Below, in pieces: positions 1-44,365 of a DNA stretch of 44,365 nucleotides. The stretch spans positions 1-44,365 of the IMG/VR virus record IMGVR_UViG_3300042539_000724; one strand, 5' to 3'. Position 1 is the stretch's first letter. Each line of letters starts with the position of its first letter. The stretch is from a virus. The position numbers were made by a program, and so were the translations under genes. Under the pieces are notes generated by a model. The model searched no databases. It was given only the letters and a program-made list of their open reading frames with translations, and was not told the origin of the DNA.

Positions 1-440
1 AAATCTCCACCATACAAACATAGCGGTTGAGTGCCAGAGATAACATCATACTAAGCCGTGCTAGGATAGAGAAGCAGCACTAAACCTAGCGTACTATGAC
101 AAACTTTCGTGGGTTCATGCTCGGGACTAAATTAAGATAACCCATTGGGGACGACTGTGCTGGTTATGCACTGGGAACCAATGCTTAATCTATGGGGGAT
201 CGCGTCCCCACCACGACCAATACAACCAGTAATCGTCACCAAGAGCCAGACGGATTGAGTCATGACCAATCTTAGGAAGGTTTCCGTGGGCGGTTTCCAT
301 CCGATCCTGACAAGGGGCAATCGTGTGGGTTATAGGAATCGGGGCGTAAAAGATTCCGCTGGTTACAATTCTGCTGATAGTTTCCTTAACTAAGGTTGAA
401 CGGATTAGTACCGAGAGGCTGTTCGTAAAACTATCAGTGG
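1..440. other. Non-coding, fold-rich segment
   Basis: No credible gene is seen on either strand: open frames here are short, lack ribosome binding sites and do not resemble proteins. Base composition is GC-richer than most of the window. Several short complementary blocks can pair: GCTAGG 60-65 with CCTAGC 85-90, GATTG 253-257 with CAATC 267-271, GGGGA 195-199 with TCCCC 205-209, and a possible pseudoknot at 131-189. It may be a structured RNA gene or the tail of a feature that starts before the window; no known RNA family was recognised. Confidence 0.4.
131..189. ncRNA. Candidate pseudoknotted RNA element
   Basis: ATTAAG 131-136, ATAACC 137-142 and CATTGG 143-148 are consecutive on the left. 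On the right CCAATG 178-183 and CTTAAT 184-189 complement the first and third, while GGTTAT 162-167 inside the loop complements the second. All three 6-bp helices are perfect and together make an H-type pseudoknot closed by an outer stem. Strand and function are unknown; this is a fold inferred by eye. Confidence 0.35.
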
Positions 441-447
441 TCGGTAC

Positions 448-475
448 TTGACTTGATAAAAATAGATGATATAAT
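448..475 (+). promoter_or_regulatory. Sigma70-like promoter
   Basis: TTGACT 448-453 and TATAAT 470-475 are separated by 16 bp; transcription would begin near 482, about 60 bases before the gene at 541. Confidence 0.6.
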
Positions 476-540
476 GGTGACAAATGAGAGTCTTTCGTTT
501 GCGATAACGAGGCTACTAAGTTTACTTTTAGGTGGAAATA

Positions 541-723
541 ATGATTACTAGCGTATACAAAACTATTGTTGATAATCACAATTGTTGCACTTATCTCATT
601 TGTAGGGTAAGATCGGGTAAAAGGAATCGTTATAATCTCATAAAAATAGATGATGCTTGTAGTAAAATGGTTGTTTTACTTAGAGAAGTAACTTTGGGAA
701 CTTGTTTAGAACTTATATCATAA
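541..723 (+). CDS. Small hypothetical protein (60 aa)
   Basis: Not recognised. The ATG at 541 is chosen because AGGTGG ends five bases upstream; an in-frame GTG at 532 overlaps that site. The protein is basic with a paired cysteine (CC at residues 15-16) and a hydrophobic C-terminal half. It is the first gene behind the promoter at 448-475 and precedes a run of small genes, the usual setting for early phage genes. Confidence 0.6.
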   Translation: MITSVYKTIVDNHNCCTYLICRVRSGKRNRYNLIKIDDACSKMVVLLREVTLGTCLELIS

Positions 724-747
724 CTCTAGAATATATGGTACATTTAT

Positions 748-939
748 ATGAGTCTTGATAAGAGCATTAAGTCTGGTAAAGAGAAGCGTAAAGAGTATCG
801 TAAGAGCAAAAGGTTTGACTCTAGTTGTCGTAATCATGGATCGTGCAAGTATTGCAGAGATAACCGTTTGCATAATGATAAGAAAAGGGAAATGTGTTCA
901 AAGGATAAACTTAAGGACTTAGATAATGGAATGGATTAG
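748..939 (+). CDS. Conserved small basic phage-type protein, Cys-rich
   Basis: 63 aa, very basic at the N terminus (SGKEKRKEYRKSKR), followed by a C-x2-H-x2-C-x2-C cluster at residues 27-36 that could hold a metal ion, and a second Lys/Arg block. The pattern MSLDKSIxxGKEKRK...CRNHGSCxYC...NRxH..KKR resembles a small protein family I know from many large phages, without known function. No strong ribosome binding site is visible before the ATG. Its end overlaps the next gene by 14 bases. Confidence 0.6.
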   Translation: MSLDKSIKSGKEKRKEYRKSKRFDSSCRNHGSCKYCRDNRLHNDKKREMCSKDKLKDLDNGMD

Positions 940-1186
940 TTTTTTCGGTTCTCGACGCCCTATTAACGGCCAGAAGGTTTACTATTTCGGGCCATATATT
1001 GGAGTGTGGAGAGGAAGATATGAAATTCATCTTAATGATTTGGTAAGTCCTCATATTCTAATTTGTGAAGAAGGTTGCGGTGTTGTGGATCGTATGGATG
1101 CTCCGTGGTGGATGCCATATGAGGGCCAACCTAAACCAGAACGACCAGAAAGTGATTACCCAAAGGATTATCCTAAGTATGAATGA
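926..1186 (+). CDS. DUF551-like protein (86 aa)
   Basis: Begins with WISFFGSRRPINGQKVYYFG and contains a late DAPWWMPYEG block, which fits the DUF551 pattern (WIsv..RlP..G..VLvy ... thWmPLPePP) found in phages and prophages. The biochemical role of that family is unknown. A proline- and acid-rich tail ends the protein. It starts inside the end of the previous gene and its TGA overlaps the next ATG, so the three are probably co-translated. Confidence 0.6.
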   Translation: MEWISFFGSRRPINGQKVYYFGPYIGVWRGRYEIHLNDLVSPHILICEEGCGVVDRMDAPWWMPYEGQPKPERPESDYPKDYPKYE

Positions 1187-1352
1187 AGAACGTGAAAAGG
1201 CGATGATTTATATTCTTAGTTTTTTCAAGAATAGAATGGCCGCTGTAAATAAGCACAACGTAAATAAGGCCAAAGAATTGATTGGATTGCATGAGATATC
1301 GGTAAGTGAACTGGTTAATAAATACGTGGAACTGGTCTACAAAAACTTTTAA
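1179..1352 (+). CDS. Small helical hypothetical protein (57 aa)
   Basis: Start placed at the ATG at 1179, which overlaps the preceding stop as in ATGAATGA. The same frame stays open further upstream but there it only shadows the DUF551-like gene. The product is a short, probably all-helical acidic/basic peptide without recognisable motif. Confidence 0.6.
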   Translation: MNEEREKAMIYILSFFKNRMAAVNKHNVNKAKELIGLHEISVSELVNKYVELVYKNF

Positions 1353-1362
1353 AGGAAATAAA

Positions 1363-1770
1363 ATGATTAACGTTCAGATGACGGTGCGTGAGATTGCTTG
1401 GCTGATCGCTCAGTGCGGTGACTATCAGTGCGAACTGTATGGTCGTGCCGTGGAGGCTCTGGTTGGAGCGTGTGAGAAGACAGGAACCAACGTGACTGTT
1501 AAGAGTGTGCCTCAAGACAACTTCATCTCTGCTATCCGTATTATCCGCAACTACACCCGTTGGGGCTTGAAGGATACCAAGGATTGGATGGATGTGGTTC
1601 GTGGTTCTTGGCAAAGTGCTGGACATTATGAGAATGGAACATATGTGTCCACTGGTTCGTATTCTGGTGGTAGGCCAAATACTCTCACGGTTACGTTTGG
1701 TAGGGACGCTATCGCCCTTGCTGAAGAACTGCGGGGAATCGGCTGCGTGGTTCGCGTTGGAGACACTTGA
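1363..1770 (+). CDS. Protein with ribosomal L7/L12 C-terminal-like domain (135 aa)
   Basis: Start at 1363 is set by AAAGGAAATAAA immediately upstream. Residues 54-79 (FISAIRIIRN..RWGLKDTKDWMD) and 113-132 (GRDAIALAEELRGIGCVVRV) match the two halves of the bL12 C-terminal domain (xxVIKxVRxxTGLGLKEAKDLVE ... AexlkkxLeeaGAxVev), the domain that contacts translation factors on the ribosome. A Gly/Ser/Tyr-rich insert of about 30 residues separates the halves, and the first 45 residues do not look like the L7/L12 dimerisation domain. So it is an L12-like fold, not a full L12. Codons are GC-richer than in most neighbours (CGT, CTG, GGC, AAG), suggesting strong expression. Role is inferred: ribosome or factor binding. 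Confidence 0.6.
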   Translation: MINVQMTVREIAWLIAQCGDYQCELYGRAVEALVGACEKTGTNVTVKSVPQDNFISAIRIIRNYTRWGLKDTKDWMDVVRGSWQSAGHYENGTYVSTGSYSGGRPNTLTVTFGRDAIALAEELRGIGCVVRVGDT

Positions 1771-1771
1771 G

Positions 1772-1798
1772 CTAAGTCCTTGCCCACCAAGGATTTAG
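1772..1798. repeat. Hairpin repeat, copy 1
   Basis: CTAAGTCCTTG 1772-1782 pairs with CAAGGATTTAG 1788-1798 over 11 bp with a 5-base loop, directly after the L12-like gene. A close relative lies at 5175-5201. No T-run follows, so it is not a standard terminator. Confidence 0.6.
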
Positions 1799-1805
1799 GA
1801 ACAAC

Positions 1806-1824
1806 GGGGCGGGCCGCGTTCGCC
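1806..1824 (+). repeat. GC-rich inverted repeat, left copy
   Basis: GGGGCGGGCCGCGTTCGCC is found again as an exact reverse complement at 5202-5220. At 17/19 GC it stands out sharply from its surroundings. The TAAGTC motif follows at 1826-1831 and its complement GACTTA shortly after. Confidence 0.7.
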
Positions 1825-1881
1825 GTAAGTCCTTACGTACCAACGACTTATGACAAATAAAAATTTTTTTCAAGATTGCGG

Positions 1882-1909
1882 TTGACAGACCCGATAATAG
1901 ATGTATAAT
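1882..1909 (+). promoter_or_regulatory. Sigma70-like promoter with CGATAA spacer motif
   Basis: TTGACA 1882-1887, 16-bp spacer containing CCGATAATAG, TATAAT 1904-1909. It serves the gene at 1956. Confidence 0.75.
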
Positions 1910-1955
1910 CATTGGAGTAATGGTTGATAACACTAACTTTGATAAGGAGTCTATT

Positions 1956-2216
1956 ATGCAGAAGTTTTCGTTTACGGTTGATGTTTTGACGGATTCGCCC
2001 GTTGGTATTGACACCAATGCTGTTCGTGGTACGCTTCTGGCTGCGGTTCATGGCATTGGCACCATCGCTGCGGTTCATCCCGTCAAGACTGAAACCATGA
2101 AGGAGCAGGGTTATAAGGTGTGGGCCAAGCGTGTTGCTGGCGTTAGCCTTGCTATCCCCAAGGTTAAGAAGGTCAAGGTTCCCAAGGCGGAAGTAGCCGA
2201 AACGGTTGAGGCTTGA
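1956..2216 (+). CDS. Hypothetical protein (86 aa) with Lys-rich tail
   Basis: The start is fixed by AAGGAG at 1944-1949. The first half alternates hydrophobic and small residues (an alpha/beta-like pattern) and the C terminus carries KVKKVKVPKAEVAE, which could bind nucleic acid. No family recognised. GC-rich codon choice resembles the L12-like and DUF932 genes, so strong expression is likely. Confidence 0.65.
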   Translation: MQKFSFTVDVLTDSPVGIDTNAVRGTLLAAVHGIGTIAAVHPVKTETMKEQGYKVWAKRVAGVSLAIPKVKKVKVPKAEVAETVEA

Positions 2217-2241
2217 TTTTCTAAAGTTGTTCCGCTAGAAT
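2213..2241 (+). promoter_or_regulatory. Sigma70-like promoter
   Basis: TTGATT 2213-2218, 17-bp spacer, TAGAAT 2236-2241. It overlaps the end of the preceding gene and reads into the gene at 2308. Confidence 0.5.
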
Positions 2242-2279
2242 GTCGATACTAGATGAAGCCCAAGTAATCTAGTATCGAC
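2242..2279. promoter_or_regulatory. Perfect 13-bp palindrome at a promoter start
   Basis: GTCGATACTAGAT 2242-2254 and ATCTAGTATCGAC 2267-2279 are exact complements with a 12-base loop. The palindrome starts right behind the -10 box, so it covers the expected transcription start. No U-run follows. It could be an operator or a 5' mRNA stem. Each arm contains CGATA, the motif seen in many promoter spacers here. Confidence 0.6.
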
Positions 2280-2307
2280 TCTAGCCACCACTAACACGGA
2301 GTTTATT

Positions 2308-2679
2308 ATGGGTCTGGATCAGTTTGCATATTGCATTGACAATAATGGCGAGAAAGAAGAACTTGCCTATTGGCGTAAGCATCCTAATCTTCAAGGTTGG
2401 ATGGAAAACCTTTGGGAATCCAAGGGTCGCCCAGGTCGCCGCGAGGATGAAGATGATAATGGTATGAGTGAGTTCAACTGTATTCCGGTTGAATTGAATT
2501 ATGATGATCTAAACTCTCTAGAAGATGCTGTGCGTGGTTACGGTTTGCCCGACACCGTTGGCTTCTTCTTTGGTAGTAATAGTGACGATCATTATAAGGA
2601 ACAAGATTTGGAGTTTATTGTCAAAGCCCGCGAGGCTCTTGACAGTGGACTCACCGTGATGTATGATAGTTGGTGGTAG
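2308..2679 (+). CDS. Conserved phage-type protein MGLDQ...SSWW family (123 aa)
   Basis: Opens with MGLDQFAYCIDNNG, then AYWRKHPNLQGWMENLW, later GLPDTVGFFFGSNS and ends YDSWW. This set of blocks recurs in a conserved phage/bacterial family I recognise but that has no firm function (it is sometimes mislabelled phosphoglycerate kinase). ACGGAG precedes the ATG. Acidic mid-section. Confidence 0.7.
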   Translation: MGLDQFAYCIDNNGEKEELAYWRKHPNLQGWMENLWESKGRPGRREDEDDNGMSEFNCIPVELNYDDLNSLEDAVRGYGLPDTVGFFFGSNSDDHYKEQDLEFIVKAREALDSGLTVMYDSWW

Positions 2680-2702
2680 TAGTAACGTCAAGGAGAACTA
2701 AT

Positions 2703-2843
2703 ATGAAGATTGTTGGTCTTGGTACTAAACTGAAGGTTGGTACTGTTGTGAAGATTACCCGCGAGGGTGTTGTGGTTGATTGTCAAGGGAAGAAGGTCAA
2801 CGTGACTTTCTCGCAAGTTGAGTCTGAAGTTTTTGGAGGTTGA
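2703..2843 (+). CDS. Very small hypothetical protein (46 aa)
   Basis: ATG at 2703 follows AAGGAGAACTAAT and the frame runs 46 codons to TGA 2841-2843. The sequence (MKIVGLGTKLKVGTVVKITR...) is rich in Val and Lys in a beta-strand pattern, like a small SH3/KOW-type barrel. Its last codons contain the GGAGG that serves the next gene. Confidence 0.65.
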   Translation: MKIVGLGTKLKVGTVVKITREGVVVDCQGKKVNVTFSQVESEVFGG

Positions 2844-2847
2844 TTAT

Positions 2848-3057
2848 ATGAATAATTTTGCTAGTCTGAAGAAGGATCGTCATATTCGCTGCAAGTATCC
2901 GCTTCATGGTAATAGGAACATTCTGAAGTTCCACACGGGTCGTGTTGAGCGTGTTGGTACTGGCCCGAATGGTAAGTATGCTGTGGTTCGTGCTATGGAT
3001 AATACCGTGCGAACCCTGCTGTTTGCTAAGATGGTGGAAACCTCCTGCTATCGTTGA
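2848..3057 (+). CDS. Small basic hypothetical protein (69 aa)
   Basis: Start at 2848 is set by GGAGG ending eight bases upstream. Basic, beta-rich: RHIRCKYPLHGNRNILKFHTGRVERVG..GKYAVVRA, which looks like a short SH3-like nucleic-acid-binding fold. No family assigned. It probably forms a translational pair with the 46-aa gene. Confidence 0.65.
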   Translation: MNNFASLKKDRHIRCKYPLHGNRNILKFHTGRVERVGTGPNGKYAVVRAMDNTVRTLLFAKMVETSCYR

Positions 3058-3063
3058 TCTCCC

Positions 3064-3092
3064 TTGACCGGACGAGCGGCCCATGCTATAAT
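3064..3092 (+). promoter_or_regulatory. Sigma70-like promoter for tRNA-Ile
   Basis: TTGACC 3064-3069, 17-bp spacer, TATAAT 3087-3092, placed about 20 bases before the tRNA. Confidence 0.65.
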
Positions 3093-3112
3093 GGTGTGGG
3101 CTGCTCGTTCAT

Positions 3113-3188
3113 GGGGCGAAAGGTAAGCCGGTTGCATCCATCACTCTTATAAGGTGACCATAGGTAGGTTCGACTCCTACTCGCCCTA
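3113..3188 (+). tRNA. tRNA-Ile(UAU)
   Basis: Acceptor GGGGCGA 3113-3119 pairs with TCGCCCT 3181-3187 (first pair G-U). The anticodon stem TCACT/GGTGA encloses CTTATAA, giving anticodon TAT. The T arm GTAGG-TTCGACT-CCTAC is perfect and the discriminator is A at 3188; CCA is not encoded. The D stem is weak. It would read AUA codons, which are common in the AT-rich genes here. Confidence 0.8.
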
Positions 3189-3206
3189 CTGTGTTATGTT
3201 ATCATT

Positions 3207-3220
3207 TCACTATAGGGAGA
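3207..3220 (+). promoter_or_regulatory. T7-class promoter-like core
   Basis: TCACTATAGGGAGA is identical to positions -8 to +6 of the T7 RNA polymerase consensus. The upstream specificity part (-17 to -9) does not match, so activity is doubtful. Confidence 0.25.
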
Positions 3221-3344
3221 TTATTTGATAGAACTCATGATTATGATATTTATTTGGAGTATGCTTTATCAAGATAAATAAATCGGAATAGTTTGTGTTA
3301 TCACATAAAGTACCAATCTTCCCCCAAACAAAGAGGATAAGCAT

Positions 3345-3557
3345 ATGAACGAACGAGTTGCCACTTATATTATGGATGATGTAGAGTTTAGCGTATATGC
3401 GTGTTACGATTCGGCCCGCGATATGGACGAGCGTAATGTAGATTTCTATGATGTTTATAATGATAAGACAGGAGAGTGTGTAAACGAGGGCGATCCGTTC
3501 TACGAGTTTCCAACGTGGCAGGAAGTTTTCGATAACTACTATTCAGCGAGTATATAA
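3345..3557 (+). CDS. Small acidic hypothetical protein (70 aa)
   Basis: AGAGGATAAGCAT precedes the ATG. Very acidic, rich in Asp and Tyr, ending with GECVNEGDPFYEFPTWQEVF, a block reminiscent of small phage proteins that carry CLNeGePFyekPT near the end. No function known. It is separated from the tRNA by about 155 bases that hold no gene. Confidence 0.6.
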   Translation: MNERVATYIMDDVEFSVYACYDSARDMDERNVDFYDVYNDKTGECVNEGDPFYEFPTWQEVFDNYYSASI

Positions 3558-3564
3558 TGAGGGA

Positions 3565-3592
3565 TTGACCATACCGATATCTATGGTATGAT
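3565..3592 (+). promoter_or_regulatory. Sigma70-like promoter with CGATA spacer motif
   Basis: TTGACC 3565-3570, 16-bp spacer with ACCGATATC, TATGAT 3587-3592. The spacer is flanked by the inverted repeat ACCATA/TATGGT. Confidence 0.6.
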
Positions 3593-3611
3593 GGTTGAAA
3601 AGGGAGAAATC

Positions 3612-3845
3612 ATGGTTGCCATTAGTGATAATCGTACAACTATTGCAGACGTTCGCTGTGAGCATTGTGGGACGTATTTCACTATCTTTTATAACCGCGA
3701 GGATATGGTTGATTGGTTGAGCGGTTCGCTACCCATTCAAGACGCTATGCCCTATTTGACGGCTGGAGAAAGAGAACTATTTATTTCTGGTACTTGTAAT
3801 GCTTGTTTTGATTTTCTGTTTCCATCACTTGACAACGCTGAATAA
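3612..3845 (+). CDS. Zinc-finger-like conserved phage protein (77 aa)
   Basis: Start at 3612 follows AGGGAG at 3601-3606. Two CxxC knuckles (C16/C19 and C62/C65) flank a middle block WLSGSLPIQDAMPYLTAGERELFISG. That arrangement matches a small phage family (CxxCg..f ... lIQdafPYLtadeRElLisgiCxxC) without known function; metal binding is inferred from the cysteines. Confidence 0.7.
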   Translation: MVAISDNRTTIADVRCEHCGTYFTIFYNREDMVDWLSGSLPIQDAMPYLTAGERELFISGTCNACFDFLFPSLDNAE

Positions 3846-3856
3846 TTCTGTATAAT
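3829..3856 (+). promoter_or_regulatory. Sigma70-like promoter
   Basis: TTGACA 3829-3834, 16-bp spacer, TATAAT 3851-3856, inside the end of the upstream gene and ahead of the DUF932-type gene. Confidence 0.7.
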
Positions 3857-3892
3857 ACGAAAAGTTGATACCCCACTACTAGGAGATTGAAG

Positions 3893-5089
3893 ATGAGTTA
3901 CGAAAAGTTGCAGATTAATAGTTCCGCTGATGCTGGTTCGTTTGTTCGTACCCTGCAAGGTGCTACTGGCACAGGCTTTCAAGACGGTACGCACGTTCAT
4001 AAGGATTGGTGGGCAAAGACCAAGACCTATGAACAGGTTATGCAGGATGCCCAAGTGGCAGTGCAGAACCGCGAGGATGTTATGGTCAAGACCAAGAGCA
4101 TTTCGTGCGTTGCAAAAGATGGTGATTTCTTTTTCCAGTTGAATGATGGTCGCAAGTTCCGACCAACCGATCATGCTATGGAGCAGTTCAGTGTGCGTAC
4201 CGATATTCCATCGTCCACGTTTTTGCGTGAGATGCGTAAGAGCGAATCGTTTGATGCTAACGATGCTAACACGATGGCTATTGTTGGTAATAACGCTCTG
4301 CGTCATATTGACCAAGATAAGGAGTTCCGACTCCGTACCTATACGGATGGTACTTGTCGTGCTTTCGTGACCGATAAGTATGCTCCGATTGATAATCGCT
4401 GGTATCTTGAAACCCTCGCGGAGTTTATTCCCGGCGGTCGTTTTAGTCACTGGCGTGGAGATGAGGATACTATCTATGGTAATATCCTTATTCCCGACAC
4501 TATCATGGACTACGGTTCCGATGATAGTGATTATGGTGGCATGATTAGTGTTGGTAATTGCGAGATTGGTACTCGCCGTATTAGTCAGACGCCTAGCCTT
4601 TTTCGTGCTATTTGCATGAACGGTTGCATCTGGGGTCAGACTGCGGGTGAGAAGATTCGACGGGTTCATCGTGGTAACATTGATCTTGATGTTCTTAAGA
4701 CTGAAATTGCTAAGAATATCCAGTATCAGATTCCGCTCCTTGCTCCCGGTATTAAGACCTTTCTTGCCACTCGTTCTATGGAAACTGGTAAGGCTAGTGT
4801 GAAGGGTATCATCGCGGCTTATGCTTCGGATTATAAACTGAGCAAGCGTGAGGCTACCGAGTTTTTGAATCAGTATGGAGAATATGAGGCTGGGAATCGT
4901 AACCTGTTCGGTATTATTAACGGTCTGACCCGTGCGGGACAGAAGTTTGATAACACTACATGGGTTCGGTTCGATGAGATCGCTGGCAGTCTAATGGGTA
5001 CTTCCGCTGACCGCTGGAACACGATTCTGCGTCGTGCCGATACGTTTACCGATAAGGATTACGAAAAGGTTTTCAGTCTTACCGCTTAG
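3893..5089 (+). CDS. DUF932-type phage/plasmid protein (398 aa)
   Basis: AGGAG lies just before the ATG at 3893. The family (DUF932, phage/plasmid-like) is suggested by AFVTDKYAPIDNRWYLETLAEF near residues 155-178 and by GNCEIGTRRISQTPSLFRAICMN near 220-243, followed by a helical C-terminal half. DUF932 proteins are common on plasmids and phages; their biochemical role is unsettled. Codon use is GC-richer than in neighbours and strongly biased to GGT, CGT, AAG and ATT, as in highly expressed genes. It has its own promoter (3829-3856) and a long stem downstream (5105-5150). Confidence 0.75.
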   Translation: MSYEKLQINSSADAGSFVRTLQGATGTGFQDGTHVHKDWWAKTKTYEQVMQDAQVAVQNREDVMVKTKSISCVAKDGDFFFQLNDGRKFRPTDHAMEQFSVRTDIPSSTFLREMRKSESFDANDANTMAIVGNNALRHIDQDKEFRLRTYTDGTCRAFVTDKYAPIDNRWYLETLAEFIPGGRFSHWRGDEDTIYGNILIPDTIMDYGSDDSDYGGMISVGNCEIGTRRISQTPSLFRAICMNGCIWGQTAGEKIRRVHRGNIDLDVLKTEIAKNIQYQIPLLAPGIKTFLATRSMETGKASVKGIIAAYASDYKLSKREATEFLNQYGEYEAGNRNLFGIINGLTRAGQKFDNTTWVRFDEIAGSLMGTSADRWNTILRRADTFTDKDYEKVFSLTA

Positions 5090-5104
5090 TTAGTGGGAGG
5101 GTTG

Positions 5105-5150
5105 GGGTAGCGGGTATTTTGGATAAGTTTATATATTCGCCCGCTATCCC
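5105..5150 (+). other. Long stem-loop after the DUF932-type gene
   Basis: GGGTAGCGGG 5105-5114 pairs with CCCGCTATCCC 5140-5150 with one bulged base. No T-run follows directly, so it may be an mRNA 3' stabiliser or a weak terminator. Confidence 0.5.
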
Positions 5151-5174
5151 GCTCTCGCTAAGTTCCGATTCGTT

Positions 5175-5201
5175 CTAAGTCCTTGTGCCACAAGGGTTTA
5201 G
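5175..5201. repeat. Hairpin repeat, copy 2
   Basis: CTAAGTCCTTG 5175-5185 pairs with CAAGGGTTTAG 5191-5201, nearly identical to the hairpin at 1772-1798. Further AAGTC-bearing pieces follow at about 5230 and 5280. Confidence 0.6.
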
Positions 5202-5220
5202 GGCGAACGCGGCCCGCCCC
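5202..5220 (-). repeat. GC-rich inverted repeat, right copy
   Basis: GGCGAACGCGGCCCGCCCC is the exact reverse complement of 1806-1824. The two copies bracket the block from 1956 to 5089. The remaining bases up to 5300 hold no gene. Confidence 0.7.
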
Positions 5221-5300
5221 CCAATTCATAAGTCTTTTATTTTCAATCACTTACGTTCATTCTATAGAATACGAGTCGTAAGTCCTTTCTTCTCAAGACC

Positions 5301-5329
5301 TTGTGATCAGTATGTCGATATGGTATAAT
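5301..5329 (+). promoter_or_regulatory. Sigma70-like promoter with CGATA spacer motif
   Basis: TTGTGA 5301-5306, 17-bp spacer with GTCGATATGG, TATAAT 5324-5329. Confidence 0.55.
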
Positions 5330-5334
5330 GGGTA

Positions 5335-5458
5335 GTGTGCGGGATTATATTCCCTAATATGTTAAGCTAGGGAACATGGATAATCTACGCAAGATGCGGA
5401 GTGTCTCACGCGAAGCGTTGAGATCAAGTTATTGCAATACAGTCAGTGAGGTTTCATT
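5335..5458 (+). other. Structured 5' leader
   Basis: Between the promoter and the gene at 5459 are two stems: TTCCCTA with TAGGGAA (about 5349-5374) and CTCACGC with GCGTTGAG (about 5405-5422). It could control translation; no known riboswitch class is recognised. The motif AGTCAGTGAG (5441-5450) sits at its end and overlaps the ribosome binding site. Confidence 0.35.
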
Positions 5459-5761
5459 ATGGAGACTTATATTATGAAGAGTGTTGAAGGATTCCCTGCT
5501 CGTAAGATTAGTGATGTTAAGGATAATGATATTACGCCTTGTGATGTTATTTTTAAGTATGTTGAAAAGCCAAAGGATTATCTAATGTGCAAGAGCATTA
5601 ACGTATACGATGATCGGTGGCGTGTTAATATATATAGTAAGCGATATGTTAATGATATAGAAGGTAGGTATATTAGTCAAAGTTATTTTGTACATTTTAA
5701 TAAAGCTACTGGTAATGTGTCATTTGTATCACCTAAAATACAAAGTTCGCCACAATGCTGA
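5459..5761 (+). CDS. Hypothetical protein (100 aa)
   Basis: Start at 5459 is supported by GTGAGG nine bases upstream; a second ATG at 5474 is possible. Mixed alpha/beta composition with many Lys, Tyr and Val residues and no family motif. It lies behind its own promoter and structured leader. Confidence 0.6.
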   Translation: METYIMKSVEGFPARKISDVKDNDITPCDVIFKYVEKPKDYLMCKSINVYDDRWRVNIYSKRYVNDIEGRYISQSYFVHFNKATGNVSFVSPKIQSSPQC

Positions 5762-5788
5762 TAGTCAGTGAGTTTGAGCTTTTTCAAG

Positions 5789-5817
5789 TTGACAATCTCA
5801 ATATGCTGATGTATAAT
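5789..5817 (+). promoter_or_regulatory. Sigma70-like promoter
   Basis: TTGACA 5789-5794, 17-bp spacer, TATAAT 5812-5817. The CGATAA element is absent here. The motif AGTCAGTGAG occurs before (5763-5772) and after it (5863-5872). Confidence 0.65.
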
Positions 5818-5893
5818 GGCGCGATGTATCATCTAAATTAATAAGATCTGGCCTGTACTGGTAGTCAGTGAGATCCATATATAGGAGATTAAT

Positions 5894-6319
5894 ATGAAAC
5901 TGAAGCGTGGTCAAAAGCTTTGTAAAAATTGTAATAATACTAGTGGGGCTAGAGCGCATGTTTGTAAACATTGCGGTCACGAGTTTGTTGCTAATAATAA
6001 AGCCGTCACTGGTAAGGTAAAAAAGAAGAAGACTAAGAGATACGAAGAGGTATCTGATTGGACTAGTCTACAAAGAGGTGATCGCATAAAGGTTATTGGG
6101 CGATCTGGAAATTACTATCTTAATGCTGATGGAGAAAAACAATATCTTACAGATGCTGGAGTATATACTGTGCAAGATATTGATCTACTGGGTCTTCATG
6201 TTTATGGTGGAGGATACGGGTATATATATATGGGACCAGAAAAGAGGTCCGATGCTATTCCTAATATGTATAGAAGTCCACATAAGATTGTTAAGGTACA
6301 TATACCCGTTCGTCCATAG
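5894..6319 (+). CDS. Zinc-ribbon protein (141 aa)
   Basis: ATAGGAG precedes the start. Residues 10-27 form C-x2-C-x10-C-x2-C (LCKNCNNTSGARAHVCKHCG), a typical zinc ribbon, followed by a strongly basic linker (KVKKKKTKR at 40-48) and a beta-rich domain (GDRIKVIGRSGNYYLN..G..QYLTDAGVYTVQDID) resembling an SH3-like barrel. This suggests nucleic-acid or ribosome binding, but no named family is assigned. Confidence 0.65.
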   Translation: MKLKRGQKLCKNCNNTSGARAHVCKHCGHEFVANNKAVTGKVKKKKTKRYEEVSDWTSLQRGDRIKVIGRSGNYYLNADGEKQYLTDAGVYTVQDIDLLGLHVYGGGYGYIYMGPEKRSDAIPNMYRSPHKIVKVHIPVRP

Positions 6320-6385
6320 TATATAAAATAGGCCCGTTTGACGCTAAATATCATGAAAAGTTATCATTTTATGTGATTTTTCACG

Positions 6386-6391
6386 TATAAT
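6386..6391 (+). promoter_or_regulatory. Possible -10 element with adjacent small palindrome
   Basis: TATAAT 6386-6391 has no good -35 box. The sequence GTGATTTTTCAC directly upstream is a short palindrome that could bind an activator or repressor. Confidence 0.35.
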
Positions 6392-6418
6392 AGGGTCAAA
6401 TTTTAGTAGGAGAATAAT

Positions 6419-6691
6419 ATGGTAACAAAAAGAGAATTCTCAGACTTTATGACCGATCTTCACGGAGAAGAGGATTACTCAGACCTGTATAAATCATTTA
6501 AAACATTCGCCAAAGTCAAGGATCGCTCACAAATCAAAGAGCTTCAAGACTTAATTAAGATGAGTCCTAAACAAAGACTAGCCTATAGATACGCCCTTGC
6601 TGCTAATGGTAAAGAGCTTACCCCTAAACAAGTAGATCAGTATCTAAGTACTATAGAGTACGCTCTATCACACTCTAACGATAATAATTAA
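6419..6691 (+). CDS. Helical hypothetical protein (90 aa)
   Basis: AGGAGAATAAT precedes the start. The product is charged and predicted all-helical (EFSDFMTDLHGEEDYSDLYKSFKTF...). No motif recognised. It is the last gene before a strong terminator. Confidence 0.65.
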   Translation: MVTKREFSDFMTDLHGEEDYSDLYKSFKTFAKVKDRSQIKELQDLIKMSPKQRLAYRYALAANGKELTPKQVDQYLSTIEYALSHSNDNN

Positions 6692-6703
6692 ATATTACTC
6701 TAA

Positions 6704-6741
6704 GGCCCACTAGATCATACTATCCTCTAGTGGGTCTTCTT
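6704..6741 (+). terminator. Rho-independent terminator
   Basis: GGCCCACTAGA 6704-6714 pairs with TCTAGTGGGTC 6726-6736, an 11-bp stem with one G-U, followed by TTCTTAT. Confidence 0.8.
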
Positions 6742-7064
6742 ATATACCTACTACACACACACTATACCTAGACTAAAAATGAAACCAATATACAATAATT
6801 ATTTGTTATGTGAATCAACCACATTTAATTTCAATATATTATCATCCATCCCCTTCCTATGTTTGTACTCTATACTATTATGTATTGTTGTATTATCTTA
6901 TATCTTATTTTGTAGTGTTAAATGGATATGTAGAGTGTGTGAATAACTTCCCATTTTAATCAATTTTAGGTGTATATTACTATGTCATAAGTGGGCAAAC
7001 AACCCACAGAAAAACCCCTTATAAGATATTAAAAGGGAGAAAAATCCAAAAAAGGGAGAAAAAA
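6742..7064. other. AT-rich gap, no gene seen
   Basis: About 320 bases, very AT-rich, with stop codons in all frames. No clear promoter, repeat or stem was found apart from AAAGGGAGAAAAA runs that supply the ribosome binding site for the gene at 7065. Confidence 0.5.
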
Positions 7065-7307
7065 ATGACAGATATAAAACAAGAAATGGACACAGTAATT
7101 AAAGAATTAGAAAAGCTTGGCGTGAGTCCATCTAGTCATTTAGATCCAAATGTAGTAGGCTTGGGCGATCTTGTGGAGAATGTATTAACCTCTGTTGGTA
7201 TTACTCAAGAGAGATTTAAAGAGTGGTTTGGTTTGAAAGAGTGCAGCTGTAGTAAAAGAAAAGCATGGCTAAATAGTTTGTTCAGTTGGAAGAAATCTCA
7301 AGGTTGA
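7065..7307 (+). CDS. Hypothetical protein (80 aa) with conserved C-terminal motif
   Basis: AGGGAGAAAAA precedes the ATG. The C-terminal part VENVLTSVGITQERFKEWFGLKECSCSKRKAWLN looks like a small module I associate with phage and bacterial proteins (L..vGit.eRv..w.g..CgCg.Rk.wLN), where a CxC pair may bind metal. Function unknown. Confidence 0.65.
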   Translation: MTDIKQEMDTVIKELEKLGVSPSSHLDPNVVGLGDLVENVLTSVGITQERFKEWFGLKECSCSKRKAWLNSLFSWKKSQG

Positions 7308-7331
7308 CAAGACCTCTGGACGATGTATAAT
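7304..7331 (+). promoter_or_regulatory. Sigma70-like promoter with CGAT spacer motif
   Basis: TTGACA 7304-7309, 16-bp spacer ending GGACGATG, TATAAT 7326-7331. It leads to the UvdE-like gene. Confidence 0.7.
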
Positions 7332-7400
7332 CCTGTATAGGAAACGTCAGTAATTTTTGTAGTTCTTGACCAAATAATATTGATAATATAAAGTAAATAT

Positions 7401-8309
7401 ATGTATGGATTGTGCTGTATTTCATTAAGTCTGCAAGAGCTTGACGAACCAATCAAGTTTCAAACAATGACATTTAAAAGATTCTCCAGCCTTCCTAGGG
7501 AGCAAGCCCTAGAGATACTTGGGGAACGCATATTGAACAATATGTATGCTACCAATAAAATCATACAGTATTGTGCAGAGAACGTATGGACATATAGACT
7601 AAGTAGCGACCTTTTTCCTCTTATTACATATGATGAAGCCAATATAGAGTTAGATGATCTTCCAAACTATGACGATATTCAAGACAGTTTTGATCTTATT
7701 GAGGAAACTATTTCCCGTACTGGGGTTCGCGTTTCTCTTCACCCCTCAGAGTTTAATGTATTAGCATCTACTAATCAGGCAGCAGTTGACAAAACCATCA
7801 CAGAGCTTAATTTCTATTCTTCATTCATGGACAGAATCGGATGTCCAGCAGACTATAATTCCCCAATGAATTTACACGTACATAATAAGAACGGATCATA
7901 TGACGATATTATTGCTAGATTTCTTAACAGTTTTAATCTTCTTGACCCCAATTGTCGTAGTAGGCTGGTTATTGAAAATGACGATAAAATAAACTGCTGG
8001 AGTGTTAAAGAGCTTACTGAAATATTCCACCCAAAGACCAATATCCCCATCACGTTTGATTATTTACATCATGCCTGCCATCCAGATGGCCTATCAGAAC
8101 AAGAGGCTATAAACGCTTGCTATGCAACATGGAAAGGTTTTAAGCCACTATTCCACTATAGCGAAAGCCGCCCAGGTAACAACCCTAGAGCGCACGCTGA
8201 TTATGCACTACAATCATTTAATACTCATGGTCTAGATTTTGATATAGATTTTGAACTAAAAATGAAGGATCATGCTATTAATAAATATGAGGCTACTCTG
8301 GTAAGCTAG
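7401..8309 (+). CDS. UV damage endonuclease, UvdE/UvsE family
   Basis: 302 aa, about the size of bacterial UvsE. UvdE enzymes are TIM-barrel, metal-dependent endonucleases that nick DNA 5' to UV photoproducts and other lesions, an alternative excision-repair entry. Diagnostic blocks seen: YGLCCISLSL at the start (usual LGYCCIS), FPLITYDEA, VRVSLHPSEFNVLAS at about 109-123 with metal-binding His, MNLHVHNKNG, RLVIENDD with the metal-binding Glu/Asp near 190, PITFDYLHHACHP near 220, and FHYSESRPG. The set of His, Glu and Asp ligands appears intact. No ribosome binding site is evident before the ATG. The phage could use it to repair its own genome. Confidence 0.85.
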   Translation: MYGLCCISLSLQELDEPIKFQTMTFKRFSSLPREQALEILGERILNNMYATNKIIQYCAENVWTYRLSSDLFPLITYDEANIELDDLPNYDDIQDSFDLIEETISRTGVRVSLHPSEFNVLASTNQAAVDKTITELNFYSSFMDRIGCPADYNSPMNLHVHNKNGSYDDIIARFLNSFNLLDPNCRSRLVIENDDKINCWSVKELTEIFHPKTNIPITFDYLHHACHPDGLSEQEAINACYATWKGFKPLFHYSESRPGNNPRAHADYALQSFNTHGLDFDIDFELKMKDHAINKYEATLVS

Positions 8310-8318
8310 GAGAATACT

Positions 8319-8636
8319 ATGGACGATAATCTAGTAAAAATTAAAAATTTAAATAGAATGGCCAAACATATTGGTAAAGATGTTGCTATGAGTTTAAATA
8401 TGCCACTATCTGAGTTTAAAGATTATATTACACCCAAAGAAGTAAAATCTCTTATTAAACAATATAGTATCTTTAAAGATAATAAATATATGATAAATAG
8501 TTTCATTCTGCAAAAAATCTTTACGGAAATAAATAATTGGGTACTTGGCATTAGTTTGTGTAAAATGGCTGTTGCTGGTCAAATCGAAGCATCGTGGGAT
8601 AGTGAACAAAATTGTATGTTATTTGATAAAAAATAA
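8319..8636 (+). CDS. Hypothetical protein (105 aa)
   Basis: AGGAGAATACT precedes the ATG. Mostly helical and Lys-rich; no recognised motif. It lies nine bases after the UvdE-like gene, so the two are likely in one transcript. Confidence 0.6.
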   Translation: MDDNLVKIKNLNRMAKHIGKDVAMSLNMPLSEFKDYITPKEVKSLIKQYSIFKDNKYMINSFILQKIFTEINNWVLGISLCKMAVAGQIEASWDSEQNCMLFDKK

Positions 8637-8645
8637 GGAGAAATT

Positions 8646-8918
8646 ATGGCAAAGAAACATTATAAAGCACCGCTACATCAAACTGGAACGGTTATTACAA
8701 CCAAAACAGCGTATGGTAGCACATCGGATATGATTGCTGATCATTCTAAATATAAAATTACTATTGAAGATTCACAAGTTTTGTGCAAAGACGATAAGGG
8801 TTTTTATGTTACTTCAAAATCTAGGATAGATACAGGACTAGCCGATCCAAATCGGTATGCTAATATCTCATCTAGATTTAATCATCTTGAAGAAGTAGAA
8901 AATGCCTCAAGGTCTTGA
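8646..8918 (+). CDS. Hypothetical protein (90 aa)
   Basis: AAGGAGAAATT precedes the ATG. Begins with a basic stretch (MAKKHYKAPLHQTG). No family recognised. The promoter for the next operon overlaps its last codons. Confidence 0.6.
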   Translation: MAKKHYKAPLHQTGTVITTKTAYGSTSDMIADHSKYKITIEDSQVLCKDDKGFYVTSKSRIDTGLADPNRYANISSRFNHLEEVENASRS

Positions 8919-8943
8919 CACTAGACTGACGATAAGGTATACT
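8915..8943 (+). promoter_or_regulatory. Sigma70-like promoter with CGATAA spacer motif
   Basis: TTGACA 8915-8920, 17-bp spacer with GACGATAAGG, TATACT 8938-8943. Confidence 0.75.
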
Positions 8944-8963
8944 AACATCAAAAGGAGATTTCC

Positions 8964-9203
8964 ATGACTTGGCGTGATCTTAAAAAGTTTATTAATAAAC
9001 GCGCTAGAGAAAATAATTTATTTTTAGACACTGATATTAATTTATATGATTTTAGCAATGGAGAGGAATATCCAGTTGATATTACAGAACTATCTTGCGG
9101 TGACGATGAAGTAGAAGATGGCAGTAATACAAATTGGGTAGCATTTTTGTCTATAAACGAAAAGGATTTAGAAAATGAAACTGAGGAAACAAGTATCAAT
9201 TGA
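8964..9203 (+). CDS. Small acidic hypothetical protein (79 aa)
   Basis: AAGGAG precedes the ATG. Starts MTWRDLKKFINK and contains LYDFSNGEEYPVDITEL, a pattern seen in small phage proteins of unknown role. Its opening resembles the 66-aa gene at 9748 (MTWKDIRSW). Acidic tail. It overlaps the next gene by 29 bases. Confidence 0.6.
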   Translation: MTWRDLKKFINKRARENNLFLDTDINLYDFSNGEEYPVDITELSCGDDEVEDGSNTNWVAFLSINEKDLENETEETSIN

Positions 9204-9504
9204 TTTTTTGACATATTCTAAAAATGCAATTAATGACCTTTTAAGGAGCAAACTTCCACAGTCTGCAAAGCAAAAGCTATGCATAGTAATGGAAAAACTT
9301 TTGCAAGAAACAAAGTCTGATGCATCATATAAGTATCTATATTGGAATAAATATGGTCAGCTAGATTGGCAGGAAGCAAAATCTAAGGGTGTTTATAAAG
9401 AAATCCCAAAAACCTTTATTTATGGGCCAGATTATGAAGACGCATCAGATAAGTGTGATTTTGTAAGTGATATACAGGGCGAATTTTCACGTTTTTATCC
9501 TTGA
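9175..9504 (+). CDS. Hypothetical protein (109 aa)
   Basis: Starts inside the previous gene, probably translationally coupled. Basic N terminus, then a helical region, then an acidic YGPDYEDASDKCDF segment. Not recognised. Confidence 0.55.
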   Translation: MKLRKQVSIDFLTYSKNAINDLLRSKLPQSAKQKLCIVMEKLLQETKSDASYKYLYWNKYGQLDWQEAKSKGVYKEIPKTFIYGPDYEDASDKCDFVSDIQGEFSRFYP

Positions 9505-9514
9505 AGGAGTTTTT

Positions 9515-9748
9515 ATGAACCGATTTGAACTTGAGAACCAGATTATGGGTTTGCATTCTATAGTTGATTCTTTGAACGATATTTCATACGGTGTACTTGA
9601 AGCAGACATGACACACGATGATATTACTAATGCTATTGATGGTCTTGCTGTAATGGTAGAACTTAAAATAGCTAGACTGTTTGATGCATATAAAGCTACA
9701 TTTTATCTTGATGAATACTGTGACTGTGAAACAGAAGCAGATTTTTAA
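9515..9748 (+). CDS. Small acidic helical protein (77 aa), paralogue of 30439-30663
   Basis: AAGGAG before 9515 decides the start. The pattern MxxRF(E/D)LEN(Q/E)I..LH..VD.L..IS..VLE.D...D.I.NA.(D/E)G is shared with the 74-aa protein at 30439, so these are paralogues. All-helical, acidic. Function unknown; its stop overlaps the next start (TAATG). Confidence 0.65.
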   Translation: MNRFELENQIMGLHSIVDSLNDISYGVLEADMTHDDITNAIDGLAVMVELKIARLFDAYKATFYLDEYCDCETEADF

Positions 9749-9948
9749 TGACTTGGAAAGATATTAGATCGTGGGCAAAGTCTCATGGATATGAATGTAA
9801 AAAGCTAGATGAAGGATATTCTTGGCAAATAAATGATAACACAAATTATTCTAAAAGTGTTAGTACATTAGCCAAGGATATCTTTAATCATCTTACAGAT
9901 AACAAATACATTGATCATCAGCAAGCCTACAACAAAAATAGCATGTAG
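9748..9948 (+). CDS. Small hypothetical protein (66 aa)
   Basis: Coupled to the previous gene by a one-base overlap. Sequence MTWKDIRSWAKSHGYECKKLDEGYSWQ resembles compact small phage proteins with a helix followed by short strands. No function assigned. Confidence 0.6.
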   Translation: MTWKDIRSWAKSHGYECKKLDEGYSWQINDNTNYSKSVSTLAKDIFNHLTDNKYIDHQQAYNKNSM

Positions 9949-9950
9949 TC

Positions 9951-9979
9951 TTGACAAAATTAAAACGTTTTGCTAGAAT
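9951..9979 (+). promoter_or_regulatory. Sigma70-like promoter
   Basis: TTGACA 9951-9956, 17-bp spacer, TAGAAT 9974-9979. The CGATAA motif is missing. It drives the ligase locus. Confidence 0.65.
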
Positions 9980-10002
9980 ACATTAACACAGGAGATTGTT
10001 GA

Positions 10003-10833
10003 ATGACTCACCATTTTGATTATGTTTGGAAAATGGTTTCTGCTCTCAGAAATACTAGCAGTACAAAAGATAAAGAAGATATTATTAAGATTTACTGTGA
10101 AATTTTTGATAATCCATCAGCGGTATTTGCTAGGAAAATTCTTCTCTATACTTATCATCCACTTTGGCAGTATAATGTCACCAGTGATAATCTGAAAAAG
10201 AAGAATCATCTTGTAGCCAGCAACAATGAGTACAAGAATTTCTTTGATTTGCTTGATGCTCTAAAGAGTCGTAAAATTACTGGCCATGACGCTATTAGTG
10301 CTGTTAATAGTTTTATTGAACACTATTCTGAATACGAAGAACTTATTCATTGCGTAATTGATAAAGACTTGAAAACCCGTGCTGGGGATAAGATTATTAA
10401 TAAGGCTATTCCAGATCATATTCCAGAATTTAGTGTTGCTCTTGCAGATAAATACGAGCCTAAACTGGTAGATTGGGAGGATGGTTGGTATGTTAGCAGA
10501 AAAATTGATGGCTGTGTAGACTATGATACTATTGTTGAATTTGAGGATGGAACTAAGATGTCAATAGGTTATGTTGTCAACAACCAAATTTCTGGCAGCG
10601 TAAAGTCTTACAATCATAAAACTAAAAAAGTGGAATTTAAGCCCATCCTAAACCACATGAAAAATCTTCATGATATTTCTGAAACTCGGCCTACACAGTG
10701 GTACAAAATTACATTAGAAAATGGATCAATTCTTAATATTACTGGTAACGATACAGTATATCTTCCTAAACTTAGGTGTTATCGTCGCGTAGACGAACTA
10801 AATGGTGATGAAGAAGTTTTTTTTGACAATTAA
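10003..10833 (+). CDS. DNA ligase N-terminal half fused to split-intein N fragment
   Basis: 276 aa; AGGAG precedes the start. Residues 1-170 are the N-terminal part of a phage-type ATP-dependent DNA ligase ending exactly in motif I, K167-I-D-G170, where K167 would be the AMP-carrying lysine. At C171 an intein begins: block A CVDYDTIVEFEDG, then a late block-B-like region NGSILNITGNDTVYLP and the closing RRVDELNGDEEVFFDN typical of split-intein N fragments, then a stop. The usual block-B histidine (TxxH) is replaced by Asp in TGND. IntN is 106 residues. It needs the protein at 11764 for trans-splicing to restore KIDG-CRCIG. Family identity is certain from motifs; splicing is inferred. Confidence 0.85.
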   Translation: MTHHFDYVWKMVSALRNTSSTKDKEDIIKIYCEIFDNPSAVFARKILLYTYHPLWQYNVTSDNLKKKNHLVASNNEYKNFFDLLDALKSRKITGHDAISAVNSFIEHYSEYEELIHCVIDKDLKTRAGDKIINKAIPDHIPEFSVALADKYEPKLVDWEDGWYVSRKIDGCVDYDTIVEFEDGTKMSIGYVVNNQISGSVKSYNHKTKKVEFKPILNHMKNLHDISETRPTQWYKITLENGSILNITGNDTVYLPKLRCYRRVDELNGDEEVFFDN

Positions 10834-10888
10834 AATTTCCATCTAATTTTCTCGATAAGGTGTATTAAATATCAACGAGGTAATTAAT

Positions 10889-11800
10889 GTGAAATGTAAA
10901 TATTGTAATAAAACTGGATTAAAAACCAAACAGCAATTATATGGACACCAAGCAAAATGCAAAGAGTATATAAACTATATATGTTGCTATAGAAATAAAA
11001 TTTTAACTAAAAAGTATTTAACTAAAAATATTCTTAAACTTAATCGTTCCTGCTATTCCTTAGAAAGAGAACTAAATGACCCAAAAATACAAGCAAAACA
11101 CATTATTGCAAGATGTAAAGAATTAGGAATTAAGACTCAAACGATTAAAGAGGCTATGAATAATCCTCTTACAAAACGTCAAAGGGAGGAAACAAATCTA
11201 AAAAAATATGGATATAAAAATAATTTTCAATCTTCAACAACCAAAAAAACTTTAGCAAAAAAATATGGTAAAGACATTACTAATGTGTTTCAATTAGAGA
11301 GCGTAAAACAAAAAAGCAAACAAACACTTATTGAAAAATATGGTGTTGAAAATCCTGTGGATTTACCAAGTTATAGACGCAACAACGGAAAGAAATCTAT
11401 ACCTCATAAAAGAATAGAATCTATATTAGATGAATATAATGTCATATATATTAGCGAAAATATAGAAGGTATAAAATTTAATAGATATAATAAAAGCTTA
11501 AAAAGAAAATATAATCCTAGGCCAGATATAATTATACCAACAAGTAAAATAATTATTGAAATTTATGGAGATACATTTCATGCTAATCCTAAAAAATATA
11601 AACCAAATGACATAATAGTAACATGGGCGGGAGAATTGTGTGCTAAAGATATTTGGAAACAAGACAAAATTCGTGTCAACCACTTGAAAAGTTTTGGCTA
11701 TAAGGTATACTGTTTGTGGGCATCGGACATACAGAAAGATATAGGAAAAATTAAGACAAAATTATGCAAACTGTTAAAATTAAAAGTATTACAAAAATAG
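10889..11800 (+). CDS. Free-standing homing endonuclease, Vsr-like EDxHD type
   Basis: 303 aa from a GTG start at 10889 with GAGG upstream. Residues 3-24 form C-x2-C...H-x3-C, a zinc finger. The middle carries repeats of the type TNLKKYGYKNNFQ / TLIEKYGVENPVD that recur in phage mobile endonucleases and are thought to bind DNA. The last 120 residues (KRIESILDEYNVIYISENIEGI...YNPRPDIIIPTSKIIIEIYGDTFHANP...WKQDKIRVNHLKSFGYKVYCLWASD) match the Vsr/EDxHD nuclease fold of the I-Bth0305I group, known from genes fractured by split inteins. It lies between the two ligase halves and overlaps the second by 37 bases. Codons are markedly AT-rich (AAA, ATA, AAT), consistent with separate ancestry. Confidence 0.8.
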   Translation: MKCKYCNKTGLKTKQQLYGHQAKCKEYINYICCYRNKILTKKYLTKNILKLNRSCYSLERELNDPKIQAKHIIARCKELGIKTQTIKEAMNNPLTKRQREETNLKKYGYKNNFQSSTTKKTLAKKYGKDITNVFQLESVKQKSKQTLIEKYGVENPVDLPSYRRNNGKKSIPHKRIESILDEYNVIYISENIEGIKFNRYNKSLKRKYNPRPDIIIPTSKIIIEIYGDTFHANPKKYKPNDIIVTWAGELCAKDIWKQDKIRVNHLKSFGYKVYCLWASDIQKDIGKIKTKLCKLLKLKVLQK

Positions 11801-12681
11801 ATAGTAGAGATAAATACGAACTAGAAGTTGCAGATAATGCTAATTTTTTCGCTAATGGTATACTCAAACATAATTGTAGATGTATTGGCGTTGTTGATGA
11901 TCGTGGCGATACTACTTTTTACTCCCGTGAAGGAAAGAAATTTACTACTCTTGGCGTTGTTAGCGGTGGTATTAAGAATCTTAATGTTGTCAATGTAGTG
12001 TTTGATGGTGAAATTTGCTTAGTCGATGATGAGGGTAATGAAGATTTTCAAGGAATTATGAAGCAAATTAAAAAGAAGGATCATATTATTTCTAATCCTT
12101 CATACAAAATTTTTGACATGATTTCGCATGAAGAATTTTATTCTAAGGTTGGAGCAAAAAATCGCCCGTATTCTGTTAGATTAGCCAATCTTGTAGAAGT
12201 ATTGAAAAATAATGAGTGTCCATGTCTTAGCGTTTTAAATCAAGATAAAGTTAATCACGATCAGCATTTTAATGAATGGATTTCTGTTTCATCCTCATTA
12301 AAGTGGGAGGGGCTGATGCTACGTGCCGATACTCCATATAAAGGAAAGCGCAGCAAAGATCTTTTAAAGTATAAAAGTTTTAATGATGATGAATATGAGG
12401 TAAAATCTGTGAAGTTTGGCATATTTAGGTATATTAAGGACGGCCAAGAGTGCGAAGAAGAAATGCTCTCTAATGTTACTATTCAACACAAGGGATATAA
12501 TGTAGATGTTGGAAGTGGTTTTACTATAGCGGAACGTCAGCATTTTTATAGAAACCCTAATGATATTATCGGTAAAATAATTACTGTTCAATATTTTGAA
12601 GAAACTAAAAATCAAGACGGCGGAATTAGTCTACGATTTCCAACCCTAAAATATATTCATGGAGCTAAAAGATCTATATGA
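11764..12681 (+). CDS. Split-intein C fragment fused to DNA ligase C-terminal half
   Basis: 305 aa. Residues 1-37 are an intein C fragment: YELEVADNANFFANGILKHN ends in the catalytic His-Asn, and the next residue is Cys38, the required +1 nucleophile. From 38 on it is ligase: CRCIGVVDDRG completes motif I after KIDG, FDGEI 80-84 is motif III, YKIFDMI 114-120 motif IIIa, EGLMLR 182-187 motif IV and KDLLKYK 198-204 motif V, followed by an OB-fold-like tail. Joined exteins give about 438 residues, normal for phage nick-joining ligases. Its start lies within the endonuclease gene. Stop overlaps the next ATG. Confidence 0.85.
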   Translation: MQTVKIKSITKIDSRDKYELEVADNANFFANGILKHNCRCIGVVDDRGDTTFYSREGKKFTTLGVVSGGIKNLNVVNVVFDGEICLVDDEGNEDFQGIMKQIKKKDHIISNPSYKIFDMISHEEFYSKVGAKNRPYSVRLANLVEVLKNNECPCLSVLNQDKVNHDQHFNEWISVSSSLKWEGLMLRADTPYKGKRSKDLLKYKSFNDDEYEVKSVKFGIFRYIKDGQECEEEMLSNVTIQHKGYNVDVGSGFTIAERQHFYRNPNDIIGKIITVQYFEETKNQDGGISLRFPTLKYIHGAKRSI

Positions 12682-12950
12682 ATGATTTTAGTTATGTAAC
12701 AGCTATTACAATCTTTGTTGTATATATGGTTATTGATTGTTTATATGCAGCATATGTAATATCTGTTAATCGCGGACAGGCAGTTTTAGCATCATCATGT
12801 ACTGCTATTATATATAGCCTTTTAGCATTTGGTGTGTTAAGTTATTCTAAAAACGTTTGGTATCTAATACCATTGGCGTCTGGAGCATTCTTAGGCACAT
12901 TTATTACCGTCAAATTTAGAAAATATCTACCAGAGAATAAACATGAATAG
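12678..12950 (+). CDS. Small inner-membrane protein (90 aa)
   Basis: Three hydrophobic segments at about 8-30, 35-55 and 60-78. The order (VIDCLYAAYVISVNRG, then ASSCTAIIYSLLAFGVLSY, then LIPLASGAFLGTFITVKF) resembles a small membrane protein found in many phages next to metabolic genes; its role is unknown. It overlaps the ligase stop by ATGA and so is co-translated with the ligase C half. Confidence 0.65.
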   Translation: MNDFSYVTAITIFVVYMVIDCLYAAYVISVNRGQAVLASSCTAIIYSLLAFGVLSYSKNVWYLIPLASGAFLGTFITVKFRKYLPENKHE

Positions 12951-13152
12951 ATTATCACAGCCACTAGACTATATCCTTAATTGCATAGAACAACATAGTT
13001 TTCCGCATAAATTTGATATTCTTAATGCTAGAGATGAATTGAAAAAGCTAAGAGTAGAACTACAAGACCTTCAAGAGCTTACTAAAGAATTATCGTGGAT
13101 TAATAATATGTTGCTAGAAAAACAAAATTCTCAAGACGAGCTTGACAGTTGA
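12943..13152 (+). CDS. Small coiled-coil protein (69 aa)
   Basis: Overlaps the previous gene by eight bases. Residues 28-62 (LNARDELKKLRVELQDLQELTKELSWIN) have Leu spacing of a coiled coil. The promoter at 13142 overlaps its last codons. Confidence 0.6.
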   Translation: MNRLSQPLDYILNCIEQHSFPHKFDILNARDELKKLRVELQDLQELTKELSWINNMLLEKQNSQDELDS

Positions 13153-13169
13153 CGATACTAGTGTAGAAT
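13142..13169 (+). promoter_or_regulatory. Sigma70-like promoter with CGATA spacer motif
   Basis: TTGACA 13142-13147, 16-bp spacer with GACGATACTAG, TAGAAT 13164-13169. It drives the tRNA-Leu. The core GATACTAG also occurs in the palindrome at 2242-2279. Confidence 0.7.
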
Positions 13170-13182
13170 GATTGATGTACGC

Positions 13183-13255
13183 GAGGGCGTAGTCCAACGG
13201 CAGAGACAAAGGACTTAAAATCCTTCAAGTGTGAGTTCGATTCTCACCGCCCTTA
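13183..13255 (+). tRNA. tRNA-Leu(UAA)-like, short variable loop
   Basis: Acceptor GAGGGCG 13183-13189 with CGCCCTT 13248-13254 (G-U first pair); D arm GTC...GAC; anticodon arm AAGGA-CTTAAAA-TCCTT giving anticodon TAA; T arm GTGAG-TTCGATT-CTCAC; discriminator A. The variable loop is only five bases (CAAGT), whereas bacterial tRNA-Leu normally has a long variable arm. CCA not encoded. Confidence 0.8.
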
Positions 13256-13296
13256 TTTAAAATAAATATTTGATTCATACAAATGAAAGGATAACT

Positions 13297-13509
13297 ATGA
13301 GTAAAAATACTATTGATGTATACGGAATCGGTAGTCAGGTTAAGTTGACTAACGACATTTTTGGTGTTATAACCGGTATAACAATACGTGGAGATAATCA
13401 CATAACGTATGAATGTGGCTGGTGGAATGGAAGATCATATGATTCTCGCTGGTTTACAGCTAAGGAAATAGAGATTAGCGTTGCAGAGAAGTGTCGTATA
13501 GGATTTTAA
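13297..13509 (+). CDS. Small beta-rich conserved phage-type protein (70 aa)
   Basis: AAAGGATAACT decides the start at 13297. Pattern GSQVKLTNDIFGVITGITIRGDNHITYECGWWNGRS...FTAKEIE fits a small SH3-like barrel family common in phages (f..G.VtgI.irg.nhv.YevsWw...). Function unknown. Confidence 0.65.
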   Translation: MSKNTIDVYGIGSQVKLTNDIFGVITGITIRGDNHITYECGWWNGRSYDSRWFTAKEIEISVAEKCRIGF

Positions 13510-13510
13510 T

Positions 13511-13846
13511 ATGCCATACATAGAAGAAACTAGGCGTCAAAATCTAGATAAATGTATAGAGCATATGGTTCTATGTATCAAGAATAATGTTACAGATAAT
13601 GTTTTTGATTTTAATCTAAACGATGACCAAGTATTGAATATTGCAGGAGATATTAACTATTGTTTTTCTAGAATACTTGCTAGTCTTATCAACCTCCCTT
13701 TTAATAAGCCTTCATATAAAAAGGTTGCTGTTATTACTGGCGTTCTAGAGAATATTAAACAAGAATTTTATCGTCGTGTTGCATCACCTTATGAAGACAA
13801 GAAAATAGTACAAAATGGTGATATAAAAGAATATAAAAATATTTAA
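13511..13846 (+). CDS. DUF6899-like phage protein (111 aa)
   Basis: MPYIEETRR at the start, LNIAGDINYCFSRIL in the middle and VLENIKQEFYRRVASPYEDKKIVQNGDI at the end match a conserved phage protein family I would place in DUF6899. It has no established function. The start lies two bases after the previous stop. Confidence 0.7.
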   Translation: MPYIEETRRQNLDKCIEHMVLCIKNNVTDNVFDFNLNDDQVLNIAGDINYCFSRILASLINLPFNKPSYKKVAVITGVLENIKQEFYRRVASPYEDKKIVQNGDIKEYKNI

Positions 13847-13855
13847 TCAATACGA

Positions 13856-13941
13856 GTCTTGCTGTAGCCACAACGAGCCTTCTAAGCTTGTGTCATAAAC
13901 ACTGTGGATGGATGACTAGGGTTCGATTCCCCAGCAGGATA
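13856..13941 (+). tRNA. Atypical tRNA, probably Arg(UCU)
   Basis: Acceptor GTCTTGC 13856-13862 pairs with GCAGGAT 13934-13940 (two G-U); T arm TAGGG-TTCGATT-CCCCA (one mismatch); anticodon arm CGAGC-CTTCTAA-GCTTG gives TCT. Only 11 bases lie between acceptor and anticodon stem, so a normal D arm cannot form, while 26 bases with a GTCAT/ATGAC stem make a long variable arm. It may be a degenerate or unusual tRNA. Confidence 0.5.
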
Positions 13942-13961
13942 TTAATTAAAAATCAGCTTTT

Positions 13962-14032
13962 GCGTCTGTAGTTCAATGGTAGAACCTTTGATTTCCAATC
14001 AAATGATGAGAGTTCGATTCTCTCTAGACGCT
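13962..14032 (+). tRNA. tRNA-Gly(UCC)
   Basis: Acceptor GCGTCTG 13962-13968 pairs with TAGACGC 14025-14031; D arm GTTC-AATGGTA-GAAC; anticodon arm TTTGA-TTTCCAA-TCAAA with anticodon TCC; T arm GAGAG-TTCGATT-CTCTC; discriminator T at 14032, as usual for glycine. CCA not encoded. Confidence 0.92.
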
Positions 14033-14059
14033 TGACGTTGCGATAACTTGCACTATATC
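14032..14059 (+). promoter_or_regulatory. Sigma70-like promoter with CGATAA spacer motif
   Basis: TTGACG 14032-14037, 16-bp spacer with TGCGATAACTTG, TATATC 14054-14059, just behind the tRNA-Gly. Confidence 0.55.
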
Positions 14060-14079
14060 TATAGAAAGTCTATTTAAAT

Positions 14080-14277
14080 ATGAATATTAATCTTGAAAAA
14101 CATGATATTGGTTTAATTCTTGATGCTCTGGAAAGTTACCAACTTGATATTGAAAGTTACCAACTTGATATTGAGCATGGATTTGCTAATGGGCATAATT
14201 ATCCTTGGACTGAAACTGATGTGGAAAATTTGGCTAAATATCTGAATGGTATGGTGGAGGAAAATAATGACACTTGA
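14080..14277 (+). CDS. Small helical protein (65 aa) with tandem repeat, paralogue family
   Basis: The N-terminal pattern LEKHDIGLILDALE and later NYPWTETDVENLAKYL are shared with the genes at 19785 and, more weakly, 25020. The block ESYQLDI is duplicated by an exact 21-bp tandem repeat (14131-14151 and 14152-14172), a recent in-frame duplication. Function unknown. It overlaps the next gene. Confidence 0.65.
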   Translation: MNINLEKHDIGLILDALESYQLDIESYQLDIEHGFANGHNYPWTETDVENLAKYLNGMVEENNDT

Positions 14278-14470
14278 AGAGATTAAAAATCTATCCAATA
14301 CTGAATTACTAGACTTGTATTCTTTGTATGTTGAAATACATCATTATGTACCATTTGAGACACCAGAAAAAATTAAAATTTTGTACAAAAATAAAATATC
14401 AGTAGATGACCTATATGAGATTCTACTTGATAGATTGGAGAAAAGAAATGAACAAAAACGAAATCACTGA
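14267..14470 (+). CDS. Small helical hypothetical protein (67 aa)
   Basis: Start at 14267 is set by GGAGG at about 14256-14260. Charged helices (LEEIKNLSNTELLDLYSLYVEI...). Not recognised. Confidence 0.55.
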   Translation: MTLEEIKNLSNTELLDLYSLYVEIHHYVPFETPEKIKILYKNKISVDDLYEILLDRLEKRNEQKRNH

Positions 14471-14504
14471 TGATAAAAAGGCTTCTTTGGAGAATAAATG
14501 TTAG
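14448..14504 (+). CDS. Possible microprotein (18 aa)
   Basis: ATG 14448 follows ATTGGAGAAAAGAA, the ribosome-binding cassette used by many real genes here, and runs 18 codons to TAG. It may be translated, or be the remnant of a decayed gene. Confidence 0.25.
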   Translation: MNKNEITDDKKASLENKC

Positions 14505-14557
14505 ATTATGGCGATTGTCCGATAACACAATGGTAGTTCATAGAAAGCGAGTGAAGA

Positions 14558-15013
14558 ATGAAAATGAAAATCAAAATTATAAAAGAAGTTGAAGTTGAAA
14601 TTGGCCCCGGTGCCGATCTGCATGGTGCCGATCTGCATGGTGCCAATCTGAGTGGTGTCAATCTGAGGGATGCCAATCTGCATGGTGCCGATCTGCATGG
14701 TGTCAATCTGCATGGTGCCAATCTGCATGGTGCCGATCTGCATGGTGTCAATCTGAGGGATGCCAATCTGAGGGATGCCGATCTGAGGGATGCCAATCTG
14801 AGTGGTGCCGATCTGAGTGGTGCCAATCTGTATGGTGCCAATCTGCATGGTGCCGATCTGCATGGTGTCAATCTGAGGGATGCCAATCTGAGGGATGCCG
14901 ATCTGAGGGATGCCAATCTGAGTGGTGCCGATCTGACGGGTGTCAAGATCACAGATGTAGATCAATTGTTGAAAAGTCTTGGAATTGAAAGTAAAGCGAG
15001 CGCCGGCTATTAA
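14558..15013 (+). CDS. Pentapeptide-repeat protein (151 aa)
   Basis: After a short charged strand ([18 protein letters not shown]), residues 19 to about 133 are tandem A(D/N)LxG pentapeptides ([15 protein letters not shown] and so on), which fold into a right-handed quadrilateral beta helix. Some such proteins mimic DNA and block gyrase, but most have no known target; a DNA-mimic role is only a possibility. The C terminus ([14 protein letters not shown]) is non-repetitive. Bases 14712-14816 and 14832-14936 are identical, so eight repeats were duplicated recently. Confidence 0.85.
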
Positions 15014-15042
15014 TCTGCTAGAGGAAACTATTGGAGAAAATA

Positions 15043-15291
15043 ATGACTGATCAACAGATTGTGGGCGAAAATCTGGTCGCTACTCTTAGCGAAAATAACT
15101 ATTATACAAGAACTCTCAATAAGATGTCTTTTCCTAGAAGTGATATGAAACCAATGTATAGTCTAACTCTGGATTATACTTTTGCAGAAGCGTCTTTAAA
15201 ATTATGCAAAGCGATTACTATGAATTTGGATAAAGAGAGTCTAACAAGTTTGGCCGATTTTATTTATAAGTCTATTGGAGAAAAAAAATGA
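15043..15291 (+). CDS. Hypothetical protein (82 aa)
   Basis: Start at 15043 behind TATTGGAGAAAAT. The end SLTSLADFIYKSIGEKK resembles LKGLADFLYNTIGEK of the gene at 15500, suggesting distant paralogues. The last codons encode the ribosome binding site of the next gene, which overlaps by ATGA. Confidence 0.55.
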   Translation: MTDQQIVGENLVATLSENNYYTRTLNKMSFPRSDMKPMYSLTLDYTFAEASLKLCKAITMNLDKESLTSLADFIYKSIGEKK

Positions 15292-15503
15292 GAGATTGGA
15301 TAGTTGATTTAGTTTATCTAGGACTTATTATTGTTAGTTTTGCTGTTTGTTATCATAGATTGTCCGTTTTGTCTCACCGAATTGATATGGTCATAATGGT
15401 TCAGCAATCTCAAGAAGAATCATTTCGTCGCTCTCTTGAAAGGGATGCTGATCTACTTTTAAAGTTAGGCAAGATAGAACAACTATTGGAGGAAAACAAA
15501 TGA
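15288..15503 (+). CDS. Small membrane-anchored coiled-coil protein (71 aa)
   Basis: One membrane helix at residues 5-25 (IVDLVYLGLIIVSFAVCYH), then a charged helix (SQEESFRRSLERDADLLLKLGKIEQLLEE). Topology resembles small phage membrane proteins such as spanin- or Rz-like helpers, but there is no specific evidence for that role. Overlaps both neighbours. Confidence 0.6.
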   Translation: MRDWIVDLVYLGLIIVSFAVCYHRLSVLSHRIDMVIMVQQSQEESFRRSLERDADLLLKLGKIEQLLEENK

Positions 15504-15694
15504 ATACAAAACAAGCACAATATTATATTGATCAAAAAAAAACGGTTGACGTTAGAATCGACCTTTGGAGTCACAATAGGATGCACATTAGTTTTTATAA
15601 TGATAGAAATGATACTTGTATTGGTTATACTTGTAGTAGAGAAGAACTAAAGGGATTGGCTGATTTTCTTTACAATACTATTGGAGAAAAATAA
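15500..15694 (+). CDS. Small hypothetical protein (64 aa)
   Basis: Begins MNTKQAQYYIDQKKTVDVRIDLW; the C-terminal helix LKGLADFLYNTIGEK is like that of the gene at 15043. Beta strands then a helix, resembling several other short proteins nearby (18821, 19075, 19994). Starts in the previous stop. Confidence 0.55.
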   Translation: MNTKQAQYYIDQKKTVDVRIDLWSHNRMHISFYNDRNDTCIGYTCSREELKGLADFLYNTIGEK

Positions 15695-15885
15695 TGAAAT
15701 TTTCACAAGAGCGATTTGTTGATATTGGTCAGACTCTTTTTACTAGTTGGTTGAAGAAGATTTCTGCACCTGAAAATATTACAGAAGGAGAGATTAGAAC
15801 AGCGATGAATAAGGCTGCAAATATGGCTTTTATTGCAGCAGAAGAATTTGCTTTAGTGTTTGATGGTCAAGAGGAAAAGAAATGA
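15694..15885 (+). CDS. Small helical hypothetical protein (63 aa)
   Basis: TAATG overlap with the previous gene; ATTGGAGAAAAAT upstream. Helical, ending GQEEKK. Not recognised. Confidence 0.55.
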   Translation: MKFSQERFVDIGQTLFTSWLKKISAPENITEGEIRTAMNKAANMAFIAAEEFALVFDGQEEKK

Positions 15886-15986
15886 TAACTATTCCGTTGT
15901 GGGAATATCGTCTATTGTATCTTATTGCGCTTCTACAGTGTTTAGCATTTATAGATAGAATATTGAATCTCGGAGCGGTAAAATGA
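15882..15986 (+). CDS. Small hydrophobic peptide (34 aa)
   Basis: ATG 15882 behind GAGGAAAAGAA, 34 codons to TGA 15984-15986, overlapping both neighbours by four bases. One hydrophobic helix (LLYLIALLQCLAFI) suggests a membrane peptide. Confidence 0.55.
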   Translation: MITIPLWEYRLLYLIALLQCLAFIDRILNLGAVK

Positions 15987-16294
15987 ATTCTGAAAAAAGA
16001 ATGATAAATAAACGTATTGAAATTATTGATATTAGGGATTTGTCTGGATCATTTGATGCTGCTATAGAGAATCTTCAAAACATTAAGAAATCACTTGAAC
16101 AAAAGTATGTTTTGAAGGAAAATGAGCGATTGTTTATATCTTTTTGTAATTATGGAGATGCTCCAGTTTTTGGAGTTTATCTACACAGACTAGAAAATGA
16201 TGAAGAATATTTAAAGAGAATTCACGCGGAGCAACTTGCCAACGAAACAAAACGCAGAAAATATGAAGAATTAAAGAAAGAATTTGAAGTATGA
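15983..16294 (+). CDS. Hypothetical protein (103 aa)
   Basis: Charged N-terminal helices, a central strand region (NERLFISFCNYGDAPVFGVYL) and a long charged C-terminal helix (KRIHAEQLANETKRRKYEELKKEFEV), probably coiled coil. No family recognised. ATGA overlap with the next gene. Confidence 0.6.
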   Translation: MNSEKRMINKRIEIIDIRDLSGSFDAAIENLQNIKKSLEQKYVLKENERLFISFCNYGDAPVFGVYLHRLENDEEYLKRIHAEQLANETKRRKYEELKKEFEV

Positions 16295-16485
16295 CCTATA
16301 CTGATAAAAAAGAACTAAAATTTATACTAATAGTTGTTGACCCAAGAGAAAGAACACAATACTTTGGCCCCTTTGATGATGGTGAAAAAGCATTAGATTG
16401 GGGAGAAGAACATTTTGATAGTACGGAATATTTTTTAATGAGTACAACTCTTTATAATCCTAATGGAGAAAAGAAATGGGCCTAG
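16291..16485 (+). CDS. Small hypothetical protein (64 aa)
   Basis: Strand-helix pattern with FGPFDDGEKALDWGEEHF, like small phage proteins containing a GPF.s...A..w motif. Unknown role. The GGAGAAAAG that serves the next gene lies in its final codons, giving the tail NPNGEKKWA. Confidence 0.55.
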   Translation: MTYTDKKELKFILIVVDPRERTQYFGPFDDGEKALDWGEEHFDSTEYFLMSTTLYNPNGEKKWA

Positions 16486-16703
16486 CACCTATTGCAAAAG
16501 TGAATAAGATTTTTTCTTTTATTTACAAAGACCAATTTTTTGATGTAATGTACAGAACAGGAAAACTTAGAGATGGTAGTGAACGTAAATTTACAAAGAT
16601 AACCCTAATCAGAATACCTTTTCCATTTATTCATAGAGATGGTCATCTTGATGAAAAAGAAATAGCACTAGTTTGTGAGGAGTTAAATGAATCTTTTAAG
16701 TGA
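16476..16703 (+). CDS. Small hypothetical protein (75 aa)
   Basis: Starts ten bases before the previous stop behind AATGGAGAAAAGAA. Basic, beta-rich middle. Not recognised. Confidence 0.55.
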   Translation: MGLAPIAKVNKIFSFIYKDQFFDVMYRTGKLRDGSERKFTKITLIRIPFPFIHRDGHLDEKEIALVCEELNESFK

Positions 16704-17034
16704 AACACTCGGCGCTCTTAATGATAATAGTAAAACACGATCTGATGTTAGATGGATAGGCTCAAGTAATTATGGCTATTTTGACTGGGAGCATTTTGTT
16801 AAAATTGCAGATGTTGAATATGATAATAGTTATGGAGCAACAGAAGTCGCAAAAGATTTAGTAGTTGTGGGAGATGATTGGTGGCTTGAAAGACACGAAT
16901 ATGATGGTAGCGAATGGTGGGTCTTTCAAAAGTTACCAATTAAACCACAAAATAAAATTGAACCAAATAAAGTTACGGGGATCTGCAAGGATACGTTTGG
17001 ATATGAGAGGTCTTTGAGACAATTAAATGAATAA
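16687..17034 (+). CDS. Conserved phage-type protein (115 aa)
   Basis: The central block VRWIGSSNYGYFDWEHFVKIADVEYDNSYGATEVAKDLVVVGDDWWLERHEYDGSEWWVF is of a type I recognise from many large phages, rich in Trp and Asp and without known function. Overlaps the previous gene by 17 bases and the next by eight. Confidence 0.65.
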   Translation: MNLLSETLGALNDNSKTRSDVRWIGSSNYGYFDWEHFVKIADVEYDNSYGATEVAKDLVVVGDDWWLERHEYDGSEWWVFQKLPIKPQNKIEPNKVTGICKDTFGYERSLRQLNE

Positions 17035-17206
17035 ATCACTTTATTGTTATCAACCATCCCCATTGGCTGAAGATATTCTTTATGCTATTTCTTGTGTGCA
17101 AGACTATAGGGGTACTGTAGACGAAAATACTGAAGAATGGATTCAAATTACTAGGAGAATCGAAGGATTGTATAAGTTTTATTATCAACATGGAGAAAAG
17201 AAATGA
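17027..17206 (+). CDS. Small hypothetical protein (59 aa)
   Basis: ATG 17027 lies in the end of the preceding gene; 59 codons run to TGA 17204-17206, which overlaps the next ATG. Sequence MNKSLYCYQPSPLAEDILYAISCV...; ends QHGEKK because the next ribosome binding site lies in its last codons. Confidence 0.55.
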   Translation: MNKSLYCYQPSPLAEDILYAISCVQDYRGTVDENTEEWIQITRRIEGLYKFYYQHGEKK

Positions 17207-17586
17207 ACAGAAGAAGTCTTATTAAATCTTTGTTACCAATAACAGCTGGGTTTTTACTTTTTAAGAACGTATATGGTGAGCATGAATCATACCTTTACAA
17301 AGGTAAAAAACTTATTGTTGTACCATCAGATACTCTTTATAATATGTGTCAGAAGAAACAAGAACCGATGTTTCTTCCTAAATTTCAATCTAATGATAGT
17401 ATCATAGACGAAATGAAAATCTTTGTTGATATGAGCAAAGAGTATAGCAATGAATTTGGATATGAAGTATATGGTTGCGTTCATAAAGACGGAAATTATT
17501 CTGTAGTCTCATTCATTGATTCGCATATTAATGATGACACTTTTATCTATCTTAAACGATCTGTTATTAAAACTAATTTGATATAA
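17203..17586 (+). CDS. Exported protein with twin-arginine-like signal (127 aa)
   Basis: Residues 1-25 (MNRRSLIKSLLPITAGFLLF) have a basic start, a hydrophobic core and NVYG before the likely cleavage. N-R-R-S-L-I-K closely follows the Tat consensus (S/T-R-R-x-F-L-K). The mature part has one Cys pair candidate (MCQ, YGC) and no family match. ATGGAGAAAAGAA upstream. Export by Tat is an inference. Confidence 0.6.
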   Translation: MNRRSLIKSLLPITAGFLLFKNVYGEHESYLYKGKKLIVVPSDTLYNMCQKKQEPMFLPKFQSNDSIIDEMKIFVDMSKEYSNEFGYEVYGCVHKDGNYSVVSFIDSHINDDTFIYLKRSVIKTNLI

Positions 17587-17644
17587 ACAAATATTGGAGA
17601 ATAACTAATGAAAACTCACACTTGTTCAATAGAGTAGAAGTAAA

Positions 17645-18046
17645 ATGAATAGAGGATTCAGAATAGTTTATCATAATTCTATTCCACTAAAACCAGAACT
17701 GTTCAATTTTTTAGATCAACAAAAAGATCAATTCTGTTCAGAGAATTCATATAAGTGTAGAAAAGATTCCTCTGCATATTATAGGCGCGGATTATTTGGA
17801 TATGGATTAGATGCTAATTTTGAGACACGACAAGAACCAATCTATACTTTTAAAAGATTATCAAGACACAGAAGAATATTCGGAATAGTCCCAGTATCTA
17901 TTTTAGTACCTACGAATTCTCCACTAATTACTACTGACTTTTGTAGGTGTGCTATTCATCTTGGAGGACAAAGAGTTAATTTATCTGTTGCATATAACGA
18001 ATCCGATTATGTAACATATTTTGAAACAGGACAAATACGAGGGTGA
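17645..18046 (+). CDS. Hypothetical protein (133 aa)
   Basis: Rich in Arg, Tyr, Phe and Ser with four Cys. Not recognised. Between it and the preceding gene, a nine-codon frame at 17608 follows TATTGGAGAATAACTA, maybe a decayed gene. Weak ribosome binding site (GAAGTAAA). Confidence 0.55.
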   Translation: MNRGFRIVYHNSIPLKPELFNFLDQQKDQFCSENSYKCRKDSSAYYRRGLFGYGLDANFETRQEPIYTFKRLSRHRRIFGIVPVSILVPTNSPLITTDFCRCAIHLGGQRVNLSVAYNESDYVTYFETGQIRG

Positions 18047-18061
18047 AACTAGTGGTATAAT

Positions 18062-18352
18062 ATGAAGTACGTTGTAAGTAATTTTCCAGAACCATCAGCA
18101 AAAAGAATGAAGGAAAACCCTAAGAAATTAGAGATCATTTTATCTAATGGTTGGGGATTTTGTCAGTCTTATGAATATTTTTTACCTAAAGAACAAACAC
18201 AATTTATTTTTGATGTAGACAAGGATTTTACTCCATCGTATAATGAAACAGCATTAGACGGTAACGTATTTTCTGTAGAACTTACTTATAGTAATACTAC
18301 TAACAGTAGAAATGAAACTTTTATTTTGGAACCAAAAAGGGAAAAGAAATGA
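18062..18352 (+). CDS. Hypothetical protein (96 aa)
   Basis: Beta-rich (KLEIILSNGWGFCQSYEYF..., VFSVELTYSNTTNS). Ends EPKREKK as the next ribosome binding site is embedded. No family recognised. Confidence 0.55.
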   Translation: MKYVVSNFPEPSAKRMKENPKKLEIILSNGWGFCQSYEYFLPKEQTQFIFDVDKDFTPSYNETALDGNVFSVELTYSNTTNSRNETFILEPKREKK

Positions 18353-18618
18353 AGGGTAAATATAGTCCAACAATTTCTCAAGCATACAAGAAAGACCAAA
18401 ATTGGTTTGATAAATATGCCGGTGAAAATCTTTACGATCCAGATGGATATGATCCTTATGGTTATGATTGTAATGGAATAGATAGGGCTGGTAAAACAGA
18501 ATATGACTATCAACAGGTTTGTGAATGTTGCGGGCAAAACCATGAGAATTTATTTTGGCAAATAAGAGATGAGTGGTCTTTTGATGGAGTAAAACCTACT
18601 AAAATAGGAGAAGTTTGA
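18349..18618 (+). CDS. Asp/Tyr/Gly-repeat protein (89 aa)
   Basis: Residues 29-48 contain a short repeat (YDPDGYDPYGYDCNGIDRAG) that could bind metal or form an acidic loop, similar to short DxxGYD repeats seen in other phage proteins. A CECCG cluster at 58-62 follows. Function unknown. ATGA overlap with the previous gene. Confidence 0.6.
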   Translation: MKGKYSPTISQAYKKDQNWFDKYAGENLYDPDGYDPYGYDCNGIDRAGKTEYDYQQVCECCGQNHENLFWQIRDEWSFDGVKPTKIGEV

Positions 18619-18619
18619 A

Positions 18620-18811
18620 ATGTATATTCCCATAATTGTTATACCTATACTAATAAGTTTGTATTGTTTATATCGTTTTATTAAGGATGGCAGTGACACT
18701 AGTTCCTCTCATCCTTTCCCTAATTTTGGTGCATTATTTAGTATTTTTTGGCTTATTCCCTCTATGTTTGTGTGGATAGTTTATCTTTGTTATTGTTTAC
18801 TTATTAAGTGA
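18620..18811 (+). CDS. Small membrane protein (63 aa)
   Basis: Two hydrophobic helices at about 2-22 and 37-62 joined by a polar loop (KDGSDTSSSHPFPN). AGGAGAAGTTTGAA precedes the ATG. Holin-like topology, but size and shape alone cannot assign that role. Confidence 0.55.
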   Translation: MYIPIIVIPILISLYCLYRFIKDGSDTSSSHPFPNFGALFSIFWLIPSMFVWIVYLCYCLLIK

Positions 18812-18820
18812 TAATAAATA

Positions 18821-19003
18821 ATGATTGAACCTACCATTTACACTCTTGACGAGGGGAAAACTTATCAAATAGATTTTGAACGAACAAAAGATCATGTTAA
18901 GTTTGAAACTATTAAAAGGGTCAAATTCCTGACTCTTGATGATCTATTGAAACTAAGAGAGAATATTGATAAAATTGTGATTAAATTTAAGAACAACGGA
19001 TGA
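18821..19003 (+). CDS. Small hypothetical protein (60 aa)
   Basis: Strands followed by a C-terminal helix (LTLDDLLKLRENIDKIVIKF), the same plan as 15500, 19075 and 19994. No function recognised. Confidence 0.5.
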   Translation: MIEPTIYTLDEGKTYQIDFERTKDHVKFETIKRVKFLTLDDLLKLRENIDKIVIKFKNNG

Positions 19004-19012
19004 AAGTTTCAT

Positions 19013-19041
19013 TTGACAACTGCCGATAAGCATAGTATACT
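19013..19041 (+). promoter_or_regulatory. Sigma70-like promoter with CGATAA spacer motif
   Basis: TTGACA 19013-19018, 17-bp spacer with GCCGATAAGC, TATACT 19036-19041. Confidence 0.75.
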
Positions 19042-19074
19042 CAAACGTCTGGCGTTACTATGCTATTGTAAACA

Positions 19075-19263
19075 ATGACAAAAATCAGAGTAATCGAACT
19101 AGAATATGATCTCATAGAGATTCATTATAATTCATTACTACAAAAGAAACCATATTTAGTTCGTGTTTTTAATTATAATAGTAGCGAACCAGAAGAATTA
19201 AGACTAGAAGCAAACGAGATAGATAACTTATACAATATTCTCAAAGAAAACAAATACTTATGA
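19075..19263 (+). CDS. Small hypothetical protein (62 aa)
   Basis: First gene after the 19013 promoter. Strand-rich with a C-terminal helix (LEANEIDNLYNILKEN). No clear ribosome binding site. ATGA overlap with the next gene. Confidence 0.55.
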   Translation: MTKIRVIELEYDLIEIHYNSLLQKKPYLVRVFNYNSSEPEELRLEANEIDNLYNILKENKYL

Positions 19264-19487
19264 ATCTTATTCCGTGTTTTAGTAATGTTGTTGGACACAA
19301 AGAGGCTCAAGAATTAGTGGTTGATTTGAACCAGATGAAGTCAAGTTTATCGGAAGATTTTTATATTAAATATAATGAAAGCCAAGATTATTCTCAAGAC
19401 GATAATTATTTGGTAATTGGTAATGTTACATCACATGATTGGGACGAACTGAATCTAGATATGGATTTTATTGAAGGATTAGCATAA
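19260..19487 (+). CDS. Small acidic hypothetical protein (75 aa)
   Basis: Acidic, Ser/Asp/Tyr-rich, ending DWDELNLDMDFIEGLA. Not recognised. About 100 bases without a gene follow. Confidence 0.5.
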   Translation: MNLIPCFSNVVGHKEAQELVVDLNQMKSSLSEDFYIKYNESQDYSQDDNYLVIGNVTSHDWDELNLDMDFIEGLA

Positions 19488-19586
19488 TGCTCGCATTAGT
19501 TCTATTTTATGCTTTTGGGATATTTTACCAGTATTAGAATTTATGACTGGTGGAACGGATACGCTGATTTATTCTAAAGGCGACTG

Positions 19587-19615
19587 TTGACAAAATCCGA
19601 TAAGTGTGTTATACT
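19587..19615 (+). promoter_or_regulatory. Sigma70-like promoter with CGATAA spacer motif
   Basis: TTGACA 19587-19592, 17-bp spacer, TATACT 19610-19615. CCGATAAGTGTGTTATACT is shared exactly with the rIIA promoter at 35892. Confidence 0.78.
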
Positions 19616-19635
19616 AGACTCACAACGGAGGCAGT

Positions 19636-19788
19636 ATGAAAGAGTATATTGTAAAATACTATTGGCCTAAAAATCATCACGAAGTTTACGCTTTCTTTTG
19701 CATGGCTGATGATAAAGAACACGCTATTGAACAGTGTCAAAACGCTTATCCTAATAATTGTCATATTCTTTCTGTGGAGGAAAAATGA
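19636..19788 (+). CDS. Small hypothetical protein (50 aa)
   Basis: ATG 19636 follows CGGAGGCAGT; 50 codons to TGA. Sequence MKEYIVKYYWPKNHHEVYAFFCMADDKEHAIEQC..., an alpha/beta mini-protein with strand then helix. GGAGG in its last codons serves the next gene. Confidence 0.6.
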   Translation: MKEYIVKYYWPKNHHEVYAFFCMADDKEHAIEQCQNAYPNNCHILSVEEK

Positions 19789-19973
19789 ATTACTATATTG
19801 AAAAGCATGATATGCAAATGATTTTGGATGCTCTTGAGTGTTTGAGTGAACATATTAAGCATTATGAAAATAATAGTCCTAATTATCCTTGGACTTTAGA
19901 TGAAGTTGATGCTCTTTTTCAGAGTTTTGATAATAGTTTTGTGACTGATTTGGATGTAAATGAGTCAAAATAA
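19785..19973 (+). CDS. Small helical protein (62 aa), paralogue of 14080
   Basis: ATGA overlap and upstream GTGGAGG fix the start. IEKHDMQMILDALECL and NYPWTLDEVDALFQSF correspond to LEKHDIGLILDALE and NYPWTETDVENLAKYL in the gene at 14080. Role unknown. Confidence 0.65.
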   Translation: MNYYIEKHDMQMILDALECLSEHIKHYENNSPNYPWTLDEVDALFQSFDNSFVTDLDVNESK

Positions 19974-19993
19974 ATCAATGTTGATTGAATAAT

Positions 19994-20191
19994 ATGTCTT
20001 GTGATAGTATTAAATTTAAGGTAATACGAGACAAAATCACCAGAAATCTTCATTTGCAAATTTATAGACCATATGGTGACAATAATGAGTTGATGCTAAT
20101 TGACCAATTTAACGAAATGACAGATAAAGAACTAAAATATTTGACAGAATATCTTTTGGGCCTATTTCAGAAAAAAAGAGAAAATTCGTAA
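19994..20191 (+). CDS. Small hypothetical protein (65 aa)
   Basis: ATG at 19994. Strands and a C-terminal helix (MTDKELKYLTEYLLGLF) like the genes at 15043 and 15500. Weak ribosome binding site. Unknown function. Confidence 0.5.
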   Translation: MSCDSIKFKVIRDKITRNLHLQIYRPYGDNNELMLIDQFNEMTDKELKYLTEYLLGLFQKKRENS

Positions 20192-20199
20192 TGTTGATG

Positions 20200-20227
20200 T
20201 TGACAACGGACGATAACATGGTAGAAT
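20200..20227 (+). promoter_or_regulatory. Sigma70-like promoter with CGATAA spacer motif
   Basis: TTGACA 20200-20205, 16-bp spacer with GGACGATAACATGG, TAGAAT 20222-20227. Confidence 0.75.
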
Positions 20228-20286
20228 ACGAGTATACCACTTAGGATTCATTACTCTAGTAGAAATTGGAAAAAGGAGAACATCAA

Positions 20287-20583
20287 ATGAACGATATTAA
20301 TATTCCTCAGAATACTCTGATTAGTTATAGTCGTGATAAGAAGGGAAATCCTCATGGGGTTCTCGTATCTGTTAAAACTGGAGACAGAGGAGGATTCAAT
20401 ATTGGATATTCTCAGTGTCGTAAGGGTGATACTTTTAGTAAGAGTATGGGACTAAAGATTGCTCTTGGGCGAGCAGATTTTGACGCTACATTTAATTCTC
20501 TAAACCATATGCCACATAATTTGCGTAAAATGCTTCCATCCTTTATTCAAAGATGCGAGCGTTATTATAAGGTGACAGCATGA
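20287..20583 (+). CDS. Conserved phage-type protein (98 aa)
   Basis: AAAGGAGAACATCAA sets the start at 20287. Contains NIGYSQCRKGDTFSKSMGLKIALGRA, a motif block I recognise from small proteins of many phages (IGYSlCh..D.F.k..Gl.iA.gRA). Function unknown. Overlaps the next gene by ATGA. Confidence 0.65.
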   Translation: MNDINIPQNTLISYSRDKKGNPHGVLVSVKTGDRGGFNIGYSQCRKGDTFSKSMGLKIALGRADFDATFNSLNHMPHNLRKMLPSFIQRCERYYKVTA

Positions 20584-20786
20584 TTAAAGTAGATTATCCA
20601 ACCGCTGCTATGGAATGTGCAAGATATATTTTTGATAGCGATGTTGAACAGATTAGTTATCAAGAATATGTAAGAGATGGAAATGATCCAAGAGAACATA
20701 TTTTGTATCATGCTGCTGTGGTTCTTAACGAAACTGATGATTTTCAACCCGATATTGACGATTACCTTCATATGGAGAATGATTAA
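20580..20786 (+). CDS. Small acidic hypothetical protein (68 aa)
   Basis: Helical N-terminal half, acidic end. Co-translated with both neighbours by ATGA and TAATG overlaps. Not recognised. Confidence 0.55.
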   Translation: MIKVDYPTAAMECARYIFDSDVEQISYQEYVRDGNDPREHILYHAAVVLNETDDFQPDIDDYLHMEND

Positions 20787-20971
20787 TGACTAAGGTTTAT
20801 GATGTTATGCAAAAGAATAGCAAGTTTGTTGTGACCAAGCATGGTGAGCCTATTTTGCTCCCCAAGAGTGATGGTCAGAGTATTGTGACCGAATTTGATA
20901 GTAAGGAAGATGCTCAAAAGTATCTTAGTATTCTGGAAAGTCTTTCAAGGAAGAAAGTGGTTCACGCTTAA
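20786..20971 (+). CDS. Small hypothetical protein (61 aa)
   Basis: MTKVYDVMQKNSKFVVTKHGEPILLPKSDG followed by EFDSKEDAQKYLSILES: a strand region then helix, typical of tiny phage proteins. Function unknown. Confidence 0.55.
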   Translation: MTKVYDVMQKNSKFVVTKHGEPILLPKSDGQSIVTEFDSKEDAQKYLSILESLSRKKVVHA

Positions 20972-20979
20972 AGTTTGTC

Positions 20980-21007
20980 TTGACAGTGGACGATAATACG
21001 GTATACT
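20980..21007 (+). promoter_or_regulatory. Sigma70-like promoter with CGATAA spacer motif
   Basis: TTGACA 20980-20985, 16-bp spacer with GGACGATAATACGG, TATACT 21002-21007; near copy of the promoter at 20200. Confidence 0.78.
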
Positions 21008-21035
21008 GGCAGAACCACTAAGGAGAATATTAATT

Positions 21036-21518
21036 ATGGGAATGGGTAGTTTTGCTGTTGGTAGTTTTGTGATTGAATATAAAGACTTGAAGAAAATCTG
21101 TCCAGATGAAATTAAGGCTATTGAGAAGGCTAAGTATTTCGATAGTGTTGGTTGGGGAAATATTGGTCGATGGTTGAGTTGGGACGATCCTGACCAGATT
21201 AAGGATGCTTTTTATGATGCTATTCTTGAGGATAAGTCTAAGCCTGTTATTCGACTTGAATTGGGTGAGGATCAGATTGTGGAGGATATTTTCCAAGAAT
21301 ATGAAAAACTTGTGATTAATCTGAAGAATTCCTTTAATAAGAAAACTGGACTGTCTCTATATTTTGACCACTTTGATGAAGAAGGTGGCGGCAGATATGA
21401 TAATCCAGGCGATAAAGATGGTTGCATCTTTTGTGTAGATGGTATGGTACAATTTACTCCTGCTGGACAGAAGTTTAAGGATATTATCTCTAAAAGAAAG
21501 TGGACTCAATATGGGTGA
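21036..21518 (+). CDS. Hypothetical protein (160 aa)
   Basis: AAGGAGAATATTAAT precedes the ATG. Alpha/beta composition, with GGRYDNPGDKDGCIFCVDGMVQFTPAGQKF near the end. No family recognised. The tail overlaps the next gene by eight bases. Confidence 0.6.
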   Translation: MGMGSFAVGSFVIEYKDLKKICPDEIKAIEKAKYFDSVGWGNIGRWLSWDDPDQIKDAFYDAILEDKSKPVIRLELGEDQIVEDIFQEYEKLVINLKNSFNKKTGLSLYFDHFDEEGGGRYDNPGDKDGCIFCVDGMVQFTPAGQKFKDIISKRKWTQYG

Positions 21519-22275
21519 TTATTATTGGTTTGATAGTGTTAAGAAAATCATTAATAGTGTGGCGAAAGGATATTATGAAACCAAGTCACCACTTGTTAAT
21601 CCTTGGAATTGCACTAAATTTGCTGACTATGTTCGTGGCAGCAAAAAACCATTTGCTTTGGAATGGAGAGAGTGGGACTCTTGGCATGAAGATGCTAAAA
21701 GAAAGCATCCGTTCAGATATTATCTTGCTGAAAATGGATTAAAAATCCTGCAAGATATTATTTATTTTCCATATGATATTTATCATAATGTGGAAATCTA
21801 TGTGAGAAATCGCTGGATAGACAAAACTCATATAATTAAGACCGGACTAAAACCGGGATGCTATTATGAGTTTGATACTAAAATTCTTCATGGTCTTTTT
21901 AACGAATTGGTAGATTATGTTGAGACTGAAATTTCTCATAGTATGAAGGCTTATGAAGATAGAAATTATAAATTTAAAAATGGTCGCTGTAAACAGGCCG
22001 GATTAGATCATCTTGATTGGGCTATTGGCTTGACTTTTGGTGCTGACTATGGTATAAATGAGGACGATCCCGACTACAACAAACCAACTCAGCAAGCCAT
22101 TTCCGCGATGGCTATTAAAGAGTTGTATTTGTGGTGGACAGAAACTCGTCCTAATCGTCCCGATCTTAATAATTTAAATTTTGACCAGATTAATCAAATT
22201 GAAATTAAATATCATCAAGAAGATACTGATATGCTTATTAAACTGATCTCTATTAGAGAAAGCGTATGGTGCTAA
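21511..22275 (+). CDS. Conserved phage-type protein (254 aa), paralogue of 32056
   Basis: ATG 21511 lies in the end of the previous gene; the frame is open further upstream but only as a shadow. Shared with the 205-aa protein at 32056: HPFRYYL, LQDIIYFPYDIY, TGLKPGxYYxxDTxIxHGLFNEL, and YNFKNGRC. Length and Trp/Tyr content suggest a globular enzyme-like or structural accessory protein, but I cannot assign a fold or function. This copy has an extra N-terminal segment and an extended insert before the end. Confidence 0.65.
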   Translation: MGDYYWFDSVKKIINSVAKGYYETKSPLVNPWNCTKFADYVRGSKKPFALEWREWDSWHEDAKRKHPFRYYLAENGLKILQDIIYFPYDIYHNVEIYVRNRWIDKTHIIKTGLKPGCYYEFDTKILHGLFNELVDYVETEISHSMKAYEDRNYKFKNGRCKQAGLDHLDWAIGLTFGADYGINEDDPDYNKPTQQAISAMAIKELYLWWTETRPNRPDLNNLNFDQINQIEIKYHQEDTDMLIKLISIRESVWC

Positions 22276-22276
22276 A

Positions 22277-22726
22277 ATGGATGCTGAACTAGAAAACAAA
22301 CTATACGAAAAATATCCACAACTATTTTCTAATAGGACTAAATCTCCTATGGAATCGTGTATGAGTTTCGGCATAGAGTGCAACAATGGCTGGTACGAAT
22401 TGTTATCATCTATATGTTGGCGTATATCTCAACACGAAAAAAATATTGAGTCTACAAAAAGAATATTTGAAGATAAACCAGAGCAAATCAAAGAGGAACT
22501 AGAGTATTATCCTGTAAAATTTGATCAAATTAAAGAAAAGTTTGGAGGATTAAGGGTTTACTTTACTGGTGGCGACGATTATGTAGAAGGTGTTATTGGT
22601 ATGGCAGAAGAATATTCATATAAAGTTTGTGAGGTTTGTGGTAATGCTGGTAAACCAAACAAAGATGGATGGATAACTACTCTTTGTGAAAATTGTAGAA
22701 AGAAAACTTATGAAAGCAATTCTTAA
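22277..22726 (+). CDS. Zinc-ribbon phage-type protein (149 aa)
   Basis: N terminus LYEKYPQLFSN, then SCMSFGIECNNGWYELLSSICWRIS, then VKFDQIKEKFGGLRVYF, then C118-x2-C121...C137-x2-C140, a zinc ribbon. This arrangement matches a hypothetical protein widely found in phages (KEKFGGLRfY ... CExCG...TLCxxC). Its function has not been established. Confidence 0.7.
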   Translation: MDAELENKLYEKYPQLFSNRTKSPMESCMSFGIECNNGWYELLSSICWRISQHEKNIESTKRIFEDKPEQIKEELEYYPVKFDQIKEKFGGLRVYFTGGDDYVEGVIGMAEEYSYKVCEVCGNAGKPNKDGWITTLCENCRKKTYESNS

Positions 22727-22940
22727 ATTTAATCTTGATGAACCAGAAGATATAACATCTTTTGCTAGAGCAAATAAAGCACAAGATTATTTTCTTGCTC
22801 TGTGGGATATTGGTGAACAGTTAAGAAGTTGGGAAAAACATGGTCATTGTTTTAAAGATGCTGATGATGCTTTGTCCCAAATACGAGAAGATTTTTATAG
22901 AGTTATAAACCATTTTAATATTAATTTAGACGAGGCATAA
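22710..22940 (+). CDS. Small helical conserved phage-type protein (76 aa)
   Basis: Starts at 22710 inside the previous gene. LDEPEDITSFARANKAQDYFLALWDIGEQLRSWEKHG...LSQIREDFYRVINHF fits a short all-helical phage family of the form LPEe..ef..A..a.dy..aLwd....LR. Function unknown. Confidence 0.65.
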   Translation: MKAILKFNLDEPEDITSFARANKAQDYFLALWDIGEQLRSWEKHGHCFKDADDALSQIREDFYRVINHFNINLDEA

Positions 22941-22941
22941 T

Positions 22942-23151
22942 ATGTCACATAGAGAAATGACTCACCTAAACCAACAAGATTTGAATGATATAAAGGCTAT
23001 CGCTCAAGAAGTTCAAAGAATGACTATAGATTTTGATCTTAGTTACGATCAAGGACTTGTAGCAGAATTGCTTTATGATGTTGATATGAGCATGAGAGTA
23101 ATATTAGAAATTATTAATGGGCCAAGTGGAACTGTGGAAAGAATGATATGA
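22942..23151 (+). CDS. Small helical hypothetical protein (69 aa)
   Basis: Acidic, helical, no motif. Start lies just after the previous stop; ATGA overlap with the next gene. Confidence 0.55.
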   Translation: MSHREMTHLNQQDLNDIKAIAQEVQRMTIDFDLSYDQGLVAELLYDVDMSMRVILEIINGPSGTVERMI

Positions 23152-23336
23152 GTTCAAATGAACTAGATATTATCAAAGAAAGATATGAGAGTGCTAAAAA
23201 ACTAGCAGAGGAATTATGGTTAGATGGAGATCACGAAGGAACTCCTAATGATTTTTATTATTTTCAGTGTGGATTTGTGGCGGGCATGAACTATAAGTTA
23301 TATAAGGATTATATTGGTGAAAACGAAACAAAATAA
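23148..23336 (+). CDS. Small acidic hypothetical protein (62 aa)
   Basis: Helix (ELDIIKERYESAKKLAEELWLDGD) followed by YYFQCGFVAGMNYKLYKDYI. Unknown. Overlaps the next gene. Confidence 0.55.
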   Translation: MSSNELDIIKERYESAKKLAEELWLDGDHEGTPNDFYYFQCGFVAGMNYKLYKDYIGENETK

Positions 23337-23988
23337 ATTTAACTGTGATACTAATGGTAGTATTATGGTTATGGCGGCATTACGATATGCTCTTGGGCGT
23401 CACTCTTATGTGCCGGGAGCAGTTATAGATTGGATTAGTTTGTATTGGGATACTCTGGATAGTAATACTAAAACTGTAGTTGTAAGAGATGTTTTTGAAT
23501 ATTTATATGATGAATATAGAAAAGATGTAGATGAAAACTCGCCATTTGATTCTCCGTTTGGAGATTATGATATCAAAACATGGAATAAGTTTGGTATTGA
23601 CAAATACTGGAAACTAGAGTACACTGAACGCAAGAGTATTGACGAAGAACTCAATAGCAACAAGGATCGTGCGGCCTGGTTTTCTGAAATACTATCCAGT
23701 ACGAAACTAAAAAATGTCCCAAATTGGAAAAAAGGAGACATAATTGCCCTTACCAATAATGATGGTGGTGTTATATCAATTGTTGAGGCAGAACATGATC
23801 CTCAATACTGCAATACTATTCTCTGTTCCAAAGAAGATTGGTATTATGGTTTAAGAAACTGTGAAGAAATTAGATTAGCCACTGTAGAAGATATAGATCA
23901 TAAAATAAAATATCAAACAGAAAATGTAGAAAGAGAAAAAGCGGTTTTAGATCAGTTACTTAATTTTCGGGAGCGTTTGTCAAAATGA
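23317..23988 (+). CDS. Conserved phage-type protein (about 223 aa)
   Basis: Probable GTG start at 23317 (AAGGA 9-13 bases upstream; an adjacent TTG at 23314 and a later ATG at 23365 are alternatives). MAALRYALGRHSYVPGAVIDWI near residue 16 is like a phage protein family beginning with A.RYALGR.TY. The middle WKKGDIIALTNNDGGVISIVEAEH looks like a small beta domain, and the end is a coiled coil. Function unknown. Confidence 0.6.
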   Translation: MKTKQNKFNCDTNGSIMVMAALRYALGRHSYVPGAVIDWISLYWDTLDSNTKTVVVRDVFEYLYDEYRKDVDENSPFDSPFGDYDIKTWNKFGIDKYWKLEYTERKSIDEELNSNKDRAAWFSEILSSTKLKNVPNWKKGDIIALTNNDGGVISIVEAEHDPQYCNTILCSKEDWYYGLRNCEEIRLATVEDIDHKIKYQTENVEREKAVLDQLLNFRERLSK

Positions 23989-24251
23989 AAATACAAAATA
24001 AACAGGTCTTGACTACCAAAATAATTACAGAAATAGATCTTTCTATAGATAATTTAAGAGATATTATTGTTAGTCATCTTAACAAAGAAGGTATCAGTGG
24101 TAAAGCCTGGGATTTTAATTTTAGAGTAGTAAATAAGCCAATCAACAGCAGTCTATATCCATCTGATAGTATTGATCGTTATGAATTTGATGGAGTAAAA
24201 GTGATAGTATCAAAAGGATCGGAAGGACAAATCACCATCCATCACCGATAG
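23985..24251 (+). CDS. Hypothetical protein (88 aa)
   Basis: ATGA overlap with the previous gene. Short N-terminal strands, helix, then strands near GVKVIVSKG. Not recognised. Confidence 0.55.
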   Translation: MKIQNKQVLTTKIITEIDLSIDNLRDIIVSHLNKEGISGKAWDFNFRVVNKPINSSLYPSDSIDRYEFDGVKVIVSKGSEGQITIHHR

Positions 24252-24255
24252 CCTT

Positions 24256-24615
24256 ATGAGTAATAAAATTTTTAACAGTTATGACGAAGCCCACAAGTAT
24301 AGTTTAACTGTACCCTGGAAATTAACCACCTGTAATGTTGGAGAAGAATGTTGGTGCAGAATTATACTACCCACAGAAAAGATACTATATAAGAATAAAG
24401 TGGGCGATACCGAAAGAGTTGATGAATTTGAATATATTATTCCAGATGGAAGCGTAGATAAAGAAACGGCTGAATATATTGTAGAATTACACAATAGATC
24501 AGTAGCCATATATACTGGTCAAAAAGAAAGATTAGCAATTTTAAAAGAATTAAATAGACTAGATCAAGAACTGGGAATTGATATACCGGTAATTAAAAGG
24601 AAAGAGATTGATTAG
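24256..24615 (+). CDS. Hypothetical protein (119 aa)
   Basis: MSNKIFNSYDEAHKYSLTVPWKL...CWCRIILP at the start and a long helical C-terminal half (YIVELHNRSVAIYTGQKERLAILKELNRLDQEL). No family recognised. Confidence 0.55.
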   Translation: MSNKIFNSYDEAHKYSLTVPWKLTTCNVGEECWCRIILPTEKILYKNKVGDTERVDEFEYIIPDGSVDKETAEYIVELHNRSVAIYTGQKERLAILKELNRLDQELGIDIPVIKRKEID

Positions 24616-24622
24616 GATTCCA

Positions 24623-24808
24623 ATGAAAACATCAGATGAACTTAAAGAAAGACTAAAAAGAATAGTACAAGAAGAATTTATTGATGCTTGGTTGGACTCT
24701 CCTAATCCGGCGTTTAATTATAAAACACCTAGACAAATGGTTATAGAACAAAATACATTGGAAATAGAGGCTATGCTTTATAGACTAGAGAGCGGAATAC
24801 CGGGTTGA
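24623..24808 (+). CDS. DUF2384 (MbcA/ParS/Xre C-terminal)-like small protein (61 aa)
   Basis: ATG 24623 is preferred over an upstream in-frame TTG at 24608. AWLDSPNPAFNYKTPRQMV...IEAMLYRLESGIPG fits the DUF2384 signature (WLxtPNpaLgGrtPlelixxG...v...L..l..G), the domain by which Xre/MbcA/ParS antitoxins bind RES-type toxins. Here the domain stands alone, without an N-terminal HTH and with no RES toxin beside it. It may act as a decoy antitoxin or have an unrelated phage role. Confidence 0.55.
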   Translation: MKTSDELKERLKRIVQEEFIDAWLDSPNPAFNYKTPRQMVIEQNTLEIEAMLYRLESGIPG

Positions 24809-24832
24809 CAAACCCAAAATTTCTGTTAAACT
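24805..24832 (+). promoter_or_regulatory. Sigma70-like promoter
   Basis: TTGACA 24805-24810, 16-bp spacer, TAAACT 24827-24832. No CGATAA element. The start of transcription would fall at or within a few bases of the ATG at 24842. Confidence 0.55.
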
Positions 24833-24841
24833 ACAACTACC

Positions 24842-25018
24842 ATGAGTGCCGATAAACAAACTAATGTTGGTCAGGAGTTGGTTGAAAGACTACAAAATAT
24901 GAATAAGATGCTTGATGCTATAAGATCAGCAGAAGTGGATATTCTGGAATTGCCAGAAATAAACGATAAGAATAAATCTACCGTAGAATCTAAAAAATTG
25001 CCAAAAAGAAAGAAATAA
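24842..25018 (+). CDS. Small basic-tailed protein (58 aa), possibly leaderless
   Basis: ATG 24842, 58 codons to TAA 25016-25018. No ribosome binding site precedes it and the -10 box ends only nine bases upstream, so its mRNA may lack a leader. Helical N-terminal half (VGQELVERLQNMNKMLDAIRSAE) and a Lys/Arg tail (KKLPKRKK). Confidence 0.55.
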   Translation: MSADKQTNVGQELVERLQNMNKMLDAIRSAEVDILELPEINDKNKSTVESKKLPKRKK

Positions 25019-25019
25019 T

Positions 25020-25217
25020 ATGACTAAAACTTTTACAAGAGAAGAATTAGAGATTATGTTGGATGCTCTGGCGTTAGTTCATAACCATATGAAACAAAGA
25101 GAATCTTTTGGTCTACTTAATAGTAAGTCCTATTCTTTGAATGATGTAGATAATCTGTATCTTGATCTTCATGCTTCTGCTCCTTATTTTGGTAGACTTA
25201 GCAAGGAACTTAAATGA
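25020..25217 (+). CDS. Small helical protein (65 aa), distant paralogue of 14080/19785
   Basis: FTREELEIMLDALALVHNHMKQRE and SYSLNDVDNLYLDL follow the same order as the (L/M)ILDALE ... PWTxxDV.nL family at 14080 and 19785. Role unknown. Overlaps the next gene by ATGA. Confidence 0.6.
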   Translation: MTKTFTREELEIMLDALALVHNHMKQRESFGLLNSKSYSLNDVDNLYLDLHASAPYFGRLSKELK

Positions 25218-25426
25218 AACCAACAGTTAAACAACTTAAAGTTATAGAATTTCTTGAACAACAACTAAAGTTCTGGAAAAATACTAATGATATAGGTTCA
25301 CCAACTCATGTTGGAGACATAACAGAGTTTTCACAATTTCTTAAAGATGATTTTTCAGTAGAAGAAGTTCTATCTGTTGAAATTCTCGCAACAGAATTAT
25401 ATTTAAGCATTACGGAGATAGAATAA
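25214..25426 (+). CDS. Small helical hypothetical protein (70 aa)
   Basis: Acidic, helical. Not recognised. Coupled to both neighbours. Confidence 0.55.
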   Translation: MKPTVKQLKVIEFLEQQLKFWKNTNDIGSPTHVGDITEFSQFLKDDFSVEEVLSVEILATELYLSITEIE

Positions 25427-25662
25427 TGGGTTGGCAATATAGAGTAGTTAAAAAAGTAACTAAGATTCCTCTTGGTGAAACCGATACTACTTATGAAATT
25501 CATGATGTATATCTTGATGAAAATCTAGATATTGTGAATATTGGTAGACTATCATTTCCTATGGGTGATGATGTTGAATCATTACAGTGGAGTCTAGAAA
25601 GAATGATGGAGGCTTGTAAAAAGCCCGTACTTGACTATAATACTGGAGAAGAAGCGAATTAA
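25426..25662 (+). CDS. Conserved phage-type protein (78 aa)
   Basis: MGWQYRVVKK...TYEIHDVYLDE...SLERMMEACKKPVLDY matches a widespread small phage/bacterial protein family (W.YRVv......yeIhEVYyde.g......l..ml.A..kPvLdy) of unknown function. TAATG overlap with the previous gene. Confidence 0.7.
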   Translation: MGWQYRVVKKVTKIPLGETDTTYEIHDVYLDENLDIVNIGRLSFPMGDDVESLQWSLERMMEACKKPVLDYNTGEEAN

Positions 25663-25792
25663 CGCTCGCCGCTGGGTTGATCGCCAGAAGGTAACGTCCT
25701 GTGCCGCTAGTTCCCGTATGATCCTGCTATATGCTGGTTCGCTAGGGTTCTAATGCACGATAATGGGGGCGTTTTCAATACAAAGGAAAAAT
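25663..25792. other. GC-richer gap, no gene identified
   Basis: About 130 bases whose composition departs from the AT-rich surroundings. I looked for a tRNA (there is a GGTTCGCTAGG reminiscent of a T loop) but no acceptor or anticodon stem fits. It may hold an unrecognised RNA or a decayed gene. Confidence 0.35.
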
Positions 25793-26005
25793 ATGGCAAT
25801 AGTTAACGTAAAAAAAGAATTAGCAACTTTAGATCGAAATGATATTGAACAGGTTTGTGAACTAGTAGATAAACTAGTTGATGATATTATCATAGTTTAT
25901 TATCATACAGAAAAAGATGAAGAAGTTCTAACCGCTTTAATTAAAGATTATATGATAGATTTGATTAATCCAGACTTACTAGACTTTGACAAAGAGGAAA
26001 CATGA
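25793..26005 (+). CDS. Small acidic helical protein (70 aa)
   Basis: Start at 25793 behind AAAGGAAAAAT. Acidic helical protein (VKKELATLDRNDIEQVCELVDKLVDDI...). Not recognised. ATGA overlap with the next gene. Confidence 0.6.
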   Translation: MAIVNVKKELATLDRNDIEQVCELVDKLVDDIIIVYYHTEKDEEVLTALIKDYMIDLINPDLLDFDKEET

Positions 26006-26301
26006 AGGGGCCACTAATTTATTACGATATTAAAGATATGTACGGCTCTGATTTGAGTAGCACTAAACTTGCTACTGAATTAAGAAAAAGTATTCTTGAA
26101 GAAATTGATCTTGGCTTTAATGTTGAGATTGATTTTAAAGATGTTCGTTCATTATCTACCGGGTGGACACGAAATGCTTTTGGAGTTATTGTTAAAGAAA
26201 AGGGTGAGGACTTTTTTAAAAGTCATATCTTGTTGAGCAATATGAGTAAGGGAGTTAGGAAAAGCATTTTAGAAGGCATAGGCGAAATACTGGAAGTATA
26301 A
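26002..26301 (+). CDS. STAS-like DUF4325 protein (99 aa)
   Basis: DLSSTKLATELRKSILEEIDLGFNVEIDFKDVRSLSTGWTRNAFGVIVKEKG fits DUF4325, a STAS-like domain (R..l...i......v.iDF.gV..is..f....fG.l). In bacteria that domain often accompanies histidine-kinase-like ATPases or anti-sigma systems. Here it stands alone, with no kinase nearby. Function in the phage is unknown. Confidence 0.65.
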   Translation: MKGPLIYYDIKDMYGSDLSSTKLATELRKSILEEIDLGFNVEIDFKDVRSLSTGWTRNAFGVIVKEKGEDFFKSHILLSNMSKGVRKSILEGIGEILEV

Positions 26302-26351
26302 ATATGAATACTTTAGATTTTATAGGACGATAGGGAATAGTAATTAGGAGT

Positions 26352-26408
26352 ATGTGCGGAAATATCAGTTTCAAGGCTATAAATAATGACTTTTTACTGA
26401 AGGAATAA
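26352..26408 (+). CDS. Possible microprotein (18 aa)
   Basis: TTAGGAGT stands before ATG 26352 and the frame reads MCGNISFKAINNDFLLKE. Short, but with a good ribosome binding site in an otherwise empty 110-base gap. Confidence 0.25.
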   Translation: MCGNISFKAINNDFLLKE

Positions 26409-26413
26409 AGAAT

Positions 26414-26614
26414 ATGTTTGATAGATGTGAATGTCTTGCTATTGCTTTTGGTTTTATTTGTTTGCTTTTTGGATTTTTTTTTGGATGTTACATAGGAGTC
26501 ACTCAAATGAAAAAAGAAGCAATAAATCATAATGCTGCTTATTGGACTGTTGATAAAGAAGGGGTAACAACTTTTAATTGGAAAACTTCTATTGAAAAAC
26601 AGGCACAACAATGA
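26414..26614 (+). CDS. Small single-pass membrane protein (66 aa)
   Basis: One membrane helix (residues 8-30, LAIAFGFICLLFGFFFGCYI), then QMKKEAINHNAAYWTVDKEGVTTFNWK. The latter block recurs at the C terminus of small phage membrane proteins (eAi..gaa.y.vd..G.ttFkWk). GAAGGAATAAAGAAT upstream. Role unknown. Confidence 0.65.
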   Translation: MFDRCECLAIAFGFICLLFGFFFGCYIGVTQMKKEAINHNAAYWTVDKEGVTTFNWKTSIEKQAQQ

Positions 26615-26823
26615 TTGATATAAAGTGGTTTCATCCGTTGAACTTTCTGTTTTATAAAAGACCCAAGATTGACACTAATTGGGAACCTAGTGATGATTTA
26701 TATCAGTGGGGCTTCAGTCTCGATTTGACAACTGAGATTTATTATTATACATACGATTGGGGAAAAGGTTTTAATTTTAGAATTTTTGGTTGGGGTTTTG
26801 AAATAGTTAAGGTTGGAAAATGA
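26611..26823 (+). CDS. Trp/Tyr/Phe-rich hypothetical protein (70 aa)
   Basis: Aromatic-rich: WFHPLNFLFYKRP, YYYTYDWGKGFNFRIFGWGFEIV. Likely beta-rich. ATGA overlap with both neighbours. Confidence 0.6.
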   Translation: MIDIKWFHPLNFLFYKRPKIDTNWEPSDDLYQWGFSLDLTTEIYYYTYDWGKGFNFRIFGWGFEIVKVGK

Positions 26824-27524
26824 CATATCAACAATTTATCAAAAATATTGAACAAAGATTAGTGGATCAAGGTGACAAGCCTGAGTCTGAACGATTAAGG
26901 TACGGCCAAATTATAATGATGGAATTATGGGACATTTGGCCCCAAAAATATCATCAAATTGCTGGTTCAGACAAAGACCCTTTTTATTGTGATATAATTC
27001 ATAAGAAACCATATGATCTTTTAAACGAACTAGCATTAGAGTGGCCCTTTTTTCCTGACAAAAGAGATGAAAAGAATTATTCAATACCATCACCAGAACA
27101 AATTAGAATTCAACGACTAGAAAAAAAGATTAAGAAACTTCAAAACAGCAATAAAAAATATCGTGAGAATCTAAAATTCTATCAAAAACTAACTAGAAAT
27201 TTTCCATGGATAGAAAGAGATTATGAAACAAAATTAGAAAATTCTCAACTCAAAAACGAATTACATTTAAAAACTTGGGCAATAAAGGGATTAAAAGGTG
27301 AGTTGGAGTATCTTGACCACAGTATAACAGATGATATGATGAGAGTTTTTGAACAACTATCTATTCATATTGGTGATTCGTATACTGAAATTGATGGTAA
27401 AATAATAACGGGTAAAGACTTAATTAATAAAATTGCTAGTGTGATAAAAAATATCAAAAAGCATATTAACTATCAACTTATATCAAATAAAAGGAAAAAT
27501 AATGAAACAGGAGTTAGGAAATGA
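26820..27524 (+). CDS. Coiled-coil protein with conserved phage N terminus (234 aa)
   Basis: Residues 25-50 (RLRYGQIIMMELWDIWPQKYHQIAGSDKDPFYCD) look like a module found at the start of small phage proteins (R.GQa.fN.L....p.....i.gt..DPFy.D). From residue 95 to about 160 there is a long charged coiled coil. No enzymatic motif. ATGA overlaps on both sides. Confidence 0.65.
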   Translation: MTYQQFIKNIEQRLVDQGDKPESERLRYGQIIMMELWDIWPQKYHQIAGSDKDPFYCDIIHKKPYDLLNELALEWPFFPDKRDEKNYSIPSPEQIRIQRLEKKIKKLQNSNKKYRENLKFYQKLTRNFPWIERDYETKLENSQLKNELHLKTWAIKGLKGELEYLDHSITDDMMRVFEQLSIHIGDSYTEIDGKIITGKDLINKIASVIKNIKKHINYQLISNKRKNNETGVRK

Positions 27525-27727
27525 ATGATCTACCACAAATATCAGTTATGAGTTTAAAACCAGATGATGTTCTGGTATTTTCTACTGTTGATAAATTAAG
27601 TGCTGAAAGTTATCACATAATTGAACAAAAGATTATAGATTGGAAAAAAGGTTGTAATATACAAAATAAACACTTACTATTAACATCAGCAATAGAACTC
27701 AAAGTATTAAGAGAGGATAATAAATGA
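27521..27727 (+). CDS. Small hypothetical protein (68 aa)
   Basis: Pattern SVMSLKPDDVLVFSTVDKLSAESYHIIEQKI resembles short phage proteins with L.pgDvlV...d.ls.e....i. Function unknown. Confidence 0.55.
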   Translation: MNDLPQISVMSLKPDDVLVFSTVDKLSAESYHIIEQKIIDWKKGCNIQNKHLLLTSAIELKVLREDNK

Positions 27728-28161
27728 ACGACTATGACTATTTAAGTAGAGCTGAATTAATTGAAAAAATTATCACATTAAAACAAATTATTAGTGTTAA
27801 AAATAAACAACAAGAAGAATATGAAAAATGCACAGCACGAGTTTATGCTCCAGACAAAAGTTATAGAGAATTAGAAGAAAAATTAGCAAAAGCAGAAGAG
27901 CAAAGAAAGAAAGACATAGATGAATTATGGACAACAAGGATCATCCCCTTACAAAAGAAAACTGAAGAGCAAGATATTAAATTAAAGAATACGTTTCAGT
28001 CTGATCTTAATAATTTTCAGAGGATCAAAGATTTAGAACGAGTGATTGAAAAACAAAATGTTGTAATATCTATGGCTGCTGGTTATATTAGTTCAACTCC
28101 ACAGTTTAGTAATACTCATCCCATAGATGTTACAAAGTGGCTGATGGGAGGAATGGAATGA
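27724..28161 (+). CDS. Coiled-coil protein (145 aa)
   Basis: Residues 8-120 are almost continuously helical and charged, with heptad spacing (LIEKIITLKQII..., LEEKLAKAEEQRKKDIDEL...). No enzymatic motif. GGGAGG near its end serves the next gene. Confidence 0.6.
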   Translation: MNDYDYLSRAELIEKIITLKQIISVKNKQQEEYEKCTARVYAPDKSYRELEEKLAKAEEQRKKDIDELWTTRIIPLQKKTEEQDIKLKNTFQSDLNNFQRIKDLERVIEKQNVVISMAAGYISSTPQFSNTHPIDVTKWLMGGME

Positions 28162-28370
28162 AATATATTTATTTATTGATTTTATTACTAATACCTATTG
28201 GTCAGCACTATACTTTAGAAACCAATATTCCAGTATGGTTTTGCATACCAGATGAACTTGGTTGGACAAGAGGAAATGTGGTATATCTCTGGGGATATTA
28301 TCCGATGGTGAGCAGCGAAAAAGGATTAAAAGATTTTAAAAATATTATATGGGAAATAGGATATGACTAA
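28158..28370 (+). CDS. Small protein with signal or membrane segment (70 aa)
   Basis: ATG 28158 overlaps the previous stop (ATGA). MKYIYLLILLLIPIGQHYTL is a signal peptide or membrane anchor; the rest is Trp-rich. Probably at the membrane or exported. Confidence 0.55.
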   Translation: MKYIYLLILLLIPIGQHYTLETNIPVWFCIPDELGWTRGNVVYLWGYYPMVSSEKGLKDFKNIIWEIGYD

Positions 28371-28560
28371 ATACAAAATTTGTAAATTTGTTAATGGTAA
28401 TGGAGAAGAATGGTATCAAATCTTAGAAAAAGGATGGTTTTTTTGGCACTATATTACAGGATATTCTGATCTTCCGAGAGAATTTAACACTATACATAAA
28501 GTAAATGAATGTATTAATAGGCGAACAATAAAGAAAGTAGAGTGCGTTGATTATGTATGA
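28363..28560 (+). CDS. Small Trp/Lys-rich hypothetical protein (65 aa)
   Basis: KYKICKFVNGNGEEWYQILEKGWFFWHYITGY..., beta-rich. Resembles short phage proteins containing a W..v..k.wf.W. pattern. Overlaps both neighbours. Confidence 0.55.
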   Translation: MTKYKICKFVNGNGEEWYQILEKGWFFWHYITGYSDLPREFNTIHKVNECINRRTIKKVECVDYV

Positions 28561-28681
28561 GCCTGACCCAGTATTTAAATTACTATTTTGTTTAGTAGCA
28601 ACCCTAGCAACTTTAGGTATGATAACACTATTATGTCTTATGGGACTAGGAGTATGGAAATTTGTAGAGTTAATATCATGA
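28553..28681 (+). CDS. Small membrane peptide (42 aa)
   Basis: ATG 28553 within the previous gene; 42 codons to TGA 28679-28681, overlapping the next ATG. One or two hydrophobic segments (LLFCLVATLATLGMITLLCLMGLGVW). Confidence 0.5.
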   Translation: MYEPDPVFKLLFCLVATLATLGMITLLCLMGLGVWKFVELIS

Positions 28682-29277
28682 AGATATACTATCAATTAGC
28701 AACAGTCTGCTGCGGAAGTACAATAATAGCACTTCTGTGCTTAATTACTGCTCTGGTGCTAAATCCTTTACACGAAAAGAATATGAAAAAAACACACGTT
28801 AAATTTAAACCAGTTGATCGACAAACAATAACATCAACACAAGTTGCTGGTAATGTAGAAAGTACTCATGCTTGGGGACGAAGAGAAATTGTTCTTATGA
28901 AAAGTATAGAGTTAGAATATTTTGAGTATTGTAATGAATGGGTTATGTATGGTGATGTTATTCAGCCGGTTGGTCGCAAAGATTATTTCATGCCGGTAAT
29001 GAGAGGCTCTCTTAATTTTAATGTTAGGGATCTTACCCAAACATGGGTTGAACATGCGAAATATGAAAGCGGCCCAATAGAAAAACCAGAAACTTTTGAG
29101 GATTTTAGAGTAGCAAACATTAGAATCAAAGAAGGGAAAATTATTGATATAAACTATTTGCATTATAGATTATTATCAAATCATACGTGGAATATAATAT
29201 CGTCATGGAAAGCAATAGTTAATTCAGACACCCCTATCGCTGTTTCAGAACAGACAAAGGAATTAAATAATGAATAA
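28678..29277 (+). CDS. Membrane-anchored hypothetical protein (199 aa)
   Basis: ATG 28678 with ATGA overlap. Residues 6-30 form a membrane anchor or uncleaved signal (LATVCCGSTIIALLCLITALVLN); the rest is a soluble alpha/beta domain, probably outside the cytoplasm. No family recognised. Confidence 0.6.
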   Translation: MKIYYQLATVCCGSTIIALLCLITALVLNPLHEKNMKKTHVKFKPVDRQTITSTQVAGNVESTHAWGRREIVLMKSIELEYFEYCNEWVMYGDVIQPVGRKDYFMPVMRGSLNFNVRDLTQTWVEHAKYESGPIEKPETFEDFRVANIRIKEGKIIDINYLHYRLLSNHTWNIISSWKAIVNSDTPIAVSEQTKELNNE

Positions 29278-29440
29278 TCTAACAAAAGAACAAAAGTTTG
29301 TTATCTTCTGGCTTTATAATAGAGTGGCCCAACAGATTCCATCCAACCCTATTGATTTTGGAGACAATGATATTATTGTTAATGGAATTAATGTAACGGA
29401 AATGGTTAGAGACTTACTACAGGATAGATTGTTTGTATGA
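29270..29440 (+). CDS. Small helical hypothetical protein (56 aa)
   Basis: ATG 29270 overlaps the previous gene by eight bases; 56 codons to TGA 29438-29440. Hydrophobic helix at the start, acidic loop (DFGDNDII), helix at the end. Confidence 0.55.
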   Translation: MNNLTKEQKFVIFWLYNRVAQQIPSNPIDFGDNDIIVNGINVTEMVRDLLQDRLFV

Positions 29441-29751
29441 ATCAAATGAATAACTTTGTAGAGCATATAAAAAATCTTAAATCTTCCTTATTAAAGCAAG
29501 AAGATCGTGAAAGACAAACAGGAAGATCAACTAGAATTATAAATCAAGCAAAACATCAAAGATCGACCGTAGTGTGTGCTAACTATAGACAAAAATGGGA
29601 ATTTGAACATTTGGGGATTGAGACTATAACTCTAGAACAATACCACAAAGAAAAATGCGGATCATCAAAAACTTATTTATTTGATCACCTTACGATCTAC
29701 TACATAATGGATAAGCACTATTCTCAACTGATTGAGGAATACGGAAATTAA
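29437..29751 (+). CDS. GRSTR-motif phage protein (104 aa)
   Basis: RQTGRSTRIINQAKH followed by STVVCANY resembles small phage proteins with a GR(S/T)TR-i...A motif, a possibly P-loop-like nucleotide-binding start, but the Walker A lysine is missing. TYLFDHLTIYY could be a degenerate Walker B. Function not assigned. Confidence 0.55.
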   Translation: MNQMNNFVEHIKNLKSSLLKQEDRERQTGRSTRIINQAKHQRSTVVCANYRQKWEFEHLGIETITLEQYHKEKCGSSKTYLFDHLTIYYIMDKHYSQLIEEYGN

Positions 29752-29806
29752 AAGATAAAATATAAGTTTGTTACGTTGATGGAATTAATATGACAATGAG
29801 GCATTT

Positions 29807-30118
29807 ATGGATAAAAATGATTTCGATAAACTAATACAAATACGACAACTTCTCAAAGAAGCATATGACCATTATTTTGAGTTCAGTGATGGATTTTGTA
29901 AAAGTAGCGAAGGACATATCTCATTAGACTTTGGAAACTATTGGGAAGATAAAAATTGTGAACTTAAAATTACAGGAGTTCAAATATATTCATATGTTCT
30001 TGGGCCAGACCGGCTGCATTATTTTAAAAGTCTTGACGAAGCACTAGACTCTGTGATACAATGGCATAGAGATGAAATGAACGCCAGCGATGACCGAGCC
30101 CCAACAAGAAAGGTTTGA
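29807..30118 (+). CDS. Hypothetical protein (103 aa)
   Basis: Helix (DFDKLIQIRQLLKEAYDHYFEF), central strands (LKITGVQIYSYVLGPDRLHYFKSLDEALDSVIQWH), basic tail. The late part resembles short phage proteins that end in a sL.eAl..v..w. Ribosome binding site is weak (GAGGCATTT). Confidence 0.55.
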   Translation: MDKNDFDKLIQIRQLLKEAYDHYFEFSDGFCKSSEGHISLDFGNYWEDKNCELKITGVQIYSYVLGPDRLHYFKSLDEALDSVIQWHRDEMNASDDRAPTRKV

Positions 30119-30121
30119 ACC

Positions 30122-30367
30122 ATGAGTGATTCCAAGGAACAACAAAAAGACGTTGATGGGGCTTCGCGTCCATCGCGTTGTTATGTTGTCGCATCATCTG
30201 GCAATGTGCTGGAACGACGCGAATCGATGTTTTACTGGCGAGGACGATATTTTCCAGGACTTGTGGATGTAAAAACAAACGCACTCTATGACCATCCTGA
30301 CGATAGTTTTAACGCACACGTCCACATTCCAACGGCAATCGGTATTGGGCTTATTCGATTAACATAA
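30122..30367 (+). CDS. Hypothetical protein (81 aa), compositional outlier
   Basis: GAAAGG stands before the ATG. Codon choice (GCG, CGC, GTC, CTG, ACG) and GC content differ from every neighbour. RRESMFYWRGRYFPGLVDVKTNALYDHPDDSFNAHVHIPTAIGIGLIRL could be a small beta-domain. No family recognised. It may have been acquired separately. Confidence 0.55.
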   Translation: MSDSKEQQKDVDGASRPSRCYVVASSGNVLERRESMFYWRGRYFPGLVDVKTNALYDHPDDSFNAHVHIPTAIGIGLIRLT

Positions 30368-30438
30368 CGCTGACTACAACGAATATGGCGAACCAGAAAC
30401 TTCTATAAAACATAACTACTATTTGGAGAACCCAGACT

Positions 30439-30663
30439 ATGAAAGACCGATTTGACCTAGAGAATGAGATTAGTTTTCTACATACTTTTGTTGATAATCT
30501 TGGCTCTATCAGCGAAGCGGTATTAGAGAGAGATTTAGACAAGGATGAAATTGTTAATGCTGTTGAAGGAGTAAGAGCATTACTCGATCTACATATTAAT
30601 AAATTGTTTGATACAATGACCCAGTGTTTCAACCTAGATCAATATAAAAACCATGACAACTAA
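30439..30663 (+). CDS. Small helical protein (74 aa), paralogue of 9515
   Basis: RFDLENEISFLHTFVDNLGSISEAVLERDLDKDEIVNAVEGV matches the gene at 9515 (RFELENQIMGLHSIVDSLNDISYGVLEADM..DDITNAIDGL). Acidic and helical; TTGGAGAACCCAGACT precedes the start. Overlaps the next gene by 11 bases. Confidence 0.65.
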   Translation: MKDRFDLENEISFLHTFVDNLGSISEAVLERDLDKDEIVNAVEGVRALLDLHINKLFDTMTQCFNLDQYKNHDN

Positions 30664-30871
30664 ATTATACAACCAGATTATGGCATTTGGTAATAGTGTG
30701 GGGGACTATATTCGTATGGAATATGATCCAGAATACTATACTGAATTTAATACTAAAAATTTGAATATGTTTGATTTTATTGGTAGTTATTATATGGGTG
30801 GTAGTAATGTGCCAGATACGGCACGATATGTTATTGAATTGATCAAAATGAAACAAAAGGACTTAGCATAA
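30653..30871 (+). CDS. Small hypothetical protein (72 aa)
   Basis: IMAFGNSVGDYIRMEYDPEYYTEFNTKNL..., acidic. Not recognised. TAATG coupling to the phosphoesterase gene. Confidence 0.55.
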   Translation: MTTKLYNQIMAFGNSVGDYIRMEYDPEYYTEFNTKNLNMFDFIGSYYMGGSNVPDTARYVIELIKMKQKDLA

Positions 30872-31476
30872 TGATTACCGTAATTGGTGATATTCACGGT
30901 AAGTATGATCGTTACCACAAGATAATTCGACGCACAAAGGATTACCCATATACTGTTCAACTGGGCGATTTTGGCTTTAGATATGATACTTTGGATAATG
31001 TTGATTCAACAAAGCATTTGATTATCCCAGGAAATCACGATAATTACGATAGATGTTATAACTATCCTCATTTTTTGGGAGACTATGGTTATACTAGTTT
31101 AAATAAAGTAGAATTCTTTTATTATCGTGGGGCTTATAGTATTGATAGACAATATCGTACAATAGGTATTGACTGGTGGGAAAACGAACAGGTGAATATT
31201 GAAAATTTTATGAAAGCCAGGGAATTGTATTATACTGTTAAGCCTGATATTGTTATCACTCATGATGCTCCAATGGATATTGTGTCGTATTTGCTTCCTC
31301 CTGGCAGTAAAATATATGAAAATAATACTAATTGGGCATTAAGTGAATTATTTAAGATTCATCAACCTAAGATTTGGCTATTTGGACACCACCATCAGTC
31401 ATGGAATATGAAAGTAAATGGTACTGATTTTAAGTGTTTAAATGAATTAGAAACCTATAATTTAGAGGCAGTATGA
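30871..31476 (+). CDS. Calcineurin-like metallophosphoesterase (201 aa)
   Basis: All signature blocks of the family are present in order: G6-D-I-H-G10 (metal), GDFG 32-35 (metal Asp), GNHD 54-57 (catalytic His/Asp), T130-H-D near the middle and G172-H-H-H at the end. Such enzymes use two metal ions to split phosphoesters; phage members (such as the lambda phosphatase) act on proteins, nucleotides or RNA ends. The substrate here is unknown. The start is TAATG-coupled to the upstream gene. Confidence 0.85.
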   Translation: MITVIGDIHGKYDRYHKIIRRTKDYPYTVQLGDFGFRYDTLDNVDSTKHLIIPGNHDNYDRCYNYPHFLGDYGYTSLNKVEFFYYRGAYSIDRQYRTIGIDWWENEQVNIENFMKARELYYTVKPDIVITHDAPMDIVSYLLPPGSKIYENNTNWALSELFKIHQPKIWLFGHHHQSWNMKVNGTDFKCLNELETYNLEAV

Positions 31477-31847
31477 AACCAGATTTAGAATCAGATTTAT
31501 TCTCAAGCGAAACAATAGTGAATAAGTGTAAACATAGCAGAGTATATAGCCAAAATTTATATGCTGCTATGTGTAATAATAGATTTTTTTATGGTGAACA
31601 TGAATGGACTTGTTCGTGGAGAGCGAGCGGTGGAATAGTGGCCAATATTAGAAATATGAATATAGAAGATTCTGAACAAAAAGAAGATTATATTGATTGG
31701 TATTGTTCTGGTATGGCAGATAAAGAGGGTTATGTATCAGAAAGTGTTGTCACAGATGAAATCTCATTAGATTTAATGAAACTGGGCTGGATAGTTAAAC
31801 CATACGAACCAAGACTGTTGCCAGGAATATATCAAAATATTTGGTAA
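31473..31847 (+). CDS. Conserved phage-type protein (124 aa)
   Basis: WTCSWRASGGIVANIRN...DYIDWYCSGMADKEGYVSESVVTDEISLDLMKLGWIV matches a phage family of the form CSwR.aGGivA...ged.ydwYcsG....gyv.eG.vt.E....L..LGW. Function unknown. Starts in the stop of the phosphoesterase gene. Confidence 0.65.
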   Translation: MKPDLESDLFSSETIVNKCKHSRVYSQNLYAAMCNNRFFYGEHEWTCSWRASGGIVANIRNMNIEDSEQKEDYIDWYCSGMADKEGYVSESVVTDEISLDLMKLGWIVKPYEPRLLPGIYQNIW

Positions 31848-31852
31848 ATATT

Positions 31853-32056
31853 ATGTCGTATGAATATTTTCTAGATCTAGTCGATAAAACTTTTCGCAGT
31901 TTTAATTGGAGATATGGTCAGTGCGTGATGAATGTGTTGTATTATGCTTGGAAAGAAAAACATGATGAACTTGCTGATTCTGAATATGACTGCTACCACG
32001 ATGATAGTATAGTAAAGCTCACGTTGGACAAATTACAAAAAGAATGGTCAATATAA
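31853..32056 (+). CDS. Small hypothetical protein (67 aa)
   Basis: ATG at 31853. FNWRYGQCVMNVLYYAWKEKHDEL resembles the start of the 234-aa protein at 26820 (RYGQ...), a module common in phage proteins. TAATG coupling to the next gene. Confidence 0.55.
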   Translation: MSYEYFLDLVDKTFRSFNWRYGQCVMNVLYYAWKEKHDELADSEYDCYHDDSIVKLTLDKLQKEWSI

Positions 32057-32673
32057 TGATAAAACATAGATTACATCACTGGAGTTGCTCTAAACTAGCT
32101 GATATAATTCGCGGAGAGAAAAAGCCGTATGCACTTGAATTGGAACAATGGGCAAAATGGAGTGATGAACAAAATAAAAAGCGCCCATTCCGTTATTGGT
32201 TAAGCGACACAGTTCTAATAAAGTTGCAAGATATATTTTATTTTCCATATGATATTTATTCAACAGTAAGAGACTATATATGTAATAGATTTATTGACAA
32301 ATTACAATATTTGGAAACTGGATTGCAACCAGGGCAATATTATGACCTTGATACCCGCATCATGCATGGATTATTTAATGAATTAACAAAATTTGTTGAA
32401 ATAGAATTAGCGCACACTAGTCTATGGAATAAGGATAAACACTATAATTTTAAAAATGGTAGATGTATAGAAGCTGCCTACGATTATTTTAATTGGGCCA
32501 GCAATCTTAGGGGTGACGATGGGGAATTGACAGAGCAAGCAAAAAGTGCTATAAAAATACAGATTTTATACGAATGGTGGAAAAATCACAGAAAACAAGA
32601 ACTTTATCAAGAAAAAGAAGACACAGAAATGCTCATAGAATTGATTAAAATACGCCACCATCTATGGACTTAG
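32056..32673 (+). CDS. Conserved phage-type protein (205 aa), paralogue of 21511
   Basis: Shares RPFRYWL, LQDIFYFPYDIY, TGLQPGQYYDLDTRIMHGLFNEL and YNFKNGRC with the 254-aa protein at 21511; the two also end similarly (DTEMLIELIKIR vs DTDMLIKLISIR). Function unknown. The pair shows an intragenomic duplication followed by strong divergence. Confidence 0.65.
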   Translation: MIKHRLHHWSCSKLADIIRGEKKPYALELEQWAKWSDEQNKKRPFRYWLSDTVLIKLQDIFYFPYDIYSTVRDYICNRFIDKLQYLETGLQPGQYYDLDTRIMHGLFNELTKFVEIELAHTSLWNKDKHYNFKNGRCIEAAYDYFNWASNLRGDDGELTEQAKSAIKIQILYEWWKNHRKQELYQEKEDTEMLIELIKIRHHLWT

Positions 32674-32717
32674 GTGTATAAATATAAGGAGATATTTATA
32701 GCATTGGAGGCATTATA

Positions 32718-33053
32718 ATGAGTAACTGTAAAATATTCATTTTATCTTTTTTAATATCATTTGCAACACTTTGCTGTTATGCTAAAGATTCAGAAAAAAT
32801 TCTACTAATATTTGGAGCAAAATGGTGTCAACACTGCTCAGTAGCACAAAACGATATAAAAAATAACACAAAGTTATCAGAAGCTATAAAACAATATACT
32901 ATTATTGATCTAGATTATGACGAAGACGGTGATATAGTAAAAGGTTATAAAGTGAAAGTTGTACCAACATTTATAATTTTTCAAGACGGTAAAGAACTAA
33001 GCAGACAAACTGGTTATTATGGTCCCGATAAATTACTAACATTTCTGAAATAG
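32718..33053 (+). CDS. Exported thioredoxin-fold protein (111 aa)
   Basis: Residues 1-22 form a signal peptide (ILSFLISFATLCCYA). The mature part has W36-C-Q-H-C40, the redox CxxC of thioredoxin-like proteins, and the cis-proline V82-P83-T. It would act on disulfides outside the cytoplasm. Size is typical for a minimal thioredoxin. GGAGG upstream. Its last base overlaps the first base of the tmRNA. Confidence 0.8.
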   Translation: MSNCKIFILSFLISFATLCCYAKDSEKILLIFGAKWCQHCSVAQNDIKNNTKLSEAIKQYTIIDLDYDEDGDIVKGYKVKVVPTFIIFQDGKELSRQTGYYGPDKLLTFLK

Positions 33054-33407
33054 GGGGCGAAATAGAATCGAGCGGATATAGAAGATTATGTAAGCAAGTA
33101 GTGGTTGGTGGAATGGCCACTTTAAAAATCTACCAAATGCTTTAACTGGCACAAATCAGTTAGCCCTTGCTGCCTGACAAAAAAAGGCAGTAACAGACTG
33201 CGATACCGAATGAGGGTAGGGATCAAAAGTCTGTCGTTAAATCCCTCTGCACTTACAATGTCCAACGGGTTGTAGGTTAAGAGAAGTTGGTAAGATTGGA
33301 TTAGTCTTGTTTATTCTGTACTCCAATTTAATTCATGAATAAAATAAACTTGTAGAAAATATAATTAGAAATATAACGTGACGCGGGGGCAGAACCCGCC
33401 GCCTCCA
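33053..33407 (+). ncRNA. tmRNA
   Basis: 5' GGGGGCG 33053-33059 pairs with CGCCTCC 33400-33406, with G3-U70, the alanine identity element; discriminator A 33407, no encoded CCA. The T-arm stem GCGGG/CCCGC is intact, but its loop is unusual (GGCAGAA). The reading frame after TTTAACT resumes at GGC: GGC ACA AAT CAG TTA GCC CTT GCT GCC TGA, giving tag (A)GTNQLALAA. The tag end lies in a hairpin (TTGCTGCC with GGCAGTAA) as in known tmRNAs. Pseudoknot-like segments follow. It would rescue stalled ribosomes and tag nascent chains. Confidence 0.9.
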
Positions 33408-33426
33408 CTTAATATAAGGATATAAT

Positions 33427-33546
33427 ATGAGTTTCTGGAAAAAGATATATAAAAAATTACGAAAGAAAGAAGAAAAAAGTCCAGAAGAATTAGCAGAGGA
33501 TAAATATCTTCAAAAATTAAAAAAGAAAATCAAGAAACACAAATAG
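33427..33546 (+). CDS. Small basic peptide (39 aa)
   Basis: AAGGATATAAT precedes ATG 33427; 39 codons to TAG. Lys-rich helix (MSFWKKIYKKLRKKEEKSPEE...LKKKIKKHK), which could bind nucleic acid or a membrane. Confidence 0.5.
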   Translation: MSFWKKIYKKLRKKEEKSPEELAEDKYLQKLKKKIKKHK

Positions 33547-33564
33547 AAAGCAAAAAGTGATTAT

Positions 33565-33654
33565 ATGGAACCAGAATGGAATCATGGCGAAAATGAGGAC
33601 GATGCCACAATGCTAGGCTTACGTATATATATATATCAAGAAGATCAAGAATAA
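33565..33654 (+). CDS. Small acidic peptide (29 aa)
   Basis: ATG 33565 to TAA 33652-33654, coupled to the next gene by TAATG. Acidic (EWNHGENEDDA). Confidence 0.4.
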   Translation: MEPEWNHGENEDDATMLGLRIYIYQEDQE

Positions 33655-33845
33655 TGCAATCTTATATTTCTTTAAATAAAAATCTAGACTGTCAATATTT
33701 ATGCAAACACATATTTAATATGCTTAATAAATACGCAAATAATGTGGATTTATCCAATAAAGTTTTATGCATAGAAATTAAAGAATCACAAGATATGACA
33801 AATATAGCACCCCGTATAGAACATCAGGATATTAGTGCATCATAA
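33654..33845 (+). CDS. Small hypothetical protein (63 aa)
   Basis: Begins MQSYISLNKNLDCQYLCKHIFNML. Not recognised. Coupled upstream by TAATG; ends just before the HNH gene. Confidence 0.5.
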   Translation: MQSYISLNKNLDCQYLCKHIFNMLNKYANNVDLSNKVLCIEIKESQDMTNIAPRIEHQDISAS

Positions 33846-33846
33846 T

Positions 33847-34221
33847 ATGTTTAATTTGTTTTATGGTTTTTCTAGATCGTCACAATGGAGCAATACAAGA
33901 AAAGAACACCTAAAAAATCAGCCAGAATGTCAGGCGTGCGGTAGGACAAAAGACGTTGAAGTTCATCATATAGAACCTTTTCATATGAACCCATCAAGAG
34001 AGTTAGATCCGACAAATCTAATAACATTATGTGCTAAATCTTGCCATTTAACTTTTGGGCACTTGATGGACTATAAGAGTTGGAATAAGGATGTGGTTAA
34101 CGACTGTTATAATTATAGATTTAAACTTCAACAGAGGCCATATCATGAACAATATACTCAAAAGCCTATATATACCAATATTTTTATTAGGATTATCAAT
34201 ATGCTACGTTGGAACAATTGA
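33847..34221 (+). CDS. HNH endonuclease (124 aa)
   Basis: C28-x2-C31, V39-H-H-I42 (catalytic HH), N57-L-I-T-L-C62 and C66-H67 with a following GH: a complete HNH zinc-beta-beta-alpha nuclease. The N terminus SRSSQWSNTRKEHLKNQPECQACG is typical of the phage HNH type. Such proteins nick or cut DNA, either as homing endonucleases or in packaging. Position between small genes suggests a free-standing mobile or defence-related nuclease. Its C-terminal 80 bases overlap the protease gene. Confidence 0.75.
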   Translation: MFNLFYGFSRSSQWSNTRKEHLKNQPECQACGRTKDVEVHHIEPFHMNPSRELDPTNLITLCAKSCHLTFGHLMDYKSWNKDVVNDCYNYRFKLQQRPYHEQYTQKPIYTNIFIRIINMLRWNN

Positions 34222-34903
34222 CCCAAACGTACCAGACACAAAATATATAGAATACGCTAAAGATTTCAAATATATATATAAAATATGTGGCTCTTATGAA
34301 GATGGTGGTAGATTTTGTGCATCAGCGGTAGCAATAGATTCACATTGGATTTTAACTGCCGCCCATGTTGTTAAAAATAATAAGATATGTGTACTTCATA
34401 AAGAAGATAAAGCCTATCAAGTCAAAGATATAATCATACATAAAGATTTTGAAGAGGGTGGATTTGGATTTGGGGATATAGCTATTGGATATATAGAAGA
34501 AGATTTGGGACTAGATTTTTATCCACCGCTTTATGATACTGAGGATGAAGTTGGTAAAATATGCTCAATCTCTGGATATGGTTTAACAGGAACATTTAAT
34601 ACTGGTGCAACAAAATCTGATAATATCCAACGAGCAGGATCAAATCACATAGATGGTATAGATAGAGATTTATTAATTTGTACTTTATCTCGTAATAAAA
34701 AAACAGCATTAGAATTTTTGATTTCAAGTGGAGATAGCGGAGGAGGATTATTTATAGGTAATAAATTAGCTGGAATAAATTCTTGCGTTTTAGCTCAAGA
34801 TAAAAAGCCAGACTCCAATTATGGGGATGAATCTGGTCACACAAGAATCAGCAAATTTCTACCTTGGATTAGAAATATTATGGCCAAGAAGAAAAATAGT
34901 TGA
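34145..34903 (+). CDS. Exported trypsin-like serine protease (252 aa)
   Basis: Start at 34145 is chosen because a signal peptide then begins directly (MNNILKSLYIPIFLLGLSIC). The chymotrypsin-fold triad is visible: WILTAAH74, GFGD111IAIGYI and GDS198GGGLF. C49/C58 and C180/C214 could form disulfides. Trypsin-like (S1A) proteases are rare in phages. It would act outside the cytoplasm, on host envelope or secreted proteins. Overlap of about 77 bases with the HNH gene is unusual. Confidence 0.8.
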   Translation: MNNILKSLYIPIFLLGLSICYVGTIDPNVPDTKYIEYAKDFKYIYKICGSYEDGGRFCASAVAIDSHWILTAAHVVKNNKICVLHKEDKAYQVKDIIIHKDFEEGGFGFGDIAIGYIEEDLGLDFYPPLYDTEDEVGKICSISGYGLTGTFNTGATKSDNIQRAGSNHIDGIDRDLLICTLSRNKKTALEFLISSGDSGGGLFIGNKLAGINSCVLAQDKKPDSNYGDESGHTRISKFLPWIRNIMAKKKNS

Positions 34904-34928
34904 CAAAGAGGTGTACGATTGCTATAAT
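34900..34928 (+). promoter_or_regulatory. Sigma70-like promoter with CGAT spacer motif
   Basis: TTGACA 34900-34905, 17-bp spacer with TACGATTGC, TATAAT 34923-34928. It drives thyX. Confidence 0.7.
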
Positions 34929-34944
34929 GATGTTGAGGTAAAAA

Positions 34945-35583
34945 ATGAATTGTGCAAAATTAGTATCTATTTCCCCAGATGCAGAAAAGCTAATGTCATA
35001 CTGTGCTAGGGTATCAAATCCTAGTAATCAGAACAATGACAATTACTCTAAACTACTTAAATATTGTATAGATCATCAACATTGGTCTATTTTTGAGCAA
35101 GCGTTTTTGACCGTTGAAATCAATACCAGTAGAGGAATAGCTGCACAGATTCTTCGTCATAGAAGTTTTACTTTTCAAGAGTTTAGTCAACGATATGCTG
35201 ATGCTACACTATTAGCAGAAGATATTCCTTTATTTGAATTACGCCGCCAAGATACTAAAAACAGACAAAACAGTATTGACGATATACCAGATGAAGTCAA
35301 GAGCAAATGGCATAGTCAAATCAGACAACATTTTGCAAAAGCGAAAGCAATATATGATGGAATGATTGCTGATGGAATCGCAAAAGAGTGTGCTAGATTT
35401 GTGTTACCTCTAGCCACTCCGACTAGAATATATGTTAGCGGAAGCGTCAGATCGTGGATACATTACATAACACTACGCTCATCCAATGGCACTCAAAAAG
35501 AACACATGGATATTGCGGAAAAATGTAAGAGTATTTTTATTTCAGAATTACCAATGGTATCGGAGGCTTTAGGCTGGAAATGA
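34945..35583 (+). CDS. FAD-dependent thymidylate synthase ThyX (212 aa)
   Basis: The ThyX signature RHRx7S is present at R71-H-R...S81 (RHRSFTFQEFS), with SQRYAD behind it. HWSIFEQAFLTVEINTSRG and EcaRFVLPLATPTRIYVSGSVRSWIHYITLR provide the remaining FAD/dUMP-binding blocks. It converts dUMP to dTMP with methylene-tetrahydrofolate and NADPH. Length is standard for bacterial and phage ThyX. GAGGTAAAA precedes the ATG. With dCMP deaminase at 40427 it would form a dCMP to dUMP to dTMP route. Confidence 0.95.
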   Translation: MNCAKLVSISPDAEKLMSYCARVSNPSNQNNDNYSKLLKYCIDHQHWSIFEQAFLTVEINTSRGIAAQILRHRSFTFQEFSQRYADATLLAEDIPLFELRRQDTKNRQNSIDDIPDEVKSKWHSQIRQHFAKAKAIYDGMIADGIAKECARFVLPLATPTRIYVSGSVRSWIHYITLRSSNGTQKEHMDIAEKCKSIFISELPMVSEALGWK

Positions 35584-35882
35584 AGATTAGACTTTTAATG
35601 TCTAAAAGTGATATTGTTCGTGCTACTAAAAACACCAAATATTCACCAATACAAATTTTAGCATCAAAACATTTTAAAGAAAATATTGATAATATAGAAA
35701 TAACCTACGATAGCGTTATTTTATGGAATGACGAGATTAACGATTATCATTCCTATAAATATTGCGTTGAAGATATAAATATTGTGAAAGCGTTTTTGGA
35801 TGAATGGCATGATTATGTTGATGGATATATTGATGATTTGGTTGTAGAACCAATTTCTTTTTGCGTCGAAGAAAAAAATTAA
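35580..35882 (+). CDS. Hypothetical protein (100 aa)
   Basis: ATGA overlap with thyX. Lys-rich first half, acidic second half; central part EITYDSVILWNDEINDYHSY. No family recognised. Confidence 0.55.
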   Translation: MKIRLLMSKSDIVRATKNTKYSPIQILASKHFKENIDNIEITYDSVILWNDEINDYHSYKYCVEDINIVKAFLDEWHDYVDGYIDDLVVEPISFCVEEKN

Positions 35883-35891
35883 GAACGACAC

Positions 35892-35919
35892 TTGACACAG
35901 CCGATAAGTGTGTTATACT
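35892..35919 (+). promoter_or_regulatory. Sigma70-like promoter with CGATAA spacer motif
   Basis: TTGACA 35892-35897, 16-bp spacer with GCCGATAAGTGTGT, TATACT 35914-35919. It drives rIIA and is nearly identical to the promoter at 19587. Confidence 0.8.
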
Positions 35920-35963
35920 CATAGCACGTTCGATCAATTAGCACTTGTAAGGAGTTTGCGTTT

Positions 35964-38120
35964 ATGAAATTGCACAGCGGTACAAACGTTATTGAGAAGT
36001 CTGGCACATTTGAAGAGTCTAAGTATAGCATCGAAGCATCGTCTAAGGCTTTCTTCATTCTGTCTGACGGGCTTTATTCCAACAAAATTCTTGCTGTTGT
36101 TCGTGAACTTTCGACCAACGCTTATGATTCCCATGTGGATGCTGGTAAGCGTGAGGTTCCGTTTGACGTTCATCTTCCCACACAACTCAATCCTGTTTTC
36201 TTTATTCGTGATTACGGCACTAGCATGAATCACGACAATTGTATGCAACTGTATACTACGTATTTCCGTAGTACTCGTAACAATAGCAACGATGCTGTTG
36301 GTTGTCTTGGTCTTGGAAGCAAGGCTCCGTTTGCCTACGCTGATAGTTTTACCGTGGAAGCGTACCTTGATGGTAAGCAGCGTGTTTATAATGCATATAA
36401 GAATGAAGACGGTAGCCCCGTATTCTCTCTTATGCACGAAACCGATACCAATGAACCCAACGGTATCAAGGTTTCTATTCAAGTGAATTCGCACGACGTT
36501 AATCGTTTTCACGTTGAAGCTAAGAAAGTCTATGAATTTTTTACCGTGAGGCCCAATTTTGTTGGCGAGAAGATCGCCTTTAATAAGATTGATAAGGTGC
36601 TTGCTGGTGATGGTTGGTATTTTGATGACAATGCTGACAACAACTTGATTATCATGGGTCAAATTGCTTACCCCGTTGATCATTTCCAAATCATGGGCGA
36701 CGGCGATAATAAAGAATCGCGATTCATCCAGTATTCTGATGGTCTTCGCATCTTTGTAAATATTGGCGATGTCGATATTACTCCTAGTCGTGAATCCTTG
36801 TCCTATAGCAAGGATACTAAGATTAATATCAAGAGTATCGTTAATCGTATTACTTCCGAAATTGCATCTAAGATTGAGGATCAGATTAAGAGCCAGCCTT
36901 CGCTTTATAAGGCTCGTATCAAGTATGTTCAGATTAGCGATCAGTGTTCTTCTATCAAGAATGCTATTGAATCGCTTCAGAAGTCTATTACTTGGAACGG
37001 CCAGAAGCTTTTCGACAATATTGTTAATGAGAGCATCAATGTTAAGGACAAGCTTTCACTCACATTCCTCAGTAAGTCTTCTTATCGTAAGAAGATCAAT
37101 AGCTCTAAAGATGTTGAGTTCGTCAACTTTACTGGCGATATGAAGGTATTTGTTGATGATTTGACTCGCGGCGGTCTGAGTCGCATCAAGCAATTCATGC
37201 GTGAAAATCAAAAATCATATGGTGATGAACAAAAGTGCTATGTGTACAAACTTAAGGACGGTGAGGCTGTTGACAACAACGGTTTGTATGATATACTTGG
37301 CGGAGCGACCAAAGATGATGTTGTGCTGACTTCTAGTTTGCCCAAGATCACCTACGATAGAAGCAGTTCTGGTTCTAGTGACGGTCTTCCGCCCATTCAT
37401 ATCCAAGTCTTTAATGAAGAAACTGGCCGATTTGAAGAGTGCAATATGAGTGTAAAGTATGAGAATGCGTACTATTTCACTGAATCTAAGGGTAACATCA
37501 CCATTGGATACAAGGGTATGGATACGAGCTATATCGTAAATGCTCTTGCTTATATGCACAAGCATTATCCAGACGAGGTTGATGGCATGACGTTCTATGC
37601 CGTTAAACCTTCTGTGATTAAGAATCGCAAGCTTGTAGAGCGTTCCAACTGGAATGATGCTGTTAGTGTTATGCGTACAGTTTTCAATAAGGCTGTTGCA
37701 GACCACAAGCAAGATATTATCGACTGTAATGTGCGGTTTGGCTTGTCGGCTCATAGAAATGAAAAGTTTGCAAACATCTTTAGTGCTACAAAAACAGACA
37801 ATGAAGCAAAGAAGGTTGTCGCTGAGTATAATGAGTATGAGAAGCGTATAACTTCTATGCGACATGAAATGGAACTTGTTCGTGCTATGAGTAGTATTAT
37901 CCCGAATTGTGATAGCGTTGACTTGTCTGCAACAAAAATTGATAACACAAAATTCTCTAAGAGATTTGATAACGCTGTACAGAAGTATCCTATGCTCAAG
38001 GTAATTGCTAATATGGGATACTATGGCAACGTTAGTCAAAATGATGTTAAGATTGTGGCCGACTACATTGACACGATTGAGTCTGCTGAAAATATGTCCA
38101 ATATTCTGAGTTGTATGTGA
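35964..38120 (+). CDS. rIIA-like protein (718 aa)
   Basis: AAGGAG precedes the ATG. The N-terminal domain is a GHKL ATPase: N-box ELSTNAYDS 48-56, DYGTSM 83-88 (G1) and GLGSKAPFAY 116-125 (G2). Length equals T4 rIIA (725 aa). In T4, rIIA and rIIB are membrane-associated and protect against the lambda RexAB exclusion system. GC-richer codons than in neighbours imply strong expression. The rIIB-like gene follows 19 bases later. Confidence 0.85.
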   Translation: MKLHSGTNVIEKSGTFEESKYSIEASSKAFFILSDGLYSNKILAVVRELSTNAYDSHVDAGKREVPFDVHLPTQLNPVFFIRDYGTSMNHDNCMQLYTTYFRSTRNNSNDAVGCLGLGSKAPFAYADSFTVEAYLDGKQRVYNAYKNEDGSPVFSLMHETDTNEPNGIKVSIQVNSHDVNRFHVEAKKVYEFFTVRPNFVGEKIAFNKIDKVLAGDGWYFDDNADNNLIIMGQIAYPVDHFQIMGDGDNKESRFIQYSDGLRIFVNIGDVDITPSRESLSYSKDTKINIKSIVNRITSEIASKIEDQIKSQPSLYKARIKYVQISDQCSSIKNAIESLQKSITWNGQKLFDNIVNESINVKDKLSLTFLSKSSYRKKINSSKDVEFVNFTGDMKVFVDDLTRGGLSRIKQFMRENQKSYGDEQKCYVYKLKDGEAVDNNGLYDILGGATKDDVVLTSSLPKITYDRSSSGSSDGLPPIHIQVFNEETGRFEECNMSVKYENAYYFTESKGNITIGYKGMDTSYIVNALAYMHKHYPDEVDGMTFYAVKPSVIKNRKLVERSNWNDAVSVMRTVFNKAVADHKQDIIDCNVRFGLSAHRNEKFANIFSATKTDNEAKKVVAEYNEYEKRITSMRHEMELVRAMSSIIPNCDSVDLSATKIDNTKFSKRFDNAVQKYPMLKVIANMGYYGNVSQNDVKIVADYIDTIESAENMSNILSCM

Positions 38121-38139
38121 ATTAACTAGGAGAAATATT

Positions 38140-39027
38140 ATGTCTACAAAGTATATTATTGCAAATGATGGTAATGTTACTGCCGTTGTGAGTGGTCAGA
38201 CATATTGCTTTGGCAAGTCTCACCCAAATTATAATAAGTTGGTTAATCATCTTAAGTCTAATAATGTTGAGCATTTTGAGGCTTGCTATGATATTGTTTC
38301 GCATATAAATGCATATTGCGAGGGTTATGTTAATTGTTCCGATGGTTCGCTGAGTTGGGATGGTATCAAGATGCCCGATATGTTTACCGGTACAATTCTT
38401 GATATGGTCAAGCAAGGTTTCCCGTTTGAACCGATGTTGAATTTCCTCGACAATCTTAGTCAGAATCCCTCTGATCACGCTATTGTGGAGCTTTTTGATT
38501 TCATGGAAAATAAGAACATGCCCATTACTTATGATGGTTGTTTCTTGGCATATAAAGCTGTGCGTAATGATTATAAGGATATTTATTCTGGCAAGTTTGA
38601 TAATTCTGTTGGTAATGTGTGCGAAGTTCCTCGTAATCAGGTAGATAGTAATCGTGACAATGGGTGCGGTAAAGGTCTACATGTTGGGGCTATTGACTAT
38701 GCAAAGAATTATGGCGGCATTAATCTAGATGAATACGGTGACGGTAATGATGGTGGTAATCATCTTATGATTTGCAAGGTTAATCCGCGAGATGTTGTTA
38801 GCGTTCCTACAGATCATAAGTTTCAAAAGCTTCGTACTTGTAGATATGAAGTAGTTTCCAAGTTTGACTCTGTTTTTGATAAGGTTATTCATATGACCGA
38901 AAATGATAAGTCTTATGTTGCTACCAAGAAGCGTAATCGTCAATGGGTTGTAGAAGTTACTGCTAAGATGGATAAAATCAATGAGGTTCTATCTAAGCGT
39001 CTTAATCGTGAAGTTGTTAGTGTTTGA
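38140..39027 (+). CDS. rIIB-like protein (295 aa)
   Basis: AGGAGAAATATT precedes the ATG. Diagnostic rIIB blocks: FLDNLSQNPSDHAIVELFDFMENKNMPITYDGCFLAYKAVRNDYKDIYSGKFDNSVGNVCEVPRNQVD region near 115-170, GLHVGAIDYA near 185, and CKVNPRDVVSVPTDHKFQKLRTCRYEV near 210-235. Function parallels T4 rIIB, the partner of rIIA in resisting host exclusion systems. Confidence 0.85.
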   Translation: MSTKYIIANDGNVTAVVSGQTYCFGKSHPNYNKLVNHLKSNNVEHFEACYDIVSHINAYCEGYVNCSDGSLSWDGIKMPDMFTGTILDMVKQGFPFEPMLNFLDNLSQNPSDHAIVELFDFMENKNMPITYDGCFLAYKAVRNDYKDIYSGKFDNSVGNVCEVPRNQVDSNRDNGCGKGLHVGAIDYAKNYGGINLDEYGDGNDGGNHLMICKVNPRDVVSVPTDHKFQKLRTCRYEVVSKFDSVFDKVIHMTENDKSYVATKKRNRQWVVEVTAKMDKINEVLSKRLNREVVSV

Positions 39028-39045
39028 TTGAATCGAAATGAATAT

Positions 39046-39076
39046 AATGGGATGGAGAAATCTGTCCCGTTATTTT
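39046..39076 (+). terminator. Probable terminator after rIIB
   Basis: AATGGGA 39046-39052 pairs with TCCCGTT 39065-39071, followed by ATTTT. Stem of seven pairs (one G-U). Confidence 0.55.
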
Positions 39077-39077
39077 C

Positions 39078-39158
39078 GGTGCGTTTCCAGAGTGGTCAAA
39101 TGGGTCTGACTGTAGATCAGATGCTTCGGCTTCGGAGGTTCGAATCCTTCACGCACCA
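39078..39158 (+). tRNA. tRNA-Tyr(GUA)
   Basis: Acceptor GGTGCGT 39078-39084 pairs with ACGCACC 39151-39157; anticodon arm TCTGA-CTGTAGA-TCAGA gives GTA; a class II variable arm (TGCTTCGGCTTC) follows, as expected for bacterial tRNA-Tyr; T loop TTCGAAT; discriminator A. CCA not encoded. Confidence 0.93.
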
Positions 39159-39181
39159 TATATACATAGGAGATAATTATT

Positions 39182-40294
39182 ATGAAAATTATTAATGATA
39201 CTAAATTAGATTTTGATGATGTCTTACTCGTTCCACAGAGATCCCAGGCCGCATCAAGGGTCAGTGTGTTGGTCGATAGACACTTCACTTTTTATCATTC
39301 TTCTAGACAGTGGAGCGGAGTACCAATTTGTAGTTCAAATATGGATACTACTGGCACATTTGATATGGGTAGAGCATTAAGTAAATTGAATATGATTACA
39401 TGCTTACATAAGCACTATGATGAAAGTCAATATAATCATATTAATTATGATATTAATAATATATGGTATAGCATGGGCATACAAGAAAAGGAAATCGACA
39501 AACTTTCTAGAATCTGTGAAAGACTTGGTAGCTGTCCAAATATTTGTATAGACGTTGCTAATGGTTATACAGATAATTTTGTACATTTTTGTAAGCTGGT
39601 CAGGCAGCATTGTGGACATAATCCTATAATTATGGCTGGTAATGTATGTACTCCAGAGATGGTTCAAGAGTTGATTTTGCATGGTGGCGTGGATATAGTT
39701 AAAGTTGGCATTGGTCCCGGTTCAGCCTGCACAACAAGATTAAAAACCGGAGTTGGATATCCTCAACTATCAGCAATCGCAGAGTGTTCACACGCGGCTC
39801 ACGGTTTGAAAAACGGAGACAGAAGATTGGGATTAATTTGTGCTGATGGGGGATGTAGAACGCCAGCTGATGTTGTAAAAGCATTCGCTGCTAACGCTGA
39901 CTTTGTAATGCTCGGCGGCATGTTAGCTGGAACAGAACAGTGCGAAGGAGAGTGGAAGTATGAATATTTAACCAAACCGTGTAATGCTGGACAACAATTT
40001 TGGCAACCGATACAACCCGGATATGATACAGAACGTAGAAAAGTATCTCTTACATTTTATGGTATGAGTTCTCATAAAGCACAAGAAAAATATGGCGGCA
40101 TAAAACAATATAGATCTAGCGAAGGTAGAGTAGTAACCGTACCATTTAAGGGTGATGTTATAGACGTTATGAATGATATACTTGGAGGCATTAGAAGTGC
40201 ATGTGCGTATGTTGGTTCAACGTGCTTAAAAGATTTACCTAAATGCGCAGAATTTATTAAAGTTAATAGAATACACTTTGATAGGAATGTATGA
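39182..40294 (+). CDS. GMP reductase (GuaC/IMPDH family)
   Basis: 370 aa, slightly longer than GuaC of E. coli (347). [12 protein letters not shown] at the start, then the flexible-loop motif G176-I-G-P-G-S-A-C183-T-T with catalytic cysteine, [44 protein letters not shown] and the late MSS...YGG...YRSSEGR...GG(I/L)RSACAYVG are all GuaC features; IMPDH's CBS domains are absent. It reduces GMP to IMP with NADPH, feeding adenine nucleotide supply. AGGAGATAATT upstream. ATGA overlap with the next gene. Confidence 0.9.
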
Positions 40295-40449
40295 TGGCGA
40301 TTCCAGCTATTATAATATCAACACTGTGTTATTTATTCACATGTATTAGTTGTTTTAAACAGGGAGATAAACCGCACGGTGTGATGTGGGCCGGATATGT
40401 TTTTGCTAATTTAGGATTATTATGGTATGAGTGCATTAAACTTAAATAA
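40291..40449 (+). CDS. Small membrane protein (52 aa)
   Basis: ATG 40291 overlaps the guaC stop; 52 codons to TAA 40447-40449. Two hydrophobic helices (IPAIIISTLCYLFTCISC and VMWAGYVFANLGLLWY) joined by FKQGDKPHG. Small phage proteins with the form gDkPHG.mw.gYa.AN.GllWye are known, role unknown. Confidence 0.6.
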   Translation: MMAIPAIIISTLCYLFTCISCFKQGDKPHGVMWAGYVFANLGLLWYECIKLK

Positions 40450-40867
40450 ATGGGATTTAAGATTTTTAGATTTAGCTAAATTTGTTTCTACTTGGTCAAA
40501 AGACCCATCAACCCAAGTTGGTGCAGTGGTTGCAGATCATGAAAATAGGGTAGTCTCTATAGGATACAATGGTTTTCCTCAGAATATATCTGACGATGAC
40601 AGGTTAGAGAATAGAGATACAAAATATAAGATTATTGTTCATGGGGAAATGAATGCTATTTTATTTGCAAATAAATCTCTAGAATTCTGTACTTTATATA
40701 CTTATCCTTTTATGCCATGTCCACGATGTGCAAGTATGATTATTCAGACAGGAATTTATAGAGTTGTATCATATAATAATATACCAGAAAGATGGAAAGA
40801 TGAATTTGCTCTTTCGCAAACTTTATTTCAAGAAGCTGATATAGAGTTAAAATTATATGAAACCTAA
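40427..40867 (+). CDS. dCMP deaminase (146 aa)
   Basis: Cytidine/deoxycytidylate deaminase fold: KDPSTQVGAVVAD, SIGYNGFP, catalytic H72-G-E74-M-N-A and P97-C-P-R-C101 (zinc). These match dCMP deaminases of phages, which make dUMP for thymidylate synthesis. It starts within the preceding gene behind AGGATT. Works with thyX (34945). Overlaps the next gene by 11 bases. Confidence 0.9.
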   Translation: MSALNLNKWDLRFLDLAKFVSTWSKDPSTQVGAVVADHENRVVSIGYNGFPQNISDDDRLENRDTKYKIIVHGEMNAILFANKSLEFCTLYTYPFMPCPRCASMIIQTGIYRVVSYNNIPERWKDEFALSQTLFQEADIELKLYET

Positions 40868-41078
40868 TAATCAAGAAGATCAATACGATATCGGTCCTAT
40901 GTTAGCAGTAATAGAGGATTGTATTAAAAAAGATCAGCTAGAATTTTTAGCTCATATTATTTGTAAAATACAAAAAGAATATCAAGAAGTGTGCGAACTA
41001 GCAAGCGACGGCGAATATCAAGTTTCTTGGACGCACAGACAAGTATTAGATTATCTTACATATCAACAAAAGTACTAG
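40857..41078 (+). CDS. Small acidic hypothetical protein (73 aa)
   Basis: Starts inside the deaminase gene. Helical and acidic (MLAVIEDCIKKDQLEFLAHIICKIQKEYQEV...). Not recognised. Confidence 0.55.
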   Translation: MKPNNQEDQYDIGPMLAVIEDCIKKDQLEFLAHIICKIQKEYQEVCELASDGEYQVSWTHRQVLDYLTYQQKY

Positions 41079-41122
41079 TGTTTTTAAACTGGATACAAAC
41101 TATAACATAAGTAGGAGAGAAT

Positions 41123-41320
41123 ATGTCAGTAATAGATATGGCAAAAGCACATCTACAAAATGTGCATATTAGAGTTGAGGAGCTACACAAACAAAAACAA
41201 TTGATAGAAGAAGAAATTACTAAACTCAAGCAATATATAGCTAGAGGTTTAGAAGAGATAGATGAGATGGAAGAAAATGCTGACATTGACAACGCCAGCA
41301 CAGCAGTTAGTATTAAATAA
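41123..41320 (+). CDS. Small coiled-coil protein (65 aa)
   Basis: GTAGGAGAGAAT precedes the ATG. Residues 7-50 form a charged coiled coil (LQNVHIRVEELHKQKQLIEEEITKLKQYI). Unknown role. Confidence 0.6.
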   Translation: MSVIDMAKAHLQNVHIRVEELHKQKQLIEEEITKLKQYIARGLEEIDEMEENADIDNASTAVSIK

Positions 41321-41343
41321 TTAGTAATTATAGGAGATTAGTT

Positions 41344-41661
41344 ATGAAGTATAGTGAATTTTTCAATAAGTTGGGTAATGTTGCAAACTCATATCACTGG
41401 GATGTTAGCGATAACAAGGTTGTTGCAAAGATTCAAAGTGGTTTTTGGAGAGGTTTTACTCTAAATCCAATTACGGCGCTTGCTCACAAGTCTGGACTAG
41501 GATTTTTTCTCAATACAAGAGAAGATACGGAGTTTGCCGCTCGCCTTCTAGGTATTTCAAGGAAGTTTGCTCGCAAGATTTATAGTGCAACACTAGGCAC
41601 TTATAATCATGGTGATACACAAGTTGTTCGTGGAAAAATTCGTTCAGCACTGGAGGTATGA
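41344..41661 (+). CDS. Hypothetical protein (105 aa)
   Basis: TAGGAGATTAGTT precedes the ATG. Contains GFWRGFTLNPITALAHKSGLGFF...FAARLLGISRKFARKIY; the last block has a helix-turn-helix-like pattern. Basic C terminus. No family assigned. Confidence 0.6.
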   Translation: MKYSEFFNKLGNVANSYHWDVSDNKVVAKIQSGFWRGFTLNPITALAHKSGLGFFLNTREDTEFAARLLGISRKFARKIYSATLGTYNHGDTQVVRGKIRSALEV

Positions 41662-41665
41662 TTGT

Positions 41666-42007
41666 ATGAATATTAATACTTGGCTTGGGTGCGGCAGACT
41701 AACAAAAGATGCAGAAGTTAGTGTAACCCAGAAGGGTACAACTATGGCTAAATTTCGCATGGCTGTTAATGATCGTCGTAATGAAGATACATTATTTTTA
41801 AATGTTCTATGTTTTGGAAAGATGGCAGAAGCCCTAAAAGGTCATCTACTTAAGGGCAGATTAGTTGGCGTTCAAGGAAAAATTAAGATAGACGATTATC
41901 AGGATAAAGATGGTAACACAAAGAACTCTATCTGCGTCATGGCAGACGAAATTTCTCTGGGACCATCTAATACTGTATCAGAAGGTAAAGAAAAGATTGA
42001 ACTGTGA
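41666..42007 (+). CDS. Single-stranded DNA-binding protein (113 aa)
   Basis: OB-fold SSB: NTWLGCGRLTKDAEV..TQKGTTMAKFRMAVNDRR..EDTLFLNVLCFGKMAE.LKGHLLKGRLVGVQGKIKIDDYQDKDGNTKNSICVMADEI, matching bacterial SSB core motifs. The acidic tip (DDDIPF) that recruits host partners is missing; the protein ends KEKIEL. It protects ssDNA in replication. GGAGG precedes it within the end of the previous gene; the ATG at 41666 is the best start. Confidence 0.9.
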   Translation: MNINTWLGCGRLTKDAEVSVTQKGTTMAKFRMAVNDRRNEDTLFLNVLCFGKMAEALKGHLLKGRLVGVQGKIKIDDYQDKDGNTKNSICVMADEISLGPSNTVSEGKEKIEL

Positions 42008-42032
42008 CAATCTAATAAATTAGATGTAATAT

Positions 42033-42070
42033 ATGGCCCGTTTGCAAGGATGCTTACGGGCCATTTTTAT
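42033..42070 (+). terminator. Rho-independent terminator after ssb
   Basis: ATGGCCCGT 42033-42041 pairs with ACGGGCCAT 42056-42064 (nine perfect pairs), followed by TTTTATT. Confidence 0.85.
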
Positions 42071-42082
42071 TAATGCTCTAGC

Positions 42083-42111
42083 TTGACAAATGACGATGTA
42101 TCCACTATAAT
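42083..42111 (+). promoter_or_regulatory. Sigma70-like promoter with CGAT spacer motif
   Basis: TTGACA 42083-42088, 17-bp spacer with TGACGATGTA, TATAAT 42106-42111. Confidence 0.75.
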
Positions 42112-42135
42112 GCAATAATACGCTAGGAGAAGCTC

Positions 42136-42471
42136 ATGAATCCACAACCAAGTGAATATGTAGGTCACGTATGTGCGTTAGCATTTATTGGAGTATTTTT
42201 ATACTATGCTTATCAAGCATATATTGAAGGTAAAACGGTAGATCTTAAACATTTTGATTATGTGACTATCGGCTATGTAGAGGAACCAGTTAAATGTGCC
42301 ACTGTGGCTAGTTTTGAGTCACAGCAATTATATTTAGATTGTGTCGAAGCTCTATATACTTTAGGTTTTAAAAAGTCAGAAGCAAAGAAAAAAGCAAAAC
42401 TCATATTTAGTAGTATTAATCCGCAACCGTCTAGCATTCAAGAATTTTTATCTATAGCGCTTAAAAAATGA
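42136..42471 (+). CDS. Membrane protein with RuvA C-terminal-like helical domain (111 aa)
   Basis: A membrane helix at residues 12-29 (VCALAFIGVFLYYAYQAYI). The C-terminal third YLDCVEALYTLGFKKSEAKKKAKLIF...SIQEFLSIALKK resembles the small helical domain at the end of RuvA (dv..AL..LGyk..eA......) and related phage proteins. DNA-branch binding is not implied, since the OB and HhH parts of RuvA are absent. CTAGGAGAAGCTC upstream. Confidence 0.65.
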   Translation: MNPQPSEYVGHVCALAFIGVFLYYAYQAYIEGKTVDLKHFDYVTIGYVEEPVKCATVASFESQQLYLDCVEALYTLGFKKSEAKKKAKLIFSSINPQPSSIQEFLSIALKK

Positions 42472-42875
42472 ATATAATACATCAATCCTTAGATATAGCA
42501 TTGTCGCTTTTGCCAAAAGCTAAAGAAGAAAGAAATACAAAAAATAAATTTTTTCATTTTGCTTTCGGATACAAAAAAAATAAATTGTTAGCCATAGGAC
42601 AAAATAATCCCGAGAAAACACATCCTCAAGCCATTGTTTTATCCAAGAGATTTAATACAGAAATAGAACATCCATATCTACACGCTGAAACCGATTTAAT
42701 TTCTAGACTTTGGGGGAAGTACTATATAGATAGTAGTCTAAAAATGGTAATTATACGCTTAAATAAACACGGAAAGCTTCGCTGTAGTAAACCGTGCGAC
42801 AGGTGTGAACAGATATTGAGATCATTAGGTATAAATAAACTTTGGTGGAGTATAGACGATGGCTTCAATAAATAA
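42468..42875 (+). CDS. Deaminase-fold zinc protein (135 aa)
   Basis: H72-A-E74-T-D and P109-C-D-R-C113 correspond to the cytidine deaminase zinc site (HxE...PCxxC). The rest fits the fold loosely (FHFAFGYKKNKLLAIGQNNP). It differs from the dCMP deaminase at 40427 and may act on another nucleotide, free base or nucleic acid. ATGA overlap with the previous gene; overlaps the next by 17 bases. Confidence 0.75.
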   Translation: MNIIHQSLDIALSLLPKAKEERNTKNKFFHFAFGYKKNKLLAIGQNNPEKTHPQAIVLSKRFNTEIEHPYLHAETDLISRLWGKYYIDSSLKMVIIRLNKHGKLRCSKPCDRCEQILRSLGINKLWWSIDDGFNK

Positions 42876-43398
42876 CCTAGAAAACACGCGAACCTATTTG
42901 GTTGGAGCGATGGATCGCGTCAAAGATGGTGGAGTTAATTGGAGAGAAAGAATTACCCCACAGCTAAAAAACTTAGGTATTAAGGTCATAGACCCGTGTA
43001 AAAAAGTAATACATAATGCATCTGAGGAATATTCTAGATACTGGATAGAATATTATAAGGAAACTGGGCAATACGAAAAAATAAGGGAAAAATTTGGAAT
43101 TATACGTCGTGCAGATTTAAGATGCGTAGATGTGTCCGATTTTATTATAGCACATATAGATATAACAACTCATGCATGTGGTAGCTATGAAGAAATCACA
43201 ACAGCTAATAGACAAAAAAAACCTATCTTAATTTGGTGCGAACAGGGCAAGCAGCACGCCCCAAATTGGCTATTTTTTATGTTGCCTCACGAACATATTT
43301 TTGGATCTATGGAAGAAATAATTAAATATTTAGAACTTGTCAACTCGACTCAAGAAACGGAATCTTTACCAAGATGGTTTTTCTTTTCGAACCTTTAA
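42859..43398 (+). CDS. Nucleoside 2-deoxyribosyltransferase-like protein (179 aa)
   Basis: TYLVGAMDRVKDGGVNWRERITPQLKNLGIKVIDPC at the start and RRADLRCVDVSDFIIAHIDITTHACGSYEEITTANRQKKPILIW in the middle match the Rossmann-like nucleoside 2-deoxyribosyltransferase/DUF4406 group (yLagp....g..W......l...G......P ... D...i..sD.viA.ld.....GT..Ei..A....kPv). Those enzymes cleave or swap bases on deoxynucleosides or nucleotides. It follows a deaminase-fold gene, suggesting a nucleotide salvage or cleanup pair. Confidence 0.75.
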   Translation: MASINNLENTRTYLVGAMDRVKDGGVNWRERITPQLKNLGIKVIDPCKKVIHNASEEYSRYWIEYYKETGQYEKIREKFGIIRRADLRCVDVSDFIIAHIDITTHACGSYEEITTANRQKKPILIWCEQGKQHAPNWLFFMLPHEHIFGSMEEIIKYLELVNSTQETESLPRWFFFSNL

Positions 43399-44306
43399 AA
43401 CCGAAAACTTATACTGATTTTCCAGAAGATATTTTTGCAATAAAAAAAAACAAGGAAGCTCTATATAAATATAAAATAAAAGCTGGACAAGAAATATGTA
43501 AACAAAAGACTATAATTTTTTGCGGCATATGTAGGGACGTTGGAGAGGTATTAGAAAGAAATATTCTAAGACTTCACAGAACAGGTAAGATGTTCAAAGA
43601 CTACCATATATTTCTATATGAGAATGATTCATCTGACAATACTGTAGAAATATTAAACAAATACAAGTCCGATAAATTATATTTTGTGTCAACTAAAAGA
43701 GATGATAAGAATTATAGACAAGATCTAGATAACGGCAATGATACTTGGCACTATAATAGATGTAAAATATTAGCAAATTGTAGAAATCATTATATGGATT
43801 ATATGCAAGATTTAAATTATGATTTAGCTTGCATGGTAGATATAGATTTAAAGGGTGGTTGGTCATATGAAGGTATAAGTCATGGACTGTATACTTTATT
43901 TAGTGATGAGGCGAATGCTTGCGTATCGTCTTATGGCGTTTTAACAGAGAATACTAATACTCTTAAGTTAGAAGAAGTAGATAAGAGTCAATATTTAATG
44001 TACGATTCTTTTGCTTTTAGACCAGTTGGCGTTGAGAGTCTTCATCTGCTAAGAACTCCATCATACAATTATATCGTATTAAATCGTGGTGATGATCCTA
44101 TAAAGGTATGGTCTAATTTTGGTGGCATGGCTATTTATAAAAAGAGTCTAATTAATAATCTAAGATATGGTGCTAAAGAATGGAAAACTGGATATGTAGA
44201 TCCAGACCACGTTGTTTTTCATAGAGAATTATCTAAATTAAAATATAACATTATATTGGATCCAAGCATGATAGTATCTTACTCTAACCACAAATTTTCA
44301 ACATGA
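43374..44306 (+). CDS. Glycosyltransferase (310 aa)
   Basis: C49-ish block FCGICRDVGEVLERNILRLHR, then YHIFLYENDSSDNTVEILNKY, then LACMVDID158LKGGW with a DxD motif for metal/nucleotide-sugar binding, then DSFAFRPVGVESLHLLRTP and FGGMAIYKKSLI. This is a GT-A glycosyltransferase of the type in phage and bacterial glycan clusters. Sugar donor and acceptor cannot be told. It may modify phage DNA, virions or host surface. Overlaps its neighbours at both ends. Confidence 0.75.
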   Translation: MVFLFEPLKPKTYTDFPEDIFAIKKNKEALYKYKIKAGQEICKQKTIIFCGICRDVGEVLERNILRLHRTGKMFKDYHIFLYENDSSDNTVEILNKYKSDKLYFVSTKRDDKNYRQDLDNGNDTWHYNRCKILANCRNHYMDYMQDLNYDLACMVDIDLKGGWSYEGISHGLYTLFSDEANACVSSYGVLTENTNTLKLEEVDKSQYLMYDSFAFRPVGVESLHLLRTPSYNYIVLNRGDDPIKVWSNFGGMAIYKKSLINNLRYGAKEWKTGYVDPDHVVFHRELSKLKYNIILDPSMIVSYSNHKFST

Positions 44307-44365
44307 TAAATATAGTTTCACCGATTAATCAACTAGGATATGGCATAACTAGTTTAAACATAGTT
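44303..44365 (+). CDS. Start of a gene, possibly a second glycosyltransferase (partial)
   Basis: ATG 44303 overlaps the previous stop (ATGA). The 21 visible residues (MINIVSPINQLGYGITSLNI) are like the opening of family-1-type glycosyltransferases (vSPinqlGYG...lN). The gene runs off the window. Confidence 0.5.
   Translation, partial: MINIVSPINQLGYGITSLNIV

What the first reader, a model, noticed from the sequence alone, without database searches (positions are those of the whole stretch)
10003..12681. DNA ligase gene fractured by a split intein with a free-standing EDxHD-type homing endonuclease in the break
The ligase is encoded as two proteins. The first ends motif I (KIDG170) and continues into a 106-aa intein N fragment beginning with Cys171; the second begins with a 37-aa intein C fragment ending HN followed by Cys38 and then ligase (CRCIGV..., motifs III to V). 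Between them sits a Vsr/EDxHD-type endonuclease with a zinc finger and KYG repeats. This is the fractured-gene arrangement known from environmental phage sequences for helicase, IMPDH and ribonucleotide reductase genes; insertion in motif I of a phage DNA ligase would be a further host gene and site. The block B histidine is replaced by Asp (TGND), which may affect kinetics. Joined product about 438 aa. Splicing itself is inferred.
Basis: partly seen in the sequence, partly recalled or inferred. Interest (0 to 1): 0.88.

Follow-up and report, generated by a model that had tools for sequence, protein, structure and literature searches.

The report
Split-intein ligase with homing endonuclease
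A virus of bacteria makes its DNA-joining enzyme as two separate proteins that are predicted to splice themselves together at the enzyme's catalytic motif, and relatives of the same self-splicing element sit at exactly the same motif in other phages' DNA ligases and RNA ligases.

Summary
Confirmed in detail. The ligase is broken between KIDG (motif I) and the next residue. ORF1 (10003-10833) ends in a 106-aa IntN, ORF3 (11764-12681) starts with a 37-aa IntC ending HN and then Cys+1, and a Vsr/EDxHD endonuclease gene (10889-11800) lies between. The ligase parts abut exactly in the phage-ligase profile. Joined IntN+IntC passes Pfam's intein cut-off and resembles NrdJ-1 and gp41-1. All parts are under purifying selection.

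Five other phage contigs carry the same cassette; 77 relatives have an uninterrupted ligase. Those empty alleles read KxDG-Ala (75/77), never Cys, so the +1 Cys came with the element. Split alleles are scattered on the ligase tree: horizontal spread by homing.

Beyond the finding: this intein lineage sits at exactly KxDG^ in 33 contigs, in DNA ligases (+1 Cys) and T4-Rnl1-type RNA ligases (+1 Ser), with full, reduced or no endonuclease and one contiguous form; a sister lineage sits at DE^CH of UvsW helicases. Block-B His-to-Asp is fixed in six DNA-ligase inteins and derived. Splicing is not shown. The fractured-gene kind is known (Dassa 2009, not readable here); whether ligases were among its eight host types is unchecked.

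The parts
10003..10512 (+). N-extein: DNA ligase N-terminal part (170 aa), ending in motif I KIDG
   Evidence: phrog_114 positions 97-250 matched by residues 14-171, E 3.3e-25; 69-88% identical over its length to uninterrupted ligases
10513..10833 (+). IntN, 106 aa from Cys1, block B TGND, then stop
   Evidence: TIGR01445 from residue 171; conserved in 5 other contigs; profile hit to NrdJ-1 and gp41-1 inteins when joined with IntC
10834..10888 (+). spacer between IntN stop and HEN start, with a stretch (TTCCATC.AATTTTCT) largely shared by the other loci
   Evidence: five spacers compared; function not known
10889..11800 (+). free-standing Vsr/EDxHD-type homing endonuclease gene, 303 aa, GTG start, Cys/His-rich N-terminus, KYG repeats, C-terminal nuclease
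   Evidence: DUF7487, DUF559 and Vsr hits; phrog_22677 E 5.4e-18; Foldseek top hit 3r3p I-Bth0305I, prob 0.97; catalytic-type residues conserved in relatives
11764..11874 (+). IntC, 37 aa, own ATG inside the 3' end of the HEN gene (37-nt overlap), ending KHN
   Evidence: TIGR01443 and Pfam Intein_splicing; the same overlap in relatives
11875..12681 (+). C-extein: DNA ligase from Cys+1, rest of the nucleotidyltransferase domain and OB domain (268 aa)
   Evidence: phrog_114 positions 250-501, E 2.6e-47; Pfam DNA_ligase_A_M and DNA_ligase_OB_2

Best explanation
A phage ATP-dependent DNA ligase gene has been invaded, at the codon boundary right after the active-site motif KxDG, by a mobile cassette: IntN coding end, a free-standing EDxHD-type homing endonuclease gene, and IntC coding start. 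The two ligase proteins are made from neighbouring genes; IntN and IntC associate, Cys1 and Cys+1 carry out the acyl shifts, the terminal Asn cyclises, and KIDG is joined to CRC to give a 438-aa ligase whose only trace is Cys in place of the native Ala in motif I. Because the first half holds the adenylated lysine and the second half holds the later motifs, neither half should ligate alone. The endonuclease is expected to cut the empty KxDG site in a co-infecting phage, so that repair copies the whole cassette including the Cys codon. The intein belongs to a lineage that lives at this motif in DNA and RNA ligases of phages. Shown: anatomy, junctions, empty alleles, scattered distribution, selection. 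Inferred: trans-splicing, cutting specificity, ligase activity of the product.
For: Exact abutment in the ligase profile; intein profile hits at both ends, joined intein over the Pfam cut-off and matching NrdJ-1 and gp41-1; joined ligase aligns along most of its length with a solved ligase, 6rau, E 7e-21; 77 uninterrupted alleles with Ala/Val/Ile at +1 against Cys in all occupied ones; occupied alleles scattered in the ligase tree (4 changes, at least 3 forced by well-supported branches); purifying selection on LigN, IntN, HEN, IntC and LigC; EDxHD fold hit; 33 contigs with related inteins at KxDG^ of DNA and RNA ligases and matched empty RNA-ligase alleles KxDG|T or S.
Against: No splicing, cutting or ligation was measured. 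The block-B His, essential in many inteins, is Asp here, and the -1 residue is Gly, so the bulky -1 side chain known to compensate (PMC6333167) is absent; some other compensation must exist or splicing may be slow. The HEN model has low confidence (pLDDT 59, nuclease region largely below 60), and the Foldseek E-value is 0.07. ORF1 alone gave no usable model.
Confidence: 0.9

Rival explanations
1. The intein is dead or nearly so (block-B His lost) and the ligase gene is a pseudogene, or the halves work as a non-covalent two-piece enzyme, as for the HEN-split ribonucleotide reductase of a phage.
For: Asp at block B with Gly at -1; a two-piece enzyme created by HEN insertion is described for a nucleotide reductase (cited in PMC10448857).
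Against: IntN, IntC and both ligase parts are under purifying selection; IntC is identical in protein between the window and L002 although their LigC parts differ by about a third; Cys1, His-Asn and Cys+1 are invariant; IntN and IntC tails would be pure burden in a two-piece enzyme.
Confidence: 0.06
2. A contiguous cis-splicing intein gene appears split only through sequencing or assembly errors.
For: One relative (L123) has a frameshift in IntN, and one relative (L144) is contiguous.
Against: Six separate contigs share the separate stop, the spacer, a HEN with its own start, and IntC with its own ATG overlapping the HEN end.
Confidence: 0.01
3. The insertion is a self-splicing intron or a lone HEN insertion and the flanking tails are junk.
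For: EDxHD endonucleases also occur in introns and alone.
Against: Both flanks match intein splicing profiles with the correct terminal residues; the uninterrupted relatives lack these tails. Rfam was not searched.
Confidence: 0.01

Closest known systems
Fractured genes with split inteins and free-standing endonucleases (Dassa et al. 2009, NAR 37:2560)
   Same: Host enzyme broken by split intein fragments with a Vsr-related free-standing homing endonuclease gene between, in phages (from memory of the abstract; the paper is not held)
   Different: Host here is a DNA ligase at motif I. The abstract, as I recall it, speaks of eight types of DNA synthesis and repair enzymes; I could not check whether ligase is one of them
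NrdJ-1 and gp41-1 split inteins (PDB 8ubs, 6qaz)
   Same: Typical split site, IntN about 100 aa and IntC about 37 aa; best solved relatives among split inteins by profile, E 1.4e-6 and 8.4e-5
   Different: Different host genes; block-B His is present in NrdJ-1 (TPDH in the alignment) where this one has Asp
AceL NrdHF split intein (PMC7891396)
   Same: Fractured-gene organisation in a phage-like contig, HEN between the halves
   Different: Class 3 intein with Ala1 and a GIY-YIG endonuclease; here Cys1 and EDxHD
I-Bth0305I (PDB 3r3p), EDxHD homing endonuclease
   Same: Best fold match of the nuclease domain, same kind of catalytic residues
   Different: Discussed among group I intron homing endonucleases in PMC3943268; here free-standing between intein halves, with a Cys/His-rich N-terminus and KYG repeats
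Haloarchaeal ATP-dependent DNA ligase intein (PMC4071816)
   Same: Intein in an ATP-dependent DNA ligase
   Different: Archaeal, one genome there; insertion site not stated in the text I read, and no sign that it is split

Membership tests
Fractured-gene split intein locus | Enzyme gene broken in two ORFs exactly where relatives are continuous | tested here: met
Fractured-gene split intein locus | First ORF ends with IntN, second host ORF begins with IntC, with splice-junction residues | tested here: met
Fractured-gene split intein locus | Free-standing endonuclease gene between the halves | tested here: met
   also in L002, L003, L008, L084, L115
Fractured-gene split intein locus | Protein trans-splicing of the two products | not testable with these tools
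   needs expression and mass spectrometry
Class 1 intein | Nucleophile at position 1 (Cys) and Cys/Ser/Thr at +1 | tested here: met
   Cys171 and Cys38, invariant in all six loci
Class 1 intein | Penultimate His and terminal Asn (block G) | tested here: met
   KHN in all six
Class 1 intein | Block-B TxxH histidine (very widely conserved, not universal: a small natural subset lacks it, PMC6333167) | tested here: not met
   TGND in 6 of 6 loci of this clade; TGNH in nearly all relatives. It is not strictly defining, so I file it as an intein by its nucleophiles and junctions with this exception stated
EDxHD/Vsr-like homing endonuclease | Vsr-like nuclease fold | tested here: inconclusive
   Top Foldseek hit 3r3p with prob 0.97, TM 0.63 by target length, but E 0.07 on a model of pLDDT 59
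EDxHD/Vsr-like homing endonuclease | Conserved E, D, H, D residues | tested here: met
   E177, D213, H231 and a downstream D (254 or 259) invariant in the four closest HENs, and largely kept in distant ones; RPD aligns to Vsr in the profile alignment
EDxHD/Vsr-like homing endonuclease | Cuts the empty allele, not the occupied one | not testable with these tools
   needs a cleavage assay
ATP-dependent DNA ligase (phrog_114) | Nucleotidyltransferase motifs and OB domain after joining | tested here: met
   phrog_114, PF01068, PF14743; joined protein aligns with ligase 6rau over residues 67-435; KIDGCR, FDGE, EGLMLR and LLKYK read in the sequence

The most novel reading that the evidence does not exclude
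One lineage of phage split inteins is specialised on the catalytic KxDG motif of covalent nucleotidyltransferases: it occupies the same codon boundary in two DNA-ligase types and in T4-Rnl1-type (and one PHA02142-type) RNA ligases, has crossed between them, carries its own +1 nucleophile where the host lacks one (Cys in DNA ligases) and uses Ser at +1 in RNA ligases, and shows the stages of a homing cycle (full endonuclease, shortened gap, none, contiguous form). Within it a clade has replaced the block-B histidine by aspartate without the bulky -1 residue known to compensate.
Probability: 0.65. Interest if true: 0.74.

Novelty: new variant of a known kind. Interest (0 to 1): 0.66.

Why it matters
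It ties an enzyme's activity to protein trans-splicing, since the adenylated lysine and the remaining catalytic motifs are on different polypeptides. With tens of matched empty and occupied alleles in DNA and RNA ligases, it allows a direct test of how inteins choose active-site motifs and move between paralogous genes. It supplies new natural split inteins for protein ligation, with +1 Cys and +1 Ser versions, and a natural block-B Asp clade for studying the N-S acyl shift.

Tried and rejected
A single-sequence structure prediction of ORF1 gave no usable model (pLDDT 33); an alignment should have been given. A DNA-pattern scan for other inteins at the HN|CRC junction found only known loci. 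The Dassa 2009 paper is not held, and searches for papers on ligases with split inteins found none. Genome contigs of bacteria and archaea gave only three distant inteins, not at KxDG. The 'intein-containing RNA ligase' of phage KLEP7 was checked and its intein sits elsewhere (GEWAG^C, contiguous). I considered that the Cys+1 was native to the host gene and rejected it on 77 empty alleles.

Full report
OBSERVATION. The window (a 44,365-base virus record) holds three adjacent or overlapping ORFs at 10003-10833, 10889-11800 and 11764-12681. ORF1 has Cys171 directly after KIDG170 and a 106-aa tail. ORF3 has 37 aa ending HN and then Cys38-Arg-Cys. The PHROG DNA-ligase profile phrog_114 is matched at 97-250 by ORF1 (E 3e-25) and at 250-501 by ORF3 (E 3e-47): the gene was interrupted without loss. 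Joined, the protein is 438 aa and aligns with a solved ATP-dependent DNA ligase over residues 67-435 (6rau, E 7e-21).

THE INTEIN. The NCBI intein N-terminal model starts exactly at Cys171, and the C-terminal model covers the end of IntC. The joined IntN+IntC scores 37.9 bits against Pfam's cut-off of 35.8. The best solved match is the split intein NrdJ-1 (E 1.4e-6), with gp41-1 close behind. Cys1, the terminal His-Asn and Cys+1 are invariant in six loci. The block-B motif is TGND in all six, while nearly all relatives elsewhere have TGNH, including three inteins at the same site of the same ligase family (L147, L148, L151). The Asp is therefore most simply derived and fixed, not recent decay. 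A published study reports that block-B His is essential in many inteins, that a small natural subset lacks it, and that bulky -1 residues can compensate (PMC6333167). Here the -1 residue is Gly, so compensation must come from elsewhere.

THE ENDONUCLEASE. ORF2 has hits to DUF7487, to DUF559 and weakly to Vsr, and to phrog_22677 (E 5e-18). Its AlphaFold model is of low confidence (pLDDT 59), yet the top PDB match is the catalytic domain of the EDxHD enzyme I-Bth0305I (3r3p, prob 0.97, E 0.07). A set E...D...H...D is conserved in close relatives and largely kept in distant ones. The N-terminal half is 36-65% identical among the DNA-ligase loci compared but 21-31% against RNA-ligase loci, as expected if it sets the target.

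EMPTY ALLELES AND MOBILITY. A search of viral contigs gave 80 ligases, of which 77 are continuous. At the site, 75 have Ala, one Val and one Ile, never Cys. All occupied alleles have Cys. The Cys codon thus travels with the element and stays as a scar in motif I (KxDGxR). Five further contigs hold the same cassette: L002, L003 and L008, L084/L091 and L115. On a tree of 78 ligases the four occupied alleles included need four changes, also over the bootstrap range (4-4), and well-supported branches force at least three. Their end branches are mostly long, so exact placements are unsure. For L115, the IntN and HEN are 60-69% identical to the others while its ligase parts are 47-58%. Together this indicates horizontal spread to one exact site. 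Nei-Gojobori dN/dS is about 0-0.37 for all five parts wherever dS was not saturated.

BEYOND THE FINDING: A LINEAGE AT KxDG. Searching with the nuclease domain and with broader IntN profiles led to related inteins. In 33 contigs (some near-duplicates) the intein lies exactly after KxDG (tally): nine contigs of the phrog_114-type DNA ligase, three of a second, smaller DNA-ligase type (L116, L154, L157), twenty of T4-Rnl1-type RNA ligases, and one PHA02142-type ligase (L119, where no IntC was found in the stretch held). Pfam confirms hosts for those tested; joining the halves of L102 raises the RNA_lig_T4_1 score to 63 bits from 32 for the N half and none for the C half. Where the second half is held, the +1 residue is Cys in the DNA ligases and Ser in the Rnl1-type RNA ligases. 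Empty RNA-ligase relatives read KCDG|T, KLDG|T and KLDG|S at the same place. Some loci have a full HEN, some a gap too short for one (L131, L138), some none (L116, L157, L220), and L144 is a contiguous mini-intein. A tree of 46 inteins separates the ligase inteins from those at DE^CH of UvsW helicases with strong support (100/99) and the RNA-ligase inteins from the DNA-ligase ones (100/99); the DNA-ligase groups are not well resolved among themselves. L101 and L120 carry relatives at another RNA-ligase site, upstream of motif I.

MECHANISM. Shown: anatomy, junctions, empty alleles, scattered distribution, selection, lineage. Inferred from established intein chemistry: association of IntN and IntC, N-S shift on Cys1, transesterification to Cys+1, Asn cyclisation, final S-N shift. 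Inferred from homing: cutting of the empty allele in co-infection and copying of the cassette. Because the adenylated lysine is in one half and the later motifs are in the other, ligation by this protein should require splicing. No second DNA ligase was found in the 44-kb window record or in the 223-kb contig of L002; the contig of L115 does hold a further ligase-like gene, so a back-up may exist in at least one phage. The window record may be a fragment, so absence there is weak evidence.

WHAT IS KNOWN. The fractured-gene kind with Vsr-type endonucleases was described in 2009 (Dassa et al.; known to me from its abstract and from citations; the paper is not held). An intein in a haloarchaeal ATP-dependent DNA ligase is published (PMC4071816). 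I found no paper in the open library on split inteins in DNA or RNA ligases. I therefore call this a new variant of a known kind, with the caution that the 2009 host-gene list was not checked.

Noticed in passing
L102:2699-5237, L122:1623-4098, L124:2713-5582, L130:3162-6040: T4-Rnl1-type RNA ligases split at KxDG^S by related split inteins with a Vsr-type endonuclease gene between
   Followed up: yes
L144:3195-4751: Contiguous mini-intein at KLDG^S of an RNA ligase, in the clade of split ones; either an unsplit ancestral form or a re-fusion
   Followed up: partly
L125, L159, L161-L207 (most): Many UvsW-type helicases split at DE^CH (motif II) by a sister intein lineage, in some with unrelated ORFs between the halves
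   Followed up: partly
L104-L107: Helicase gene with two inteins, each appearing split, one with a Vsr-type endonuclease gene between the fragments
   Followed up: no
window 10834-10888 and the matching spacers of L002, L003, L008, L115: The spacer after the IntN stop keeps a shared stretch (TTCCATC.AATTTTCT and, in three loci, GTGTATTAAATA); possibly a promoter or other control element brought in with the endonuclease
   Followed up: no
L119:2452-3303 and L151:2931-3815: IntN-bearing ligase N halves whose IntC partner is not in the stretch held; the C half may be encoded further away
   Followed up: no
window 35964-39027: rIIA and rIIB homologues side by side, pointing to a T4-like phage
   Followed up: partly
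window 7401-8309 and 39182-40294: A UvdE-type UV endonuclease gene, and an IMP dehydrogenase gene (a known fractured-gene host) that is a single ORF here
   Followed up: partly
L002:6915-7595 and L008:6919-7557: Minus-strand ORFs that look like HNH endonucleases directly downstream of the split ligase
   Followed up: no
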